Below, piece after piece: positions 1 to 64,000 of a DNA stretch of 64,000 nt. The notes beneath the pieces are model-generated. The model was given only the letters and a program-made list of their open reading frames with translations, did not search any database and had not been told where the DNA came from. The position numbers were made by a program, and so were the translations under genes. Numbering within the stretch: position 1 is the first letter of the stretch; each line of letters starts with the position of its first letter. The stretch covers positions 248,001 to 312,000 of the forward strand of contig NZ_AQXY01000031.1 in assembly GCF_000376845.1 (NCBI RefSeq), given 5' to 3'. The DNA is from Thioalkalivibrio sp. ALE14. Lineage in GTDB: Bacteria > Pseudomonadota > Gammaproteobacteria > Ectothiorhodospirales > Ectothiorhodospiraceae.

Positions 1-651
1 TGTAGCGGATTCGACCGTTGCCGGCAGGTTGATCACGACCTTCTGACCCTGGTCCGGGCGCCAGATCGCGTTCACCGCATCGACCACCTCGACCGCGTAG
101 TCCAGCTCGGTGGTCGAGAAGCTCTCCGGCGAGTACTGGAAGATCCAGTCGGTCTGCGGGTACTTCGCCGCATAGTCCCGCACCCAGCGCGCGCCGTTCT
201 CGGCGATACCGCGGATACCGTCGCGGTCCATGCGAAACACCTGCTCGCGCTGCGCCGGGTTGGTGGAGTTGTACACGTGCACTACCGCACGCGGGGCGCC
301 CTCCAGCGCCGCGAAGGTCTTCTGGATCAGGTCCTCGCGCGCCTGGGTCAGCACCTGGATGTACACGCCCTCGGGGATGCGGTCTTCGTCGATCAGGCGG
401 CGGGTGAAGTCGTAGTCGATCTGCGAGGCGGACGGGAAGCCGATCTCGATCTCGGTCAGGCCGATATCCGCCAGCACCTCGAAGAAGCGCATCTTCTGTT
501 CCACGCTCATCGGGTGCACCAGCGCCTGGTTGCCGTCGCGCAGATCCACCGCGCAGAAACGCGGTGCAACCGTCGTGCGCTGGGCCGGCCAGCGGCGATC
601 GGACTTGTCGATCGGCGGGAACGGGGCGTACTTGGTGTGATCGAAGGCCAT
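1..651 (-). CDS. leuA: 2-isopropylmalate synthase, N-terminal part (cut by window edge)
   Basis: Catalyses the condensation of acetyl-CoA with 2-ketoisovalerate, the first committed step of leucine synthesis in the cytosol. The reading frame is open for 217 codons from an ATG at 651 to the window edge, so the C-terminal catalytic half and the regulatory domain are missing. The N-terminus carries the metal- and substrate-binding start of the TIM barrel (FCAVDLRDGNQAL) followed by EIEIGFPSAS, both typical of the DRE-TIM metallolyase family. The opening MAFDHTKYAPFPP matches the long bacterial LeuA class of about 550 residues. A Shine-Dalgarno AGGAGA lies about 9 bases before the ATG. The gene is divergent from an Lrp-type regulator, a family that often controls branched-chain amino acid genes. 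Confidence 0.93.
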   Translation of the reverse strand, partial: MAFDHTKYAPFPPIDKSDRRWPAQRTTVAPRFCAVDLRDGNQALVHPMSVEQKMRFFEVLADIGLTEIEIGFPSASQIDYDFTRRLIDEDRIPEGVYIQVLTQAREDLIQKTFAALEGAPRAVVHVYNSTNPAQREQVFRMDRDGIRGIAENGARWVRDYAAKYPQTDWIFQYSPESFSTTELDYAVEVVDAVNAIWRPDQGQKVVINLPATVESAT

Positions 652-721
652 CGTGCTCGTCTCCTGTAAGGGCGTGACTTGCCGTGAGGTCGGCCGCCGC
701 GCTCCGGATTTCTATCTGTGC

Positions 722-750
722 ATTATCCTAACGCATTCATCCGGGCATAA
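722..750 (-). promoter_or_regulatory. Candidate sigma-70 promoter of leuA
   Basis: Read on the minus strand, a -35-like TTATGC (745-750) and a -10-like GATAAT (722-727) are separated by 17 bases and lie about 70 bases upstream of the leuA ATG. The -10 is good and the -35 is weak. This is a pattern match only. Confidence 0.4.
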
Positions 751-788
751 CCTTGCGTTTTTCCCTATAAAGGCCTTAGTTGGGATCT

Positions 789-823
789 ATTGTTGCGCAT
801 TCAAGGGCTATATGCGCAATAAT
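789..823. promoter_or_regulatory. Palindromic operator in the leuA-lrp intergenic region
   Basis: Two 12-base arms (789-800 and 812-823) form an inverted repeat around an 11-base spacer. The inner 8 bases, TTGCGCAT/ATGCGCAA, match perfectly and 11 of 12 positions match overall. The right arm ends 7 bases before the regulator's ATG. This fits an autoregulatory binding site for the adjacent Lrp/AsnC protein, which binds DNA as dimers. A transcript hairpin is the alternative. Confidence 0.55.
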
Positions 824-830
824 CCTCCCC

Positions 831-1322
831 ATGAAACCACAACCACACTCACTCGACCGCTATGACCGTCGCATCCTCGAGATCCTGCAGGAGGATGCGA
901 ACCTGTCCAACCAGGCCCTGGCGGAGCGCGTCGGGCTCAGCCCCTCTCCCTGCCTGCGCCGGGTACGCGCGCTGGAGCAGGCCGGTATCCTGCTGCGCCG
1001 CGTGGCGCTGCTGGACCGGCGCAGCCTGGGCCTGGAGCTGACCGCCCTGATCCACATCGGCATGGACCGCCACACCCCGGAGCGCTTCGCGCATTTCGAG
1101 GAAACCGTAGCCGGCTACCCCGAAGTCCAGCACTGCTACCTGATCACCGGCCAGTCCGCCGACTACATGCTGCAGGTGGTAGTCCCCGACATGGATGCCT
1201 ACCAGGACTTCCTGCTGCGCCGCATCACCCGCCTGGAGGGCGTGGACAGCGTGCACTCCAGCTTCGTGCTGCGCCGCGTCGTCGACCGCACCGCCCTCCC
1301 CCTCGACTACACCGCCTCCTGA
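831..1322 (+). CDS. Lrp/AsnC family transcriptional regulator
   Basis: A 163-residue DNA-binding regulator of the leucine-responsive family. Residues about 8-60 form the winged helix-turn-helix (DRRILEILQEDANLSN, then LAERVGLSPSPCLRRVRAL). Residues about 70-150 are the RAM effector/oligomerisation domain, including YPEVQHCYLITGQSADY. The ATG at 831 is preferred over an in-frame start at 780 because family members begin a few residues before the helix-turn-helix and because the 780 start would place the palindrome at 789-823 inside the gene. It is divergent from leuA, so leuA and its own gene are the likely targets. The effector cannot be read from the sequence. Confidence 0.9.
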   Translation: MKPQPHSLDRYDRRILEILQEDANLSNQALAERVGLSPSPCLRRVRALEQAGILLRRVALLDRRSLGLELTALIHIGMDRHTPERFAHFEETVAGYPEVQHCYLITGQSADYMLQVVVPDMDAYQDFLLRRITRLEGVDSVHSSFVLRRVVDRTALPLDYTAS

Positions 1323-1337
1323 GCACTCCGCGCTCAA

Positions 1338-1495
1338 GGTCAAGGGCGGTCTACAGGAAGATGGGAAGGTTGGAAGATTAATGGATATGACGGCGGTGCC
1401 ATAGCACACGTGGAAGTACAACGTGAACGTCTGCGATCGCGCTTTACCCTAAAAACCTTCCGATCTTCCCATCTTCCTGTGAATCGCCCTTGACC
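1338..1495. repeat. 158-bp inverted-repeat element between lrp and lexA
   Basis: The left arm (1338-1378) and right arm (1455-1495) are about 85% identical in inverted orientation. Both begin with GGTCAAGGGCG and contain ACAGGAAGATGGGAAG. The loop of about 75 bases holds no credible gene. The right arm ends only 31 bases before the LexA box. A related boundary occurs at 12774-13061, so this looks like a small dispersed palindromic element rather than a plain terminator (there is no T-tract). Confidence 0.6.
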
Positions 1496-1526
1496 CTTTC
1501 GCTTGTCCTCGTGTGGGGCGTGGATG

Positions 1527-1546
1527 TACTGTATATATAGACAGTT
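1527..1546 (+). promoter_or_regulatory. LexA (SOS) box upstream of lexA-imuA-imuB
   Basis: TACTGTATATATAGACAGTT contains CTGT (1529-1532), eight AT-rich bases, and ACAG (1541-1544). This is a perfect CTGT-N8-ACAG box of the gamma/beta-proteobacterial type. It lies 14 bases before the GTG of lexA, close to the ribosome binding site, and should make the cassette self-repressed and DNA-damage inducible. Confidence 0.9.
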
Positions 1547-1560
1547 ACTGGAGGGGTCTT

Positions 1561-2178
1561 GTGTCGCTTACGGAACGCCAGCAGGCCATCCTCGACTACA
1601 TTAGCGAGACCATCGCCACCCAGGGCACGGCGCCGACCCGCAGCGAGATCGCCCGGGCCTTCGGCTTTCGCTCGCCCTATGCGGCCGAGTGCCACCTGAA
1701 GGCCCTGGAGAAGAAGGGCGCCATCGAACTGCTGGGCGGCACCTCCCGCGGCATCCGCCTGCCGGGTTCCGCGCGGGGCGCGCCGGCCGAACTGCCCCTG
1801 GTCGGGCGCGTCGCCGCCGGGTCGCCGATCCTTGCCACCGAACACATCGAGCGCCACTACCGGGTCGACGACACCCTGTTCCGCGCCCGCCCGGACTACC
1901 TCCTGCGCGTGCACGGCGAAAGCATGCGCGATGCCGGTATCCTCGATGGCGACCTGCTGGCCGTGCGCCAGACCCCGGAGGCCCGCCCCGGCCAGATCGT
2001 GGTCGCCCGCATCGAGGACGAGGTCACCGTCAAGCGCTTCGCACAGGACGGCCCCAAGATCCGCCTGCTCCCGGAGAACCCCGACTTCGCCCCCATCGAG
2101 ATCGACCTCGAGCGCCAGGACCTGGCCATCGAGGGGATCGGCGTGGGCGTGCTGCGCGATCTCGACCCCCAGGCCTAG
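1561..2178 (+). CDS. lexA: LexA-type SOS repressor
   Basis: A 205-residue repressor that binds SOS boxes and self-cleaves when stimulated by RecA filaments. Residues 1-65 are the LexA winged helix ([12 protein letters not shown], then [13 protein letters not shown]). Residues about 80-200 are the S24 peptidase, with the scissile Ala-Gly in [11 protein letters not shown], the catalytic Ser in [10 protein letters not shown] and the Lys in DEVTVKRF. All catalytic parts are present. The GTG at 1561 is chosen because GGAGG sits 6 bases upstream and the SOS box directly precedes it. It heads the imuA-imuB mutagenesis operon, so it may be a cassette-specific second LexA. The TAG stop falls inside a repeat-family terminus (2175-2196). 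Confidence 0.93.
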
Positions 2179-2196
2179 GGGAAACACTGATTCATG
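2175..2196. repeat. Solo terminal repeat of the palindromic element family, at the lexA-imuA junction
   Basis: CTAGGGGAAACACTGATTCATG matches the left terminus of the element at 34722 except for one extra G. It contains the lexA stop codon, an AGGGGA Shine-Dalgarno-like tract and the imuA ATG. No second terminus or hairpin follows, so it is either a deletion remnant or a co-opted end. Confidence 0.7.
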
Positions 2197-2826
2197 GGCA
2201 CGCTGGACACCCTGCTCGACCACCCGGCGCTCTGGCGCGGACGCAGCGCTGCCCCCGCCCCGGATGCCCCGGTCTGGCCCAGCGGCCACGCGGAACTGGA
2301 CCGGGCCCTGGGCGGGGGCTGGCCACGCGGCCAGCTGGTCGAACTGCTGGGGGCCCCGTTCGGCTGCGGCGAGACCCGGCTGCTGGTCCCCATGCTGGCC
2401 GCCTGCGGCCACGACGGCTACTGGATCGCGGTGATCGCGCCCCCGGCCACGCCCTGGCTGCCGGGCTGGCAGACCCTCGGCATCCCGCCGGAGCGGGTGC
2501 TGCTGATCCACACCGAGCACGATCGCGACACCCTGTGGGCCGGCGAGCAGTGTCTGCGTGACCCGGCGTTCGGCGTCCTGCTCGCCTGGCTGCGCGGCCC
2601 CGTGGAGACGGCCCTGCTGCGCCGGTTGCGTCTGGCTGCCAGCGAGAGTCGGGCCTGCGCGATCCTGTACCGGCCACCAAACGCCGCGGCACAGCCTTCG
2701 CCGGCCCACCAGCGCCTGCGCTGGCAGCCCGCGGCCTCCGGCCTGGAACTGCACTGCCTGAAGGGGGGCGGCCACTGGGCCCGCTCCGGCCAACCCCTGC
2801 GGGTTCCCGAAGCGCCGGAGGCCTGA
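2194..2826 (+). CDS. imuA: ImuA, SOS mutagenesis accessory protein
   Basis: A 210-residue RecA/SulA-related protein that works with ImuB and DnaE2 in SOS-induced mutagenic translesion synthesis. The N-terminus (LDTLLDHPALWRGR) is typical of ImuA. A degenerate P-loop, GAPFGCGETR at residues about 52-61, lacks the Lys of a true Walker A. Later VLLAWLRGPVETALLRRLRLAA and the C-terminal GLELHCLKGGG follow the family pattern. The start codon lies within a repeat-family terminus 15 bases after the lexA stop, and the stop is one base before the imuB start, so the three genes are one operon under the LexA box. Confidence 0.88.
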   Translation: MGTLDTLLDHPALWRGRSAAPAPDAPVWPSGHAELDRALGGGWPRGQLVELLGAPFGCGETRLLVPMLAACGHDGYWIAVIAPPATPWLPGWQTLGIPPERVLLIHTEHDRDTLWAGEQCLRDPAFGVLLAWLRGPVETALLRRLRLAASESRACAILYRPPNAAAQPSPAHQRLRWQPAASGLELHCLKGGGHWARSGQPLRVPEAPEA

Positions 2827-2827
2827 A

Positions 2828-4429
2828 ATGGGCCAGCCCGCCCGCCCCCCGCATGCGGCCATGCCCCCGGAGCCGGCGCGACAGCAACTGAGCCTGCTCC
2901 CGGTCGCCGCCACGCCCGCGCCTGTACCGGCACCCCAGCCACCGGAGACGCGCCCCGCCCGCTCCGGCGCCACCCGCGCGCGGCAGGAACACTGGATGGC
3001 GATCGACCTGCCGCATCTGGCGCTGGACGCCCTGGCCCGTGCGGAACCGGACCCGGAGCGGTTGCAGCGCCCGCTGCTGGTGGTGACGTCCGGCGCTGCC
3101 CCCCGGGTGCATACCGCCAACCGCGCGGCGCGGCGTGCCGGCGCACGCCCCGGCATGGCGCTGGGGGATGCGCTGGCCGTGCTGGACACCCCGGAACTGG
3201 TCGAGCACGACCCGGATGCCCTGCAGGCCCAACTGGAGATGCTGGCCGGTGTACTGCTGCGCTTCTCCGACCACGTGCACCCGGAACCGGAGGCAAGCCG
3301 CATCCTGGTGGAGGTCGGACGCAGCCGCCGCCTGTTCGGCGGCCTGGAGGCGTTGGGCCAGCAGGCGCGGGAGACCCTGGTCGAACTGGGCTTCCATCCC
3401 CGCATCGGGCTGGGGCGCAGTCCTGCCGCCGCGCGCCTGCTGGCCCGTCTGCGCACCCCCGCGATCGCGGAAGACCCCGAGGCCCTGCGCCGACTCCTGT
3501 CGCCGGTCCCGCTGGAGGCCCTGCCGCTGGCCAACACTACCCGCGAGGGCCTGCACGCCGTGGGCCTGCGTCAACTGGGCGACCTGCTGCGGCTGTCACG
3601 CCCCGAACTGGCCCGGCGCCACGGACCGGAGTTGCTGGACCTGCTCGACCGCCTGCTGGCGCGGCGCGCGGAGACCCTGCCCCGCTTTGTACCGCCCCCG
3701 GTGCTGGATCTGTCCCTGCGCCTGGAGCACGAGATCCACGCCACCACGGCCCTGGCCTTCCCGCTCAAGCGCCTGCTGCGCCAGGCCGAGGCCCAGCTGC
3801 GTGGCCTGAACCGCAGCCTGCAGGGAATGACGCTGGAACTGATCCACCGCGAGGCGCGCACCCGGCTGACGCTGGAACGCGGCCAGCCGGGGATTCGCGC
3901 CGACGAGTGGTTGCCCCTGTGGCAGACCCGGCTGGAGCGCGAGACCCTGCCGGAGGCCGTGATCGGCCTGCGCCTGCAGGCACCCCACCTGCTGAACCCG
4001 GCGGACCGGGGCGACAGTCTGCTCGCCGAAGATCCGGCGAGCAGACCACCGGCCGATCAGCTACCCGCCGTGCTGGCTCGCCTGCGCGCCCGTCTGGGCG
4101 AGCAGGCCGTCGCCCGCCTGATCAACCGCCGCACCCCGAGACCGGAGGATGCCCAGAGGCCGCGACACGATCTCGCCGCCATCCCGGCCCCGACCGCCCC
4201 GACTCCCGGCCAGCGCGCCGCCGGGAACGCCCTGTGGCTGCAGGGCCCCGAGCCCGCCGCGCCCCCCGAGCAGCCCCAATGGCTGGGACGACTGGAAGAC
4301 GGCTGGTGGGATCACGGCCAGGATGCACGGCGCGACTACGCTTGCAGCCGCGACCGTCAGGGCCGGCGGCTCTGGCTGTACCGCTGCCTGCGCAGCGGCC
4401 AGTGGTATCGCCAGGGTTACTGGGGCTAA
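2828..4429 (+). CDS. imuB: ImuB, inactive Y-family polymerase-like protein
   Basis: A 533-residue member of the DinB/UmuC superfamily that lacks the acidic catalytic residues of active Y-family polymerases and serves as the scaffold of the ImuA-ImuB-DnaE2 mutasome. The Y-family body begins at residue about 56 (MAIDLPHLALDALAR). The helix-hairpin-helix and little-finger regions follow, and the C-terminal tail ends in the family WWDHG..RRDYACSRDRQG pattern. The first 55 residues are a Pro/Ala-rich extension containing QLSLLP (about residues 20-25), which resembles a beta-clamp-binding pentapeptide. The ATG at 2828 is kept because it is one base after the imuA stop. The TAA stop abuts repeat element A. 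No dnaE2 follows. Confidence 0.88.
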   Translation: MGQPARPPHAAMPPEPARQQLSLLPVAATPAPVPAPQPPETRPARSGATRARQEHWMAIDLPHLALDALARAEPDPERLQRPLLVVTSGAAPRVHTANRAARRAGARPGMALGDALAVLDTPELVEHDPDALQAQLEMLAGVLLRFSDHVHPEPEASRILVEVGRSRRLFGGLEALGQQARETLVELGFHPRIGLGRSPAAARLLARLRTPAIAEDPEALRRLLSPVPLEALPLANTTREGLHAVGLRQLGDLLRLSRPELARRHGPELLDLLDRLLARRAETLPRFVPPPVLDLSLRLEHEIHATTALAFPLKRLLRQAEAQLRGLNRSLQGMTLELIHREARTRLTLERGQPGIRADEWLPLWQTRLERETLPEAVIGLRLQAPHLLNPADRGDSLLAEDPASRPPADQLPAVLARLRARLGEQAVARLINRRTPRPEDAQRPRHDLAAIPAPTAPTPGQRAAGNALWLQGPEPAAPPEQPQWLGRLEDGWWDHGQDARRDYACSRDRQGRRLWLYRCLRSGQWYRQGYWG

Positions 4430-4710
4430 GGAAACACTGATCAATGTACGCACTCGCGCTCGAGTCGCTTTTGCGTGGGAACAAGGCGCGGTGACTGCCG
4501 TGCAGTCATTCTGCACAAGAGAACCGCAACGCCGTTCCCGCGCAAAAGCGGCCGAGCCCCTGCTTTCAATGGTCTGTGGGGTTGGCACCCCAGGTTCCCC
4601 GATCCTGCGTTGCGGCCCTTGCCGGTAGAACCACTACCGGCTGCGCACCGCGCCTTGTCTCGGAAAACCTGGGGTACCAACGCGAGTGTGTACATTGGTC
4701 AGTGTTTCCC
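4430..4710. repeat. Palindromic element, full copy A (281 bp)
   Basis: Terminal inverted repeats GGAAACACTGATCAATGTACG (to 4450) and its near complement ending CAGTGTTTCCC at 4710, flanked by CTAA/CTAAG. Inside are two large imperfect hairpins. The first has an apical stem GTGCAG/CTGCAC (4500-4516) with loop TCATT, and the second CCGGTAG/CTACCGG (4622-4640) with loop AACCA. Each half contains the pair GGCGCGG and CCGCAACGCC (or complements), which close the stem with a CAA bulge. No coding capacity. It separates imuB from rnk (convergent). Confidence 0.85.
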
Positions 4711-4726
4711 TAAGGGGGACGCCGCG

Positions 4727-5137
4727 TCAGCGGTGGTATTCGCCCGCGCGCTCCGGCTGGTACTCGACCTCCTCGATGCGCACGTGCATCTGCCCCCCGC
4801 CCGGCCGCGGCCACTCGATCTCGTCGCCCTCGGACAGGCCCAGCAGCGCACTGCCCACCGGCGCCAGGATCGACAGCGTGCCACCGCTCTCGTCCACATC
4901 ACGCGGGTACACCAGTGTCATCGAGAACTCGTCGCCGGACTCGATCACCTGGAACCGGACCTTCGAGTTCATCGTCACCACCGAGCCCGGGACATCGTGC
5001 GAATCCACGACATCCGCGCGATCCAGTTCGGACTCGAGATCGGCCTTGCCGGGGAAACTGCCATCCGGCAGCGACTCCAGCAGCTTGTCCAGGCGCTCCA
5101 TGTCCGTGGCGGAGACGATGATCTTCGGCTTGTTCAC
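4727..5137 (-). CDS. rnk: Rnk, regulator of nucleoside diphosphate kinase
   Basis: A 136-residue GreA/GreB-like protein that binds RNA polymerase; E. coli Rnk acts as an anti-Gre-like factor. An N-terminal coiled-coil-like stretch (residues 1-45) precedes the Gre C-terminal domain. Diagnostic Rnk residues include VVTMNSKVRF, LVYP, LAPVGSALLGL and VEYQPERAG, which line up with E. coli Rnk across the whole length. It starts at a GTG (5135-5137). It is convergent with imuB across repeat element A, and element B lies upstream of its promoter region. The 162 bases between 5138 and element B show a short GC-rich inverted repeat and presumably its promoter. Confidence 0.92.
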   Translation of the reverse strand: MNKPKIIVSATDMERLDKLLESLPDGSFPGKADLESELDRADVVDSHDVPGSVVTMNSKVRFQVIESGDEFSMTLVYPRDVDESGGTLSILAPVGSALLGLSEGDEIEWPRPGGGQMHVRIEEVEYQPERAGEYHR

Positions 5138-5299
5138 TTTCTTACTCCAGAATGCAGAACGCGCCTCCGGGGAGACGCGCCAGGCAAAAGATATTCAGGG
5201 AATTTCCGGAAACCGGAAAACTTACTCGGGAGACTAGCCAAGACCCGGCAAAAAAGCCATAGCGCCCGTCACAGTGCTCGTAAGGGGGAGCCGCACCTA

Positions 5300-5580
5300 G
5301 GGAAACACTGATTAATTCGCACGTCCGCGTTGGTGCCCCATTTTTCCGAGACAAGGCGCGGTGCACAGCGCCGTAGTCACTCTACGGTCAAACCCCGCAA
5401 CGCAGGATCGGGGAAAATGGGGCGCCAACCCCTTGAGGGCTCGGCCGCCTCGCCTTCTGGATTCGGGCCCGCTGACCGCGTTGCGGCTCGCTTATGTAGC
5501 TCGGCTACATTTCGCTCACCGCGCCTTGTCAGCGAGCAAAATCGATCGAGCGCGGACGTACGAATTAACCAGCGTCTCCC
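5300..5580. repeat. Palindromic element, divergent copy B (281 bp)
   Basis: Same architecture as copy A but diverged in sequence. The left end is GGGAAACACTGATTAATTCG and the right end is the complement of CTAGGGAGACGCTGGTTAATTCG. The apical stems are CCGTAG/CTACGG (5371-5387, loop TCACT) and ATGTAG/CTACAT (5494-5510, loop CTCGG). Both stems are intact although their sequences differ from those of A, C and D. It is flanked by CTAG on both sides. The order of hairpins matches copy C. It lies between rnk and the rhodanese gene. Confidence 0.82.
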
Positions 5581-5608
5581 TAGCCTTTGCCTTGCGCCCT
5601 CACCGCGT

Positions 5609-5947
5609 TCAAGTCTCCCTCCACGCCGCGTAGCCCCCGCGCAACACATACGCATTAATACCCATCGTGCGCAAGCTGTCGGCCACGAGCTGGGACCGGC
5701 CGCGACCGCCACAGAACACCACGACGGGCTGGTCCGCATCCGCCATATGAGACTCGATACCGGCCTCTAGCTTGGACCGCGGGATGTTGACCGCACCCTC
5801 GATCGTCCCCTCGGCCGCCTCCTCGGGCTGGCGCACGTCCACCAGCAGAAACGGTTTCTCTTCCTCGAGCCAGCGCGCCATCTCCCCTGATTCCAGATGC
5901 GGCAAGCTTTGTTCCAGCTCGCTAATACGCTTCTCGAAAAGACTCAC
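5609..5947 (-). CDS. Single-domain rhodanese-like sulfurtransferase
   Basis: A 112-residue protein with a short N-terminal helix and one rhodanese domain (LVDVRQPEEAAEG, GAVNIPRSKL, then the active-site loop FCGGRGRS and GGYAAW). The catalytic Cys is in the CGGRGRS loop, so it is probably active in sulfane-sulfur transfer in the cytosol. The start is GTG at 5947 with GGAG about 9 bases upstream. It lies 45 bases downstream of, and on the same strand as, the thioredoxin-membrane fusion gene, and so may be the last gene of that operon. The physiological sulfur donor is not indicated. Confidence 0.88.
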   Translation of the reverse strand: MSLFEKRISELEQSLPHLESGEMARWLEEEKPFLLVDVRQPEEAAEGTIEGAVNIPRSKLEAGIESHMADADQPVVVFCGGRGRSQLVADSLRTMGINAYVLRGGYAAWRET

Positions 5948-5992
5948 AGAAGGACTCCGTTGGTGGGTGCGCCCCCATTCTATCGCGCAGGA

Positions 5993-6661
5993 TCAGAGGG
6001 AGGGGCGCACCAGCAGGGGAACCACCCGCAGGGTGAACAATGCGAGTCCGATCAGGGCCGCGACCGCACCGATTGCGGTCAGCATGGCCGCCCCCATCAT
6101 CCAGCCAAGTCCCATGCCCACAACCGCCAGATGCACCAGGATCTGCGGCGCCCAGGCCCATAGCCAGCCACCGGCGATCGGGTGGCCGGTAAAGCGCGGC
6201 AGCATGTGCTCGCCAAGCCCCATGATCAGCAGCAGAAGAAAACCCAGGGTAAAGCCATGCAGCGCGGCCGGACGCGCCGCACCCTCGAGGAAGAACCCGC
6301 CCAGCGGCAACGCCGCACCCGCAATCAACAGCCACGCCATCGCCCCCAGCACCGAGGCGCGGCTGGAGGCCGACAGGCCCAGACCGACATGCCGGGCGGC
6401 CTTCTGTGTGCGTTCCGGGGCCTCCGCCACGAGTTCGGTCGCGGCCGTGCGGTCCAGCAACCCGATGTGCTTGAGTTCGCCGTCCACCACCACGGCGGGG
6501 ATGGATCGAATGCGCAGCCGGGTCGCCAGCTCGCGCCCCTCCGGCTGGCCCATGTCGACCACCGCGAAGTCGATCTGTTTGTCCTCGGCCACCTGGCGCC
6601 AGATGCGTTCGGCATCGTGGCAGGAGGCGCACCATTCGGATACCAGAAGTTCCACTTTCAT
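5993..6661 (-). CDS. Thioredoxin-fold protein fused to a four-helix membrane domain
   Basis: A 222-residue protein with two parts. Residues 1-75 form a thioredoxin/glutaredoxin fold (MKVELLVSEWCASCHDAE), with a CASC redox pair and the cis-Pro region RSIPAVVV. Residues about 105-215 are four predicted membrane helices with the motif GLGEHMLPRFTG. The neighbouring 133-residue membrane protein has a very similar HVLPRFSG, so the C-terminal part looks like a paralogue fused to a thiol-disulfide domain. The ATG at 6661 is preferred over an upstream in-frame start because it begins the fold and is preceded by GAGG. It is third in a tight operon with the lipoyl protein (10-base gap). A role in moving reducing equivalents or sulfur across or at the membrane is inference. 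Confidence 0.75.
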   Translation of the reverse strand: MKVELLVSEWCASCHDAERIWRQVAEDKQIDFAVVDMGQPEGRELATRLRIRSIPAVVVDGELKHIGLLDRTAATELVAEAPERTQKAARHVGLGLSASSRASVLGAMAWLLIAGAALPLGGFFLEGAARPAALHGFTLGFLLLLIMGLGEHMLPRFTGHPIAGGWLWAWAPQILVHLAVVGMGLGWMMGAAMLTAIGAVAALIGLALFTLRVVPLLVRPSL

Positions 6662-6671
6662 AATCCCGACC

Positions 6672-7124
6672 TCAATCCGCGCAGCGCATGCAGTGAATGT
6701 CGTAGCGGTCAATCCACTGTTTGAGCCCCGTGATCGCCTCGGGTCCGGTATGCAGCCGCTCCAGGGCCTTCTCCGGGTCGTCGGGACGCATCACGACCAC
6801 CCAGGCGTCCGTGTAGGGCGCGACGTTCACCAGACCGGGATCGGCCTCCACCGCCGGGTTGATGCGCTCGATGGTGCCGTCGAACGGGGTCGGGATGCCG
6901 CCTGCCCACTTGCCGGACTCCAGCCGTGCCACCGGCTTGCCCGCAGCCCGGTGCGAACCCGGCTTGCGAAACCGGAAATACTGCACCCGCCCCGCCATGG
7001 TCTGGGCGGGATCGGTAATGCCGAGGGTGAAGGTCCCGTCGTCCTCCGGGCGCACCCAGACGTAGTCCAGGTCGTAGAACAGGTCGTCCGGCAGCTCGCA
7101 GCCGTTGTACTCCTCGCGCGCCAT
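6672..7124 (-). CDS. Lipoyl carrier protein, LbpA/GcvH-like
   Basis: A 150-residue protein of the glycine-cleavage H family. The lipoylation site is the Lys in LESGKWAGGIPTPFDG (residue about 71), inside a hammerhead barrel. The N-terminal GCELPDDLFYDLDYVWVRP and the ESGKW motif resemble the lipoate-binding proteins (LbpA) of the sHdr sulfur oxidation pathway more than housekeeping GcvH, and a C-terminal tail with CMRC adds an extra Cys pair. No gcvT or gcvP is nearby. The neighbours are a thioredoxin-fold/membrane fusion, a small membrane protein and a rhodanese. A role as a sulfur or acyl carrier is plausible but unproven. Lipoate attachment needs a ligase not found in this window. Confidence 0.72.
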   Translation of the reverse strand: MAREEYNGCELPDDLFYDLDYVWVRPEDDGTFTLGITDPAQTMAGRVQYFRFRKPGSHRAAGKPVARLESGKWAGGIPTPFDGTIERINPAVEADPGLVNVAPYTDAWVVVMRPDDPEKALERLHTGPEAITGLKQWIDRYDIHCMRCAD

Positions 7125-7126
7125 GG

Positions 7127-7528
7127 TTACGCCCCCTTCGGACCATAGTGGCGCACGGTCAGCGCAATATTCACGGCGAACAGGATCATCGCCCCCCAGG
7201 CCATTGCCCCGCCGATCGCGACTGTCGGGTTATGAAAGAGCAACCAGCCGGCGACCATTACCCACAGCCCGATATTCGCCAGCAGGAACTGCACATGCCC
7301 CAGGCGTTCCGAGAACAGGGACCGCCCGGAGAAGCGCGGCAGCACGTGCAGGCCCACGCCGTAGATCATCAGGGTCACGAAACCCAGCAGCATCAGGTGT
7401 CCATGGATGCGCGGCACGTTGCCGGGGATCAGTCCGGGCTGCGCCAGCCACAGGATGCCGACGAGCCCGCCCAGCAAGGCATAGATCAGGGCCGCGAGAA
7501 TGAACATCCGGTTACGAGGGTGCATCAA
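7127..7528 (-). CDS. Small four-helix membrane protein, oxidase-subunit/NnrS-like
   Basis: A 133-residue integral membrane protein with four predicted helices. Conserved-looking residues include IPGNVPRIHGHLMLLGF and YGVGLHVLPRFSGRSL, which place several His in or next to helices, as in heme-copper oxidase subunit I fragments and NnrS-related proteins. It has no redox domain of its own. It is the first gene of the minus-strand operon leading to the lipoyl protein (2-base gap) and lies directly downstream of a -10-like TATGCT and a consensus FNR/Dnr box (7581-7594), so expression is probably triggered by oxygen limitation or nitric oxide. The exact family assignment is uncertain. Confidence 0.6.
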   Translation of the reverse strand: MMHPRNRMFILAALIYALLGGLVGILWLAQPGLIPGNVPRIHGHLMLLGFVTLMIYGVGLHVLPRFSGRSLFSERLGHVQFLLANIGLWVMVAGWLLFHNPTVAIGGAMAWGAMILFAVNIALTVRHYGPKGA

Positions 7529-7580
7529 AGGCTCCAGGGCAGGTTTCGCACAGCATACTTTAAGCTATATTCAATTTACA

Positions 7581-7594
7581 TTGATCGAGATCAA
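7581..7594. promoter_or_regulatory. FNR/Anr/Dnr-type box in a divergent promoter
   Basis: TTGATCGAGATCAA is a perfect TTGAT-N4-ATCAA site. On the minus strand a -10-like TATGCT (7552-7557) lies about 33 bases from the box centre, the spacing expected for class II activation of the membrane/lipoyl operon. On the plus strand the box lies 68 bases before the hemerythrin ATG at 7662. It may therefore serve both directions. Confidence 0.75.
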
Positions 7595-7661
7595 GACGGG
7601 GCGCGAGCGCTTCCGCGACAGTCGTATGTCTCTCGAGCACCATGCGAAGGTCCGATACCCG

Positions 7662-8207
7662 ATGCACGAGCAACTTTACGAAAGCGTTCCCGGATTCCAG
7701 CAGCCCATCGAGCTGCTGCGGGCCTGTCACCGCCGGATCCTCAACTCCCTGGATATCCTCGAGCGTCTGCCTGCGCATCTCGCCGAAAAGGGGGCCGACG
7801 AGGAGGCGCGCACCGCGGCGCAACGGGTACTGAATTACTTCCACGAGGCCGCCCCCAACCACCACGCGGACGAGGACCAGGACCTGTTCCCCGTGCTGCG
7901 CCAGCACTGCGGTCACCCCGAGAGTCACCCGCAGCTGTGCGAGTGGCTGGACCGCCTGACCGCCGAGCACGACGAGATCGAGACCGGCTGGGACCGGCTG
8001 GAACCGGCCCTGGAAAGCATTGCCCACGGCAAGGTTACGGACCTGACCGGGGCGGAGGCCTGGATCCGCCAGTACCGCATCCATCTCGACCTCGAGGAGC
8101 GCGCCGTCCTGCCGTTCGCCGAGCACCTGCTGGGTCCGGATGAACGCCGCACCATCGGGGCCGCCATGGCCGCTCGGCGCGGTATCGGGAATCCCGGGCA
8201 TGGCTGA
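7662..8207 (+). CDS. Hemerythrin-domain protein
   Basis: A 181-residue helical protein with a hemerythrin-like di-iron bundle. Metal-ligand candidates are the His in LRACHRRILN, HHADEDQDLFP, the HDEIE motif and HLDLEERAVLPFAEH, giving the H-H(E)-H-HxxxE spacing of the family. Such proteins bind oxygen or nitric oxide or protect iron-sulfur centres (family knowledge). The ATG at 7662 has a GAAGG 11 bases upstream. An in-frame ATG at 7626 has none and lies where the promoter would be, so it is less likely. The 3' end overlaps the next hemerythrin gene by 8 bases, which implies translational coupling. It is divergent from the lipoyl/thioredoxin operon across the FNR-type box. Confidence 0.85.
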   Translation: MHEQLYESVPGFQQPIELLRACHRRILNSLDILERLPAHLAEKGADEEARTAAQRVLNYFHEAAPNHHADEDQDLFPVLRQHCGHPESHPQLCEWLDRLTAEHDEIETGWDRLEPALESIAHGKVTDLTGAEAWIRQYRIHLDLEERAVLPFAEHLLGPDERRTIGAAMAARRGIGNPGHG

Positions 8208-8919
8208 CTTTGTGCTCGACCTGCGCGGGCTCGCCGAGCATGCCCATACCCGCGCCTATTACACCCTTCGCGAACTGCGCCCCGGACAGGTCTTCGAGGT
8301 CTTGCTGGACCAGGAACCGAAGCTCTTGATGGACGCGGTCAGCCTGCAGTTGCGTCATGCCATCCATTGGCAGGTCCGCGAGAACGGCCCGCCACTTTGG
8401 CGACTCTCGGTGCAACGCCGCGAGGACGTCGCCCCGGTGAACCTGGTCGACCTGCTGGAGCGCGATCACCTGCGCATCGACCGCCTGTTCGCCAGCGCCC
8501 TGCACAAGGTCAACGCCGGCGACCTGGAAGGCGCGGCGCCGGATTTCCGCGCCTATGTCGACGGCCTGCGTCGCCACGTGGAGGTGGAAAACGAACTGAT
8601 CGTCCCCCTGCTGGACCTGCCCCGAAACCCGAACGGCCAGGATCCCACCTCGATCATGCTGCGCGAACACGACGAGATCCTGGAACAGACCACGATGCTG
8701 GAGCACGAATTCAGCGAAGGCGTGGACGAGGCCTGGGCGGTGGCCCCGTTCTTCGCGCTGATCTCCGGCGCGCTGGCCAAGCACGAAGGCCGCGAGGAGC
8801 AGAACCTGTTCCCCCACTGGAGCCGCGCCCTGAAAGAACGCCCGGACGAAGCCTCCGAGCTTCTGCGACGCGCACAGGCCCTGCTTGAAACCACCGGCCC
8901 GACCGACCCCGCCGCCTGA
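8200..8919 (+). CDS. DUF2249-hemerythrin fusion protein
   Basis: A 239-residue protein. Residues 1-75 match DUF2249, a TusA-like fold (DFVLDLRGLAEHAHTRAY, GQVFEVLLDQEPK). Residues about 85-225 form a second hemerythrin domain (LLERDHLRIDRLF, HVEVENELIVPLL, REHDEILEQT, KHEGREEQNLFPHW). The ligand-bearing His and Glu residues are present. DUF2249-hemerythrin proteins commonly occur with NnrS-like membrane proteins in NO-responsive regulons. Here the pair sits under the same FNR-type box as a small oxidase-like membrane protein, which supports an NO- or oxygen-stress role. ATG 8200 overlaps the preceding stop. Confidence 0.85.
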   Translation: MADFVLDLRGLAEHAHTRAYYTLRELRPGQVFEVLLDQEPKLLMDAVSLQLRHAIHWQVRENGPPLWRLSVQRREDVAPVNLVDLLERDHLRIDRLFASALHKVNAGDLEGAAPDFRAYVDGLRRHVEVENELIVPLLDLPRNPNGQDPTSIMLREHDEILEQTTMLEHEFSEGVDEAWAVAPFFALISGALAKHEGREEQNLFPHWSRALKERPDEASELLRRAQALLETTGPTDPAA

Positions 8920-8976
8920 ACCCAGGAACGCAGCCGCCCGCCCCCCGTCACCGCCCCGTCCCGAGGCGAGCTTCCA

Positions 8977-10167
8977 TCAGGCCAGGCCGGCCCGTGGCGG
9001 CGACAGGCGCGCCAGCGCCCACAGCCCCAGCAGCGGCCCGGGCAGCAGCAGCCACAGCACCCAGACTCCGCCATCCGCCCACAGCCAGCCGGTGAGCCAG
9101 ATCCCCGGCAGGGTCAGGGCAAACCCGATTGCGTTCATCACGCTCAACGCGGACCCGACCGCATCCGCCGGCGCACTGTCCGCCGCCAGCGCGGAGAATT
9201 GCGGCGAATCCGCGATCACCGTCAGCCCCCACAGCGCCAGCAGCGCGAACAGCAGCCACGGCGACTGGCCGGCCAGCAGCGGGTACAGCAGGCAGGCCAG
9301 CCCCGAGGCCGCAAGGGCCACCCGCGCCACGCGCAGGCTGCCCAGGCTGCGGCTCAGACGTCCGCCCCAGACACAACCCGCCAGCCCCAGCGCAATCACC
9401 CCAAACGCCAGCCAGGGGATCAGGCCGGTATCCGCCTCCAGCCGCGACAGCTCGCGTGCGACCAGCAACGGGACCAGCGTCCAGAAGGCATAGAGCTCCC
9501 AGCAGTGCCCGAAATAGCCGCCGGCCACGGCGCGGAAATCGCGCTGCCTCAGGGCCCGAAAGCCCTTGCCCAGTCCTGGCGTACGCCCGGCCGGCGGTAG
9601 GTGGGGCCCCTCCCCGAGACGCAGAATCAGGACCGCCGCCAGCACCGCCAGCCCCGATGCCAGCAGCACCGGCACCGCCCATGGGAAGTCGAGCGTTGCG
9701 CCGCGCAGCAGATGCGGCAGCGCGGTCCCCAGGGTCAGCATCCCCAGCAGCCAGGACAGTGCCCAGCCCTTGTATTCCGGGGTCCAGGCAATCACGAGCT
9801 TCATGCCCAGGGGATACACCCCGGCCAGCGCCAGCCCCACCAGAAAACGCGCGAGCAGGGCCAGCTCCCAGGCGCCGGCCAGCAGGATGAAGACCGCGTT
9901 GACCGCGGCCCCGGCCAGGGCGGAGAGCGCGAACATCCGGCTCGCGCGGAAGCGATCCGCCATCCCGGTCGCCGCCACCACCAGGGTCCCGGTGATGAAG
10001 CCCGTCTGGGTCGCCATGGTCAGCCAGCCGATCTCGGCCGGCGACCAGCCCAGCGCCTGTTGCAGCGACAACCCGACTCCGTTGACCGAGAACCACAGCG
10101 ACGTGCCGAACAGCTGTGCCGCCACGATCACCAGCAGGGGGTGACGACGAATCCAGAGCGCCGTCAC
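8977..10167 (-). CDS. MFS transporter
   Basis: A 396-residue major facilitator with 12 predicted helices. The first half contains LFGTSLWFSVNG, typical of sugar/drug or nitrate-type MFS proteins, and a cytoplasmic loop GMADRFRASRMFALSA in the position of motif A. A longer loop near residue 200 separates the halves (GRTPGLGKGFRALRQRDFRAV). The substrate is unknown. The start is a GTG (10165-10167). It lies 36 bases downstream of the LapA-like gene on the same strand, so the two may be co-transcribed. Nothing in the context identifies the cargo. Confidence 0.82.
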   Translation of the reverse strand: MTALWIRRHPLLVIVAAQLFGTSLWFSVNGVGLSLQQALGWSPAEIGWLTMATQTGFITGTLVVAATGMADRFRASRMFALSALAGAAVNAVFILLAGAWELALLARFLVGLALAGVYPLGMKLVIAWTPEYKGWALSWLLGMLTLGTALPHLLRGATLDFPWAVPVLLASGLAVLAAVLILRLGEGPHLPPAGRTPGLGKGFRALRQRDFRAVAGGYFGHCWELYAFWTLVPLLVARELSRLEADTGLIPWLAFGVIALGLAGCVWGGRLSRSLGSLRVARVALAASGLACLLYPLLAGQSPWLLFALLALWGLTVIADSPQFSALAADSAPADAVGSALSVMNAIGFALTLPGIWLTGWLWADGGVWVLWLLLPGPLLGLWALARLSPPRAGLA

Positions 10168-10203
10168 CGTACGCGACCGGTCATAGGCGTCGAACCGCCC
10201 CGA

Positions 10204-10419
10204 TCAGCGACTCGCGCCACGGATCCAGCGCTTGAGCAGGGCCACCAGCGCGCCCCCGGAGACGAGCCCCAGCAGGTAGATCCCGACGATCAGCAACGCC
10301 AGTGGCAGCGTCACATGCAGGGTCAGGAAATTCAGGGTCACCAGTCGCAGGTTCTGGATTGCAAAGATCGCGACCACCGCGACGAACACGATGATCAGCA
10401 GGGAGTAGACGTACCGCAT
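10204..10419 (-). CDS. LapA-domain (DUF1049) small membrane protein
   Basis: A 71-residue protein with two predicted membrane helices (RYVYSLLIIVFVAVVAIFAI and LALLIVGIYLLGLVSGGAL) and the intervening QNLRLVTLNFLT stretch typical of lipopolysaccharide assembly protein A. It ends in a basic tail. The ATG at 10419 has GGGAGG 6 bases upstream, and longer in-frame starts lack a ribosome site. LapA/YciS partners LapB/YciM in regulating LPS synthesis in E. coli, but no lapB is adjacent here. Confidence 0.8.
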   Translation of the reverse strand: MRYVYSLLIIVFVAVVAIFAIQNLRLVTLNFLTLHVTLPLALLIVGIYLLGLVSGGALVALLKRWIRGASR

Positions 10420-10498
10420 GCGACCTCCCGGGTCAGTCGGCGAAACGCTCAGGCTCGGGCGCCCCGGGCTCAGCGTCAACCGGCGCGGCGCGGCGACC

Positions 10499-11152
10499 TC
10501 AAGGGTTTCCCCGGGCGTCGGGATGACTGCAATGCCCGCGCAGCGGGCAACTGTCGCAACGCGGCCGCGGGCGACAGCGCTCCTTGCCGTGCTCCACGAT
10601 CAGCGCGTGCAGGTCGTTCAGCGCCGCCGCGTCCGGCCCCAGCTCCGACTCGACGTGCTCGCGCAGTACATCGTAGGGGGCCTGCGCCTGCGGGACCTCC
10701 AGGCGCTCAAAAAGGCGCCGGGTATAGGCATCCACCACGAAGACCGGGCGGTCGAAGGCATACAGCACGATGTCGTCGGCCGTCTCCGGACCCACGCCCT
10801 TGACCCCCAGAAGGGCCTCTCGCAGCGCTTCGGTGTCCATTGCCGCCAGGGTCTCGATACCGCCACCCTGCTCCAGGAACGCCAGCAGGTGGCGCAGCCG
10901 GTCCGCCTTGACGTTGAAGTAGCCACTGGGGCGGATATGTTCGGCCAGCGCCTCGGGCTCGAGCGCCATGAGCCCCTCGAACGACAGGGCATCGCTGGCG
11001 CGCAGGTTGGCCAGGGCCTTTTCGACGTTGGTCCAGCTGGTGTTCTGCGTCAGCACGGCGCCGACCATCACCTCGAACGCCGTGTCCGCCGGCCACCACT
11101 GCAGGTCGCCGTACTCCGCGCGCAGCGCGTCCAGGAGATCGGGAATCCGCAC
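10499..11152 (-). CDS. HhH-GPD DNA glycosylase, endonuclease III/MagIII-like, [4Fe-4S]
   Basis: A 217-residue base-excision repair glycosylase. The helix-hairpin-helix is LLGVKGVGPETADDI, followed by the catalytic Asp in FVVDAYTRR. The C-terminal cluster motif CRPRPRCDSCPLRGHC gives C-X6-C-X2-C-X5-C for a [4Fe-4S] centre. The Lys that gives E. coli Nth its lyase activity (in GRKTA) is replaced (GPETA), as in the MagIII 3-methyladenine glycosylase group, so it is probably monofunctional and acts on alkylated bases. It starts at GTG and lies 6 bases after the rluB stop, in the same operon. Confidence 0.85.
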   Translation of the reverse strand: MRIPDLLDALRAEYGDLQWWPADTAFEVMVGAVLTQNTSWTNVEKALANLRASDALSFEGLMALEPEALAEHIRPSGYFNVKADRLRHLLAFLEQGGGIETLAAMDTEALREALLGVKGVGPETADDIVLYAFDRPVFVVDAYTRRLFERLEVPQAQAPYDVLREHVESELGPDAAALNDLHALIVEHGKERCRPRPRCDSCPLRGHCSHPDARGNP

Positions 11153-11158
11153 GCGGCC

Positions 11159-12139
11159 CTACCGCTGGCGGCGCCCGCCCGACTTCCCGCCACCGCCGGA
11201 GCGCCCGCCCGAGGGCTTCGTACCCCGGCCACCGCCGCGGCCGCTCGGGGATGCCGGCTTGCCCGGCTTCTTCGGCGGCGACGAACTCCAGCCGTCCTCG
11301 CGCGCCGCGCGGCTGTTGCGTGACTTGCCGGCCGCCACCGGCTTGCCCGGTCGCTTGTCACGCCCGGGACGGCGCGGCCCGCCGCGGCCGCGCGGGCGCA
11401 CGGAGTCTGGAACCGGTAGATCCACCGCCTGGTACAGTCCGGCCACCTCGCGGGTCTCGAGATCCCGCACCGCCCCCGTCTTCAGGCCTCGTCCAAGGAC
11501 GACCGGTCCATAGCGCACCCGGATCAGGCGGCTGACCGTCACGCCGACGGCATCCCACAGCCGGCGCACCAGGCGGTTGCGGCCCTCGCTCACGATCACG
11601 TGATACCAGTGATTGGCGCCGTCCCCGCCCTGCTCCTCCAGGCTGTCGAAACGCGCCGGCCCGTCCTCCAGTTCCACGCCCTCGCGCAGCATGTCCAGCG
11701 TGGCCGACGGCACCTCGCCCAGCACACGCACGGCGTACTCGCGTTCCAGTGCCATGCTCGGGTGCATCAGGCGATTGGCCAGCTCACCGTCGGTGGTGAA
11801 CAGCAGCAGGCCCGAGGTATTCAGGTCCAGCCGCCCCACGGCCACCCAGCGCTGCCCCTTCAGCCGCGGCAGGCTGGCAAACACCGGCCGCCGGCCCTCG
11901 GGATCCGAACGGCTGCAGATCTCGCCCACCGGCTTGTGATAGACGATCCAGCGGTGCGGGTGCTCCGGACGCCGCACGATGCGCCCGCGCACGCGGATCA
12001 CGTCGTGTTCGTCGACCTGATCCCCCAGCTGCGCGGTGCGATTGTTCACCTGCACCTCGCCGCGCTCGATCCAGCCCTCGATCTCGCGCCGCGAACCCAG
12101 CCCGCGCGCCGCCAGGACCTTCTGTACCCGCTCCGACAT
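11159..12139 (-). CDS. rluB: 23S rRNA pseudouridine synthase B (RluB-like)
   Basis: A 326-residue RsuA/RluB-family enzyme that isomerises a uridine in helix 93 of 23S rRNA (position 2605 in E. coli). Residues 1-60 are the S4 RNA-binding domain (ERVQKVLAARGLGSRREIE). Residues about 65-230 are the synthase, with catalytic Asp in VGRLDLNTSGLLL. The last 80 residues are a very basic, Gly/Arg/Lys/Pro-rich tail with little predicted structure, probably RNA-binding. It is divergent from moaB and followed closely by the DNA glycosylase. The ATG is at 12139. Confidence 0.92.
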   Translation of the reverse strand: MSERVQKVLAARGLGSRREIEGWIERGEVQVNNRTAQLGDQVDEHDVIRVRGRIVRRPEHPHRWIVYHKPVGEICSRSDPEGRRPVFASLPRLKGQRWVAVGRLDLNTSGLLLFTTDGELANRLMHPSMALEREYAVRVLGEVPSATLDMLREGVELEDGPARFDSLEEQGGDGANHWYHVIVSEGRNRLVRRLWDAVGVTVSRLIRVRYGPVVLGRGLKTGAVRDLETREVAGLYQAVDLPVPDSVRPRGRGGPRRPGRDKRPGKPVAAGKSRNSRAAREDGWSSSPPKKPGKPASPSGRGGGRGTKPSGGRSGGGGKSGGRRQR

Positions 12140-12198
12140 TCCCGGAACTCCAGCAACTCATTAAGATGGGCGCCACGATACACCAACAGGACGTTGCC

Positions 12199-12735
12199 AT
12201 GACCGATTCCACGCCGGAAACCACCCCCGTCCGGACGCCGCTGAACATCGCCGTGCTCACCGTCTCCGACAGCCGCGAACTGGTGGAGGACCGCTCCGGT
12301 GACGCCCTGGTGGAACGCCTCGAAGGCGCCGGCCACCGGCTGGCCGATCGCGGGATCGTGAAGGACGACATCTACGCCATCCGCGCCGAACTCTCGCGCT
12401 GGATCGCCGATCCTGAGATCGACGCGGTGATCACCACCGGCGGCACTGGCATCACCGGCCGTGACGGCACACCCGAGGCCGCCTCGGTGCTGCTGGACAA
12501 GACCATCGAGGGCTTCGGCGAGCTGTTCCGCATGCTCTCCTATGAAGAGATCGGCACCTCCAGCCTGCAGTCCCGCGCCCTTTCAGGGGTCGCGAACGGT
12601 ACCTATCTCTTCGTGCTGCCCGGCTCCACCGGGGCCTGCCGCACCGCCTGGGACCGCATCATCCGCGCCCAGCTCGACGACCGCACCATGCCCTGCAACC
12701 TCACCATGCTGATGCCGCGCCTGACGGAGATCTGA
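12199..12735 (+). CDS. moaB: Molybdenum cofactor biosynthesis protein MoaB
   Basis: A 178-residue MoaB/Mog-family protein that adenylylates molybdopterin or assists molybdate insertion. Signature stretches are [10 protein letters not shown], the [16 protein letters not shown] loop and the C-terminal [13 protein letters not shown]. The ATG at 12199 has AGGA 8 bases upstream. It is divergent from rluB, and no other moa or mog gene is in the window. Confidence 0.92.
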
Positions 12736-12773
12736 GTCCCTGGACTTCTGAATGAATGCACGCTTGGGTTGGA

Positions 12774-13097
12774 GGTCAAGGGCGGTTCTACCACAGAGGA
12801 CACGAAGGTCACGGAGAAGATCCAAAACGGCTTCACGGCGGGCCGGGCGTTGAGCCACGCGACTACCCGAAGGGGTCTGACTGGCGCCCCATCGCTCAGG
12901 GGGCTGAGCTCCTACACGGCCGGGGCCTGCACCCTGCAGGAGGCCAGCCCTCTGGCCGATGGGGCGCTGGCCACCGCCCCGACACCGGTGCGAACCAACC
13001 TCGGCGGTCGAGCCCTGTCCCGTTCCAGCCCCCTATCTTCGCGTCCTTCCTGTGAACCGCCATTGAATTCCTCTGAGCCCTCCGTGTGCTCTGTGGT
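12774..13097. repeat. Mosaic inverted-repeat element in a 403-bp gap between moaB and the amidotransferase
   Basis: The left end GGTCAAGGGCGGTTCTAC (12774-12791) resembles the end of the element at 1338. CCTTCCTGTGAACCGCC (13045-13061) resembles its right arm. A second nested pair is ACCACAGAGGACACGAAGG (12790-12808) and its inverted near match ending at 13097 (about 17 of 19). A small GCTCAG-GGGG-CTGAGC hairpin lies near 12895. There is no credible gene in 12736-13138. Confidence 0.55.
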
Positions 13098-13138
13098 TAA
13101 TAATCAAACCCCATCGAACCCGCCCCTGCACGCTCGGG

Positions 13139-14923
13139 TCAACGATCCACGTGGGTCTGCAGCCAGTACTCGAGCAGCGCCGCGTGCCAGAGCTTGGAAC
13201 CCTGGATACGCGTGAAGTACTGGTCGGGTGCATCCAGCAGCTTGTCGATATAGGCCGGCTGATAGAGGCCCCGCTCGCGCGAGGCGCGCGAGGTGAGGAT
13301 GTCGCGCATGAACTCGAGGAAGTCGCCGCGCACGTACTTCAGCGCCGGCACCGGGAAGTAGCCCTTGGGCCGGTCCAGCACCGCGTCCGGCAGCCGGCCG
13401 CGCGCGATGCGGCGCAGGACGTCCTTGCCGCCGTCGCCCAGTTTCAGGTGCGGCGGCATCTCGGCGGCGGTCTCCACCAGCTCGTGGTCGAGGAATGGCA
13501 CCCGCGCCTCCAGCCCGAAGGCCATGGTCATGTTGTCCACGCGCTTGACCGGGTCGTCCACGATCAGCGTGGTTACATCCAGCGCCAGCACCGCGTCGAT
13601 GAAGGAATCCGCGCGGTCGGTCTCGAGCTCGGCGAACTGCTCGCGCAGCCAGTCGCCGGTCACATCGTTCGCCGGCGGGTGGCGCAGCATCTCGGCCATC
13701 TCCGGGTGATCGCGGTCGAAGTAGTGGCGACGGAAGCGCTCCACCCAGTCGCCGTGGCGATCCTCGGCCATCTGCGGGTACCAGAAGTAGCCGCCGAAGA
13801 CCTCGTCGGCGCCCTGCCCGGACTGCACCACCTTCACGTGCTGCGAGACCTGCTCGGACAGCAGGTAGAAGGCCACGGCATCCTGCCCGAACATCGGCTC
13901 GGCCATCGCGCCCACCGCCTCCGGCAACCGTGCCAGCACCTGGTCGTTGGGGATCAGCGTGGCCTGGTGGTCGGTGGCGTAGCGCTCGGCAACCGGGTCG
14001 GAGTATTCGAACTCGGAGCCCTTCTCCTCCGGCTGGTCCTCGAAACCGACGGTGAAGGTACGCAGGTCCTGGGCGCCCTCCTCCATCGCCAGCGCCACCA
14101 GCAGCGACGAGTCCAGTCCGCCGGAGAGCAGCACGCCCACCGGCACGTCGGCCACCTCCAGGCGCTTGCGCACCGCAGCGCGCAGGGCGTGTTCGATGCG
14201 CTCCTGCCATTCGGCGTCGGAGACGGGCTCGGCCGGGCGGTGCGCATGCAGGGTCCAGTAGCGCTGCAGCCGCTCCTGGCCGCGCGCGTCGATGCTCAGG
14301 TAGTGCCCTGGCTCCAGCTTGCGGATGCCGCGCAGCACGGTGCGCGGTGCCGGGACCACCGCGTGCAGGGAGAACAGCATGTGCAGCGCCTCGGCATCCA
14401 GCTCGGCATCCACGTCGCCGGCCGCCAGTAGCGCCTGGGTGTTGGAGGCGAAGCGGATACCATCCCCCGTACGCGCCAGGTACAGCGGCTTGATGCCCAT
14501 ACGGTCACGCGCCAGCAGCAGACGCTGGGCATTACCGTCATACAGGGCGAACGCGAACATCCCGTGCAGCCGCGCGACAATCCCCTCGCCCCACTCGGCA
14601 TAGCCGCGCAGGATGACCTCGGTATCACCGGTGGAGAAGAAACGGTGACCGCGGCCTTCCAGCTCGCTGCGCAGCGCGCGGAAGTTGTAGATCGCGCCAT
14701 TGAACACCAGCGCCAGCCCGGTCTCCGGATCGAACATCGGCTGGTGCGCGCGTTGCGAGAGATCCAGGATCGACAGCCGCCGGTGCCCCAGCGCGACCCG
14801 ACCCGAGGCCCACAGTCCGTCGGCATCCGGCCCGCGTCGCTCCAGACAGGGCAGCATGCGCGCCACGGCCTCGCCGCTCGCGCGCCGCTCGCCCCAGACG
14901 AATTCTCCTGCGATCCCGCACAT
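13139..14923 (-). CDS. N-acetylglutaminylglutamine amidotransferase-like, asparagine synthase family
   Basis: A 594-residue glutamine-dependent amidotransferase. The N-terminal Ntn glutaminase (about 1-190) starts with the nucleophile Cys2 in MCGIAGEF and has RRGPDADGLW and FNGAIYNFR. The synthetase domain (about 230-590) has the PP-loop LLSGGLDSSLL and VDNMTMAFGLEARVPFLDHEL. Length and motifs match the subfamily that amidates N-acetylglutaminylglutamine to the compatible solute NAGGN rather than plain AsnB. The usual partners (a GNAT/ATP-grasp ligase and a peptidase) are not adjacent; a LysR gene lies upstream on the same strand. The ATG at 14923 is required to expose Cys2. Confidence 0.82.
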   Translation of the reverse strand: MCGIAGEFVWGERRASGEAVARMLPCLERRGPDADGLWASGRVALGHRRLSILDLSQRAHQPMFDPETGLALVFNGAIYNFRALRSELEGRGHRFFSTGDTEVILRGYAEWGEGIVARLHGMFAFALYDGNAQRLLLARDRMGIKPLYLARTGDGIRFASNTQALLAAGDVDAELDAEALHMLFSLHAVVPAPRTVLRGIRKLEPGHYLSIDARGQERLQRYWTLHAHRPAEPVSDAEWQERIEHALRAAVRKRLEVADVPVGVLLSGGLDSSLLVALAMEEGAQDLRTFTVGFEDQPEEKGSEFEYSDPVAERYATDHQATLIPNDQVLARLPEAVGAMAEPMFGQDAVAFYLLSEQVSQHVKVVQSGQGADEVFGGYFWYPQMAEDRHGDWVERFRRHYFDRDHPEMAEMLRHPPANDVTGDWLREQFAELETDRADSFIDAVLALDVTTLIVDDPVKRVDNMTMAFGLEARVPFLDHELVETAAEMPPHLKLGDGGKDVLRRIARGRLPDAVLDRPKGYFPVPALKYVRGDFLEFMRDILTSRASRERGLYQPAYIDKLLDAPDQYFTRIQGSKLWHAALLEYWLQTHVDR

Positions 14924-15012
14924 CGGTTCGTTCCTTGCTGGTTGGGTGGGCTGTGTTGAACACGGCCGGTCCCTGCCCGACGCGGGCAGGGGCTTCGCCT
15001 GCAAGCAGGCTC

Positions 15013-15915
15013 CTACTGGTTGGGGACCACTGCCGCGGTTTCGCCGAAGGCGGCCTCCAGCGCCGCCATCAGGGAATGACTGGCCGCGCCGGCGCGGTCA
15101 CGATCGGCATGCGTAATGTAGAACGGCACCCGGTGGCGCGCCCCGGCCTCCAGGCCCAGTTCGACCAGACGTCCGGCGGCAAGATCCCCGGCAATGCGAT
15201 CCTCCGGCACCCAGGCGAACCCGATGCCCGAACGCAGGATCTCGCAGGCCGTGCCCATGTGCGAGACCGTCCAGCGCTGATCAGCCTCCACCCAGCCGCC
15301 CTCGCCGGAACCCTCGTCCCCGGAATCGCGCACCACCACCTGGCGGTGTGCCTGCAGATCGCGCCGTGTCAGGGCCGTCTCCGCCTGCGCGATGGGATGC
15401 GAGGGATGCGCGACGCAGACCATCGACAACTCGCCCAGACAGCTCCCGAGATAACCGGAAGGCAGTTCCGGCCCCAGCAGGATGTCCACGGCCGCGTCCC
15501 GGAGCATATCCGGCCCCCCGCTCAGCACCACCTCGTGCAGCTGGATCCGGGTAGCCGGGTAGGCCTTCGAGAAGGTCTCCAGGGCCCGGATCACCGGCTC
15601 GCGCGGCAGCAGCTGATCCACCGCCAGCCGGATCTCGGACTCCACGCCCGCTGCCAGTGCGCCGGCCAGGTTCTCGATCTCCGCCGCCTCTTCCAACAGA
15701 TGCCCGGCCCGGCGCAAAAGCGCCTCGCCGGCCGGGGTGAGCACGGCCTTGCGGCCCTGCACCTCGAAAACGTCCACGCCCAGCTGCTCTTCCAGCTTCT
15801 GCACCGCGTGGTTGATGCTCGACGGGCTCTTGTGCACCCGTTCGGCGGCCCGCGCAAAGCCGCCGGCCTCCACCACCGCTTGCAGCATTCGCCACTGTTC
15901 AAGGGTGACACGCAT
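15013..15915 (-). CDS. LysR-family transcriptional regulator
   Basis: A 300-residue regulator with an N-terminal helix-turn-helix (TLEQWRMLQAVVEAGGFARAA, then KSPSSINHAVQKLEEQLG) and a C-terminal periplasmic-binding-protein-like effector domain from residue about 90. The ATG at 15915 is chosen because it starts directly before the HTH; an upstream in-frame start adds 37 residues unlike the family. It lies 89 bases upstream of the amidotransferase gene on the same strand and may be co-transcribed with it, an unusual layout for a LysR and its target. The effector is unknown. Confidence 0.87.
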   Translation of the reverse strand: MRVTLEQWRMLQAVVEAGGFARAAERVHKSPSSINHAVQKLEEQLGVDVFEVQGRKAVLTPAGEALLRRAGHLLEEAAEIENLAGALAAGVESEIRLAVDQLLPREPVIRALETFSKAYPATRIQLHEVVLSGGPDMLRDAAVDILLGPELPSGYLGSCLGELSMVCVAHPSHPIAQAETALTRRDLQAHRQVVVRDSGDEGSGEGGWVEADQRWTVSHMGTACEILRSGIGFAWVPEDRIAGDLAAGRLVELGLEAGARHRVPFYITHADRDRAGAASHSLMAALEAAFGETAAVVPNQ

Positions 15916-15955
15916 CACTCGGCCCGCTCGGGCGGGCCCATGGGTCCGCGCCTTT

Positions 15956-16360
15956 TCAGTGCTCGTCGGGACATCCGCAACCCGGGTTGTGGGCGCGCGC
16001 ATGCCACTCCTCGCGCAGACGGGCATAGGCCGTGCCGGTCAGCAGGACCAGGTGCACGGTAGAGGGATAGATCCGGCCATCCAGGCGCAGGGTCTCGGTG
16101 AGTTCCGGGTTGCGGCCTTCGGGGATATAGAAAAAATCCACACCCTCGCGCAGCTGGTCCTTGCGTGCCTTGAACAGGCGAAAGGCCGTGCCCTTGGGCA
16201 CCCCGTTCCATTCGTCGATCTGGCGCAGGCTCAGGGTCGCGTAGCCGGCGTGGATGATCGGCTCCGGCACCGGACCGACCTCGGAACCTTCCCGGCCGTG
16301 AAACCGTCCCGCGCTGCGGGGGTCTTCAACTGTATCGGTATCCATGCTGGCATTATGCAC
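15956..16360 (-). CDS. Hypothetical protein, possible ORF6N/KilA-N-like DNA-binding domain
   Basis: A 134-residue protein I do not recognise with confidence. Residues 38-75 (LSLRQIDEWNGVPKGTAFR, then KDQLREGVDFFYIP) resemble the helix-turn-helix followed by an EGVDYF-type strand seen in ORF6N or related phage regulators. The C-terminus is acidic with NPGCGCPDEH, a possible metal-binding pair. The start is taken as GTG 16360 with GGAG upstream; ATG 16345 is an alternative. It lies 40 bases upstream of the LysR gene on the same strand and is divergent from sohB. Confidence 0.6.
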   Translation of the reverse strand: MHNASMDTDTVEDPRSAGRFHGREGSEVGPVPEPIIHAGYATLSLRQIDEWNGVPKGTAFRLFKARKDQLREGVDFFYIPEGRNPELTETLRLDGRIYPSTVHLVLLTGTAYARLREEWHARAHNPGCGCPDEH

Positions 16361-16404
16361 GCAGCGACTCCGAGGCTCATTACCCCACGCAACCGGGACA
16401 CGAA

Positions 16405-17508
16405 ATGGAATTTCTCCAGGACTACGGACTCTTCCTCGCCAAGGCCGCCACGGCCGTGATCGCCGCCCTGATCGTGCTGAGTGCGATGGCCGGCCTGATC
16501 GCCCGCTCGCGCGAGCGCCGACCGGACCGCCTGAACGTCAAGCGCCTGAACGACCGCTTCGAGCGCATGGAAAAGACCGTGCGGCGCGCGGTCGAACGCC
16601 GTCGCGGCCGCGTCGAACGCCTGCGCGACTGGGCAAGCCGAAAGCTGGGACGCGCGAGCGCCGCCGCCCCGGATACCGAGGCCGGACAAGGTCCGGCGCC
16701 AGACTCCGAGGCATCGGACGGCCCCGAGGATTCGGTATCCGATGCCAGTACGACGACCGAACGCCCGCGCGTGTACGTGCTGCGCTTCGACGGCGACATC
16801 CGCGCCTCCAGTGTCGAGAGCCTGCGCGAGGAGGTCACCGCGATCCTCACCATGGCGCGCCCGGACCAGGACCGGGCCATCGTCTGCCTGGAAAGCCCCG
16901 GCGGACTGGTCCCGTCCTACGGCCTGGCGGCGGCCCAGCTGGCGCGACTGCGCGAAGGCGGACTGGACCTGACCGTAGCGGTGGATCGCGTCGCCGCCAG
17001 CGGCGGCTACATGATGGCGGCGGTCGGCCACCGCATCGTAGCCGCGCCCTTCGCGGTGCTAGGCTCGATCGGCGTGGTAGCACAGATCCCCAACTTTCAT
17101 CGCTGGCTGTCACGCAACGACATCGACGTCGAGCTGCTCACCGCCGGCGAATACAAGCGCACCCTGACCATGCTGGGCGAGAACACCGACGAGGGGCGCA
17201 AAAAACTCCGCGAACAACTCGAGGAGGCCCACGAGCTGTTCAAGACCTTTCTCGCCCGCTACCGCCCGCAACTGGACCTAGAGCAGGTCGCCACGGGAGA
17301 GCACTGGTACGGCGAACAAGCACGCGAGCTGGGCCTGGCCGACGAGCTGCGCACCAGCGACGACCTGTTACTGGAACTGACCCGCGACGCGGACGTCTTC
17401 GAACTGACCTATCACCGCCCGCAGACCCTGGGCCGGCGCATCACCTTCGCCATGGAATCCATCCTCGAACGCGTACTGCGCGGACAGGGGCCCGAGAGCC
17501 GGATGTGA
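16405..17508 (+). CDS. sohB: SohB-like signal peptide peptidase
   Basis: A 367-residue inner-membrane serine protease of family S49. One or two N-terminal helices (about 10-35) anchor it. A charged, low-complexity linker (about 40-120) follows, and then the crotonase-like protease domain. The nucleophile Ser lies in VAASGGYMMA and the general-base Lys in GEYKRTLTM, as in SohB/SppA. It probably degrades signal peptides or damaged membrane proteins on the periplasmic face. ATG 16405. It is divergent from the ORF6N-like gene. Confidence 0.9.
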   Translation: MEFLQDYGLFLAKAATAVIAALIVLSAMAGLIARSRERRPDRLNVKRLNDRFERMEKTVRRAVERRRGRVERLRDWASRKLGRASAAAPDTEAGQGPAPDSEASDGPEDSVSDASTTTERPRVYVLRFDGDIRASSVESLREEVTAILTMARPDQDRAIVCLESPGGLVPSYGLAAAQLARLREGGLDLTVAVDRVAASGGYMMAAVGHRIVAAPFAVLGSIGVVAQIPNFHRWLSRNDIDVELLTAGEYKRTLTMLGENTDEGRKKLREQLEEAHELFKTFLARYRPQLDLEQVATGEHWYGEQARELGLADELRTSDDLLLELTRDADVFELTYHRPQTLGRRITFAMESILERVLRGQGPESRM

Positions 17509-17589
17509 TGCAGGGGCCACACGCTGAAGGAACGCTTCGGCGCCCCAAAACGTCAACCCTTCGCAAGCCAATGCCACAAGGAGTCTCCG

Positions 17590-18093
17590 ATGAACCCCAA
17601 CCATTACTCGCTGACCCGACTGCTGCTGATCCTGCTGGCCGCCGCCAGTCTGCTGGCCACCCCGCTTGTCGCCGGCGCGGACGACAACCTCCCGTGGGGC
17701 TCGGCCGAAAAGATGGATCGCCCGTACGAACCCCGCAAGGTGGTCTATGACGTCTACACGAGCAACGCTCGCGAGCTGGAGATGGTCATGGACCGCGTGA
17801 GCATGCTGAACAACGTCTACGAGGCCGACCCGTTCGACTCCCACATCGTGATGGTGCTGCACGGCGCCGAGGTTCCGCTGTTCACCCGCGACGAGTTTGA
17901 CGAGCATGAAGAGCTGATGCGCCGGGCCCGCTCGCTGACCCAGGCCGGCAACATCGAATTCCGCATGTGCGAGGCCTCCGCCCGCCTGCGCGGCATCGAC
18001 GTGGAAGACGTCCACGGCTTCGTGAACGTCGTCCCCATGGCGGACGCCGAAATCATCGAACTGCAGCACGAAGGCTACCTGTTCATGCAGTAA
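17590..18093 (+). CDS. Exported DsrE-family protein
   Basis: A 167-residue protein with a clear signal peptide (hydrophobic LLLILLAAASLLA, cleavage near GADD at about residue 30) and a DsrE-like fold (KVVYDVYTSNARELEMVMDRV, HIVMVLHGAEVPLF, FRMCEASARLRGI). A single Cys in the FRMCE loop occupies the position of the active Cys in DsrE/TusD proteins. Periplasmic DsrE homologues are common in sulfur-oxidising bacteria and may handle sulfane sulfur. Length agrees with the family plus a leader. Followed by a GC-rich hairpin (18102-18131). Confidence 0.85.
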   Translation: MNPNHYSLTRLLLILLAAASLLATPLVAGADDNLPWGSAEKMDRPYEPRKVVYDVYTSNARELEMVMDRVSMLNNVYEADPFDSHIVMVLHGAEVPLFTRDEFDEHEELMRRARSLTQAGNIEFRMCEASARLRGIDVEDVHGFVNVVPMADAEIIELQHEGYLFMQ

Positions 18094-18101
18094 CCCCCGC
18101 A

Positions 18102-18131
18102 CCGGCGCCCGCCACCATGGCCGGGCGCCGG
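18102..18131 (+). terminator. GC-rich hairpin after the DsrE-like gene
   Basis: Perfect 10-bp arms CCGGCGCCCG (18102-18111) and CGGGCGCCGG (18122-18131) around a 10-base loop, starting 9 bases after the stop codon. There is no T-tract, so a Rho-independent terminator is possible but not typical. Confidence 0.45.
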
Positions 18132-18222
18132 CCGGGCGCGATAACCCGAGGCATCCCACGGCTGGATCACGGTTCCGCGACCCCGTCAATGAAAATCCTG
18201 TATCGATCGTCTAACTTCTCCC

Positions 18223-18262
18223 GGCGTGATCAATGCGGCTATGGCGCGCAGTTGATCACGCC
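18223..18262. promoter_or_regulatory. Double TGATCA inverted repeat upstream of the DUF302 gene
   Basis: GGCGTGATCAA (18223-18233) and TTGATCACGCC (18252-18262) are perfect 11-base inverted repeats separated by 18 bases, and each contains a TGATCA palindrome. They sit 34 bases before the ATG of the DUF302 gene, in operator position. The 202-base gap 18094-18295 otherwise holds only the hairpin at 18102. Confidence 0.5.
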
Positions 18263-18295
18263 CACACCCTTTAAACGCGAGACAAGGACTTTGTC

Positions 18296-18760
18296 ATGAA
18301 GAAGACGCTTTTGACCGCATTGCTGCCCATGGCCCTGGCCGCCACACCGGCGCTGGCCGCCGACGTGCCCGGGATGATCGCCAAGGCCAGCCCGCATTCG
18401 GCCTCCGAGACCCTGGATCGGCTGGAGAACGCGCTCAAGGCCAACGACGTCGGCGTCGCGCTGCGCTGGGATCACGCCGCGAAGGCCGCCGGTGTGGATA
18501 TCGAACTCGGCCCGACCGGGCTCCTGATGTTCGGCAACCCGGCGCTCGGCAGTCACATGTTCACCAGCCAGCAGACCGCGGGCATCGATCTGCCGATGAA
18601 GGCGTTGGCGTGGACCGATGACGACGGCCAGACCTGGCTGGCGTACAACGATCCGGAATGGATGGCCGAACGCCACGGGATCGACGATCGGGACGATATC
18701 CTCGACACCATGAGCAACGCGCTGGACAACCTGACCAACGCGGCAATCGCCGAGGATTGA
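18296..18760 (+). CDS. Exported DUF302 protein
   Basis: A 154-residue protein with a signal peptide (KKTLLTALLPMALAATPALA, cut after about residue 21) and a DUF302 domain from residue about 35 (SETLDRLENALKANDVGVAL; GLLMFGNPALGSHMF; DLPMKALAWTDDDGQTWLAY). DUF302 proteins form small alpha/beta folds often found in sulfur or metal contexts; no enzyme activity is established. It sits directly downstream of a double TGATCA palindrome, and AAGGA precedes the ATG. Confidence 0.87.
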   Translation: MKKTLLTALLPMALAATPALAADVPGMIAKASPHSASETLDRLENALKANDVGVALRWDHAAKAAGVDIELGPTGLLMFGNPALGSHMFTSQQTAGIDLPMKALAWTDDDGQTWLAYNDPEWMAERHGIDDRDDILDTMSNALDNLTNAAIAED

Positions 18761-18808
18761 ACCCTGCGTCGAGGGCCCGAATCCGGGATACCCGACCGCT
18801 CGCACCGG

Positions 18809-18837
18809 GCGAGCGTGTACATGGATCAGTGTTTCCC
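18809..18837. repeat. Solo terminal repeat of the palindromic element family
   Basis: The sequence from GCGAGCGTGTACATGGATC to CAGTGTTTCCC matches the right terminus of elements A, C and D with few changes and is followed by CTATAG. A small GCTCGC/GCGAGC hairpin overlaps its left edge. No internal hairpins or second end are present. It lies 35 bases before the RimB-like protease start. Confidence 0.65.
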
Positions 18838-18871
18838 TATAGTGAGGCTACCACCCGCACCGGGAGCCGAC

Positions 18872-19375
18872 GTGGATCGCCCGTCCCCTTCCAGCCAGAC
18901 CACACCGGAAACCCGCGACACGCCCATCCTCGGCTGGCGCGAATGGGTTGGCCTGCCCGATCTCGGCATCCCCGCGATCAAGTGCAAGGTCGATACCGGC
19001 GCAAGAAGCTCCGCGCTGCATACCTTCCAGATCGACCCCTTCACCCGGGATGGCCAGGAGTGGGTGCGTTTCGGCATCCACCCCCACCAGCACGATGCCG
19101 AGACCGTGGTGTGGTGCGAGGCCCCGGTCCTGGACATTCGTCGCGTGACTGACTCGGGCGGACACACCGGCGAGCGCTATTTCATCGCCACCCGGGTTCA
19201 ACTGGGGGACATCATGCTGCCCGTTGAACTTTCCCTGACCAGCCGCGATACCATGCTCTTTCGCATGCTGCTCGGCCGCGAAGCCATGCGCGGTCGCTTC
19301 CTGGTCGACCCGCAGGCCTCTTTCGTCGCCAGCCACCGCCCTTCACTCCCTACAGCCCAGCAGGCGCCTGAATGA
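18872..19375 (+). CDS. RimB-like putative ATP-dependent zinc protease (DUF785)
   Basis: A 167-residue protein of the retropepsin-like family found next to RimK. The signature is the aspartyl-protease-like [18 protein letters not shown] (residue about 40), with GRYFIATR-type and [16 protein letters not shown]-type motifs later. In Pseudomonas RimB modulates RimK activity. The GTG at 18872 is chosen for GGGAG 5 bases upstream; longer frames begin inside a repeat terminus and would add MYMDQCFP-type residues encoded by it. The stop overlaps the rimK ATG by 4 bases (ATGA). Confidence 0.85.
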
Positions 19376-20277
19376 AACTCGGCATCCTTTCGCGTAACAG
19401 CAAGCTCTACTCCACCCGGCGCCTGGTCGAGGCCGCGGACCAGCGGGGCCACGAGGTCCGTGTGGTGGATCCGTTGCGCTGCTACATGAACATCACCGCG
19501 CACAGCCCGCAGATCCACTATAAGGGCGACATCCTCGACCAGTTCAACGCGGTCATCCCGCGGATCGGGGCATCGATCACCTTCTATGGCACCGCGATCC
19601 TGCGCCAGTTCGAGATGATGAACGTCTACCCGCTGAACGAGTCGGTGGCCATCTCGCGTTCGCGCGACAAACTGCGCAGCCTGCAGTTGCTCTCGCGCCG
19701 CGGCATCGGCCTGCCGGTAACCGGGTTTGCCCACTCGCCGGACGACATCGATGACCTGCTGGCGACCGTGGGCGGCGCGCCCTGCGTGATCAAGCTGCTG
19801 GAAGGCACTCAGGGGCTGGGCGTGGTACTCGCCGAGACCAAGCAGGCGGCCGAGAGCGTGATCCAGGCCTTCATGGGCCTGAAGCAGCACATCCTGGTGC
19901 AGGAATACATCAAGGAGGCCAAGGGCTCGGACATCCGCTGCTTCGTCATCGGCGACAAGGTCGTCGCGGCGATGAAGCGGCAGGCGAAGGAAGGCGAGTT
20001 TCGCTCCAACCTCCACCGCGGCGGCAGTGCCTCCCTGTGCCGGATTACTCCGGAAGAACGCGCCACCGCCGTCCGCGCGGCCAAGGTGATGGGCCTGAAC
20101 GTCTGTGGCGTGGATCTACTGCGCTCCAATCACGGTGCGGTGGTGATGGAGGTGAACTCCTCGCCCGGCCTGGAGGGCATCGAGAATGCCTCGGGCAAGG
20201 ACGTGGCGGGCATGATCATCGAGTTCATCGAGAAGAACGCCAAGCCCAACCGGACGAAGACCAAAGGGAGCGGCTAG
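19372..20277 (+). CDS. rimK: RimK-family ATP-grasp alpha-L-glutamate ligase
   Basis: A 301-residue ligase that adds glutamate residues to ribosomal protein S6 or related substrates using ATP. The ATP-grasp domain spans about residues 95-290: [19 protein letters not shown] (ATP-binding), [17 protein letters not shown], the Mg-binding [14 protein letters not shown]. The N-terminal [15 protein letters not shown] matches E. coli RimK. It is the second gene of a three-gene operon with a RimB-like protease and an aspartoacylase-like enzyme, an arrangement recurrent in gammaproteobacteria. Confidence 0.92.
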
Positions 20278-20374
20278 TGTCCTCGAGTCGCAAGGCCACA
20301 CTTCACTCGCAGCGGGTGGACCGCACGCAAGAACGCCCCACGCGGGCGTATGCACATTGTTCGGTGGCTCCCTG

Positions 20375-21448
20375 ATGCCCGGCATACCCCGGTCGCTGCG
20401 CAACAAGCCGATCACCATTGGTGGCACCACCGTCCGTCCCGGCGAGCGGCGCACGGTGGAGCTGGAACTGGGAGCGCTGTACACCCACACCCCGACCAAC
20501 ATGCCGGTACAGGTGCTGTGCGGTCGGCGCAAAGGGCCCGTGCTGTTTGTCAGCGCCGCCATCCACGGCGACGAGATCAACGGCGTCGAGATCATCCGCC
20601 GGCTGCTCAAGGTGCCAGCCCTGCGGCGCATGAAGGGCACCCTGATCGCCGTGCCCGTGGTCAACATGCACGGCTTCATCAACCAGAGCCGCTACCTGCC
20701 CGACCGGCGCGACCTGAATCGCTGCTTTCCGGGCTCGCAGAAGGGCTCGCTGGGGGCCCGCGTCGCGCGGCTGTTCATGCGCGAGATCGTGCATAACAGC
20801 ACCCACGGGATCGACCTGCATACCGGCGCTATCCACCGCTCCAACCTGCCGCAGATCCGCGCCAACCTCGATCACGCCGAGACCCTCGATATGGCGCGCG
20901 CCTTCGGGGCCCCGGTGATTCTCAACTCGGCCCTGCGCGACGGCTCCCTGCGCGAGGCCGCCGCGGAACGGGAAGTCCCCATCCTGCTGTACGAGGCCGG
21001 CGAGGCCCTGCGCTTCGACGAGCTCTCCATCCGCGGCGGGGTGCACGGCATCATCGAGGTGATGCGCCATCTGGGCATGCTGCCGGCCGTACGCCGGCGC
21101 CCGCGCAAGGAACCCATCATGGCGCGCACCAGCGGCTGGGTCCGCGCGCCCCAAAGCGGCATCCTGCGCACCTTCGTGCGCCACGGGGACCGCGTGGTCC
21201 GCGACCAGACCCGCCTGGCAATCATCTCCGATCCGTTTGGCGAAACCGAGACCGAAATCCTCGCCCCGGCCTCCGGCATCATCATTGGTCAGCTCAACCT
21301 GCCCCTGATCAACGAAGGGGACGCACTGTTCCACATTGCCCAGTTCAACCGCACGGACCTCGCCGTGGAACGCCTGGAGACCTTTCAGGAAAACCTGGAG
21401 GCCAGCGACTACCCCTACGCCGATCAGCAGCGGCTCGAGACGCCCTGA
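20375..21448 (+). CDS. Succinylglutamate desuccinylase/aspartoacylase-family protein
   Basis: A 357-residue zinc deacylase of the AstE/ASPA type. The metal site is built from AAIHGDEINGVE (H..E) and GIDLHTG, with the catalytic Glu in LLYEAGEAL. A C-terminal barrel (about 270-345; WVRAPQSGILRT, ILAPASGIIIGQ) resembles a biotinyl/lipoyl domain. The ATG at 20375 is preferred over an in-frame TTG at 20357. It follows rimK by 97 bases on the same strand; together with RimK and RimB it may add and remove amino-acid tails. The substrate is unknown. Confidence 0.85.
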   Translation: MPGIPRSLRNKPITIGGTTVRPGERRTVELELGALYTHTPTNMPVQVLCGRRKGPVLFVSAAIHGDEINGVEIIRRLLKVPALRRMKGTLIAVPVVNMHGFINQSRYLPDRRDLNRCFPGSQKGSLGARVARLFMREIVHNSTHGIDLHTGAIHRSNLPQIRANLDHAETLDMARAFGAPVILNSALRDGSLREAAAEREVPILLYEAGEALRFDELSIRGGVHGIIEVMRHLGMLPAVRRRPRKEPIMARTSGWVRAPQSGILRTFVRHGDRVVRDQTRLAIISDPFGETETEILAPASGIIIGQLNLPLINEGDALFHIAQFNRTDLAVERLETFQENLEASDYPYADQQRLETP

Positions 21449-21500
21449 AGGAGACGCTGAGGGACACGCCGGGGCGCGACTCTTGCGCCGGCTATCCGGC

Positions 21501-21947
21501 TCAGTGGCCGATGTCCTCGTGCCACAGCTCGGGGTGTGTCTCGATAAACGAACGCATCAGTTCGCGGCAGCCCGGGTCCTGGACCACGTCCACCTGGATG
21601 CCGTGGCCGCGCAGCCAGTCCTCCTCGCCCAGGAACGACTCGTTCTCGCCGATCACGACCCTGGGAATGCCGTAGAGCACGATAGCCCCGCTGCACATCG
21701 CGCAGGGCGACAGCGTCGTGTAGAGCGTGCACTCGCGGTACACCCGCGCCGGCTGGCGCCCGGCGTTGTCCAGGGCATCCATTTCCGCGTGCAGGATCGC
21801 GCTGCCCTGCTGCACCCGCCGATTGTGGCCACGCCCGATCACCTTGCCCCGGTGCACCAGCACCGAACCAATGGGGATTCCGGCCTCGCCCAGCCCCTCG
21901 CGCGCCTCGTCCAGCGCCGCCTCCAGAAACGGATCCATCGTCGTCAT
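21501..21947 (-). CDS. Cytosine deaminase, yeast Fcy1 type
   Basis: A 148-residue zinc deaminase of the CDA superfamily. Zinc ligands are the His in ILHAEMD and the Cys pair in SPCAMC, with Glu as proton shuttle. The line from GSAILHAEMDALDN through LYTTLSPCAMCSGAI to YGIPRVVIGE, and the C-terminal LWHEDIG, follow yeast Fcy1 closely rather than tadA or the large CodA. It converts cytosine to uracil (or 5-methylcytosine to thymine) for pyrimidine salvage. The ATG at 21947 directly begins the domain. Adjacent on the same strand is ybaK; no clear operon partner. Confidence 0.85.
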   Translation of the reverse strand: MTTMDPFLEAALDEAREGLGEAGIPIGSVLVHRGKVIGRGHNRRVQQGSAILHAEMDALDNAGRQPARVYRECTLYTTLSPCAMCSGAIVLYGIPRVVIGENESFLGEEDWLRGHGIQVDVVQDPGCRELMRSFIETHPELWHEDIGH

Positions 21948-22045
21948 ACGCTCGCCTGCATCCGCGTGTTGACCTCGGAGAGACGGTAGCCGAATCGCCC
22001 CCCGGGCGAAACCGCGCGGGCGCTGCCCCGGCGCTCGGGTCCCGT

Positions 22046-22519
22046 TCAGATGTGGGCAGTGAACTGGCCGCGGCTGGGCTGGCCAAGGAGGTAGAGGAAA
22101 TCCGCCTCGCGCAGGTGGACAAGCGATTCGTGATCGCCGGCCTCGAAGTACACGTCGCGCTGCTGCAGCAGGCTTTCGTCCACCAGGGTCTCCAGCCCGA
22201 ACGCGGGACCCAGGGCGGGGATCGCGCCACGTTCGCAGTCGGCGAACACTTGGGCCACCTCGTCCTCCGTGGCCAGGCCTACGTGCTCGCCCAGGAGGCG
22301 GTGCAACTGGCCCAGCTTTACGCGGCGGGTCGCGGGCACGATGGCGAGCCGGTAGCGCCCACCCTCCTCGACCAGCAGGACGGCCTTGGCCACGGCGTCG
22401 CCCGGCACATGGGCGGCCTCGGCCGTGCGGCTGGCGGAGTCGGAATGCGGATGGTGCACGAGCTGGTAGGTCACCGCGTGCTCGTCGAGAAAGTCGTTCA
22501 GGGTCCTGGATATACTCAT
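22046..22519 (-). CDS. YbaK/ProX-type aminoacyl-tRNA deacylase
   Basis: A 157-residue editing-domain protein related to YbaK and prolyl-tRNA synthetase INS domains; it hydrolyses mischarged tRNA in trans. Motifs include HPHSDSASRTAEAAHVPG, KAVLLVEEGG, RYRLAIVPATRRV with the conserved Lys, and GAIPALGPAFGLETLVDE. The ATG at 22519 has AGGAGG 8 bases upstream. It may be co-directional with the cytosine deaminase (98-base gap). Confidence 0.87.
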   Translation of the reverse strand: MSISRTLNDFLDEHAVTYQLVHHPHSDSASRTAEAAHVPGDAVAKAVLLVEEGGRYRLAIVPATRRVKLGQLHRLLGEHVGLATEDEVAQVFADCERGAIPALGPAFGLETLVDESLLQQRDVYFEAGDHESLVHLREADFLYLLGQPSRGQFTAHI

Positions 22520-22535
22520 GGCACGCCCTCCTGGC

Positions 22536-22558
22536 GGGAAACACGGATCAGGGTTTCC
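22536..22558. repeat. Compact palindrome, possible collapsed copy of the repeat family
   Basis: A 23-base imperfect palindrome runs from GGGAAACAC (22536) through GGATCA to GGGTTTCC (22558). It reads like a left and a right terminus of the dispersed element joined at GATC with the centre deleted. It lies in the ybaK upstream region, near the luciferase-like gene. Chance cannot be excluded. Confidence 0.35.
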
Positions 22559-22635
22559 GCGCCTCCCTTCGACTATAGACCCCGTGGGGATTGCCGGCGC
22601 CTGCGATGCTGCGGCACACCAGTACAATCGGGGCC

Positions 22636-23640
22636 ATGACCGCATTCTCCATCCTCGACCTCGCCCCGATCACCGCCGACGCCAACGCCACCCAGGCGCT
22701 GCACAACACGCTGGATCTCGCTCGGCACGCCGAGGCCCTCGGGTTTCATCGCTACTGGCTGGCGGAGCATCACAACATGCCCGGCATCGCCAGCGCCGCC
22801 ACGGCGGTGGTGATCGGTCAGGTGGCGGCCGCAACCCGCCGCATCCGGGTCGGGGCCGGCGGGATCATGCTCCCGAACCACGCCCCACTGGTTGTCGCCG
22901 AACAGTTCGGCACACTGAACGCCCTGTATCCGGGGCGCATCGACCTCGGGCTGGGCCGCGCCCCCGGCACCGACCCGACCACTGCCCGCGCCCTGCGCCG
23001 TGCCCCGGACATCGACCCCGAGCAGTTCCCGCAGGATGTGGCCGAGGTCCTGGGCTATCTGGACGACCCGCAGCCCGACCAGCTGATCCGCGCCATCCCC
23101 GGGGCCGGTCAGCACGTGCCCGTCTGGATCCTGGGGTCCAGCCTGTTCGGCGCGCAGCTGGCCGCCCGCATGGGCCTGCCGTACGCCTTCGCCTCGCACT
23201 TCGCTCCCGGCCACCTGATGAACGCACTGGCGCTGTACCGCGACCAGTTCCGCCCCTCCGCCTGGCTGGACCGCCCCTACGCGATGCTCGGCTACAACGT
23301 GTACGCCGCCGACACCGACGACGAAGCCCGCACCCTGGCGAGCTCCATGGAGCAGGCCTTCATCAGCCTGCGTCGCGGGCGCCCGGAACCGATCCAGGCC
23401 CCTGTGGAGGGCTACCGCGAACAACTCGACCGGGCCGAACGCGCCATCGTCGAGCAGACCATGGCCTGCTCCGCGATCGGTTCGCCGGACACGGTGGAGA
23501 CCCAGATCCGTCAGTTTCTCGAACAGACCGGCGCCGACGAACTGATCGTCACCACCTCCACGTTCGATCACGCGGCGCGGCGGCGCTCGCTGGAATTGAC
23601 CGCGGCGGTCCGCGACCGGCTCGCCGGGGCGGCTCGCTGA
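22636..23640 (+). CDS. Luciferase-like (LLM class) flavin-dependent monooxygenase
   Basis: A 334-residue TIM-barrel FMN/F420 enzyme. The N-terminus [19 protein letters not shown] is typical of the MsnO8/YhbW-like LLM group. Conserved parts are [17 protein letters not shown] (phosphate/flavin site), [13 protein letters not shown] and [17 protein letters not shown]. The substrate is unknown. The ATG at 22636 starts the barrel; an upstream in-frame start lacks a ribosome site. It lies 85 bases before the macro-domain gene of the NAD-salvage operon and could be its first member. Confidence 0.88.
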
Positions 23641-23725
23641 GACGCGGTTCACCCGATTGGGACGAGTGCCCTATGCTTGGAACAGGGGCCGGCCAGGCCA
23701 CGAGGATTCCGGACAAGGGGAACAC

Positions 23726-24259
23726 ATGCGGGTCAAGGTTCACGGCGTCACCATCGAATGCACCACCGGCGACATCGCCGCGCAACGCGACATGGATGCG
23801 GTCGTCAACGCCGCCAATGCCTGGCTGCGACCGGGCGGTGGTGTGGCCGGAGCCATCCACCGTGCCGCCGGCCCGGGGCTGGAGCGGGAATGCCAGCCCC
23901 TGGCCCCGATCGAACCGGGCCAGGCCGTCCTGACCGACGGCCACAACCTCCCCAACCGCTTCGTGATCCACTGCCTCGGGCCGGTCTACGGGCATGACGA
24001 ACCGTCCAGCCGTCTGCTGGCCGCCTGCTACCGCAACGCCCTGCTCCGGGCGGAAGAGGCCGGAGTCTACGGCATCGCCTTTCCGGCCCTGTCCACCGGG
24101 GCGTTCGGTTACCCCATCGAGGAGGCCGCCCGGATCGCCCTGCAGACGGTCATCGACGCCACCCCGCGTCTGGACGCCGTCGGCCACATCCGTTTCGTCC
24201 TGCACACCGAGGCCGACCTCGACATCCACGCGCGGATCCTGGAAGAGCTGACGGCATGA
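23726..24259 (+). CDS. Macro-domain ADP-ribose/O-acetyl-ADP-ribose hydrolase
   Basis: A 177-residue single macro domain. Ligand-binding stretches are TTGDIAAQRDMDAVVNAANAWL (with the NAAN motif), GGGVAGAIHRAAG, and ALSTGAFGYPIEEAARIAL. The fold deacetylates O-acetyl-ADP-ribose or removes ADP-ribose from proteins. ATG 23726 with AAGGGGA upstream. It overlaps the NAPRTase start by 4 bases, so its product probably acts in NAD turnover: the ADP-ribose side feeding the salvage enzymes next door. Confidence 0.9.
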   Translation: MRVKVHGVTIECTTGDIAAQRDMDAVVNAANAWLRPGGGVAGAIHRAAGPGLERECQPLAPIEPGQAVLTDGHNLPNRFVIHCLGPVYGHDEPSSRLLAACYRNALLRAEEAGVYGIAFPALSTGAFGYPIEEAARIALQTVIDATPRLDAVGHIRFVLHTEADLDIHARILEELTA

Positions 24260-25668
24260 CCGGGCCCGGGCACACAACCGCCCCGAACCCCTCTGGCCTG
24301 GCACTGTTCACCGACCTCTACGAACTCACCATGCTCCAGGCCTACCACGAGGAGGGCCTGCACGAACCCGCGGTCTTCAGCCTGTTCGTGCGCCGCCTGC
24401 CGCACCGCCGCAACTACCTTCTGGCCTGCGGGCTGGACACCATCCTGGAACAGCTCGAAGGCCTGCGCTTCAAATCATCGGATCTCGACTACCTGGTCAG
24501 CCTCGAACGCTTCTCCGACCAGTTCCTGCGATGGCTTGAGGACTTCCGCTTCACCGGATCGGTCCACGCCGTACCCGAGGGCACGCCCGTCTTCGCCAAC
24601 GAACCCATCCTGGAGGTCACCGCCCCGCTCCCCGAGGCCCAGCTGATCGAGACCCTGGTGATGAACCAGATCCACCTGCAGACGGTTCAGGCCAGCAAGG
24701 CCGCCCGGCTGGTGACCGTCGCCGAGGGCCGGCGAGTGGTGGACTTCGGGGCCCGGCGCATGCACGGGCTGGATGCGGCGGTGAAGGGGGCGCGAGCCTT
24801 CCACGTCGCCGGCGTCGCCAGCACCTCCAACGTGCTGGCGGGCAAGCGGTACGGCGTACCGGTGAGCGGCACCATGGCCCACAGCTACATCCAGGCGCAC
24901 CATGACGAATCGGAGGCCTTCGCCGCCTTTGCCCGGCTCTATCCGGAGACCGTGCTGCTGGTCGATACCTACGATACGCTCGAAGGCGTGCGCCGGGTCA
25001 TCCAGCTGAGCCAGGAGCTGGGCGACGACTTCCGTGTACGCGCCGTGCGCCTGGATTCCGGCGACCTGGGAGCCCTGGCCCGACAGACCCGGACGATGCT
25101 GGATGACGCCGGGCTGCAACGGGTCGGGATCTTTGCCAGCGGCGGGCTCGACGAGTACGCCATCGGCGAGCTGCTGGCGGACGGTGCCCCGATCGACGCC
25201 TTCGGCGTCGGCACCAGCATGGGTATCTCCACCGACGTGCCCGACCTGGACATCGCCTACAAGCTGGCCGAATACGCCGGCGAGGGCCGCTTGAAGCTCT
25301 CCAGCGGCAAGCCCATCCTGCCAGGGGCCAAACAGATCTTTCGCCGCCATCAAGACGGCCTGTTCGCGGGCGACATCATCGGCCGCCAGGACGAAAACCA
25401 ACCCGGGGAGCCGTTACTGCAGCCGGTGATGCGCGAGGGCCAGCGCCTGCCCGCGCATCCTCGCGACCTGGACGTGCTGCGCAACCACGCCGCGCACCAA
25501 CTGGAACAACTCCCCCCCGCGATCCGCGCCGTCGAGCCCGCGGACACGCCCTACCCGGTGTCCGTCAGTCCGGCACTACAGGCACACCAGGATGCGGTCA
25601 CCCGCACCGTCCGGGCCCGATATGCGGCATCGGGCCAAGGGACACACGGAGGAAATGCCAATGACTGA
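24256..25668 (+). CDS. pncB: Nicotinate phosphoribosyltransferase
   Basis: A 470-residue enzyme that makes nicotinate mononucleotide from nicotinate and PRPP, the entry of the Preiss-Handler pathway. The N-terminus LFTDLYELTMLQAY is diagnostic, followed by FARRLP-type FVRRLPHRRNYLLACG, DFGARRMHG and VSGTMAHSYIQAH (catalytic His), and the PRPP/phosphate site FGVGTSMG. Length fits the bacterial PncB2 group. It overlaps the macro gene by 4 bases and the nicotinamidase by 8 bases. Confidence 0.93.
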   Translation: MTGPGHTTAPNPSGLALFTDLYELTMLQAYHEEGLHEPAVFSLFVRRLPHRRNYLLACGLDTILEQLEGLRFKSSDLDYLVSLERFSDQFLRWLEDFRFTGSVHAVPEGTPVFANEPILEVTAPLPEAQLIETLVMNQIHLQTVQASKAARLVTVAEGRRVVDFGARRMHGLDAAVKGARAFHVAGVASTSNVLAGKRYGVPVSGTMAHSYIQAHHDESEAFAAFARLYPETVLLVDTYDTLEGVRRVIQLSQELGDDFRVRAVRLDSGDLGALARQTRTMLDDAGLQRVGIFASGGLDEYAIGELLADGAPIDAFGVGTSMGISTDVPDLDIAYKLAEYAGEGRLKLSSGKPILPGAKQIFRRHQDGLFAGDIIGRQDENQPGEPLLQPVMREGQRLPAHPRDLDVLRNHAAHQLEQLPPAIRAVEPADTPYPVSVSPALQAHQDAVTRTVRARYAASGQGTHGGNAND

Positions 25669-26239
25669 AAACCCACGCGATCACCTGCAAACCGGGGACG
25701 CCTTGCTGGTCGTCGACGTGCAGAACGATTTCTGCCCCGGTGGCACCCTGGCCATCGACCACGGCGATACCGTGATCCCGGTCCTCAACCGCTGGCTGGA
25801 CGCGGCGGCTGCACTGGAAATTCCGGTCTACGCCTCGCGTGACTGGCATCCAGCCGGACACCCCAGCTTCGAGGAACAGGGCGGCCCCTGGCCTCCGCAC
25901 TGTCTGCAGGACGCTCCAGGGGCCCGATTCCATGCCGACCTCGCCCTGCCTGCGAACACGATCAAGGTCACCAAGGGGGTCCGTTTTGATCACGACCAGT
26001 ACTCAGCCTTCGACCAAACCGGTCTGGGAGAGGAGCTGCGCAAACGAGGCGTGACGAGGATCTGGCTGGGCGGCCTGGCCCTGGACGTCTGCGTGGCCGC
26101 AACGGCGCTGGACGCGCGCAAGGAGGGCTTTGCTGTTCACCTGATCCCGTATGCCTCGTTGCCGGTATCGCCGGAAGGCGGCACGGAGGCCCGAATGCAG
26201 ATGAAAGAGGCGGGCGTGGAGATCGCAGCGCATGGCTGA
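25661..26239 (+). CDS. pncA: Nicotinamidase
   Basis: A 192-residue isochorismatase-fold amidohydrolase converting nicotinamide to nicotinate. Catalytic Asp in LLVVDVQNDF, Lys in IKVTKGV, and Cys in LALDVCVAATALDA. The metal-site DWHPAGHPSF loop is present. ATG 25661 is chosen over 25655 because GGAGG (25648-25652) lies 8 bases upstream. It is the third gene of the NAD operon, overlapping pncB by 8 bases and the PRTase by 8 bases. Confidence 0.92.
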   Translation: MTENPRDHLQTGDALLVVDVQNDFCPGGTLAIDHGDTVIPVLNRWLDAAAALEIPVYASRDWHPAGHPSFEEQGGPWPPHCLQDAPGARFHADLALPANTIKVTKGVRFDHDQYSAFDQTGLGEELRKRGVTRIWLGGLALDVCVAATALDARKEGFAVHLIPYASLPVSPEGGTEARMQMKEAGVEIAAHG

Positions 26240-26849
26240 ACCCAGCAGGATACCGGTCCAGCTGATCACCGTGGACGAGGTGGTCCAGGCCGCCGACGAC
26301 CTGGCGCGGCAGATCCTGGCCAGCGACTTCCGTCCGGACTGTATCGTCGCCATCGCCCGGGGGGGCTTCATGCCGGCCCGCTTCCTGTGCGACTTCCTGC
26401 GCGTGCACAAACTACTCAGTCTCAAGGTCGAGCACTACACCTCGGGGGCCCGGGAAAAACAGGCGGCCGCGGTCACCGTCCCGCTCGCCGGCGACGTGCG
26501 CGGCGAGCGGGTCCTGCTGGTGGACGACGTCAACGACTCCGGGGATACCCTGGTGGCCGCCCGCCCCCACCTGGAGGGCTTCGGGCCGGCCACGGTGCGC
26601 ACCGCGGTGCTCCACGAAAAGGCGGGCACGAGCTGTCGCGCGGACTTCCACAGTCAGGCCGTTCGGGAATGGCGCTGGATCCTCTACCCCTGGGCCGTCA
26701 TCGAGGATGTCGGCCAGTTCGCCCGCGAGATGGACCCGCCCCCGGCCAGCCCCGCCGATCTGCACGCCCGCCTGCAGCGGGACTACGGCCTCGCGCTGAG
26801 CACCGCCGAGCTGGATCGCGTGATCCGCTACAACCGACTCGACTTCTGA
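26232..26849 (+). CDS. Purine-type phosphoribosyltransferase
   Basis: A 205-residue type I PRTase. The PRPP motif is [16 protein letters not shown] and the flexible-loop start is [11 protein letters not shown] after AIARGG. The substrate could be hypoxanthine, xanthine or guanine. Its place as the last gene of a macro-NAPRT-nicotinamidase operon (8-base overlap) suggests recycling of a base or ribose-phosphate released in NAD turnover, but this is inference. The C-terminal 40 residues extend beyond minimal HPRT. Confidence 0.82.
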
Positions 26850-26886
26850 TCGCACCGCGTTCGAGACCCCATCGCCGCGCACCCCC

Positions 26887-27011
26887 CGTCATTGCGAGGC
26901 CTCGCAGGCGTCACGGCAATCGGATGGAGGCACCACCGGATCCTCCGGGCCCCAGGAACCACCGGGGCCAACCCGGAGATCGCCGCGGTGCTGCGCGCCT
27001 CGCGATGACGG
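26887..27011. repeat. CGTCATTGCGAGG-type inverted repeat in the 319-bp gap before trpB
   Basis: CGTCATTGCGAGGC (26887-26900) and GCCTCGCGATGACG (26997-27010) form inverted ends of a 125-base segment that also contains GGCGTCACGGCAATC. This resembles the widespread CGTCATTGCGAGG intergenic repeats of proteobacteria. There is no gene in 26850-27168; the remaining bases up to trpB show no clear motif. Confidence 0.55.
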
Positions 27012-27168
27012 CGCGCATCTGCATCATGGCGAGTACCGCGTCAGTCGCCACCGGTTGCCGGTCCGACAGCCCGGGCTTGGCATCCCGCGCCGGGCGAAGG
27101 ATCATACGCCCTGGCGTCCGCGCGGCCGGACGCCCCTGATCGCAACCCATCCAGCAACGAGACCGCCC

Positions 27169-28365
27169 ATGTCGTATCTCAAGGATTTCCCCAACCCGGA
27201 AGGCTACTTCGGCGAATTCGGCGGCGCGTTCCTGCCGCCGGAACTGGAGCCGCATTTCGCCGAGATCAACCACGCCTACCGGACCCTCGCCCGCTCCGGT
27301 GATTTCCTGAACGAGCTGCGCTACATCCGCAAGCACTACCAGGGGCGTCCGACGCCGGTGTACTACGCCCACAACCTGAGCCGCTCGGTGGGCGCGCACA
27401 TCTTCCTCAAGCGCGAGGACCTGAACCACTCCGGCGCGCACAAGCTGAACCACTGCATGGGCGAGGCCCTGCTGGCCAAGCACATGGGCAAGAAGAAGCT
27501 GATCGCCGAGACCGGCGCCGGCCAGCACGGCGTGGCCCTGGCCACCGCCGCGGCCTACTTCGGCATGGAATGCGAGATCCACATGGGCGAGATCGACATC
27601 GCCAAGGAGGCCCCCAACGTCACCCGCATGAAACTGATGGGGGCCCAGGTGGTGCCCGTCTCCTTCGGCGGTCGCTCGCTGAAGGAGGCCGTGGATTCCG
27701 CCTTCCAGTCCTATCTCTCGCAGGCGGACGAGGCGCTGTTCGCGATCGGGTCCGTGGTCGGGCCGCACCCGTTCCCGCTGATGGTGCGCAACTTCCAGTC
27801 CGTGGTGGGCATCGAGGCGCGCGAGCAGTACCTGGAGATGAGCGGGGGCGAGCTCCCCGATCACGTGGTCGCCTGCGTCGGCGGCGGTTCCAACGCCATG
27901 GGCATGTTCGCCGGCTTCATCGAAGACGAACCGGTGCAGCTGAACGGGGTGGAGCCCCTGGGGCGCGGCACCAAGCTGGGCGAGCACTCCGCCACCATGA
28001 CCTACGGCAAGCCGGGCATGATCCACGGCTTCAAGTGCATGCTGCTAGCCGACGAGGAAGGCAACCCGGCCCCGGTCCATTCCATCGCCTCCGGCCTGGA
28101 CTATCCCGGCGTCGGCCCGGAACACTCCTACCTGAAGACCACCGAACGCGTCGCCTACCACGCCATCAATGACGACGAGACCCTGGACGCCTTCTACCAG
28201 CTATCGCGTACCGAGGGAATCATCCCGGCGCTGGAGAGCGCCCATGCCGTCGCCTGGGCCATGAAGCACGGCCGCGAGAACCCGGGCACAACCATCCTGG
28301 CCAACCTTTCCGGACGCGGCGACAAGGACATCGACTACGTTGCCCGCGAATTCGGCCACGGCTGA
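27169..28365 (+). CDS. trpB: Tryptophan synthase beta chain, stand-alone copy
   Basis: A 398-residue PLP enzyme that condenses indole with serine. The Schiff-base Lys is in [12 protein letters not shown], the phosphate-binding loop is [12 protein letters not shown], and [10 protein letters not shown] ends the fold as in TrpB1. Length matches TrpB1 (about 395). The ATG at 27169 gives the usual [12 protein letters not shown] start. No trpA or trpF is in the window. A free-standing second TrpB or a separated housekeeping gene are both possible. Confidence 0.92.
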
Positions 28366-28464
28366 TCCCGCTCCCCAGCGGACCCGGACAGCCAGCCCCG
28401 CGGAACTTCGCGCCCCTTGGTGGCAGTCTCAATCCTGTTGGCCACCCCGAGGCGAGTACAGAAA

Positions 28465-28731
28465 ATGGCAGGTGGATGGGCGAAGGATGGCGCGGAGCAG
28501 GAGCAGATCGACCACACGGTCGAGGATGCCCTGCAGCGGGTGCGCAGCCAGATCCCGGCCGGCGAGAGCCTGGCGGAGTGCGAGGAGTGCGGCGCACCGA
28601 TTCCCGAAGGTCGGCGCCGGGCCCTGCCGGGCGTTCGCCTGTGCGTGACCTGCCAGGAGGCCCGGGACAGCGAACAGCAGGCCACGGGCCCCTACAACCG
28701 GCGGGCCTCCAAGGACAGCCAGCTGCGCTAG
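28465..28731 (+). CDS. DksA/TraR-type C4 zinc-finger protein
   Basis: An 88-residue protein with the TraR/DksA zinc finger: CEECGAPIPEGRR, then LPGVRLCVTCQEA (four Cys). The N-terminal half is a short helical segment rather than the long DksA coiled coil, as in YbiI/TraR-like proteins that bind the RNA polymerase secondary channel. The ATG at 28465 is preceded by GAGG at 12 bases. Its TAG stop is the first base triplet of repeat element C (CTAG|GGAAAC). Confidence 0.82.
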   Translation: MAGGWAKDGAEQEQIDHTVEDALQRVRSQIPAGESLAECEECGAPIPEGRRRALPGVRLCVTCQEARDSEQQATGPYNRRASKDSQLR

Positions 28732-29043
28732 GGAAACACTGATCAATGTACGCACTCGCGTTGGTACCCCAGGTTTTCCGAGACCAGGCGCGTCGTGCAG
28801 CGGGTAGTGGTTCTACCCGCCCGTTTTTGATGACTTCGGGGCGCAACGCAGGATCGGGGAATCTGGGGTGCCAACCCCGCGAGCCATTGAAAGCAGGGGC
28901 TCGGCCGCCCGTTGTTGATCAAAAACGGGCGCGCGCACGGCGTTGCGGCTCCCTTGTGCAGAATGACTGCACGGCCGTCACTGCGCCTTGTTCGCACGCA
29001 AAAGCGACTCGAGCGCGAGCGTGTACATTGATCAGTGTTTCCC
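28731..29043. repeat. Palindromic element, full copy C (313 bp), inverted
   Basis: Left end GGGAAACACTGATCAATGTACG and right end ...CAGTGTTTCCC, in opposite orientation to A. Apical stems CGGGTAG/CTACCCG (28801-28819, loop TGGTT) and GTGCAG/CTGCAC (28956-28972, loop AATGA). Two extra arms (CCCGTTTTTGATG and TGATCAAAAACGGG, about 28820 and 28915) explain the extra 32 bases. The first apical stem differs from A/D by a paired change (CCGGTAG/CTACCGG to CGGGTAG/CTACCCG). Flanks: CTAG left, CTAAG right. Confidence 0.85.
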
Positions 29044-29053
29044 TAAGGCTCTT

Positions 29054-29359
29054 CTACAGGTACTTCATCCGCGCCCGCAGGGCCGCCGGATCGGAGACCA
29101 CATCCTTCAGGCTGCCCCCATCCCCGGCGCTCCCGATCACCACTCCCTTGCCGGAGACCGGGATCACGCTGTCGATCTGAAAGCGCCCGGTGGTCCCGCG
29201 CAGGAAGCACTCCTCGTCGAAGAACAGGCGATCACCGTCGGGCCCGATCTCGTCCGACTCGAGCGTCTCGTACCCGATCAGCCGCGCGATGTCCTCGCGG
29301 CCCTCGACATCCACCGCTTCGATCGTCTGCTGCTCCGGGTCAATCAACAAGGCCTTCAT
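29054..29359 (-). CDS. Conserved-looking hypothetical protein
   Basis: A 101-residue acidic protein that I do not recognise. It starts MKALLIDPEQQTIEAVDV and has GRFQIDSVIPVSGKGVVIG in the middle, with a predicted alpha/beta pattern and no signal peptide or membrane helix. ATG 29359 has AGGGGA 6 bases upstream, a strong ribosome site, so it is a real gene. It is convergent with the DksA-like gene across element C and divergent from the deacetylase. Confidence 0.65.
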   Translation of the reverse strand: MKALLIDPEQQTIEAVDVEGREDIARLIGYETLESDEIGPDGDRLFFDEECFLRGTTGRFQIDSVIPVSGKGVVIGSAGDGGSLKDVVSDPAALRARMKYL

Positions 29360-29485
29360 TCGGTTCCCCTCTGCCTGGACGGTTCAAGTGGCTCCTACCG
29401 TACCGGCCCCACCTCCGCAAGACCACCGCATCGACAACTCCCACGCCCCCTATACTCACAACAGGTGCCCGGCGGAGACCTTCGC

Positions 29486-30421
29486 ATGACCCAGACGGCC
29501 TACATCTCGCATCCCGACTGTCTCCTGCATGATCCGGGACCGCACCACCCCGAGCGGCCGGGGCGCCTGCACGCCGTGCGCAACGCGCTGCTCGACGAAG
29601 GCCTGCTGGAAGGCCTCTGTCTGCTCGACGCCCCGCAAGCGTCCGACGCGCAACTGCAGCGGGTTCACACGCCGGCGCATGTCGCCCGGATTCGCGCCAG
29701 AGCCCCCGCTACTGGGGAAACGGCCATGCTCGACCCGGATACCGCCATGGGCGCGCATTCCCTTGGGGCCGCCCTGCGTGCTGCCGGTGCCGGTATCGAG
29801 GGCGTGCGTGCCGTCATGGAACGAGAGGCGGACAACGTCTTCTGCGCCGTTCGACCGCCCGGCCATCACGCCGAACGCGACCGCGCGATGGGCTTCTGCC
29901 TGTTCAACAACGTGGCGGTGGCGGCCGCCCATGCGCTCGAACACTACGCACTCGCGCGCGCCGCCATCGCCGACTTCGATGTCCACCACGGCAACGGCAC
30001 CGAGGACATCTTCCGCGACGATCCGCGGGTGCTCTACTGCTCCAGCTTCCAGCACCCGTTCTATCCCGACACGCCCTGCGCCGAACGCGACCATCTGGTC
30101 CACACCCCCCTTGCCGCCGGCACCGACGGCGCGGGCTTTCGCGCGGCGATCGAGCGCGACTGGCTCCCGGCGCTGGATCGTTTCGCACCCGAGCTGGTGC
30201 TCGTCTCGGCCGGATTCGATGGCCACCATGACGATCCCCTTGCGGGCCTGGCCCTGGTCGAGGACGACTTTGCCTGGGTCACGCAGATGCTTGCCGGGGT
30301 GGCAGCACGACATGCCGGTGGGCGCCTGGTCTCCATGCTGGAGGGCGGCTACGACCTCCCCTCCCTCGGACGCAGCGCGGCGGCCCATGTCCGTGCGCTC
30401 TGCGAGGCACCCCGGTACTGA
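29486..30421 (+). CDS. Histone-deacetylase-like protein
   Basis: A 311-residue arginase/deacetylase-fold enzyme of the class II HDAC/acetoin-utilisation type. Zn site and active His are in RPPGHHAERDRAMGFC and ADFDVHHGNGTEDIF, with the second metal Asp in SAGFDGHHDDPLAG and the Tyr-loop GGYDLPSLG. All catalytic residues are present, so it is probably active on acetyl-lysine or acetylpolyamines. ATG 29486. Confidence 0.9.
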   Translation: MTQTAYISHPDCLLHDPGPHHPERPGRLHAVRNALLDEGLLEGLCLLDAPQASDAQLQRVHTPAHVARIRARAPATGETAMLDPDTAMGAHSLGAALRAAGAGIEGVRAVMEREADNVFCAVRPPGHHAERDRAMGFCLFNNVAVAAAHALEHYALARAAIADFDVHHGNGTEDIFRDDPRVLYCSSFQHPFYPDTPCAERDHLVHTPLAAGTDGAGFRAAIERDWLPALDRFAPELVLVSAGFDGHHDDPLAGLALVEDDFAWVTQMLAGVAARHAGGRLVSMLEGGYDLPSLGRSAAAHVRALCEAPRY

Positions 30422-30480
30422 GGCCGAGGAAGGCGGATCCCGCGCATCACGCCGGCAAAACGAGGAGCACACAAACGCTT

Positions 30481-30509
30481 TTGCATTCTGGTTTTTCACC
30501 GTCTTTAAT
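30481..30509 (+). promoter_or_regulatory. Candidate promoter of the BCCT transporter gene
   Basis: TTGCAT (30481-30486), 17 bases, TTTAAT (30504-30509): a fair sigma-70 pattern 67 bases upstream of the GTG. A GTTGCC/GGCAAC hairpin (30517-30546) lies in the would-be leader and could play a regulatory part; unproven. Confidence 0.5.
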
Positions 30510-30575
30510 CCACGGAGTTGCCGTGCCGACCCGTTGGGCGGGCAACGCAAAAAAACAAGATCCAAGGAGGCGAAG

Positions 30576-32195
30576 GTGAGCGAGAATCCGCAAGACCTCG
30601 AACAGCAGAAAAAGGAACTGCAAGCCGAATACGACACCGACCACGAGATTGGCGAGCAGAACATCAACCCGCTGGGACTGGACCTGCACAACCCGGTCTT
30701 CGCGGTCAGCGCGCTGCTGATTGTCGTATTTGTCATCCTGTCCCTGGTCTTCCCGGAGCAGGCCAACGAGAATCTTGACGCCACGCGCCAGTGGATCGGC
30801 CGTACCTTCGACTGGCTGTTCCTGTCGGCCGGCAACATCTTCGTCCTGTTCTGCCTGGCCCTGATCATCCTGCCCATCGGGCGCATCCGCATCGGCGGGC
30901 AGGATGCCAAGCCGGAATTCTCGGTGATCTCATGGTTCTCCATGCTGTTCGCCGCCGGCATGGGCATCGGCCTGATGTTCTGGAGCGTGGCGGAACCGGT
31001 CGGCTACTTCACCGAATGGTTCGGCACGCCACTGGGCATCGAGGGCGGGACCGAGGCGTCCCGGCAGGCCGCCCTGGGCGCCACCATGTATCACTGGGGT
31101 CTGCACCCCTGGGCGATCTATGCGGTCGTCGGCCTGGCGCTCGCCTTCTTCGCCTACAACAAGGGCCTGCCGCTGACCATCCGTTCGGCGTTCTATCCCA
31201 TCCTCGGCGAACGGGTGTGGGGGCCGATCGGCCACGTGATCGACATCCTCGCCGTACTGGCCACCATGTTCGGCCTGGCCACCTCGCTGGGCCTGGGCGC
31301 GCAGCAGGCCGCCTCGGGCATGGAATTCCTGTTCGGCATCGATGCCGGCCTGAACACGCAGGTCGCCATCATCATCGGCGTGACCATCATCGCCCTGCTG
31401 TCGATCATGCGCGGCATCCATGGCGGCGTGAAGGTCCTCAGCAACATCAACCTGCTGTTCGCGGCCCTGCTGTTGCTGTTCGTGATGGTGGCCGGGGGCA
31501 TCCTCGCCTTCCTCGCCAATGTCGGCACCACCGTCAGCGGCTACGTCCAGCACATCATTCCCCTCAGCAACCCGGTCGGGCGCGAGGACGAGACCTTCTA
31601 TCACGCCTGGACCATCTTCTTCTGGGCCTGGTGGATCTCCTGGTCACCGTTCGTCGGCATGTTCATCGCGCGGGTCTCCCGCGGCCGCACCGTACGCCAG
31701 TTCGTGACCGCCGTACTGCTGGTGCCAACCCTGGTCACCGTGGTCTGGATGAGCGCCTTCGGGGGTTCCGGGCTGGCCCAGGCGCGGGACGGCATCGGGG
31801 CCCTGGCAGACGGCATCTCCGACTCCTCCCTGGCCCTGTTCCAGATGCTGGAGCACCTGCCGTTCACCGCCATCACCTCGTTCCTGGCGATCGCCCTGGT
31901 ACTGGTGTTCTTCATCACCTCCTCGGACTCGGGCTCCCTGGTGATCGACGCCATCACCTCGGGCGGGAAGACCGATGCCCCGCAGTCCCAGCGCCTGTTC
32001 TGGGCCACCACCGAGGGCGTGGTCGCCGGGGTTCTGCTGGCGGTCGGTGGCGCCGCGGCGCTCAGCGCCCTGCAGGCCGGCGCCGTCAGTACCGGTCTTC
32101 CGTTTGTCATCGTGCTGCTGCTGATGTGCGTCAGCCTGATGAAGGGGCTGTTCCACGAACTGGCCCTGATCCGCATCGAGGAGGCGAAGACCTGA
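30576..32195 (+). CDS. BCCT-family betaine/choline/carnitine transporter
   Basis: A 539-residue sodium- or proton-coupled uptake system for compatible solutes. A hydrophilic N-terminal tail of about 40 residues precedes 12 predicted helices. BCCT signatures are GIGLMFWSVAEPVGYF, MYHWGLHPWAIYAVVG and the Trp-rich FFWAWWISWSPFVGMFIARVSRGRT. GTG 30576 has AAGGAGG 5 bases upstream, a strong site. Glycine betaine is the likely substrate for a halophile, but the specificity is not read from sequence. It ends at a strong terminator (32247-32277). Confidence 0.92.
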   Translation: MSENPQDLEQQKKELQAEYDTDHEIGEQNINPLGLDLHNPVFAVSALLIVVFVILSLVFPEQANENLDATRQWIGRTFDWLFLSAGNIFVLFCLALIILPIGRIRIGGQDAKPEFSVISWFSMLFAAGMGIGLMFWSVAEPVGYFTEWFGTPLGIEGGTEASRQAALGATMYHWGLHPWAIYAVVGLALAFFAYNKGLPLTIRSAFYPILGERVWGPIGHVIDILAVLATMFGLATSLGLGAQQAASGMEFLFGIDAGLNTQVAIIIGVTIIALLSIMRGIHGGVKVLSNINLLFAALLLLFVMVAGGILAFLANVGTTVSGYVQHIIPLSNPVGREDETFYHAWTIFFWAWWISWSPFVGMFIARVSRGRTVRQFVTAVLLVPTLVTVVWMSAFGGSGLAQARDGIGALADGISDSSLALFQMLEHLPFTAITSFLAIALVLVFFITSSDSGSLVIDAITSGGKTDAPQSQRLFWATTEGVVAGVLLAVGGAAALSALQAGAVSTGLPFVIVLLLMCVSLMKGLFHELALIRIEEAKT

Positions 32196-32246
32196 CGCCC
32201 GCCTTCGCCCGGGTCGCCGCCACCGGCCATCCAGGTGCTAACCCGC

Positions 32247-32277
32247 CCCCGCCCGGCCGCGGCCGGGCGGGGTTTTT
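32247..32277 (+). terminator. Rho-independent terminator after the BCCT gene
   Basis: A perfect 12-base stem CCCCGCCCGGCC/GGCCGGGCGGGG around a two-base turn, followed at once by TTTTT, 51 bases after the stop codon. Confidence 0.9.
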
Positions 32278-32349
32278 CGTTTCGGGACAGCCGCCCCCGG
32301 AATCGGGCATCCTCTCGCGGATGGACCCGCATGCCCCGCCATTCCTTAC

Positions 32350-32922
32350 ATGAGCCTGCGTCACGCGATCGCGAGACACCCATTGCTGGCCGGCCTGGCC
32401 TTTCAGGCCGCACTGATCCCGGTCGCCCTGATCCTGGCTCGGGTGGCTGGCATCCCGCTCGCCGAGCGGACCGACTGGACCCTGGAGGCCGTGGCCCTTG
32501 GCGCCCTGGCCGTGCTCCCCATGCTGATGCTGCTGGGTGCACTCGCGATCAGCGGCTGGGAGCCCTACCGCGCACTGGCCGACCAGGTGCGGGATTTCGT
32601 GCATCAGTTGTTTCGCCATGCCCTGCCCGGTGCCGTACTGCTGATCTCCATCCTCGCCGGCGTGGGCGAGGAGCTGCTGGTGCGAGGCGTGCTCCAGGGC
32701 TGGCTGACCGAACGCTGGTCCGCCGAGTGGGCCATCGTCGGCGCGGCGGTGGTCTTTGGACTGGCCCACTCCATCAGCCGCCTGTATTTCGTGTTCGCCA
32801 CGATCATCGGGCTGTACCTCGGAGTCCTGTACCACCTGACCGGCAACCTGCTGGTGGTGATCGTCACCCACGCCCTGTATGACTGGATCGTGATCCACCT
32901 GTACCTGCGGTCGCGCAGCTGA
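32350..32922 (+). CDS. CPBP-family intramembrane metalloprotease
   Basis: A 190-residue membrane protein of the CAAX protease/bacteriocin-processing (Abi) family. About six helices. The metal-site motifs are GVGEELLVRGVLQG (EExxxR), FGLAHSISR and the third His in VTHALYDW. The ATG at 32350 begins the first hydrophobic region. The substrate is not known. Preceded by the BCCT terminator, so it has its own promoter. Confidence 0.86.
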   Translation: MSLRHAIARHPLLAGLAFQAALIPVALILARVAGIPLAERTDWTLEAVALGALAVLPMLMLLGALAISGWEPYRALADQVRDFVHQLFRHALPGAVLLISILAGVGEELLVRGVLQGWLTERWSAEWAIVGAAVVFGLAHSISRLYFVFATIIGLYLGVLYHLTGNLLVVIVTHALYDWIVIHLYLRSRS

Positions 32923-33006
32923 CCCCAGCGGCCCGCCACGCGCTCGAATTGCGCGCCCCTTCGGGCACGACGCATACTCGATGAATGCCCGATCGCGACC
33001 GACCCC

Positions 33007-34302
33007 GTGATGCGCTCCGCCCGCGTTGGTGAGCTGACGCTCGCGCTGCTGATCCTCCTGCCGCTGGCGGCCAGCGGCCATCTCGCGCCGCCCGGGGCCG
33101 ACCCGACGGCGATGCTCTACTGGCTGGCCCGAGTCACCGGCGTGCTCGCACTTACGCTGATCCTGCTGGCCGCCATCCTCAGCTTCCGCATCCCCGGGCT
33201 GGATCGCTGGTTCGGCGGGCTGACCCGGCTGTGGTCCATCCACCACGTGCTCGGCTGGGCCGGGTTCGTTCTGGTCCTGAGCCATGTCTGGCTGGTGGCC
33301 GCAGGGGGCCTGACTACGTCGGTGGCCGCCGCCACCCATCGCCTGTTCCCGCCACTGGATCACGGCGCCATCTGGGCCGGCTGGGCCGCGCTACTGGCCC
33401 TGCTCGTGTTCCTCGCGCCTACCTTCAAGTTCTTCGGCGAACCCGGCTACGCGCGCTGGAAACGCCTGCACCTGATCTCGGCCGCCGCCCTGGTACTGGC
33501 CCTGGTGCATGCCCTGGCGCTGGCGGCTGTCGCCTGGCCCTGGTGGCTGTTCGGGGCACTGGCCCTGGCCGCGATCCTCTGGCGCAAGCTGCTCTCGCCC
33601 CGCATGGCGGGCCGCTACCGGGTGGAGGCCGTCGACTCGCTCGGGCCCGACCTGGTGGAGTTGCAACTGGCGCCGGTCACCGGAACGCCCATGGCGCACC
33701 AGGCCGGACAGTTCGTCTACCTGACGCCGCAGGACCCGACACTGGCCAGCGGCTGCGGCGAGGAACACCCCTATACGCTGAGTTCCGCGCCCGGGGCCAG
33801 ACACCTGCGGATCGGGGTCAAGGCCCTGGGCGATGCCACCCGCGCCCTGCAGCGGGTCCGGCCGGGCAGCGAGGTCCGGATCGAGGGACCCTATGGCGAC
33901 TTCCTGCCACGCCACCCCCAGCCGCGGCCTGTGCTGTGGGTCGGCGCGGGGATCGGGATCACCCCGTTCGTCGGCGCCGTGCGCGCCATGGCCGAGCGCG
34001 GGGAATCACCGCATCCTTCCGTGCGGCTGGTCTACGCCGTGAACACGCGTGGCGACGCCCACTTTGCCGACGAACTCGAGGCCCTGGCCGCGAACCTGCC
34101 GAACCTGTCCCTGGCCATCCACGAGCGCAACGCATCCGGCCTGCTCGACGCCGCCTGGCTGCGGGACCAGTGCCCCGACCTCGAGCGGCACGAAGTCTGG
34201 ATCTGCGGGCCCGCCCCCTTCGATCGCCATCTGCGGATGATCCTGCGCGCGCAAGGCGTGCCCCGCCGGCGCATCCACTCGGAGGCCTTTCACCTGCTAT
34301 GA
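33007..34302 (+). CDS. Ferric-reductase-like membrane flavoprotein
   Basis: A 431-residue protein. Residues about 10-195 are a ferric-reductase-like membrane domain with His pairs on two helices (WSIHHVLGW, VLVLSHVWL; RLHLISAA, ALVHAL), which can hold two b hemes. Residues about 200-430 are an FNR-like domain with FAD-binding HPYTLSSAP and NAD-binding VGAGIGITPFVG and WICGPAPF. It moves electrons between NAD(P)H and a membrane or periplasmic acceptor. Start GTG 33007 or ATG 33010. It overlaps a cytochrome-b5-like gene by 4 bases. Confidence 0.85.
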   Translation: MMRSARVGELTLALLILLPLAASGHLAPPGADPTAMLYWLARVTGVLALTLILLAAILSFRIPGLDRWFGGLTRLWSIHHVLGWAGFVLVLSHVWLVAAGGLTTSVAAATHRLFPPLDHGAIWAGWAALLALLVFLAPTFKFFGEPGYARWKRLHLISAAALVLALVHALALAAVAWPWWLFGALALAAILWRKLLSPRMAGRYRVEAVDSLGPDLVELQLAPVTGTPMAHQAGQFVYLTPQDPTLASGCGEEHPYTLSSAPGARHLRIGVKALGDATRALQRVRPGSEVRIEGPYGDFLPRHPQPRPVLWVGAGIGITPFVGAVRAMAERGESPHPSVRLVYAVNTRGDAHFADELEALAANLPNLSLAIHERNASGLLDAAWLRDQCPDLERHEVWICGPAPFDRHLRMILRAQGVPRRRIHSEAFHLL

Positions 34303-34697
34303 CACCCCTCGGCCGCATTGCCTACACCGTACTGGTGGCGTTCATCGCCAGCCTGCTGACCCTGCTGGCCATCGACTGGCTCGGACCGGCCCCCGATTCC
34401 ATATCCGAGGCCCCGCACATCGAGGAAAGCCCTGCGATACGGGTAATCAACATGGAAGAACTCGACCGGCACGACCAGCCCGACGACTGCTGGATGGCGA
34501 TCCACGGGCAGGTGTACGACTTCACCGATTACCTGCCCCGCCATCCGACGCCGGCCCATCTCCTGCCCCCCTACTGCGGCACGGATGCCAGCGTCGGCTG
34601 GGACACCAAGGGCATCGGCCGCCCCCACAGCCCGCGCGCCCGCGACATGCTGCCGGACTACCGGATCGGCGTACTGGCCGCCGACCCCACGGACTGA
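34299..34697 (+). CDS. Membrane-anchored cytochrome b5-like protein
   Basis: A 132-residue protein with one N-terminal helix (about 5-25, signal anchor) and a b5-like heme domain (INMEELDRHDQPDDCWMAIH, GQVYDFTDYLPRHPTP, GIGRPHSPRARDM). The two heme-ligand His of b5 are kept (RHPTP in the HPGG place, and PHSPRA), although the GG of HPGG is lost. It overlaps the ferric-reductase-like gene by 4 bases, so it is probably its electron partner in the periplasm. Confidence 0.8.
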   Translation: MTPLGRIAYTVLVAFIASLLTLLAIDWLGPAPDSISEAPHIEESPAIRVINMEELDRHDQPDDCWMAIHGQVYDFTDYLPRHPTPAHLLPPYCGTDASVGWDTKGIGRPHSPRARDMLPDYRIGVLAADPTD

Positions 34698-34721
34698 ACG
34701 GGCGTGCTCACCCCGCGCCTA

Positions 34722-34989
34722 GGGAAACACTGATTCATGTACACGCTCGCGCTCGAGTCGCTTTTGCGTGCGAACAAGGCGCGGCGACGGCCGTGCAGTC
34801 ATTCTGCACAAGGGAGCCGCAACGCCGTGCGCGCGCAAAAGCGGCCGAGCCCCTTCGGGGTTGGTACCCCAGGTTCCCCGATCCTGCGTTGCGGCCCTTG
34901 CCGGTAGAACCACTACCGGCTGCGCACCGCGCCTTGTCTCGGAAAACCTGGGGTGCCAACGCGAGCGTGTACATGAATCAGTGTTTCCC
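34722..34989. repeat. Palindromic element, full copy D (268 bp)
   Basis: Same orientation as A and the closest copy to it. Left GGGAAACACTGATTCATGTAC, right ...CAGTGTTTCCC, flanked by CTAG on both sides. Apical stems GTGCAG/CTGCAC (34793-34809, loop TCATT) and CCGGTAG/CTACCGG (34901-34919, loop AACCA). The right end overlaps the 3' end of the EAL gene: the last codons and the TGA stop of that gene lie in the terminal repeat. Confidence 0.88.
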
Positions 34990-36255
34990 TAGACGCTTGC
35001 CCGACCCAACCCTCTCCATGAACTGCTCCAGGCGAGCGGGCCGGCCGAGGTGGAACCCCTGCACCAGATCGCAGTCCAGCTCGCGCAGGCGCACCTGGGT
35101 CTCGGCATCCTCCACCCCTTCGGCCACCACGCTCAGCCCCAGCTTGTGTCCCAGGCCGATCATGGACTCCACAATGCGCTCGTGGGGCGGGCTGGTCGTC
35201 AGTTCATGGACAAAGGTCATGTCGATCTTCAGCTCGTCCAGCGGCATACGCAGCAGACGATCCATCGAGGAATAGCCGATGCCGAAGTCATCCATGGACA
35301 CCCGAAGACCCAGATCCTTCATGCTGTGGAGCGCCTCGCGCGCCTCGGCATCATGGCTTTCCATCACCGCAGTTTCGGTCAGCTCCACGGTGACCATTTC
35401 CGCTGGAACCCGCCACAGCTCCAGGGACTGGGCCACCAGATCGACCACCTCGCGCTCCCGCACGTCATCGGCGGAAAAGTTCACCGACACCCCTGCGTCC
35501 AGCCCGGCCTGACGGTATTCCGCGCACTGGCGAAGCGCCGTATTGAAGACCCAGTGGGTCAATCGGGGCATCAGGTCCGTCCCCTCGGCGGCCGCGATCA
35601 TGGTGTCCGGGCGAATCGCGCCGTACTCCGGGTGGTCCCAGCGCAGCAGGGCCTCGACCGACTGCAGGCGTCCCGTCGCCAGCGCGACCTGCGGCTGGTA
35701 TTCGAGGTGCAGGCTCCCCGCCTCCACGGCCTGCCCCAGCTGTGACCACAGATCCACGCCTTCCAGCAACGATGCGGTGGCCTCCGGGGCGTAGCGGCGC
35801 AGGCGTTCGCGCGCCCGCCGGGCCTGGCGCAACGCGGCATAGGCGTGCGTCAGCAGTTCGTCCGGACGACCACCGTTCGGCGGGGCCAGGGCAAACCCTG
35901 CGCGCGGCCATAGCAGTACTTGCCGTTCGCCCACCGCGAAGGGTTCGCTTAGAACCCGCAGTACCTTGTGTACCGCCAGCTCGGCGAAACCGCTCTCCGC
36001 GACGTCCGGGAATGCAGCACCCAACTGATGCCGACCGGTAATCCCCACATGGGCGTCCGACAACTCGGCCTGCAAGGCATGGGCCGCGCGGCGGATCAGA
36101 TCATCGGTCACCCGGTAGCCCAGCGCCACATCCACATCGCCCAGCCCTTCCAGACCGATTACGGCGACCGCGGGTCGAGGGCTCTCGCCACCCGACCGCG
36201 CCACCAGCGCGTCCAGGGCATCGAGGAAATCCGGGTACTCGTGCCAGTCGCCCAT
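34978..36255 (-). CDS. Degenerate-GGDEF/EAL c-di-GMP phosphodiesterase
   Basis: A 425-residue cytosolic signalling protein. Residues about 25-155 are GGDEF-like but with GRHQLGAAF in place of GGDEF, so cyclase activity is unlikely. Residues about 170-415 are a complete EAL domain (EYQPQVAL, VEALLRW, VSVNFSADD, ELTETAVM, DDFGIGYSS, LDELKID, VVAEGVED, QGFHLGRP). Its last residues, LGKH and the TGA stop, are encoded by the terminus of repeat D. It is co-directional with the HD-GYP gene upstream (57-base gap). Confidence 0.9.
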   Translation of the reverse strand: MGDWHEYPDFLDALDALVARSGGESPRPAVAVIGLEGLGDVDVALGYRVTDDLIRRAAHALQAELSDAHVGITGRHQLGAAFPDVAESGFAELAVHKVLRVLSEPFAVGERQVLLWPRAGFALAPPNGGRPDELLTHAYAALRQARRARERLRRYAPEATASLLEGVDLWSQLGQAVEAGSLHLEYQPQVALATGRLQSVEALLRWDHPEYGAIRPDTMIAAAEGTDLMPRLTHWVFNTALRQCAEYRQAGLDAGVSVNFSADDVREREVVDLVAQSLELWRVPAEMVTVELTETAVMESHDAEAREALHSMKDLGLRVSMDDFGIGYSSMDRLLRMPLDELKIDMTFVHELTTSPPHERIVESMIGLGHKLGLSVVAEGVEDAETQVRLRELDCDLVQGFHLGRPARLEQFMERVGSGKRLGKH

Positions 36256-36312
36256 CGAACCATCCCAGCCGCCGCGCCACGGTGGCGCGCACTACGGATT
36301 AACCATGTCTAT

Positions 36313-37560
36313 TCAAAGATAATAGCGCGCCGGGTCGATCCCGTAGGCACCGTCCGGCAAATCCCGCCGGATCTGGCGCCTGGCCCCTTCGGACTCCGGG
36401 TCGCGCGCCCCCAGGTCCAGCTCCCGAGGATCCGGATACGGTACATGCGAGGGGTCCAGGATCCGCATGACGCGGGGCATGAATCGCTGGGTACGGCGAT
36501 GGCTGAGCACAATGGCCACCTCGCCATTGTCCAGTTCGACCAGGCTGCCGACCGGGAAAAGCCCCACGCAGTGGGTGAACTGATCCACCAGGGCCGAATT
36601 CAGGCCCCAGCGCGCGTTCTCGCGCAGTTCCTTCAGGGCCTCGTACGGGGTCCGGACCAGGGTCCTGCTCGCCAGCATCTCCTCGTAGGAATCGACGATG
36701 GCCGCCATCCGCGCGTAGGCACTGATCTGGTTGGCCACCAGCCCGCGTGGATACCCGCGGCCGTCCTCGCGCTCATGGTGCTGGGCCACGATCTCGCGCA
36801 CCCCTTCGGGAATCCCGTGGGAACGGTCCAGGATCGCCTCGCCATACTCGACGTGGCGATGCATGGCCCGACGCTGATCGGGCGACAGTCGCTCGGCGCG
36901 ACCCGGCTGCGCCCCGGGCATCTGCATCTTGCCGATGTCCATCAACAGTCCCCCCAGCCCGAGAATCGACAATGCCGCCCGATCCAGTCCCAGATGCCGC
37001 CCCAGTGCCAGCAGGTGGATCGAAACCTTCAGCGAATGGTCGTACAGGGCATCGCCGGAATCCCGCAGCCGCGCCAGCAGCAGCAGGGCATCCGGATTGC
37101 GCTCCACGCTCTCGCGCAATGCCTCGGAGGCCTCACGGGCCGTTGCCACCCGCACGCCTGGATTGCGCTCCAGCGCCGCGCGGATCTGCTCCAGAACGCC
37201 TTGTGCCACCGCGTGCGCGGCCTTCGCAGTCGGGAGCTCCTCCTCCACCGAGCAGTGATCCCGATAGACCGTCATTCCCCGAAACTGCGCGCTCTCGGCC
37301 TGGCGCAGCGCCTCCGCCGCCTCCGCGGGTGCGGCACTCTCCCCCGGCAGGCGGCGCAGAGAATCCGGAGCGCTTTTCTCCAGGTCGACAAACACGCGTG
37401 CGCAATGACGGGCCAACTCGTCAATATCGTCCTGCGAACGGATCTGAATACCCTCGAACAGGTAGGGCGTCTCCAACCACGGACGGTCAAGCTGGCAAAC
37501 GTACATGCCAACCTGCAGATCCGTCACCAGAATCTCCTGCTGAATCACACTCCAGGGCAT
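36313..37560 (-). CDS. DUF3391/HD-GYP-domain protein with altered HD pair
   Basis: A 415-residue protein. Residues about 5-130 are DUF3391 (LVTDLQVGMYVCQLDRPW). Residues about 160-340 are HD-GYP. The GYP part is normal (QHHEREDGRGYPRGL) but the HD dyad reads LLMDIGK, with Met in place of the first metal-binding His. The other metal His and Asp positions look present. It may be a weak or inactive phosphodiesterase, or a c-di-GMP sensor. It heads a two-gene operon with the EAL protein. Confidence 0.87.
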   Translation of the reverse strand: MPWSVIQQEILVTDLQVGMYVCQLDRPWLETPYLFEGIQIRSQDDIDELARHCARVFVDLEKSAPDSLRRLPGESAAPAEAAEALRQAESAQFRGMTVYRDHCSVEEELPTAKAAHAVAQGVLEQIRAALERNPGVRVATAREASEALRESVERNPDALLLLARLRDSGDALYDHSLKVSIHLLALGRHLGLDRAALSILGLGGLLMDIGKMQMPGAQPGRAERLSPDQRRAMHRHVEYGEAILDRSHGIPEGVREIVAQHHEREDGRGYPRGLVANQISAYARMAAIVDSYEEMLASRTLVRTPYEALKELRENARWGLNSALVDQFTHCVGLFPVGSLVELDNGEVAIVLSHRRTQRFMPRVMRILDPSHVPYPDPRELDLGARDPESEGARRQIRRDLPDGAYGIDPARYYL

Positions 37561-37749
37561 AAGGTGTTCTTCCGCGACGAAAAGACGCCAGAAGCAAACA
37601 CCATAGCGCTACGTCACGGCACAGGCCAGCGCGTTAGTGCGGCCGCCGTGAGGCGTTAGGAGGAATGCGGCCCAACCCGTGCAAAATTCACCGTTTTAGG
37701 GGACCATGAGCCCATTTCGACGGCCACCCTGCCCCCACGGAGTCACCGC

Positions 37750-39891
37750 ATGCCGCTCGACCGGGAACCCACCGTCGGCTCCGCCAGCCGCAGCCTCGCC
37801 GCCGCCGGCAAGTGGACGGGCATGTCCGGGCTGTCCATCGTCCAGCGCGAACAGCTGGCCGAGATGGTGGTACCGCGCGTGGTGGAACACCTGGAACGCT
37901 GCGTGGCGACCACCCGCATGGAATGGGAGGCCGGTCGGGCATGGGGCAATTCGGCCCAGAACACGCTGATGTGGGCCAACGACTTCCGCATGTTCGAGAA
38001 GCGGCTGATCCGTGACTTCCAGGACACGCTGATGGACGACTTCCGCTCCAGCGAGTACCCGCCGCAGTACGAGTTCTCCGGCGTCGCCTTCGCCGAACAG
38101 GACGATGGCCTGGCAATCCTCGACGACTACCAGTCCAGCCGGCGCTCCCTGCGCCACAAACTGGAAGGCTCGATGCGGGAGAACAACCGCTATTCGCATT
38201 ACGTCTTCACCCAGGCCGCACAGGAAAAGAACCGTTTCGAGCACCCCAACTGGGCCCCGTGGTCGCCGCTGCACTGGTACGAGCGCCTGATCGAGATCGG
38301 CGAGCTGTACTTCGGCAAGACCGACATGACCCTGGACCTGATGCGCTCCTACCTGGACTGCATGCAGAAGACCGCGGCCCCCACCCTGGCCTTCGTCGTC
38401 GAGGCGGTCGAACACTGCGGCCTGATCACCGAACCGCGCGCGGCACCCGAGTCCAGCGAGACCCTGCGGCGCAACGCCTCCTGGAAGCGGCTGGCCGGCG
38501 CCCGCGACGACGATGCACGTCCGGATGCCCCCGACGGGGACGGAGAGGATGCATCCGCGTCCTCCGGCTGGCGACCCTCCACCCGCAAGACCGAGGTAGA
38601 CGAGGCGGCGCGAATGCCGGATACCGAGGCCGACCCGGCGCAATGGGCCGCGTGGGCCTCCAACATGGTCCAGTCGCCCGTGTTCCGGCCTGTCGGCGGC
38701 AACGGCGGTGTGGGTGCCGCGCCCGGCACGGACACCGGCGCGTCGATGACCGCATTCGTGATGCCCTCCGATCAGCCGGACCCCCGTGCCTCGCTGATGC
38801 CCTTCATCCATGACCTGTTGCAGGGGCTGTTCGATCACATCTTCCGCGAGGTCGGCTTCAACCCCGCCGTACGTGCCGAGATCGGCGAGATGCAGTATCC
38901 GCTGGCCACCGCCGTCATCCGCGATCTCGGGTTCTTCCGCGACCGTTCGCACCCCCTGCGCCTGTGGATCGGCAGCCTCATCAATGTCGCCATCCGCATC
39001 AATCCGGAATCCGAACCCGACGGCGAGGACGTGGAGCGCTACCTCGGCTGCATCCGGCGTTCCATCGAACACCTGCGCAACCAGGCCGACCGGCTCGACC
39101 GCGATGGCGCCGAAGTGCTGATGAACCAGTTCCTCGAAAGCGTGGAAAACGAGGACACGCTCTGGCATGAACGCCAGATCACCCAGATCGATCTGCCCCA
39201 CGCCGAGGAATGGGCCGAACAGGCACGGCGCAACCTCGCGCTGGCGGCACTGGAGACCGGCGCCGACCTGCCGGAGAGCGCGGCCGAGGAGATCTTCCAG
39301 TCCTGGGAGACGGTCCTGGCCGTCGAGCACGATGCCGGAGAGGCCGGAGAGGCCCTGCATCGCGTACTGCGCCAGGTCGTGCGCCACATCTGCAACATGG
39401 CCACCGCGGCCGAGGTCAATCCGCTGGTGGCCGAGGCGAAGGAACACGCGCGGGCCGCGGGTCTGGGGGACGATCGCATCCGGGACCTGGTGCAGCATCT
39501 GGGCAAGGCGCACCTCTTCCGTCTGCGGGCACCGGACGACGCTGAACGCTTCGACCCGCGCGCGCGCCTGCAGACCCGCGAGTCCGTGCGTTACGAGGAC
39601 GACGACCCGACACTGGATCAGGACCGCGACGACGACCATGTCTTCGCCGCCATCGGACTCGATGTCGGGGACTGGTTCGAATTCTCCGACGAGGAGGGTC
39701 AGAATCCGCGGCGGCTGGCCCTGATCTGGCGCGGCGACACCACGCGCCGTTTCTTCTTCCTGTCCCTGGACGGCGTACACGCCCGCCGCCACAGCCTGCA
39801 GGGGGTCGCCCAGGAGCTGCGTCAGGGCCGGATGCGCGCCCTGCCGGAAGACAACCCGCTGGACGCCATCATCGAGGCGCCCGCCAGCTGA
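37750..39891 (+). CDS. DUF1631-family protein
   Basis: A 713-residue cytosolic protein of a family of unknown function found in c-di-GMP-rich proteobacteria. The N-terminal 200 residues are helical and rich in charged residues (MEWEAGRAWGN, FEHPNWAPWSPLHWYERLIE). A low-complexity linker (about 235-320) is followed by a large helical middle and a C-terminal small beta domain (LDVGDWFEFSDEEGQNPRR, TTRRFFFLSLDG) that resembles PilZ-type barrels. No catalytic motif seen. Convergent with the pseudokinase gene. Confidence 0.85.
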   Translation: MPLDREPTVGSASRSLAAAGKWTGMSGLSIVQREQLAEMVVPRVVEHLERCVATTRMEWEAGRAWGNSAQNTLMWANDFRMFEKRLIRDFQDTLMDDFRSSEYPPQYEFSGVAFAEQDDGLAILDDYQSSRRSLRHKLEGSMRENNRYSHYVFTQAAQEKNRFEHPNWAPWSPLHWYERLIEIGELYFGKTDMTLDLMRSYLDCMQKTAAPTLAFVVEAVEHCGLITEPRAAPESSETLRRNASWKRLAGARDDDARPDAPDGDGEDASASSGWRPSTRKTEVDEAARMPDTEADPAQWAAWASNMVQSPVFRPVGGNGGVGAAPGTDTGASMTAFVMPSDQPDPRASLMPFIHDLLQGLFDHIFREVGFNPAVRAEIGEMQYPLATAVIRDLGFFRDRSHPLRLWIGSLINVAIRINPESEPDGEDVERYLGCIRRSIEHLRNQADRLDRDGAEVLMNQFLESVENEDTLWHERQITQIDLPHAEEWAEQARRNLALAALETGADLPESAAEEIFQSWETVLAVEHDAGEAGEALHRVLRQVVRHICNMATAAEVNPLVAEAKEHARAAGLGDDRIRDLVQHLGKAHLFRLRAPDDAERFDPRARLQTRESVRYEDDDPTLDQDRDDDHVFAAIGLDVGDWFEFSDEEGQNPRRLALIWRGDTTRRFFFLSLDGVHARRHSLQGVAQELRQGRMRALPEDNPLDAIIEAPAS

Positions 39892-39907
39892 CGCCGGCCG
39901 GCACGGG

Positions 39908-42244
39908 TCAGTCGCGGGCCTGCCGGATCGCCAGTGCCAGCTGGTTGCGCACCGCCTTCAGGGCCCGCAGAACCGTCGGTTCCAGCTCGGCCCCCTCCGG
40001 CAACTCCAGGTACAGCAGCCCCACGCAGTGCTCCCGCACCGCCAGCGGCAACAGCAGGAAACTGCGCGCGTCCAGCGCCTGCCGGAACTCGTCCGGGATG
40101 TAACGGCTGATCGAGGCCTCGTGGCTGTCGGTGATGACCAGGTCCTTTTGCTGCTGCAGCGCCAGCGCCAGGATATCCCCCTGGCCCGAAACCGACAGCC
40201 GCAGCCGCCCGGACAGCGTCTCGGCGTCCTGCCCGAAGGCGGTGTGCGCCACCAGGACCCGGTGCTCGCGATCGGCCAGCATCAGCATCACGCGGCGCAG
40301 ACCCAGGGTTCGGTACAGACTCTCGAGGGTCGTCTGGACCAGCGCATTCAGGTCGAAGTCACCCACCATGCTGTCCAGCATGTCGGTCAGGGCCTCCATC
40401 AGCGCCGCGGCCTGCGCGCCCGGATCGTCCGGCGCCTGCGTCACCGGCTCTTCGCTGCCCTCATCGGACTCGAGCGCCGTCGGACTCCCCTCTTCGAGCC
40501 GAACGCCCAGATTGGCCTTCAAGCGGTTCAACGGTTCGCGGCCTTCCGGCGGCAGCTTGACCACCGCCAGGAAGTGATCCATGTGCTCGCGCCCCGACTT
40601 GATGGCCCGCTGCATGCCACGGGCATCCACCCCCAGGGCATGTTCGTAGCGCTTGCGCAGATCCGTCAGTAAGCCCCCCTGCTGCTCCCGATCGGCCTGG
40701 GTAATGCACTGCCCCATCTCCGAGGCCAGGGTCACGATGCGGTGCAGGCGCTGGTCGGCATCCCGGGCCGCCGGCAGAGTGCCGGACGGCGCCCGTTCGA
40801 CCGTCGTGATGATCTCCCGGGGAAAATTCCAGTCCTCCAGCACACTGCGCGCCAAAGCCTCGTAGGACAGTCCCAGCACCTGGCGGGCGGCGCTACCCTC
40901 GCCCGTGCCCTGGCCCACGCGAATGCGGATCTCGTCCGCCTCCTCGGGCAGGTAGTACAGCACCAGCATGCGCCCGATATCGTGGAACAGGGCGCAGACA
41001 AAGGCCTGCTCGCTCTCCACCCCGCCGACCTGCTCCGCCAGGTCCCGCGCCAGCATGGCGCTGAACAGCGTGCCGACCAGGGCCTCCATCAGGCGCCCGG
41101 AATGACGTCCGCCCTTCAGGTTCTCGAACAGCACCAGCCCGAGCGCCGCCGTGCGCACCTGTTCGAAACCCAGCAGCACGATCGCGCGCGAAACGGTGCG
41201 GATATTGCCGCCAAAATTGCTGTAAAAGGGCGAGTTGGCCAGCCGCAGCAGCTTCTGCGTAGTGGCATAGTCCTTCAGTACCGCGTTCGACAGCTCGGCC
41301 ACCGAGCGCCTCATGGTGTCATCGGAACACTGGGTGATCTCGCGGATGTGACTGGAGATCCCGGGGAAGTCGGGCTTGCGCCGGATCTTTCGCAGGATGA
41401 AGTCCTGCGACCCGCCCTCTGCCGGACCCTCACCCTCCACGGCCGCCAGTAACGCCTCGCGGAACTCGCGCGCCGAGGCAAAGCGTTCCGCCGGATCCGG
41501 CCGGGTTGCCCGCAGCACCAGGGCATCGAAGCGTTCGTCGCCATTGCCGGTACGACCGGACGGCGGCTCCAGCGCACCCGCCTGCATCGACTGCCGGATC
41601 GTCTCCGGACGGTCACCGGCGAACGCGCGCTCGCCGGTCAGCATCTCGAAAAACAGGGCCCCGAGCGAGAACACGTCAGAGCGTTCGGTGGCCGCCTCTC
41701 CCGCCAGCTGTTCCGGTGCCAGGTAGTAGGGGGTATCCGGCAAGTGGCTCTCGCCGCGCGCGGCGGCGTCGGGCAGGGCCATGCCCAGTCCGGTGATACG
41801 CGCATGGCCCTCGGGGTTCACGGTCACGTTGGCCGGCTGCAGCGCCCCGTGCAGAATCCCCTGCTCGTGAGCCGCCGCCGCGGCATCCAGCAACTCGCGC
41901 ATCAGCGCCAGGGCACGGTCGATGGGCAGGGCGCCACGCGCCAGGATCTGGTCCAGGGTTTCGCCCTCGATGTACTCGAACACCAGGTAGACGCCCTGGG
42001 GGTAATCGCCCGCCTCGAAGATCGGTGCGATATTCGGGTGCCGGAAGCGACTCAGGCGCCGCGCGTCCGCCAGCAGCGCCTGACGGGCCGCGGCATCCGC
42101 CGCGGGATCGGTCAGCGTTCGAATCGCGACCTGGCGATCGAGTACCGGGTCGTGCGCCACGTAGAGCCCGTCGCGCGCACTGGCACCCAGCGTCCGCGTA
42201 ATCCGGAAACGTTCGATCTCGGGAACGGTCACCCGGTCAGCCAT
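39908..42244 (-). CDS. Pseudokinase-HDOD-GAF signalling protein
   Basis: A 778-residue three-domain protein. Residues about 8-270 are a Ser/Thr kinase fold in which the VAIK Lys is Arg (VAIRTL), HRD is HGA (HGALQPANV), and DFG is GLG (ITGLGMA), while APE (YYLAPEQL) and DVFSLGALFFEM are kept; catalysis is very unlikely. Residues about 290-500 are an HDOD domain (LLRLANSPFYS, FVCALFHDIGRML). Residues about 610-770 are a GAF domain. The ATG at 42244 has GGGGTG about 9 bases upstream. Convergent with DUF1631, so the pair may share a c-di-GMP/chemotaxis-like pathway; inference. Confidence 0.88.
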   Translation of the reverse strand: MADRVTVPEIERFRITRTLGASARDGLYVAHDPVLDRQVAIRTLTDPAADAAARQALLADARRLSRFRHPNIAPIFEAGDYPQGVYLVFEYIEGETLDQILARGALPIDRALALMRELLDAAAAAHEQGILHGALQPANVTVNPEGHARITGLGMALPDAAARGESHLPDTPYYLAPEQLAGEAATERSDVFSLGALFFEMLTGERAFAGDRPETIRQSMQAGALEPPSGRTGNGDERFDALVLRATRPDPAERFASAREFREALLAAVEGEGPAEGGSQDFILRKIRRKPDFPGISSHIREITQCSDDTMRRSVAELSNAVLKDYATTQKLLRLANSPFYSNFGGNIRTVSRAIVLLGFEQVRTAALGLVLFENLKGGRHSGRLMEALVGTLFSAMLARDLAEQVGGVESEQAFVCALFHDIGRMLVLYYLPEEADEIRIRVGQGTGEGSAARQVLGLSYEALARSVLEDWNFPREIITTVERAPSGTLPAARDADQRLHRIVTLASEMGQCITQADREQQGGLLTDLRKRYEHALGVDARGMQRAIKSGREHMDHFLAVVKLPPEGREPLNRLKANLGVRLEEGSPTALESDEGSEEPVTQAPDDPGAQAAALMEALTDMLDSMVGDFDLNALVQTTLESLYRTLGLRRVMLMLADREHRVLVAHTAFGQDAETLSGRLRLSVSGQGDILALALQQQKDLVITDSHEASISRYIPDEFRQALDARSFLLLPLAVREHCVGLLYLELPEGAELEPTVLRALKAVRNQLALAIRQARD

Positions 42245-42388
42245 GCGCCGGCACCCCGGTGCGCACTCCACCCCTGTCCACAGGGCCCACTGTCAGCCCC
42301 GGCATATACGGATCCATCCGCCTTCTCCCTGTGTTTCATCCATCCGCCCCGGGGTCACCCCACCCCGGGCCTCGCGCGAAGGACCGCG

Positions 42389-42769
42389 TCAGTCGGCCGG
42401 ATCGCGCGCGTGCTCCTTCAGGATATCCAGCGGAATGACCGCCAGGGTCTCCTCGTGCGTTGCGCGCAGAAAGACCCCGGGCGCCGCCCCCGCCCGATAG
42501 GCCTCCAGCCAGCGCGCCGCGCACAGGCACCAGCGGTCGCCGGTCTCCAGGCCCGGAAAGCCGAACTCCGGCACCGGCGTCATCAGGTCATTCCCCTGCG
42601 CCAGGGAGAAATCCAGGAATTCGCGGGTGACCTCGGCGCACACTGTGTGCATGCCCTGGTCATCGTAGCCGGTGGCACACCGGCCATCGCGGTAAAAACC
42701 CGTGACCGGGTCCCGACCGCAGGGCTCGAGTGCCCCGCCGAACACGTTCTTCGAGGGAAAAGGCTGCAT
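42389..42769 (-). CDS. DUF2237-family protein
   Basis: A 126-residue protein of a conserved small family with no known function. The Cys/His-rich middle (GRCATGYDDQGMHTVCAEV, DRWCLCAARW) could bind a metal. ATG 42769. It lies downstream of the DUF2235 hydrolase on the same strand (82-base gap). Confidence 0.82.
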   Translation of the reverse strand: MQPFPSKNVFGGALEPCGRDPVTGFYRDGRCATGYDDQGMHTVCAEVTREFLDFSLAQGNDLMTPVPEFGFPGLETGDRWCLCAARWLEAYRAGAAPGVFLRATHEETLAVIPLDILKEHARDPAD

Positions 42770-42851
42770 TGAAGGACTCCCGGTTCGATTGGCCTACAGG
42801 ATAACGGAGACACCCCCGGTCCATGCGAGCGACTACTCGGCCCGCGGGAAT

Positions 42852-43883
42852 TCAGTCGGCATCGGGCCAGCCCCATTCGACCAGATGCGCCCGCAGATTG
42901 TCCGGACGATAGCCGGTGTCCTGTTGATACCGCTCCAGCACGCTGGGATGCAGCTCGGTCGGATGACCGGGCAGGTGCAACGGCCGCCGATGGCGCCGGC
43001 GCAGGCGGTAGATGTGCCGCCGCGAGCGATGCAACGGTGCCAGCGGGTCGGGCCGCAGGTGATCCACCAGGTGCGGCTCCGCCTGCAGCCCGGCCATCCG
43101 TGCCTGCTCGACCATCCACGCCAGCGGCACCTCGGACGCAAGCCGGCCGTCACCATCCGGCGCGTAGCCACCCCCTACATCGGCGTGCACACCGCTGAAC
43201 CAGATCTGTTGCAGGTCCAGCCCGGGGCGTGGATCCCACAGGGTCGGCTCGAAGTCGGCGCGGGTCTCGTCGATCGCCATCGCGTGGCGGGCGATGCGGA
43301 CGTTGGGGCCCAGCTTGGTGTCGTAGAATTCGTCGGTGCGGTCCAGCAACCCCAGCAGGGAGAACGGGATGCCCAGGGCCCCGACCGTATCCCAGACCCC
43401 GACAAAGCGGATCTCCCGCGAGGGATGCGCATACGCGGCCCGGAACTCGCGCGACGCCTTTCCCTCCGGCGCGTGGCTGGCCCCGACCTTCTTGTAGTGA
43501 CGGAAGGCCTGCTCGATCAGGCGCGCATCCGGGCGCTTCAGGATCCCGCAGTTGTTAATCAGACCGCACAGGCTACGCACGGTGTAGGCACCGCGGCTGA
43601 AGCCGAACAGGAAGATCCCGCTACCCGGCGCATAGTTCTGGACGATGTAGCGGTAGGCGTCCTGGATGTTCTTGTGGATACCCCGGCCGGTCACGCCGCC
43701 CGTGATCTTCGCGTAGTACGCCCCCACGCCCCAGTCGTAGAAGACCTGCTGCGGGTCGCCACTGGCATCCACCGGCGCGATGGCGCGCGCCAGGCGCAGC
43801 ACGTTGGTCGGCACGTCCGACTCGACGTCCTCCTCCGGGCGATTCCAGGTCCCGTCCGCACAGATCACGATCCGTCGTGTCAT
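42852..43883 (-). CDS. DUF2235 alpha/beta-hydrolase
   Basis: A 343-residue protein of the family that includes type VI phospholipase effectors. The nucleophile elbow is LFGFSRGAYTVR (GFSRG), the acid Asp is in FVGVWDTVG, and the His in FSGVHADVGGGY completes a triad. No T6SS, immunity or adaptor gene is near, so it is probably a housekeeping lipase-like or cytosolic hydrolase rather than an effector. ATG 43883. Confidence 0.86.
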   Translation of the reverse strand: MTRRIVICADGTWNRPEEDVESDVPTNVLRLARAIAPVDASGDPQQVFYDWGVGAYYAKITGGVTGRGIHKNIQDAYRYIVQNYAPGSGIFLFGFSRGAYTVRSLCGLINNCGILKRPDARLIEQAFRHYKKVGASHAPEGKASREFRAAYAHPSREIRFVGVWDTVGALGIPFSLLGLLDRTDEFYDTKLGPNVRIARHAMAIDETRADFEPTLWDPRPGLDLQQIWFSGVHADVGGGYAPDGDGRLASEVPLAWMVEQARMAGLQAEPHLVDHLRPDPLAPLHRSRRHIYRLRRRHRRPLHLPGHPTELHPSVLERYQQDTGYRPDNLRAHLVEWGWPDAD

Positions 43884-43954
43884 TCGCCAGCCTCACATCC
43901 TGTTCGCGAAGGGACGCACGACCCTGCCGGGCGCAGGGGGCGGGCCGCACCCGT

Positions 43955-44491
43955 TCAGGAGCCGATCTCGATGCGGCGCACCCCCGGGCGGGCATCTTCC
44001 TGGCGCCGGGGGATATCGATCTTCAGCACGCCGTTCTTGAACCGCGCCTGGATCGCATCGACATCCGCATCCCCCGGCAGACTGAGGATCCGGCGAAACT
44101 GCCCGTAGGCCCGCTCGACCCGATGATAGCCTTGGTCGTCGTCCTCCGTGTCCTGGCGCTTCTCGCCTGAAATGATCAGGTCATCGCCGTCCACCGTCAG
44201 GTCGATCGCGTCCTCCTCGATACCCGGCACCTCGACGGTAATCCGGTAGGCCTTGCGGCTCTCGGCGATGTCCACGCTGGGCCTGAGCAGCAGCGAGGCC
44301 GCGTCGCGCCCGCGTGCCCCGAGTGCGGCGCCAAAGAAGTCCTCGAACATCCGGTCCATCTCCCGATGCATGCGCATCAGGGGGTCGCGCATCGGCACAT
44401 CGGACGCCTCCCGACGGGCGGGCACCACCTCCGGGCTCTCGGTCTCCTCGCGCTTGAACCAGTTCCACGGCTTGAGCTTTTGCAGGTCCAT
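43955..44491 (-). CDS. Hsp20 small heat-shock protein
   Basis: A 178-residue alpha-crystallin chaperone. Residues about 75-170 are the crystallin domain (VDIAESRKAYRITVEVPG; YGQFRRILSLPGDADVD; FKNGVLKIDIPRR). The hydrophilic C-terminus lacks a clear I-x-I/V anchor except RRIEIG at the end. ATG 44491 is preferred: GGAGGT lies 9 bases upstream, and an ATG six bases earlier is too close. Preceded by a possible sigma-32 promoter. Confidence 0.92.
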   Translation of the reverse strand: MDLQKLKPWNWFKREETESPEVVPARREASDVPMRDPLMRMHREMDRMFEDFFGAALGARGRDAASLLLRPSVDIAESRKAYRITVEVPGIEEDAIDLTVDGDDLIISGEKRQDTEDDDQGYHRVERAYGQFRRILSLPGDADVDAIQARFKNGVLKIDIPRRQEDARPGVRRIEIGS

Positions 44492-44532
44492 GATCATCAC
44501 CTCCGTTACCAACCAGATCCTGTCTATTGGAG

Positions 44533-44562
44533 TAACTAGGTCGCGGCGAGGGACTTTTCAAG
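44533..44562 (-). promoter_or_regulatory. Candidate heat-shock (sigma-32) promoter of hsp20
   Basis: On the minus strand CTTGAAA (44556-44562) is the exact sigma-32 -35, followed after 15 bases by CCTAGTTA, a poor match to CCCCATnT. It lies 42 bases before the hsp20 ATG. Confidence 0.4.
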
Positions 44563-44637
44563 ACCGGCGCATCACGCCCGGCAAGACGCTGACCGAATCG
44601 AACGCGCGCTTGATCCAGTCCGCGCCCCGCGGATCGT

Positions 44638-45744
44638 TCAGGCCCTGCGGAAATCGGCCAGTCGTACCGGCTGACGCCGCGCACCCCAGTCCCCGGGGCG
44701 GGACTCGAAGACACCCGGCACCGACGCCCCGCAGGCGTTGCAGCAGCCATCGGCAGTCAGGTTCCAGTCCGACAGTTCATACCAGTCACGACCGATCAGG
44801 CGTTGCCCGCAGCCGGCGCACCAGCTGCTCTGGCCGTCGGCGTCATGCACGTTACCGGTGTACACATGATGCAGGCCCTGCTCGCAGGCGATGCGGCGCG
44901 CCCGCTGGAGGGTCTCGATCGGCGTGCGCCGGTGCTCCGTCATCTTGAAATCCGGATGGAAGGCCGTGAAGTGCAGCGGCACATCCGGCCCCAGGTGCTC
45001 CAGAATCCAGTGCGCCATCGAGGCGATCTCCGCATCGCTGTCGTTCTCGTCGGGGATGAGCAGCGTGGTGATCTCGACCCAGGTATCGGTCTCGTGCACC
45101 AGCCACTCCAGGGTGTCGAGCACCGGCTGCAGATGCGCCCCGGTCAGCTTGTGATAGAAGCGCTCGGTGAATGCCTTCAGGTCCACGTTCGCCGCGTCCA
45201 TGGCGGCAAAGAATTCGCCGCGCGCCTGCTCGGTGATGTAGCCCGCCGTCACCGCCACCGTGCGGATGTCCCGCGCGCGGCAGGCCGCCGCCACGTCAAT
45301 GGCGTACTCGTGGAAGATCACCGGGTCGTTGTAGGTGAAGGCCACCGCGCGACAACCCAGCGCCTCGGCGGCACGTGCGATGGTCTCGGGATCGGCGCGA
45401 TCCGCCAGGGTGTGGATCTCGCGTGACTTGCTGATGTCCCAGTTCTGGCAGAACTTGCAGGCCAGGTTACAGCCCGCCGTGCCGAACGACAGCACCGGGC
45501 TGCCCGGCAGGAAATGGTTGAGCGGTTTCTTCTCGATCGGGTCGACGCAGTAGCCGGAAGATCGCCCGTAGCTGGTCAGCACCACGGCATCGTCGAGATT
45601 GGCGCGCACGAAACAGGCCCCGCGCTGCCCGGGCTTCAGCTTGCAGTAGCGCGGGCACAGGTCGCATTGCACGCGCCCGTCCTCCAGGCTATGCCAGTAG
45701 CGCGTGGCCACCGTGAAGGCGTCGTGTTGAGGGGTATCGTTCAT
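44638..45744 (-). CDS. amrS: AmmeMemoRadiSam system radical SAM enzyme AmrS
   Basis: A 368-residue radical SAM protein of unknown reaction. Leading Cys cluster VQCDLCPRYC, radical SAM CxxxCxxC in GCNLACKFCQNWD, and a C-terminal zinc-ribbon-like end (WCAGCGQRL, GCCNACG). It belongs to the PflA/AmrS group. ATG 45744. It is divergent from amrB-amrA, the two other members of the system, over an 84-base gap that must hold both promoters. Confidence 0.92.
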   Translation of the reverse strand: MNDTPQHDAFTVATRYWHSLEDGRVQCDLCPRYCKLKPGQRGACFVRANLDDAVVLTSYGRSSGYCVDPIEKKPLNHFLPGSPVLSFGTAGCNLACKFCQNWDISKSREIHTLADRADPETIARAAEALGCRAVAFTYNDPVIFHEYAIDVAAACRARDIRTVAVTAGYITEQARGEFFAAMDAANVDLKAFTERFYHKLTGAHLQPVLDTLEWLVHETDTWVEITTLLIPDENDSDAEIASMAHWILEHLGPDVPLHFTAFHPDFKMTEHRRTPIETLQRARRIACEQGLHHVYTGNVHDADGQSSWCAGCGQRLIGRDWYELSDWNLTADGCCNACGASVPGVFESRPGDWGARRQPVRLADFRRA

Positions 45745-45828
45745 GTCCGTTCCGGCTCGTGGTTCTGCCCTTGAATATGAGGACGAAATGCCAACATTCA
45801 ACGACATAATGTTCGATGGAGACCTCCA

Positions 45829-46629
45829 ATGACCACCCAGGCCCGTGTCCGCGAGCCCGCCATCGCGGGACAGTTCTACCCGGCCGACCCCGACGAACTG
45901 CGCGCCACGGTCACCCGGTTGCTGGATGCGGTATCGCCGGTATCCGGCGCGGCGCCGCCGAAGGCCCTGATTGCCCCGCACGCCGGCTACCCCTACTCCG
46001 GCCCGGTGGCGGCCTCGGCTTATGCCCGCATCCGCCCGCTCGCGGGCCGAATCCGGCGCGTGGTGCTGCTGGGGCCTTCGCATCGCGTGCCCTTCCGCGG
46101 GATCGCGACCACCACGGCCACGGCCTACCGCGGCCCACTGGGGGACGTCCCCGTGGATCACGAGGCCCTGGAACGCATCGCGGACCTGCCCGGCGTCCAG
46201 GCACTCGACATCGCCCACGGTCCCGAGCACAGCCTGGAGGCACACCTGCCGTTCCTTCAGGTAGCCCTGGGGCCCTTCGACCTGGTGCCGCTGGTGGTCG
46301 GGGACGCCTCCCCGGGACAGGTGGCGAACGTCCTGGACCGTCTCTGGGGTGGCCCGGAGACCCTGATTGTGGTCAGCTCCGATCTCTCCCATTTCCACGA
46401 CTACGCCACCGCGAGCCGGCTGGATACCGCCACCACCCGGGCGATCGAACGCCTGGACGAACACGCGCTGGGCCCGGAACAGGCCTGCGGCTGCCGTCCG
46501 CTGGCGGGCCTGTTGCGCCTGGCACGCCAGCGCGGCCTCGCCATCACCACGCTGGACCAGCGCAACTCCGGCGACACGGCCGGCCCGCGCGACCAGGTGG
46601 TCGGATACGGCGCCTGGGTGCTGCAATGA
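45829..46629 (+). CDS. amrB: AmmeMemoRadiSam system protein B (MEMO-like)
   Basis: A 266-residue Memo/LigB-fold protein. Metal or substrate-site residues are in LIAPHAGYPYSGPVAA, VLLGPSHRVPFRG, HSLEAHLPFLQ and VSSDLSHFHDY. It may be a non-heme iron or copper-binding enzyme. ATG 45829 begins VREPAIAGQFYPADPDEL, the normal family start. It overlaps amrA by 4 bases. Confidence 0.92.
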   Translation: MTTQARVREPAIAGQFYPADPDELRATVTRLLDAVSPVSGAAPPKALIAPHAGYPYSGPVAASAYARIRPLAGRIRRVVLLGPSHRVPFRGIATTTATAYRGPLGDVPVDHEALERIADLPGVQALDIAHGPEHSLEAHLPFLQVALGPFDLVPLVVGDASPGQVANVLDRLWGGPETLIVVSSDLSHFHDYATASRLDTATTRAIERLDEHALGPEQACGCRPLAGLLRLARQRGLAITTLDQRNSGDTAGPRDQVVGYGAWVLQ

Positions 46630-47204
46630 CGCCCGGCATCGAACTGCCCGCGCCGGCGCGTGACCGCCTACTGGAGCTGGCCGCGGATGCCATCCGGAGA
46701 GCGGCACACAACGGCCCCGCCGAAACCATTGCACCGGAACGGGAGCTCCACCCGCTACCCGACCCCGGCGCCAGCTTCGTCACGCTAAAACAAGGCGATA
46801 GCCTGCGCGGCTGTATCGGCACGCTGGAGGCCCACCGCCCCCTGGCGGCGGACGTGCTGCACAACGCCCGCGCGGCCGCACTCGATGACCCGCGCTTTCC
46901 ACCCCTGCGTGCGGCGGAGCTGGATGGGCTCGCCTATTCGGTGACGCTGCTGAGCCCCGCGCGACCGATCGAGGCCCACCACCGAACGGCACTGCTGGAT
47001 CAGCTGCAGCCCGGACAAGACGGCCTGGTGATCCAGGCCGGCGCCCGCCGCGCCACCTTCCTGCCGGCGGTCTGGGAACACCTGCCCGATCCCGAGGCCT
47101 TCCTCGACGCCCTGCTGCAAAAGGCCGGGCTGGCGCACGGCGGCTGGCCGGAGGGTCTTCAGGTCTGGCGCTACGGTACGCGGGAGTTCGCCGGTGGACT
47201 TTGA
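46626..47204 (+). CDS. amrA: AmmeMemoRadiSam system protein A (AMMECR1-like)
   Basis: A 192-residue protein of the AMMECR1 fold. Signature: GCIGTLEAHRPLAADVLHNARAAAL, DPRFPPLRAAEL, VLTLLSPARPIE-like VTLLSPARPIE, and the end LQKAGL. Function unknown; always with AmrB/AmrS. ATG 46626 overlaps amrB by 4 bases; the 3' end overlaps the rhomboid gene by 11 bases. Confidence 0.92.
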   Translation: MTPGIELPAPARDRLLELAADAIRRAAHNGPAETIAPERELHPLPDPGASFVTLKQGDSLRGCIGTLEAHRPLAADVLHNARAAALDDPRFPPLRAAELDGLAYSVTLLSPARPIEAHHRTALLDQLQPGQDGLVIQAGARRATFLPAVWEHLPDPEAFLDALLQKAGLAHGGWPEGLQVWRYGTREFAGGL

Positions 47205-47808
47205 ACCCAGCGTGACGCTGTACCTGATCGTCGCCACGGTCGTGGTCTCGCTACTCGCGTGGCAGAACCCGCGCTGGCTGCGGGCGATGATCCATCACCC
47301 CCCGTCCGTGCAGCGCGGCGAGTACTGGCGGTTGGTGACCCACGGTTTCATCCATGCCGATGGAACCCATCTCGCGTTCAACATGATCACACTGTTCTTC
47401 TTCGGCATGGCCATGGAACGCGTGCTGGTGCCCGAGATCGGCATGGGCGGCTTCGCGCTGTTCTATCTGGCCGCCATCGTGCTGGCCAGCCTGCCCAGCC
47501 ACCTGCGGCATCTGCGCGATCCCGGCTACCGCTCCCTGGGGGCCTCGGGGGCGGTGTCCGCGGTGCTGTTCGCCTACATCCTGCTGCAGCCGTGGTCCCT
47601 GCTGTTCGTGTTCTTCATCCCGGTGCCGGCCATCGTGTTCGCGGCCGTCTATATCGGCTATTCGCTCTACGCCCAGCATCAGAACCGCGACAACATCAAC
47701 CACAGCGCCCATCTGTGGGGCGGCGCCTGGGGTGTGGCTTTCATGCTCTGGCTGGAGCCCGCCCTCCTGGCACGGTTCTTCCGCGAACTGCTCGCGCCCC
47801 TCGGCTGA
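47194..47808 (+). CDS. Rhomboid-family intramembrane serine protease
   Basis: A 204-residue membrane protein with about six helices. The Ser is in YRSLGASGAVSAVLF (GASGA) and the His in NHSAHLWGGAWG; the loop-1 EYWRLVTHGFIHADGTHLAFN is typical. Probably active. GTG 47194 with GGGAG upstream. It overlaps amrA by 11 bases, so it belongs to the same operon. Confidence 0.9.
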   Translation: MDFEPSVTLYLIVATVVVSLLAWQNPRWLRAMIHHPPSVQRGEYWRLVTHGFIHADGTHLAFNMITLFFFGMAMERVLVPEIGMGGFALFYLAAIVLASLPSHLRHLRDPGYRSLGASGAVSAVLFAYILLQPWSLLFVFFIPVPAIVFAAVYIGYSLYAQHQNRDNINHSAHLWGGAWGVAFMLWLEPALLARFFRELLAPLG

Positions 47809-47860
47809 CCCCGGGTACTTGCCGCCCAGATGCCGTCGCCCTAGTTTTGGCGACTGCTGA

Positions 47861-48892
<1,032 letters not shown>

Positions 48893-48903
48893 GGCGACGG
48901 GTT

Positions 48904-49392
48904 TTATCCGGAGAAGCGTTGCGGGCGCGCCGGCAGCCGGCCCTTCTCCACCAGCCGCTCGATGCGGCAGAACACCTCCCCGCGGCCGAAGGGTTTCTTC
49001 ATGAAGTCATCGGAGCCGATGCGATCGAGAAAGAACTGCTCCACCGCGTCCTCGTTGCCGCTGATCATGATCACCGGCACCTTCGCGGTGGCCGGGTCGC
49101 GGCGCAGCTGACGCAACATGGCAAAGCCGGTCATGCCGGGCAGGATGATGTCCAGGAAGATCAGGTCCGGCGGGTTCTCGCGTGCCAGCGCAAGGCCCTC
49201 TTCGGCGTCGCTGGCGCCGATCGGTTCCAGCTCGTTCTGCCGGAGCATGCTACTCAGCAGCGCAACCACCGTGCGCGAGTCGTCGACCACCAGCACCCGC
49301 AGCCCGCGCGCCGCCTCCTGGCGTGCCTTCCTGCGCCGCTCGCCGGCCTTGCCGAACCGCAGGAGGCTCCCCATACGCTGCATGTAACTCAT
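48904..49392 (-). CDS. Single-domain response regulator
   Basis: A 162-residue protein: a basic N-terminal 30 residues, then a REC domain with VLVVDDSRTV, the phospho-acceptor Asp in LIFLDIILPG, Thr/Ser in VIMISGNED and Lys in FMKKPFGRG. ATG 49392 with AGGAG upstream. It is convergent with the deaminase and divergent from the diguanylate cyclase over 242 bases (49393-49634, no further feature seen). Confidence 0.87.
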   Translation of the reverse strand: MSYMQRMGSLLRFGKAGERRRKARQEAARGLRVLVVDDSRTVVALLSSMLRQNELEPIGASDAEEGLALARENPPDLIFLDIILPGMTGFAMLRQLRRDPATAKVPVIMISGNEDAVEQFFLDRIGSDDFMKKPFGRGEVFCRIERLVEKGRLPARPQRFSG

Positions 49393-49634
49393 GCCGGACT
49401 CCTTTCCTGATCCATGGGTGTGGTGCGGCCACCCGCCTGCCCGCATTGTTCCTCCCCCCGCGGACACTGTCCACCGCGCCGGCCGGACGGGTTTGAACAG
49501 CGGCGCAAAGGCGCGCATCATCCCGGTTTTCGTGCGGATGACTGAAAGGAGTCAGAACCCGCCATGAAGACGAATGCACCCCGGCCACAGCCCAACAGTG
49601 CGCCCCCTCGGCGCCCGGCAGCGGGAGGCCCGGC

Positions 49635-50999
49635 ATGAAGATCCTGGTCGTCGACCGCTCGCGGGTGTTCCGGGCGCTTTGGAGCCGCATGGTGCTCGCG
49701 GCCGGGCACAAGCCCATCATGGCCAGCAGCGCGGCGGAGGGGCTCGCACGCATCGACGAGAACGATCTGGAACTGGTCTGCGCCTCCATCACGCTCCCCG
49801 ACATGAGCGGCGTGGACTTCTGCCGCCAGGTCCGGGCCAAGGCCTCCGGGCATAACCTGCCCCTGATCCTGCTGACCACCCAGCACGACCACGACATCCG
49901 CCGCCAGGCCTTCGAGGCCGGCGCCACCGACCTCCACGACAAGACCAACATCCGGGAGCTCTTCCACCAGGCCGCGCGCTACGGACGCCCGGTAGAACAC
50001 GCCCACGAGGGGCATGTGCTGTACGTGGAGGACAGCCCCACCGTCGCCCGCGTGATGATCCGCATCCTCGAGGGGATGGGCCTCGAGGTCGCACACTTCC
50101 GCAGCGCCGACGAAGCCCTGCAGGCCTTTGACCGGGGCACCTGGGACCTGGTCCTTTCCGACATCCTGGTCGAGGGCGAGATCAGCGGCATGGGGCTGGT
50201 CAGCCGGCTGCGCCAGCAGTTCCCCGACAAGACCAGCCTGCCGATCGTCGCAATGTCCGGTCTGGACGACCAGAACCGGCGCGCCGAGCTCTTTCGCCTG
50301 GGAGTCAATGACTTCGTCACCAAACCGGTACTGGAAGACGAGGTCCGCGCCCGCATCGGCAACCTGCTGGCCAACAAGCGGCTGTTCGAAGAAGTGCAGG
50401 ACCAGCGCCAGAAGCTCTACGAGATGGCGATGATCGATCCGCTGACCGGGCTGCGCAACCGCAACGTGCTGGCCGAGTGCGCGGCACGCTTCTTCGCGGA
50501 GGCCAACCAGAAGGACATCCCGCTCAGCCTGATCCTGCTGGACATCGACCATTTCAAGCGGATCAACGACACCCACGGCCACCTGGTCGGGGACGAGGTC
50601 CTGGTCGGCGTCGGCGACCTCCTGCGCACCACCGGACGCGAGACCGACGTGGCCCTGCGCTTCGGGGGCGAGGAATTCCTGCTGGTCCTGCCCGAGTGCG
50701 ACCTGTTCGATGCCCACACCCGCGCGGAAGAGCTGCGCCAGCAGCTGCGCGAACTCGAACCCGCCGGGCTGACCATTACCGCAAGCTTCGGCGTCACCAG
50801 CCGCCCGGCCGGGCGTGAGGTCAGCATGAACGACCTCTTCCGGGTCGCCGACCAGGCCGTCTACCAGGCCAAGAGCGAAGGCCGCGATCGCGTCGTCTCG
50901 CGCACCCTGGATGCTGGAGCCGAATCCGACTTCCAGGACACCCGTACCGCCGACGACTCGCCCGGGCCGGGGCAACCGACCCCGGAACCGTCTGTCTGA
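49635..50999 (+). CDS. REC-REC-GGDEF diguanylate cyclase
   Basis: A 454-residue PleD-like protein. The first REC (1-115) has CASITLPDM where the Asp normally lies, so it is probably not phosphorylated; the second REC (about 125-245) keeps VLYVEDSPTV, DLVLSDILV and FVTKPV. The GGDEF domain (about 270-430) has LDIDHFKRINDTHGH and active-site GGEEF. It makes c-di-GMP. ATG 49635 with GGGAGG upstream. Confidence 0.9.
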   Translation: MKILVVDRSRVFRALWSRMVLAAGHKPIMASSAAEGLARIDENDLELVCASITLPDMSGVDFCRQVRAKASGHNLPLILLTTQHDHDIRRQAFEAGATDLHDKTNIRELFHQAARYGRPVEHAHEGHVLYVEDSPTVARVMIRILEGMGLEVAHFRSADEALQAFDRGTWDLVLSDILVEGEISGMGLVSRLRQQFPDKTSLPIVAMSGLDDQNRRAELFRLGVNDFVTKPVLEDEVRARIGNLLANKRLFEEVQDQRQKLYEMAMIDPLTGLRNRNVLAECAARFFAEANQKDIPLSLILLDIDHFKRINDTHGHLVGDEVLVGVGDLLRTTGRETDVALRFGGEEFLLVLPECDLFDAHTRAEELRQQLRELEPAGLTITASFGVTSRPAGREVSMNDLFRVADQAVYQAKSEGRDRVVSRTLDAGAESDFQDTRTADDSPGPGQPTPEPSV

Positions 51000-51020
51000 G
51001 ACGCGGACCAGGCCCTCCAC

Positions 51021-51482
51021 TCAGCCCTGGATACGCCAGCTGCCGTCCGGCTGCCGGCAGGCGGTCCCGTACACCTTCTCGGTCTGGCCGCCAATCACCG
51101 CGTCGATGGTGTATTCCCGGCACGGCCCGGCCGTGGTCTCGTAGGTCCGGGTCGGCACCACCGTGTACTGGTTGCCGCTGTCCGGGTTGACCCACCGCGA
51201 GGGCACCCCCGTGCGTACGCTCTCCAGAGTCTGGGCCGTCTTCAGCCGGTCGACCTCGTCCATGGACTGGCCCACCGAGCCACCAATCGCCGCACCCGCC
51301 AGGGTCCCGGCGATGATCGCCGCGGTCCGGCCGCGGCCGGACCCGACCTGCGAACCGAGCACGCCGCCCAGCACGCCACCGATCACCATCCCGGCCTGCT
51401 CCTGCGAACCCTGATAGGTCGCACAGCCGCCGAGCCCCAGGACCGCCGCCAGGACGATTGCGAAAGAAACATTGCGCCACAT
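51021..51482 (-). CDS. Glycine-zipper surface-antigen-like lipoprotein
   Basis: A 153-residue outer-membrane-type lipoprotein: signal peptide with lipobox GLGGCATYQ, then a glycine-zipper segment (MVIGGVLGGVLGSQVG, AAIIAGTLAGAAIGGSVG) and a C-terminal domain (AVIGGQTEKVYGTACRQPDG). Family of 17 kDa surface antigens. ATG 51482 has GGAGG 7 bases upstream; an ATG six bases earlier is too close. Confidence 0.86.
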   Translation of the reverse strand: MWRNVSFAIVLAAVLGLGGCATYQGSQEQAGMVIGGVLGGVLGSQVGSGRGRTAAIIAGTLAGAAIGGSVGQSMDEVDRLKTAQTLESVRTGVPSRWVNPDSGNQYTVVPTRTYETTAGPCREYTIDAVIGGQTEKVYGTACRQPDGSWRIQG

Positions 51483-51600
51483 GAGCATTCCTCCACCGGC
51501 GACCCGTACCTGAATCAGCGGGAGACCGGTGCCGGCTTCGGCGTCCCCGTGATTCGAGTATAGGCGCCCCGGCGAACCGGGCGGTCAGCCGGACGGCTTC

Positions 51601-51720
51601 AACGGGCGCGCGCACGGCGTTGCGGTTCCCTTGTGCAGAATGACTGCACGGCAGTCACCGCGCATTAAACGCACGCAAAAGCGACTCGAATGCGAGCGTG
51701 CACATTAATCAGTGTTTCCC
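51601..51720. repeat. Palindromic element, half copy E (120 bp)
   Basis: Matches the right half of element C: AACGGGCGCGCGCACGGCG, the apical stem GTGCAG/CTGCAC (51633-51649, loop AATGA) and the terminus ...CAGTGTTTCCC at 51720. The other hairpin and terminus are absent. The stop codon of the AAA ATPase gene lies inside the terminus (51705-51707). Confidence 0.82.
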
Positions 51721-53216
51721 TTGGTCTCCGGCTTCGAGGCATTGATCGCGCGCTGGAACACCCAGCTCTTGATCTCGCGGATCTGCTCCACCATGGTCCG
51801 CGACAGCGGGACCGTGTTGATCACGTTGCGGATCACGTCGCGCTGGTTGAACACCCGCCCTTCCTGGTAGGCATCGATACGCGCCGACTTCACCGCCTGC
51901 TCGATCTCCGCCCCGCTCCAGTCCTCGGTGCTGGCGGCCATATAGTTCAGGTTGAAGTCCTCGAGATTGCCGCCATGGCGTTCGACGTGGATGCGCAGGA
52001 TCTCCTTCCGCTCCTCCACATTCGGCAGGTCGAGGAAGAACAGCTGGTCAAAGCGCCCCTTGCGCATCAGCTCGGCCGGCAGCTGCTGGATGCGGTTCGC
52101 GGTCGCCGCCACGAACACCCGCGGCGACTTCTCCTGCAGCCAGGTCAGAAAGCTGGAAAAGATGTTCACGTTGCCCGTACTGCCGGCGGCATGACTGTCG
52201 AAGCCGAAGGCATTCTCCAGCTCGTCCACCCACAGCACCATGGGCGCGATTTCCTCCGCGATGCGGGTCGCCCGGGCAAAGGCGTATTCCGGGGTGCCGA
52301 AACTGCCGGACAGCACCAGGCTCATGTCCAGCCGCACCAGCGGCAGCCCCCAGGCGGTGGCGATGGCCTTGGCGGCCATACTCTTGCCGCAGCCGCTGAC
52401 CCCCATGAACAGCACCCCGGCGGGTAGCGGCACATTGTCGTTCCAGGCCTTCTCGGTGAACAGGTCGGCACGCGTGCGTACCCATTCCTTGAGGTTCTCC
52501 AGGCCCCCGATCGCCTCCAGCGAGGCCTGCGGCGGATAGAACTCGAGACAGCTCTCCTTGCGCAGGATCTGGCCCTTCTCCTCCTGGATCTCGGCCAGCA
52601 TCTCGGCCTCGGGCAGGGGCTGGCCGCGGAACAGCCGCGCGCTCAGATGTCCGACCTCGTTCAGGGACAACCCGCGCATCCCCGCCGCGAGGCGGAACAA
52701 CTGCTCGCGCGGGATCGCCTCGGCGCCATGGGTGTGCTCGAGCTGCTCCAGCACCTCGGCCTCCGAGGGCAGGTCCACCTCGACCAGGAAGACCTCCTTT
52801 TTCAGGATCTCCGGCAGCTTCAGCAGCGGACAGCTGAGGAACACCACGTTGCGACCCTTCTTCAGCTGGTAGTAGAGATCGCGCACCCCGCGCACCAGCG
52901 CCGGGTTGTCATCGAACCACGTAGGCAGGTCTTTCAGCAGGACCATCCGCGGCGCATCCGTCTCCCCCGCGGCCACCCGCGCCACCGCCGCGACCGGGTC
53001 CGTGGTCGGCGCGCCCGGGTCATCGTGCTCGCCAAACCCGTGGCTCGCCGACCAGACCTCCAGGTGGCCGTCCTCTCCGTAGAACGAGCGTGCGACCGAG
53101 CGCAGCAACCGCTCCATGCGGTCCTCGTCCCAGCCCAGCAGGTAGAACACCGGATAATGCGACTTGAGCCCGCGCAGGATCTTGTGTGCCGTCCGATTCT
53201 CCAGCTTCTTGCTCAA
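51705..53216 (-). CDS. Ycf46-like AAA ATPase
   Basis: A 503-residue AAA protein. The N-terminal half (about 20-220) is a degenerate ATPase-like domain (RMVLLKDLPTWF, NVVFLSCPLL). The C-terminal AAA domain has Walker A GVSGCGKSMAAKAIA, Walker B MVLWVDELENA and the second region of homology MRKGRFDQLFFLDLP. The start is a TTG at 53216 with AGGAG 7 bases upstream. The last residues (KGNTD, then TAA) are encoded by half-element E. Substrate unknown. Confidence 0.86.
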   Translation of the reverse strand: MSKKLENRTAHKILRGLKSHYPVFYLLGWDEDRMERLLRSVARSFYGEDGHLEVWSASHGFGEHDDPGAPTTDPVAAVARVAAGETDAPRMVLLKDLPTWFDDNPALVRGVRDLYYQLKKGRNVVFLSCPLLKLPEILKKEVFLVEVDLPSEAEVLEQLEHTHGAEAIPREQLFRLAAGMRGLSLNEVGHLSARLFRGQPLPEAEMLAEIQEEKGQILRKESCLEFYPPQASLEAIGGLENLKEWVRTRADLFTEKAWNDNVPLPAGVLFMGVSGCGKSMAAKAIATAWGLPLVRLDMSLVLSGSFGTPEYAFARATRIAEEIAPMVLWVDELENAFGFDSHAAGSTGNVNIFSSFLTWLQEKSPRVFVAATANRIQQLPAELMRKGRFDQLFFLDLPNVEERKEILRIHVERHGGNLEDFNLNYMAASTEDWSGAEIEQAVKSARIDAYQEGRVFNQRDVIRNVINTVPLSRTMVEQIREIKSWVFQRAINASKPETKGNTD

Positions 53217-53368
53217 TCCGTGTCTCCTTCCGGGTGGCCCCGTCCTGATGCCGATGTCCCCGACCGAGTGTACCGATACGCCGCGCCGATGCGAGCCACC
53301 CGGCACGCCACGACGGCGCATCCGCTACCCTGAGGGCATCGGCCCGATGCAGCCCCGGAGGTCTCCCG

Positions 53369-54070
53369 ATGCCGTCTGCCCACCCCCGGCCCTCCCGGAT
53401 CTCGCGTGCCAGCCTCGGGCGCGGCGTTCTGGTACTGCTGATCGCGCTGGGCATCGGCCTCGCCCTCTGGGTGGGTGACCCGGTCCGTCTGCTCGCCTGG
53501 GGCGAGGCCGTCGCAGGCGGCCTCTGGGTCACGGCCGGGCTGGTGCTCCTGATGGCCCTGATGCTCGCCTTTGCTCTCCCCGGCACCCTGATGGTCTGGC
53601 TGATCGCCCCGTTCCACCCGCCGCTGATCGCCGTCGGCCTGTTGCTGATCGGCAGCACCAGCGGGGCCTGGGGGGCCTACCACGTCGCCTCGCGCCTGGC
53701 CCGCTCCGACCACGAACGCGACCGTGGCGGGTGGCTGACAGACTTCCTGCGCCGTCACAGCCACCCGGCCACGCAGACCGCCCTGCGCGTGTTTCCCGGC
53801 TTCCCCCATTCGATGGTGAACTACGCTGGCGGGGCCCTGGGCCTGCCGCTGGGACCCTTCCTGCTGGCCGCCCTGCTTGGGCTCAGCGTGAAGTGGAGCG
53901 TGTATGCGACGGCCATCCATGGCGCCACGGATGCGATCGCCACCGGCGAGGCCCTGCAACCGCAGACACTCCTGCCCCTGTTCGCGCTGGCGGTGTTGCT
54001 GCTGGCTGGCTCGGCACTGCGGTACTGGATCCAGCGCCGGTATGCGTCGCCCGGCTCGGGCCAAGGGTAA
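53369..54070 (+). CDS. TVP38/TMEM64 (VTT-domain) membrane protein
   Basis: A 233-residue DedA-like membrane protein with about five helices. VTT features are LPGTLMVWLIAPF, LRVFPGFPHSMVNYAGGALG and GLSVKWSVYATAIHGA. Such proteins may flip or move lipids. ATG 53369 with GGAGG upstream. Divergent from the AAA ATPase. Confidence 0.83.
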   Translation: MPSAHPRPSRISRASLGRGVLVLLIALGIGLALWVGDPVRLLAWGEAVAGGLWVTAGLVLLMALMLAFALPGTLMVWLIAPFHPPLIAVGLLLIGSTSGAWGAYHVASRLARSDHERDRGGWLTDFLRRHSHPATQTALRVFPGFPHSMVNYAGGALGLPLGPFLLAALLGLSVKWSVYATAIHGATDAIATGEALQPQTLLPLFALAVLLLAGSALRYWIQRRYASPGSGQG

Positions 54071-54190
54071 GAGCCCGCGCCGGAACATCGGGCAGAAAAC
54101 GAGAACGGTTTCGCGGGATCGAGCGGGACTGCCCCCGCATGCGACCCCAAAATCTGTAACCGACCGGCAGGTCCGTTAGACTGGGAGGCC

Positions 54191-54955
54191 TTGTCCCAGC
54201 ACGGCCACCCTGTGACCCACGAGTCCTCCTCAAGCCCGTATTCGAACATCGGCGACGTCAACCAGCGTTTCTACGATGGTCTGTGGGCGGACACCCGCCT
54301 GGTACACCCCGAGCGTTTCAATACCTGGGGACTCGTCTCCGAGCTGTCCCGATCCCATGCCCGACGGCTCGAAGTAGGGCCCGGGATGCGCCCGCGCCTG
54401 CCCATCGCGGATACCCACTTTGCCGACATCAGCGCCCCGGCGCTGGCCGCACTCGAGAACGCGGGCGGTGTCACTCAGAGGGCCCCCATATCCGCGCTGC
54501 CCTATGCCGACCGGCACTTCGAACTGGTCTGCGCACTGGACATCATCGAACATGTAGAGGACGACGAGGCCGCTCTGGCCGAGCTGTCACGGGTCGCCGC
54601 CCCCGGCGCCCGTGTACTGCTGTCCACCCCGCTGCATCCGGAGTACTGGACGCCGTTCGACGACATCGTCGGCCACTATCGGCGCTATGAACCGCACAAG
54701 CTGGCACAGCTTCTGGAACGCCACGACCTGGAGATCGAGCAAAGCGCGATCTTCGGGATGAAACCGAAATCCTCGCGCCTCAATGATCTCGGCATGTGGT
54801 TCCTGCAACGCCACCGACCCGTGGCGATGAAGGTCTACAACCGTTTCCTGATGCCCCTGGGGCTTCGCCTGCAAAAGCCCCTCAAGCTGAGCCCCGGCAT
54901 GGTGCCCACCGACGGGGTGGAAGAGGTCTTTCTGGTCTGCCGCCGCAAGACCTGA
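54191..54955 (+). CDS. SAM-dependent methyltransferase
   Basis: A 254-residue class I methyltransferase. Motif I is HARRLEVGPGMRPRLPIAD (GxGxRxR-like), the acceptor region LVCALDIIEHVEDDEAAL follows, and the C-terminus YEPHKLAQLLERHDLE fits UbiE/WbmB-like enzymes. The substrate is not known. TTG 54191 lies 2 bases after a GGAGG; an in-frame GTG at 54212 is an alternative start. Confidence 0.82.
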   Translation: MSQHGHPVTHESSSSPYSNIGDVNQRFYDGLWADTRLVHPERFNTWGLVSELSRSHARRLEVGPGMRPRLPIADTHFADISAPALAALENAGGVTQRAPISALPYADRHFELVCALDIIEHVEDDEAALAELSRVAAPGARVLLSTPLHPEYWTPFDDIVGHYRRYEPHKLAQLLERHDLEIEQSAIFGMKPKSSRLNDLGMWFLQRHRPVAMKVYNRFLMPLGLRLQKPLKLSPGMVPTDGVEEVFLVCRRKT

Positions 54956-55096
54956 ACCGGCACGGAGACTCGGTAGCCTGTTTGCGGGACCGGAGTCCAG
55001 GCCGTCCAAAAACCCGGCCGATTGCCCAGCTTCCTTGATGGAAACCCCCGGCCGGGCGTACTGTCTATCGAAGTACGATTACCGAGAGAACCCCCG

Positions 55097-55420
55097 ATGC
55101 TCGACCTGCTGCGTTCACGTTCCACCTACCGCGATCAGCGCTTCCAGTTCTCCCTGCTGGTGCTGGCCACCGGATTCGTACTGACACTGCAGAACCCGGA
55201 GGCACAGGAATCCGCCGCGGAGCTGTTCTCCAAGGTGGAGTTCCCGAACTTCGCCCAGGTGCAGGACATGCGCCCGCAGCTGCCCCCGCCGTGGATGGAG
55301 GGTGACCAGCTCGCCAGCGAGGACACCGAATCGACCCCGGTGATCACCCTGCTCGAGCGCACCGATGCGCGCTCCGCCGACCCGCGCGAACGCCCGACGC
55401 GCGCCGCCGGCGACGAATAA
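55097..55420 (+). CDS. Hypothetical protein with one hydrophobic segment
   Basis: A 107-residue protein I do not recognise. A hydrophobic stretch (FSLLVLATGFVLTL, residues 16-29) could anchor it; the rest is acidic and proline-rich (FPNFAQVQDMRPQLPPPWM). ATG 55097 is preferred over 55022, which gives an unlikely leader. Gene status is moderately supported by codon pattern and position. Confidence 0.55.
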   Translation: MLDLLRSRSTYRDQRFQFSLLVLATGFVLTLQNPEAQESAAELFSKVEFPNFAQVQDMRPQLPPPWMEGDQLASEDTESTPVITLLERTDARSADPRERPTRAAGDE

Positions 55421-55447
55421 CCCCCGCCATCGCCCCGGCGGAATCAC

Positions 55448-56884
55448 TCAAAGCCCCGCCACACAGACCCGGTTGCGACCCTCGCGCTTGGCGCAGTAAA
55501 GCAACCGGTCCGCCTCACCCAGCAGCGCCTCCGGTTCCAGCGATCGCCGCTCGGTCACCACACCCACCCCGAGACTGACGGTCACCCCACCCGTCGCATT
55601 GTCCGGATGGTCCAGTTGCAGGGCCTCCACCTCGCGCCGTACCCGCTCGGCAACCGCTCGCGCGCCCTCCAGCGTGGTATCCGGCAGGATGCAGGCAAAT
55701 TCCTCGCCCCCGTAGCGCGCGACCAGATCCGTCGGCCGATGGGCCGCCTCCTGGAGGACAGCGGCGACCCGGCGCAGGCAGTCGTCCCCACGCTGGTGCC
55801 CGAAGCGGTCGTTGTATGGCTTGAAGTGATCAATATCGATCATCAGCAGCGCCAGATTGACCGCGCGCCGCGATCGACACTCCCGTTCCAGCACGGCATC
55901 GAACTGGCGCCGATTCGCCAGCCCGGTCAGGCCGTCTACCCGCGCCTGACGCGCCAGCTCGGCCTCCACCTGCTTGCGGGCGAAGGTACCGGCAATGATG
56001 TCGGCCACCACCTGCAGCGTCGTGATCTCTTCGCGGTTCCAGTGGAAACGCTGGTTCACCGAGTCGAAGCCGAGCATGCCGAAGGCGTTCTGGTCGCTGA
56101 TCAGCGGGATCAGCAGAAGGGATTCGATGGATTGGCGGCGGAACTCGGCCTGTTCGAAGGCGGCCGCCTCGGGCAAATCATCCACGTCGGGAACATGCAC
56201 CGTACGACCGCGACGGATCTGGCCGGTCACCCACGCGTGCGCCTCCAGCGGAATCCCCTGCATCTCGTCGAGGAACGGCCTGATTCCGGGCGCACACCAT
56301 TCGTGGACCAGGTCCATGGTCTGCCCGCCCGGCCGGAAGCGGATCACATAGGCGCGCCCCATGCGGAAGAACTCGTTCAGGCGCTGCAACACCCCGGTGA
56401 CGGCATTGTCGACCGCGTCGGCCGAGATGTCCGCGAACTGGGCGGAGATCGCGGACACGATCGCCTGCAGGCGATGCTGCCGTTGCGCCCGCTCCTCCAG
56501 CTGCTTGCGTTCGGTGATGTCCTCGGCGATGGCACTCGCCCCAAGCAGCGCCCCATCGTCATCGAAGAACCGCTGGGCGTGCCAGGACAGTGTGCGCTCC
56601 TCGCCACTGCGGGTAAGGATAGTGGACTCCCGCCCTGCCATCTCGCGGCCTTCGCGGATCACCACCTCGGCCTCGGCGAGCAGCGTCGCGCGATACTCCC
56701 GGTCAGGATACAGCCACTCCCAGACCGCCGCGTGCCCCACGACTTCCTCGCGGCGGTAGCCGCTGATCCGCTCGGCGGCCCGATTCCAGAGGGTCACCCG
56801 CCCCTCGGTGTCCAGGGTGTTCACCCACACCGGCGCGTGCTCGATGATCAGCGAATGAAAACGCGCGGAGGAATCGTCCACCAT
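55448..56884 (-). CDS. PAS-GAF-GGDEF diguanylate cyclase
   Basis: A 478-residue cytosolic sensor-cyclase. PAS domain at about 8-125 (LIIEHAPVWVNTLDTEG, DITERKQLEE), GAF at about 140-300 (MGRAYVIRF, LLLIPLISDQNAFGMLGFDSV), then GGDEF at about 320-475 with MIDIDHFKPYND and active-site YGGEEF. All cyclase residues are present. ATG 56884. Divergent from acuI. Confidence 0.9.
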   Translation of the reverse strand: MVDDSSARFHSLIIEHAPVWVNTLDTEGRVTLWNRAAERISGYRREEVVGHAAVWEWLYPDREYRATLLAEAEVVIREGREMAGRESTILTRSGEERTLSWHAQRFFDDDGALLGASAIAEDITERKQLEERAQRQHRLQAIVSAISAQFADISADAVDNAVTGVLQRLNEFFRMGRAYVIRFRPGGQTMDLVHEWCAPGIRPFLDEMQGIPLEAHAWVTGQIRRGRTVHVPDVDDLPEAAAFEQAEFRRQSIESLLLIPLISDQNAFGMLGFDSVNQRFHWNREEITTLQVVADIIAGTFARKQVEAELARQARVDGLTGLANRRQFDAVLERECRSRRAVNLALLMIDIDHFKPYNDRFGHQRGDDCLRRVAAVLQEAAHRPTDLVARYGGEEFACILPDTTLEGARAVAERVRREVEALQLDHPDNATGGVTVSLGVGVVTERRSLEPEALLGEADRLLYCAKREGRNRVCVAGL

Positions 56885-57016
56885 GCCCCGCCCTCGAAAA
56901 CGGAAACGATCATTGTTTCCCTCTCTCGAGGTTAGCAAGAATCCCGGCGATTGGTTTACGAGGCATCCGCGTTTGGTAGGCTCGTGCGCCTGGCCCCAAT
57001 CGACCCGCAGACCCGC

Positions 57017-58030
57017 ATGACCGACACCTTCAAGGCGCTTCTCCTCGAACAGCATCCCGACGGCCCGATGGCGACGCTCCGGACCCTCAAGCTCGACGAT
57101 CTGCCAGCAGGCGACGTCCTGTTGCGGGTTCACTACTCGGGGCTGAACTACAAGGACGGCATGATCCTGCAGGGTCAGGGCAATCTGGTACGGGAGTACC
57201 CGCACGTGCCGGGCATCGACCTGGCCGGGACCGTGCTGGAATCCGCCGATCCGCGTGTCCGCCCGGGCGAGGCGGTCGTGCTCACCGGACACCGCGTGGG
57301 CGAGACCCACTGGGGCGGCTACGCAGAGCGTGCCCGGGTCCAGGGGGAGTGGCTCATCCCGCAACCCGCGAGCTACAGCGCGCGCCAGGCCATGGCCGCG
57401 GGCACGGCCGGCTTCACCGCCATGCTGGCCATTCAGGCCCTGGAGGAGCATGGCCTGCAACCCGAGGCAGGCGAGGTCCTGGTGACCGGGGCCTCCGGCG
57501 GCGTGGGCAGCATCGCGGTCCGGCTGCTGGCCCGACTGGGCTACACGGTCACCGCCGTCACCGGCCGTCCCGAGAACGCCGAATACCTGCACCAGCTGGG
57601 CGCCCAGCACATCGTGCCCCGCGGGGAGCTGGCCGAGACCCCGCCCAAGCCAATGCTGCGGGAACGCTGGGCCGGCTGCGTGGACACGGTTGGGGGGGAC
57701 ATGCTGGCCCATGTACTCGCCGGCATGAACTACGGATCCTCGGTGGCGGCCTGCGGCCTGGCCGGGGGTCCTCAGCTCAAGACCACCGTCCTGCCGTTCC
57801 TGCTGCGCGGCATCAACCTGCTGGGGATCGACTCGGTCCTGTGCCCCGGCGAGCGGCGGCGGGCGGCCTGGGAACGCCTGGCCGAATTGCTCCCGGGCGA
57901 CGACCTCGACGCGATCACCACCGAGATCGACCTGGAGGAGCTGCCGCATTACGGCGAGCAGATCCTCGCGGGACAGATTCGGGGACGCACGGTGGTCCGC
58001 GTGGACCCGGCCGACGCCGGCGGCTCCTGA
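57017..58030 (+). CDS. acuI: AcuI/YhdH-family NADPH quinone reductase
   Basis: A 337-residue medium-chain dehydrogenase of the acryloyl-CoA reductase (AcuI/YhdH) group. YSGLNYKDGMILQG, VPGIDLAGTV, NADP-binding VTGASGGVGSIAVRLLA, and the C-terminal LGIDSVLCP are typical. It reduces acryloyl-CoA or quinones. ATG 57017 is chosen as the family start. Confidence 0.9.
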   Translation: MTDTFKALLLEQHPDGPMATLRTLKLDDLPAGDVLLRVHYSGLNYKDGMILQGQGNLVREYPHVPGIDLAGTVLESADPRVRPGEAVVLTGHRVGETHWGGYAERARVQGEWLIPQPASYSARQAMAAGTAGFTAMLAIQALEEHGLQPEAGEVLVTGASGGVGSIAVRLLARLGYTVTAVTGRPENAEYLHQLGAQHIVPRGELAETPPKPMLRERWAGCVDTVGGDMLAHVLAGMNYGSSVAACGLAGGPQLKTTVLPFLLRGINLLGIDSVLCPGERRRAAWERLAELLPGDDLDAITTEIDLEELPHYGEQILAGQIRGRTVVRVDPADAGGS

Positions 58031-58088
58031 TACCCTCGGGCCGTCCCGAACCGGCTATGCTCCCGGACAGACCACCCCGGAGATCCCC

Positions 58089-58439
58089 ATGACCGAACTC
58101 GCATCCCGCCTGAAGTCGATCCGCGACCGCCTGGCCGAGCTGGAGGCCATGGCCCGGGAGGATCACGCGGAGGCCGCCCATCGCCTGGCCGCCGAGCTCA
58201 CCCGGGAGCTCAATCAGGCACTGGAGGAGGCTACCGGATCCGGCGACAGCGCCCACGCGACCACTGCCGGCGAACCCCGCCCACCGCGCGACCCGGTCGA
58301 GAAGTGCCCGCGCTGCACCCTGCGCAGCTTCACCTTCCAGGAGGGCACCATCCGCGAACGCCCGAACGAACCGGGGCACTTCGAGGCGCAGTACCAGTGC
58401 ATGAGCTGCGGCCACGAGGCCTGGCGCCGCCTGGGCTAG
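58089..58439 (+). CDS. Small zinc-ribbon protein
   Basis: A 116-residue protein: an N-terminal coiled-coil (SRLKSIRDRLAELEAMARE) and a C-terminal zinc ribbon (CPRCTLRSFTF, then CMSCGHEAWRR). I do not know its function. ATG 58089. Its TAG stop lies in a diverged solo terminus of the repeat family (58436-58450). Confidence 0.72.
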   Translation: MTELASRLKSIRDRLAELEAMAREDHAEAAHRLAAELTRELNQALEEATGSGDSAHATTAGEPRPPRDPVEKCPRCTLRSFTFQEGTIRERPNEPGHFEAQYQCMSCGHEAWRRLG

Positions 58440-58450
58440 GGAGACGCTGG
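58436..58450. repeat. Solo diverged terminus of the repeat family
   Basis: CTAGGGAGACGCTGG equals the right terminus of element B (complement). It contains the stop codon of the zinc-ribbon gene. No hairpin follows. Confidence 0.5.
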
Positions 58451-58464
58451 GCCCGAACGCGTGG

Positions 58465-58899
58465 CTACACCTGGCCGCGCGTCCAGCGCACGATATCGGG
58501 CGCGCCCATGGCGCCCGCCTGGCGTGCGACCTCCCGACCACCGCGAAACAGCGCCAGCGTCGGGATGCTGCGAATCCCGAACTGCTGCCCCAGGCCGGGT
58601 TCCGCCTCGGTATTGACCTTGGCCAACCGCACGGTCGGTTCCAGATCGCCCGCCGCCTGCCGGAACTGCGGCGCCATCATCTTGCAGGGGCCACACCAGG
58701 GCGCCCAGAAATCCACCAGCAGCGGGATATCGTTGCGCTCGACGTGCCGCCGGAAATTCGCGCTCGTCAGTTCCAGCGGTTCGCCGGCGAACATCGGCTG
58801 GTGACACTGGCCGCACTTCGGGCCGGCGCCAAGGCGCGCGGCGGGGATTCGATTGACCGCATCGCAATGCGGACAGACCACATGCAGGGACTCACTCAC
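58465..58899 (-). CDS. trxC: Thioredoxin 2
   Basis: A 144-residue TrxC: the zinc-binding N-terminus has two CxxC pairs (VVCPHCDAVNRIP, GPKCGQCHQPMF), then the Trx domain with WAPWCGPCKMMAP and cis-Pro SIPTLALF. Cytosolic disulfide reductase, often oxidant-inducible. GTG 58899 with GAGGTG upstream. Confidence 0.93.
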   Translation of the reverse strand: MSESLHVVCPHCDAVNRIPAARLGAGPKCGQCHQPMFAGEPLELTSANFRRHVERNDIPLLVDFWAPWCGPCKMMAPQFRQAAGDLEPTVRLAKVNTEAEPGLGQQFGIRSIPTLALFRGGREVARQAGAMGAPDIVRWTRGQV

Positions 58900-58934
58900 A
58901 GCAGCACCTCGCCTTTACCACCCGACGGACCGCT

Positions 58935-59564
58935 TCATTCTACTCCTCGCCGCGGCAGCAACCAGCCGAACAGAAGATGGGTCAACCACCAGACCCCGGT
59001 ACAAAAAGCCATCACCACGCCCAGCCACGCGACCGGATGCATCCACTCCTGGACCTGACCGCCCGGTCCCAGGACCCAGTTCACGTTGTTCTCGGGGTCC
59101 GCCAGCGCAAAGGTCAGTAGCAGGATGGCCCAGCCCAGAACCGCCATGTAGCGCCAGGCGCGCGGGTCGTAACCCAGGCGCCAGACCAGCCAGATCAGTA
59201 CGAAGGGCAGCGGCAGGTGGTACAGGGACAACAGGCGCACGAACAACGGGATCTCGGGATTGAACATGTAGTGCACGATGCCCAGCGGGGCCCAGCCCCA
59301 CACCGCCATGCTCAGCACGAAGTCGAGCACCCAGCCGAGTTCCAGCAGCACGACCGCTACCAGCATCATGCTCGCGATCCGGCGACTCTCCAGCCAGGCC
59401 GCGAGCAGCCCGCCCAGCAGCGCGACGTTGGAAAACCACAGGAAATTGAACCAGCCATGCACCGCTGCGTAGACCGGCACCAGCACCACCACGAAGGCGA
59501 GATAGCCCCACTTCACTCCGCGCGGCACCCGGCCATCGAGCGTCACTGGACGGATGGATTCCAT
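58935..59564 (-). CDS. Six-helix membrane protein of unknown function
   Basis: A 209-residue integral membrane protein with about six helices (WGYLAFVVVLVPVYAAVHG; MLVAVVLLELGWVLDFVL; LPLPFVLIWLVWRLG). I do not recognise the family. ATG 59564. It lies 35 bases upstream of trxC on the same strand, so the two may be one operon; divergent from the patatin gene. Confidence 0.65.
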   Translation of the reverse strand: MESIRPVTLDGRVPRGVKWGYLAFVVVLVPVYAAVHGWFNFLWFSNVALLGGLLAAWLESRRIASMMLVAVVLLELGWVLDFVLSMAVWGWAPLGIVHYMFNPEIPLFVRLLSLYHLPLPFVLIWLVWRLGYDPRAWRYMAVLGWAILLLTFALADPENNVNWVLGPGGQVQEWMHPVAWLGVVMAFCTGVWWLTHLLFGWLLPRRGVE

Positions 59565-59635
59565 TCGCTTGCCCCCGGCAACATTCGGGCTCAGGGTAGC
59601 AGCATGGCCACCTTGATTCGGAAGCACACCCCCAC

Positions 59636-60556
59636 ATGAAACCGCTGTTCGTTCTCTGCCTCGTCCTGTCGCTGTGTGTCGCACCCGCGTCCCTGGCGGC
59701 GGATCGCGCCGAATCGTCATCGCCGACCATCGGGCTGGCACTGGGCTCGGGCGGTGCCGGTGGACTGGCCCATATCGCCATGCTTCAGGTCTTCGACGAC
59801 CTTGGCATCCACCCCGACCGCATCACCGGCACCAGTATCGGGGCCGTAATCGGCGGGCTTTATGCCGCGGGGCTGGACGCCGACGAGATCCTCGACCTGT
59901 TCGACGACTTCGCAGGCTCGGAACTGGATGCCCTGACCGGCCTGGCGCGCTCGGAGATCAAGCTGCTGGACCTGGTCCCGCTGCGAATCGGCCGCAATGC
60001 CCTGTTCGACTCCGGCGAGTTCCTGCGTTTCCTCGCCGAGCATACCGACGCCCGCGACTTCGACGACCTGCGCATCCCGTTCGCGGTGGTCGCGACCGAC
60101 TTTCGCACCGGCGAGAGCGTGGTAATCGACGAGGGCGACCTGTTCATGGCCATCGAGGCCAGCATGGCGGTGCCGGGACTGTTCGAGCCGGTCCGCTACG
60201 GCGATGCCCAGTACCTGATCGATGGAGGCGCCTCCAACCCGCTGCCCTACGATCTGCTGCAGGGAAAGTACGACTACGTGATCGCCGTGGACGTCTCCGG
60301 CAACGGGGCGCATAACGACACCGACGACATCGGCATCGCCGACCTGCTGTTCAAGAGCTTCAGCATCATGCAGGGCTCCATCATTCGCCACATGACGCGC
60401 CTGGACCCACCCGACCTCTACCTGGTGCCGGATACCGGCGGCATCCGCCTGCTGCACTTCAACCGCATCGACGAGATCCTCGAAAAGGCCCGGCCCACCG
60501 CCGACGAACTGCGCGAACAACTCGAGACCCGGAAGATCCGGCCAGCGGGGTCCTGA
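59636..60556 (+). CDS. Exported patatin-like phospholipase
   Basis: A 306-residue protein with a signal peptide (LFVLCLVLSLCVAPASLAA, cut at about 21) and a patatin domain: oxyanion-hole GSGGAGGLAHIA, nucleophile GTSIGAVIGG, and Asp in LIDGGASNPLPYD. Complete dyad. Periplasmic or outer-membrane lipase of the RssA/YchK type. ATG 59636. Confidence 0.9.
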   Translation: MKPLFVLCLVLSLCVAPASLAADRAESSSPTIGLALGSGGAGGLAHIAMLQVFDDLGIHPDRITGTSIGAVIGGLYAAGLDADEILDLFDDFAGSELDALTGLARSEIKLLDLVPLRIGRNALFDSGEFLRFLAEHTDARDFDDLRIPFAVVATDFRTGESVVIDEGDLFMAIEASMAVPGLFEPVRYGDAQYLIDGGASNPLPYDLLQGKYDYVIAVDVSGNGAHNDTDDIGIADLLFKSFSIMQGSIIRHMTRLDPPDLYLVPDTGGIRLLHFNRIDEILEKARPTADELREQLETRKIRPAGS

Positions 60557-60631
60557 CCCGGTGCAGGCCGAGACCATGCCCTATACTCGCGACATCCGTC
60601 GCAACGGACGCGACGCCACCCCGGGAGAGCC

Positions 60632-61588
60632 GTGACCCACGACGCCCCCAATGACCCACCCGGCCCGGCTGATCCGCCCCCGGAACCCGGCACCGAACGC
60701 CACGAGCTGTGGTTTACGCGGCGTGGCGACCAGGTCTGCGGCCCCTATCCTCGGCGGTCGATCGGCCGCTTCCTGATCCTCGGCCGCCTGCGCCCGGATG
60801 ACGAGGTCAGTCTCGACCGCGAGACCTGGTGGCGCATCGACCAGCGCCCGCACCTGATCCCCGAAGAACTGCAGAACGCCCACACCCCCGAGGGTCGCGA
60901 ACGCCTGGAGCAGGCGCGCCTGCGCGAAGACGAGCGCCGCCGCGAACGTCGCCACGACGACCCGCCCCCCGAGATCGGCGAACGCCGCAAGGGTGACCGC
61001 CGGTGCCCGGAATCACCGGAGACGATCTCCCACCGCCAGCAATGGGCCGAGATCCTCGACCGGACACCACCCCCCTGGAGGCGCTGGGTCCGCGGGCCCC
61101 GGCCGTGGATCGCCGGGGGCCTGGTGATCGCTCTGGCACTCGCCGTGATGATCGGTTTCGGCATCACCTTCGAGCGCGACACAGGACCTGACTGTGATGC
61201 GTCACCGGCGCCGGGCGTCAACTGGAACTACTGCGACAAGGCCGGGGCGGATCTGCGCGGCACCGACCTGAGTGGCGCATCAATGCACAACACGCGACTC
61301 CCCGGGGCGCGTCTGCACGGCGCCCGCCTCACCCACGCCGACCTGCGCTTCGCGGACCTCACCCTGGCCGGTCTGGAGGGCATCGATCTCGCGGGTGCCA
61401 ACCTGACCGGCGCCGACCTGATCCGTGCACGTTTGGTCGACACCAATCTCGAGAACGCCAATCTCGCGCACGCCAACCTGACCGGCGCGGACCTTTCGGG
61501 CGTGCGTCTGGACGGCGCCCGACTCGGCCGCAGCATCTGGACCGACGGGCGAATCTGCGCCCGAGATTCCATCGGCACCTGCGACTGA
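60632..61588 (+). CDS. GYF_2-like/pentapeptide-repeat membrane protein
   Basis: A 318-residue protein. Residues about 24-70 resemble a GYF_2 domain (ELWFTRRGDQVCGPYPRRSI). A charged stretch (about 85-135) and one helix (about 157-178, WIAGGLVIALALAVMIGFGI) lead to a pentapeptide-repeat region (about 205-300; ADLRGTDLSGASMHNTRLPG, then ANLTGADLIRARL). It is likely a scaffold on the periplasmic side. GTG 60632. Confidence 0.85.
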   Translation: MTHDAPNDPPGPADPPPEPGTERHELWFTRRGDQVCGPYPRRSIGRFLILGRLRPDDEVSLDRETWWRIDQRPHLIPEELQNAHTPEGRERLEQARLREDERRRERRHDDPPPEIGERRKGDRRCPESPETISHRQQWAEILDRTPPPWRRWVRGPRPWIAGGLVIALALAVMIGFGITFERDTGPDCDASPAPGVNWNYCDKAGADLRGTDLSGASMHNTRLPGARLHGARLTHADLRFADLTLAGLEGIDLAGANLTGADLIRARLVDTNLENANLAHANLTGADLSGVRLDGARLGRSIWTDGRICARDSIGTCD

Positions 61589-61614
61589 ACCGCGTTCCGG
61601 CGGGGCACCGCTCA

Positions 61615-61836
61615 TTACCCGCCGTCCCGCTCGCCGCCCTCGTCCGGATCGAGATCGATGCCCAGCTCCCCGGCGACCTCGGCCCAGTACGGCTCGGCCT
61701 CGCAGGAACAGCAGTCGCACCACACGGTTACGCCATCATGCATGCTGAGCTCGCTGCGCGGGGCCTCCACCCCAGGCCCCACAGGGCTGGAAACCGATCC
61801 CTCCCGGCCTTCGATCCTCCCTCGACGGGTTTGCAT
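61615..61836 (-). CDS. Small Cys-rich hypothetical protein
   Basis: A 73-residue protein: basic N-terminus, then VTVWCDCCSCEAEPYW with four clustered Cys, a possible metal or zinc site, and an acidic Gly/Asp tail (GIDLDPDEGGERDGG). I do not know a family. ATG 61836 has GGGAGG 7 bases upstream, a strong site, which supports a real gene. Convergent with the pentapeptide-repeat gene. Confidence 0.6.
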   Translation of the reverse strand: MQTRRGRIEGREGSVSSPVGPGVEAPRSELSMHDGVTVWCDCCSCEAEPYWAEVAGELGIDLDPDEGGERDGG

Positions 61837-61960
61837 GGCGATACCTCCCGACGTTCAACCTTCTGCTACGAGCATAGACGTCGAGAAAACGCAGTGAGAC
61901 AACGAGTGCGGGCGCGGCCCCGTGCTACTCTCAAAGCATTGGCTCCCTGCCCCGGTGAAC

Positions 61961-63517
61961 ATGATCGCCCGACGCGACAAGGTCCTGCTCTCGGTCTCGG
62001 CTGCGGCCCTGCTCGGCATCCTGCTGCCGCTGGCGGCGCTGGCCTGGTTCCTGTGGCAGGAATCCGTGGTCGCCGAGGAGAAGCGCCTGGCCGAACTCGC
62101 CGAGCGCCTGGGCGAACAGACCGAGACCACCCTGGTCGATGCCCGCGAACTGCTGGACGCGCTCAACCAGCTGGAGCTGGACGGCTGCTCCCCGGAACAC
62201 CTCGAACGCCTGCAAGACGCGGCCATGGCCCGGCCGCATGTGCGCGCCATCGGCTACTGGCGCGCGGCCGAGCGCCAGTGCGGGGCCGGATTCGTCCAGG
62301 GCGAGGCCCTGACGCCGCCGCGGGCCAGCCGCATCTACGACAGCGGCGTCATCGCCTGGTGGCCCGGCGCGGATACCGCCGTGGGCGGCGTGGAACTGTT
62401 CCTGATGCGCTACGGCCAGCACGACGTAGCCATCGATCCGCGCCTGCTGATCAGCCCGGGCCTGCTGGAAGCCCAGCAGGTCGGCCTGTGGGTGGAGGGT
62501 CTGCCCATGAGCCAGTACCCCGCGAATGCGGACCTCCCCGCGCCCGAGGCCACCCCCGCCGGCCTCAGCGTCGACCGGTCCCGTGGGCGCATCGTCAGCC
62601 GGTTTTCGCTGGACACGATCTTTCCCATCGACATCATCGCCGTCCAGCCGCTGGCCGCCTTCTGGGACCGCTACCTGCCGACCCTGGTGGTAGCGGGTCT
62701 CTTCGGGCTCCTGCTGGTGGCACTGTGGCTGCTCCTGGTGGTGCAGTACCTGCGGCGCCACCTGAGCCTGGCCAGTGAACTGCGCGAGGCCATCGCCCGG
62801 GACCAGATAAGCGTCGAATACCAGCCCATCGTCGATCTCACCGACGGCCGCTGCCGCGGTGCCGAGGCCCTTGCCCGCTGGCACCGCGAGGGGGACGAGA
62901 CCATCCGCCCGGATGTCTTTGTCCCGCTGGCCGAGGACACCGGTCAGGCCACCGACCTGACGCTCGCGATCCTGCGCGCCATCCTGCGTGACCTGGGCGA
63001 CAGCCTGCGGGCGCACCCGGAACAGACCGTCAACCTCAACATCACTGGCCACGACCTTTCCTCGGACCGCTTCGGCGATGCCCTGCGCACGGCCCTGCGC
63101 GAGGCCGGCGTCGCCCCCGCCTCGATCAAGCTGGAGCTGACCGAACGTTCGCTGCTGAACGAGGACGCCGTGCGCGGGCGCCTGCGGGAACTGCGCGGCC
63201 GCGGACACCGCATCGCCATCGATGACTTTGGCACAGGATATTCAAGCCTTTCCTACCTCGAGCGTTTCGAACTGGATACACTGAAGATCGACAAGACCTT
63301 TGCCGATGCCATCGCCCACGAGGCGGTGACCAGCAGCGTGATCGGTCACATCATCGAGATGGCCCGTTCCCTGGAACTGCATATCGTCGCCGAAGGCATC
63401 GAATCGCCCCACCAGGTCGAATGGCTGCGCAAGCAGGGCGTCGACGGGGGACAGGGCTACCATTTCAGTCGCCCCCTGTCCGCCGAGGCCTTCCTCGACT
63501 GGTGTCGCCAACACTGA
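61961..63517 (+). CDS. CSS-motif-like EAL phosphodiesterase
   Basis: A 518-residue membrane protein. Two helices (about 8-32 and 232-260) bound a periplasmic sensor (about 35-230) containing DGCSPEHL and RQCGAGF, as in CSS-motif redox sensors. The EAL domain (about 275-510) has AEALARW, VNLNITGHD, ELTERSLL, DDFGTGYSSLSYL, LKIDKTF, VAEGIESP and GQGYHFSRPL; all catalytic residues are present. ATG 61961 is chosen; a GTG at 61922 is possible. Confidence 0.88.
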   Translation: MIARRDKVLLSVSAAALLGILLPLAALAWFLWQESVVAEEKRLAELAERLGEQTETTLVDARELLDALNQLELDGCSPEHLERLQDAAMARPHVRAIGYWRAAERQCGAGFVQGEALTPPRASRIYDSGVIAWWPGADTAVGGVELFLMRYGQHDVAIDPRLLISPGLLEAQQVGLWVEGLPMSQYPANADLPAPEATPAGLSVDRSRGRIVSRFSLDTIFPIDIIAVQPLAAFWDRYLPTLVVAGLFGLLLVALWLLLVVQYLRRHLSLASELREAIARDQISVEYQPIVDLTDGRCRGAEALARWHREGDETIRPDVFVPLAEDTGQATDLTLAILRAILRDLGDSLRAHPEQTVNLNITGHDLSSDRFGDALRTALREAGVAPASIKLELTERSLLNEDAVRGRLRELRGRGHRIAIDDFGTGYSSLSYLERFELDTLKIDKTFADAIAHEAVTSSVIGHIIEMARSLELHIVAEGIESPHQVEWLRKQGVDGGQGYHFSRPLSAEAFLDWCRQH

Positions 63518-63524
63518 GGAGAGC

Positions 63525-64000
63525 ATGTCCCACCCATTCAGTACGCGCCGCCCGGGCCACCTCCTGGCGCTTGCCTTGTGGCTGGCCGCCACCGCCACAG
63601 GCTGCGGCCTGCTACCGGTCGAACCCGACGGGGACCCGCCCCCCGCGACCGAACCCTCGGCCTCCGCCCCATCCCCGGCGGACACCACTGCCGAAAGCCC
63701 GCCTCCTCAGGCGGACCCGGAGCCGAACGCTACCCCCGAGGCCCCGGCCGAGCCGGACGAGCCGCAGGCGCCGGCAGAGGGCCTGTACATTGCCCGTTCG
63801 GACCGTGCCGAAGAGGAACGGCGCGCCACCCTGCGCGAAGAGGGGCACGAGACCCTGGACCCGGATCGCCTGGGTTATTACATGGACGTGCTCGGCGCCC
63901 GGCTGCGCCAGGAACTGGCCGGGCAGCCCGCCACGATCGAGCACCGGGACTCGGGCATCCGCGTGACCCTGCCGGAAGGCACTGGCCAGGACCGCGCCCT
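63525..64000 (+). CDS. OmpA-family lipoprotein, 5' part (cut by window edge)
   Basis: The reading frame is open from ATG 63525 to the window end (158 codons). It has a signal peptide with a lipobox-like ATATGC (Cys at about 27), then a Pro/Ala/Glu-rich linker (about 33-88) and the start of an OmpA-C-like region (LGYYMDVLGARLRQELAGQP). The peptidoglycan-binding part is cut off. GAGGAG lies before the ATG. It follows the EAL gene by 7 bases, probably as an operon. Confidence 0.75.
   Translation, partial: MSHPFSTRRPGHLLALALWLAATATGCGLLPVEPDGDPPPATEPSASAPSPADTTAESPPPQADPEPNATPEAPAEPDEPQAPAEGLYIARSDRAEEERRATLREEGHETLDPDRLGYYMDVLGARLRQELAGQPATIEHRDSGIRVTLPEGTGQDRA

Follow-up and report, generated by a model that had tools for sequence, protein, structure and literature searches.

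A predicted pseudokinase-HDOD-GAF protein with a single apparent origin in a group of Thioalkalivibrio species

A 64,000-nucleotide stretch of the genome of Thioalkalivibrio sp. ALE14, hereafter the window, carries a gene whose product joins a kinase-fold domain stripped of its catalytic residues to an HDOD and a GAF domain. Judged from its sequence, this protein is an old, maintained pseudokinase under purifying selection, and comparison with its relatives points to a single origin of the kinase loss. We regard it as probable that the protein descends from an active kinase regulator and that the dead domain now acts as a non-catalytic docking or allosteric input to the HDOD-GAF core. Thioalkalivibrio are sulfur bacteria of soda lakes; the window's genome measures 3.02 Mb, and the closest named relatives by the pseudokinase protein are Thioalkalivibrio strains, the first being AKL19 (91%).

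The gene lies on the minus strand (39908..42244, stop codon included) and encodes 778 amino acids from an ATG at 42244; the longest listed frame opens at a GTG nine codons upstream. Three domains were placed in the product by Pfam, each scoring above its curated cut-off: a kinase-fold domain, predicted to be catalytically dead, at about residues 10-260 (Pkinase, PF00069, 97.7 bits versus 31.7; 41465..42217, minus strand), an HDOD domain at residues 296-483 (PF08668, 118.7 bits versus 22.9; 40796..41359, minus strand) and a GAF domain at residues 631-773 (PF01590, 49.6 bits versus 22.4; 39926..40354, minus strand). Matches to kinase, HDOD, GAF and HD were the only ones obtained from Pfam at E ≤ 1, in agreement with the fusion that the first-pass annotation had read from the DNA. 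An AlphaFold2 model based on a 37-sequence alignment shows a two-lobed kinase fold, in which 20 of the 25 ten-residue blocks between residues 11 and 260 have a mean pLDDT of 84-97 and the other five of 68-78. Foldseek's top matches in the PDB were kinases of the PknB type, with TM-scores on the target of 0.74-0.86 among the first 24, and the Pfam match and the bilobal fold together assign the domain to the protein kinase superfamily. Over the whole protein the mean pLDDT is 80.1 and the pTM 0.43, and the packing of the domains is of low confidence.

Orthologues over nearly the whole length were found in 14 of 47 genomes of the GTDB family, namely in T. denitrificans and in 13 of the 30 genomes searched in the window's genus, near end-to-end in the 12 of these other than the window's own. 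These 13 proteins (the group) were compared with 28 distinct family members outside it, T. denitrificans included. The HDOD domain does not have the full set of features of HD or HD-GYP phosphohydrolases, in that GYP was found nowhere and no His occurs within residues 389-400, which we take to be the helix where the first metal His of HD proteins would be expected; an HD dyad at residues 421-422 is present in all 13 group members, but in only two of the 28 others. By sequence, MmoQ (E 3e-12) is among the solved relatives of the HDOD domain, and DevS shows a weak resemblance to the GAF part (E 0.0035).

Three residues identify an active Ser/Thr kinase, the Lys of VAIK and the Asp of HRD and of DFG; in the window protein they are Arg42, Ala134 and Gly152, and the kinase residue is lost at all three places in every orthologue found in the genus. 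Arg42, in the motif VAIR (42119..42121, minus strand), replaces the ATP-binding Lys and is Arg in 13/13 group members, compared with Lys in 27 of the 28 others. His-Gly-Ala 132-134 (41843..41851, minus strand) replaces HRD, with Ala, Ser or Thr as third residue throughout the group and Asp in 28/28 others, and Gly-Leu-Gly 152-154 (41783..41791, minus strand) replaces DFG, being GLG in the entire group, whereas Asp152 is kept by 28/28 others. These are the three replacements named in the first-pass annotation, whose pseudokinase reading stands and is extended by losses that it had missed: the alpha-C Glu (Asp60 in the window protein) and the Gly loop (GASARDG in place of GxGxxG), both replaced in most group members, and the catalytic-loop Lys, now Gln136 (HRDLKPAN has become HGALQPAN at 132-139). 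Its statement that structural motifs persist was likewise borne out, both by the fold from AlphaFold2 and Foldseek and by Glu178 of APE, Asp190 and Arg254, each kept in 13/13. His132 and Asn139 of the catalytic loop are also retained by all members, and seven residues in or beside the old motifs (D25, L27, R42, Q136, T151, G152 and L153) are invariant. With a loss of catalytic residues common to its orthologues, the window protein is, on sequence criteria, a pseudokinase.

Outside the group the kinase is nearly always intact. The T. denitrificans orthologue (L045/L019, 62% identity) has VAIK, HRDLKPAN and DFG, and five further relatives, beyond the 28, are intact as well; five weak hits of non-homologous architecture (L079, L084, L101, L104, L111) were excluded from the family counts. 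In a class sample of 369 genomes, whole-query matches occurred in 18 genomes besides two of Thioalkalivibrio, among the matches listed, and other genomes of the class encode kinase-HDOD proteins without a GAF match; the GAF region is reached in 22 of the 28 family members outside the group and lacking in six. The nearest relative outside the GTDB family (G307) is 41% identical, and members from its order (L117/L205, L206, L207) are intact. A likelihood tree of 41 proteins united the 13 in one clade with T. denitrificans as its sister (support 100). Since all 13 are dead by these residues, and T. denitrificans and the family are intact, an active kinase appears to have died once, before the species of the group split. 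Intact close relatives, which the first-pass annotation had taken as a sign of recent decay, thus exist outside the group, in T. denitrificans and almost the whole family, and there are none among the 13 inside it, which share the lost residues without exception.

The outermost member of the pseudokinase clade in this tree, L013, is partly degraded: it reads HRAVQPAN, still with the HR of HRD, and has also kept the alpha-C Glu and two of the Gly-loop glycines. L013, which comes from a genome that is 66% complete (G032), may represent a graded intermediate in the loss; the remaining 12 group at support 89. The sole family member outside the group seen with a partial loss is L131 (G386), a kinase-HDOD-GAF protein with VAIR and HLDLTPAS (Lys to Arg, Asn to Ser) that keeps both Asp and DFG. 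As the matching genomes of its order are intact (L202 and L204 in G412, L125 in G291, L203 in G179), the five genomes of that order gave no sign of a second pseudokinase clade. In another locus of the family (L170:5845-10550), two kinase-HDOD-GAF genes stand in tandem, both with intact kinase motifs.

In the reading that we favour, the ancestor would have been an intact PknB-like Ser/Thr kinase joined to HDOD and usually to GAF, of the kind scattered through Gammaproteobacteria, and on the branch leading to one Thioalkalivibrio group the catalytic and nucleotide-binding residues would have been lost and the dead domain kept. We infer that the domain no longer catalyses phosphorylation; it would instead bind a partner, or itself be phosphorylated, and relay this to the HDOD-GAF core, in which GAF may receive a small-molecule signal and HDOD may act through the binding of a ligand or protein.

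One candidate for such a partner is the intact Ser/Thr kinase encoded elsewhere in the same genome (L002/L240), for which the pseudokinase could be an allosteric partner or a substrate. It has LAIK, HRDIKPEN and DFG together with sCache and HAMP domains, directly follows an FHA gene (the pair spanning L240:8669-11013) and is the only other Pkinase match in the window's genome. A SelO gene is located about 5 kb upstream of this pair (L240:2309-3817). A top-scoring kinase in a frame of 579-697 amino acids is present in all 13 pseudokinase genomes and provides the only other Pkinase match in seven of them, and a species nested in the pseudokinase clade, G025, has no Pkinase match anywhere in its genome. 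This co-loss is, however, a single one, further Pkinase matches, some of them weak, occur in the other six of the 13, there is no linkage between the two genes in the window's genome, and G012 and G021 possess such a kinase and lack the pseudokinase. Moreover, shared ancestry alone predicts the co-occurrence of the 13 kinases, which were matched by score and size. We consider the partnership possible, if unlikely.

The position of G025 derives from an rpoB tree, which places it inside the pseudokinase clade as sister to G019 (support 0.997). The tree holds 26 of the 30 genomes, two having no match (G031, G032) and two a short one (G028, G036), and a second copy from G034 was dropped as well; the genome of L013 (G032) is unplaced by rpoB for want of a match. 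In G025 the DUF1631 gene adjoins the DUF2237 gene with 66 bases between the matches, which indicates that the pseudokinase gene is gone and, having been deleted, is dispensable there. In clade A of the group, to which seven species belong, DUF2237 lies between pseudokinase and hydrolase (42389..42769, minus strand, in the window; Pfam and synteny). That hydrolase, a Tle1-like protein (PF09994, 281 bits; 42852..43883, minus strand), has orthologues in exactly those genomes that carry the pseudokinase, 13 in all, with 74-92% identity in the 12 others and no match that high in the 17 other genomes of the genus; distant homologues (41-43%) occur in G013 and G021. G025 has lost this gene too, save for a possible relic of 73 alignment columns, and has kept the intervening DUF2237. 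The idea that the Tle1-like protein serves type VI secretion is unsupported, the marker VipB/TssC (PF05943) being absent from all 30 genomes of the genus in a search whose E. coli control was positive.

The triple loss in G025, confined to one lineage among species that share ancestry, is a weak lead to partners of the pseudokinase. On this lead, an enzyme-to-scaffold switch on one branch could be proposed, with the dead fold as receiver for the intact kinase and with pseudokinase, kinase and Tle1-like hydrolase acting in one pathway whose members are retained or lost as a set; we hold this proposal to be rather doubtful.

Selection on the dead domain was assessed from Nei-Gojobori counts within clade A (seven sequences, 21 pairs) and clade B (five sequences, 10 pairs). 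Mean dN/dS of the kinase domain was 0.110 in clade A and 0.162 in clade B, compared with 0.060 and 0.047 for HDOD, 0.121 and 0.057 for GAF, and 0.551 and 0.412 for the linker; the region of residues 285-575, at 0.05-0.06 within the clades, was the slowest-evolving part of the protein. In comparisons between the clades, where dS approaches or exceeds 1, the ratios of the three domains (0.18-0.26) are rough. Purifying selection at dN/dS of 0.11-0.16 and a loss common to 13/13 genus orthologues rule out recent decay, and this selection fits a non-catalytic role. The domain has nevertheless not kept its former pace: in one tree, the ratio of kinase to HDOD branch length was 2.09 in the group versus 0.88 outside it (28 outside tips ranging from 0.27 to 1.88), so that, measured against HDOD, the kinase domain changes about 2.4 times as fast here as in other family members, indicating that part of the constraint has relaxed and has not vanished. 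Forty-seven kinase positions are each conserved in 24 or more of the 28 others; the group has changed 13 of them, compared with three of 36 such positions in HDOD. Five of these 13 are invariant within the group, as are 108 of the 251 positions of the whole domain; the changed positions are thus no more conserved than the domain average, which gives no support to the old active site as an interface.

The faster evolution would also be expected of slow decay, in which a functionless kinase domain is retained only through its fusion to a useful HDOD-GAF core, and the loss of the gene in G025 and the occurrence of HDOD-GAF proteins on their own point the same way. In L142 (501 amino acids) Pfam detects HDOD and GAF but no kinase, and frames of 501-556 amino acids with HDOD and GAF only occur in at least seven of the 369 class genomes. 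In the window's genome, L004 joins HDOD to a histidine-kinase ATPase domain, with no GAF reported by Pfam; together with the kinase-less proteins it suggests that the kinase is one of several inputs or outputs on HDOD modules. Slow decay fits poorly with the low dN/dS within both clades, with the 108 invariant kinase positions and with reading frames that run through the match without a stop in 13/13 genomes and show no large deletion when the 13 are aligned, and we judge it improbable. That the domain still uses ATP for a different reaction, for instance AMPylation or glutamylation in the manner of SelO or SidJ, is very improbable: Asn139 and His132 are kept in 13/13 and such cases are described in the available part of PMC12599244, but all 13 have other residues in place of the Lys and of both Asp, most also have the alpha-C Glu and Gly loop replaced, and that same part states that SidJ requires its repurposed Lys and Asp and lists SelO and SidJ with Lys and with Asp at the DFG place (Table 1).

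The gene neighbourhood bears on a further reading, in which the pseudokinase would belong to a functional unit with DUF1631, EAL and HD-GYP proteins in cyclic-di-GMP control. The first-pass annotation had tied the pseudokinase to the convergent DUF1631 gene (37750..39891, plus strand; Pfam). The gene order in clade A is Tle1-like hydrolase, DUF2237, pseudokinase, DUF1631 (four of seven species, the window included), then HD-GYP and EAL (7/7), and the HDOD protein SadB binds c-di-GMP with a Kd of 0.23 uM, a value given in the available part of PMC6543031 for SadB and not assigned to its HDOD domain. In the stretches examined beside the pseudokinase of the five clade B species, however, neither DUF2237, DUF1631, HD-GYP nor EAL was found, and none of these four genes, nor the Tle1-like or the Hsp20 gene, lies within 8 kb on either side of the T. 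denitrificans orthologue. Three DUF1631 genes are present in the window's genome and, so far as found, only two in each of the three clade A species without an adjoining copy; the adjoining copy appears to have gone from these genomes. Conversely, DUF1631 occurs without the pseudokinase in G025 and in G021, the latter with an EAL-HD-GYP-DUF1631 block. Either gene therefore persists in several species in the absence of its neighbour, which rules out DUF1631 and the pseudokinase as a conserved unit and leaves the proposed tie unsustained, DUF1631 standing outside any conserved unit; the cyclic-di-GMP unit as a whole is highly unlikely.

A frequent neighbour is an Hsp20-type small heat-shock gene (43955..44491, minus strand; Pfam and synteny), present in 11 of 13 loci and not found in the examined stretches of L038 and L044. 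It precedes the Tle1-like gene in five of seven clade A species, and both genes are present in 5/5 clade B species. L013 has the Tle1-like, Hsp20 and DUF2237 genes, after which its contig ends too early to judge DUF1631. For the wider family, ORFs of 27 loci (26 and the window) were clustered and clusters in at least four loci considered; no cluster besides the gene itself and its opposite-strand frame was found in more than four of the 27. Hsp20 formed one four-locus cluster (window, L189, L174, L186), and another four loci share a small gene group that is RatA-like by reading. Of the remaining neighbours, the HD-GYP protein (36313-37560, minus strand) has Met for the His of its HD dyad (LLMD[IV]G) in 8/8 copies (window, six clade A species, G021) and keeps HHEREDGRGYP in the seven copies checked, and represents a second conserved, probably impaired domain at the locus. 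The GGDEF-EAL gene (34978-36255, minus strand) scores 215 bits for EAL and 27.7 for GGDEF versus a cut-off of 23.8, with no GGDEF motif by reading.

Among known proteins, the intact kinase-HDOD-GAF proteins of Gammaproteobacteria share all three domains and their order with the window protein, T. denitrificans at 62% identity and distant aligned family members at 26-41%; their kinases are intact, whereas here the kinase residues are lost. No description of kinase-HDOD-GAF regulators was found in the open-licence PMC literature, nor in the available parts of two papers on HDOD and GAF (PMC6416229, PMC12943098), and a search of that literature for HDOD with pseudokinase, or for Thioalkalivibrio with pseudokinase or HDOD, likewise returned nothing. 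EssB/YukC exemplifies the bacterial pseudokinases in which each of the three motifs is altered (PMC12599244, available part); these resemble the window protein in the degradation of the three motifs and Gly loop and in the retained fold, and the difference lies in EssB being a membrane component of a secretion system. The same part of that paper makes no mention of HDOD as a pseudokinase partner. It describes the CP1 pseudokinases as partly proteobacterial, with variable motif loss and GAF-type partners, traits that the window protein shares, and as all linked to COG3899; the window protein has no COG3899 ATPase domain by Pfam at E ≤ 1 and so falls outside CP1. SadB and other HDOD regulators are similar in having HDOD without HD-GYP phosphodiesterase features, but SadB combines HDOD with a YbaK-like domain, and no kinase or GAF is mentioned in the available part of PMC6543031.

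Bacterial pseudokinases are largely unexplored by experiment, according to the available part of PMC12599244. The Thioalkalivibrio protein offers an apparent single-origin case that can be set beside an orthologue with intact kinase from a sister genus, a putative graded intermediate in L013 and, in G025, a species from which the gene has been deleted. If the enzyme-to-scaffold switch were true, the intact T. denitrificans protein would be its unswitched comparison. With such contrasts, the role of a kinase fold that has lost catalysis can be tested directly.
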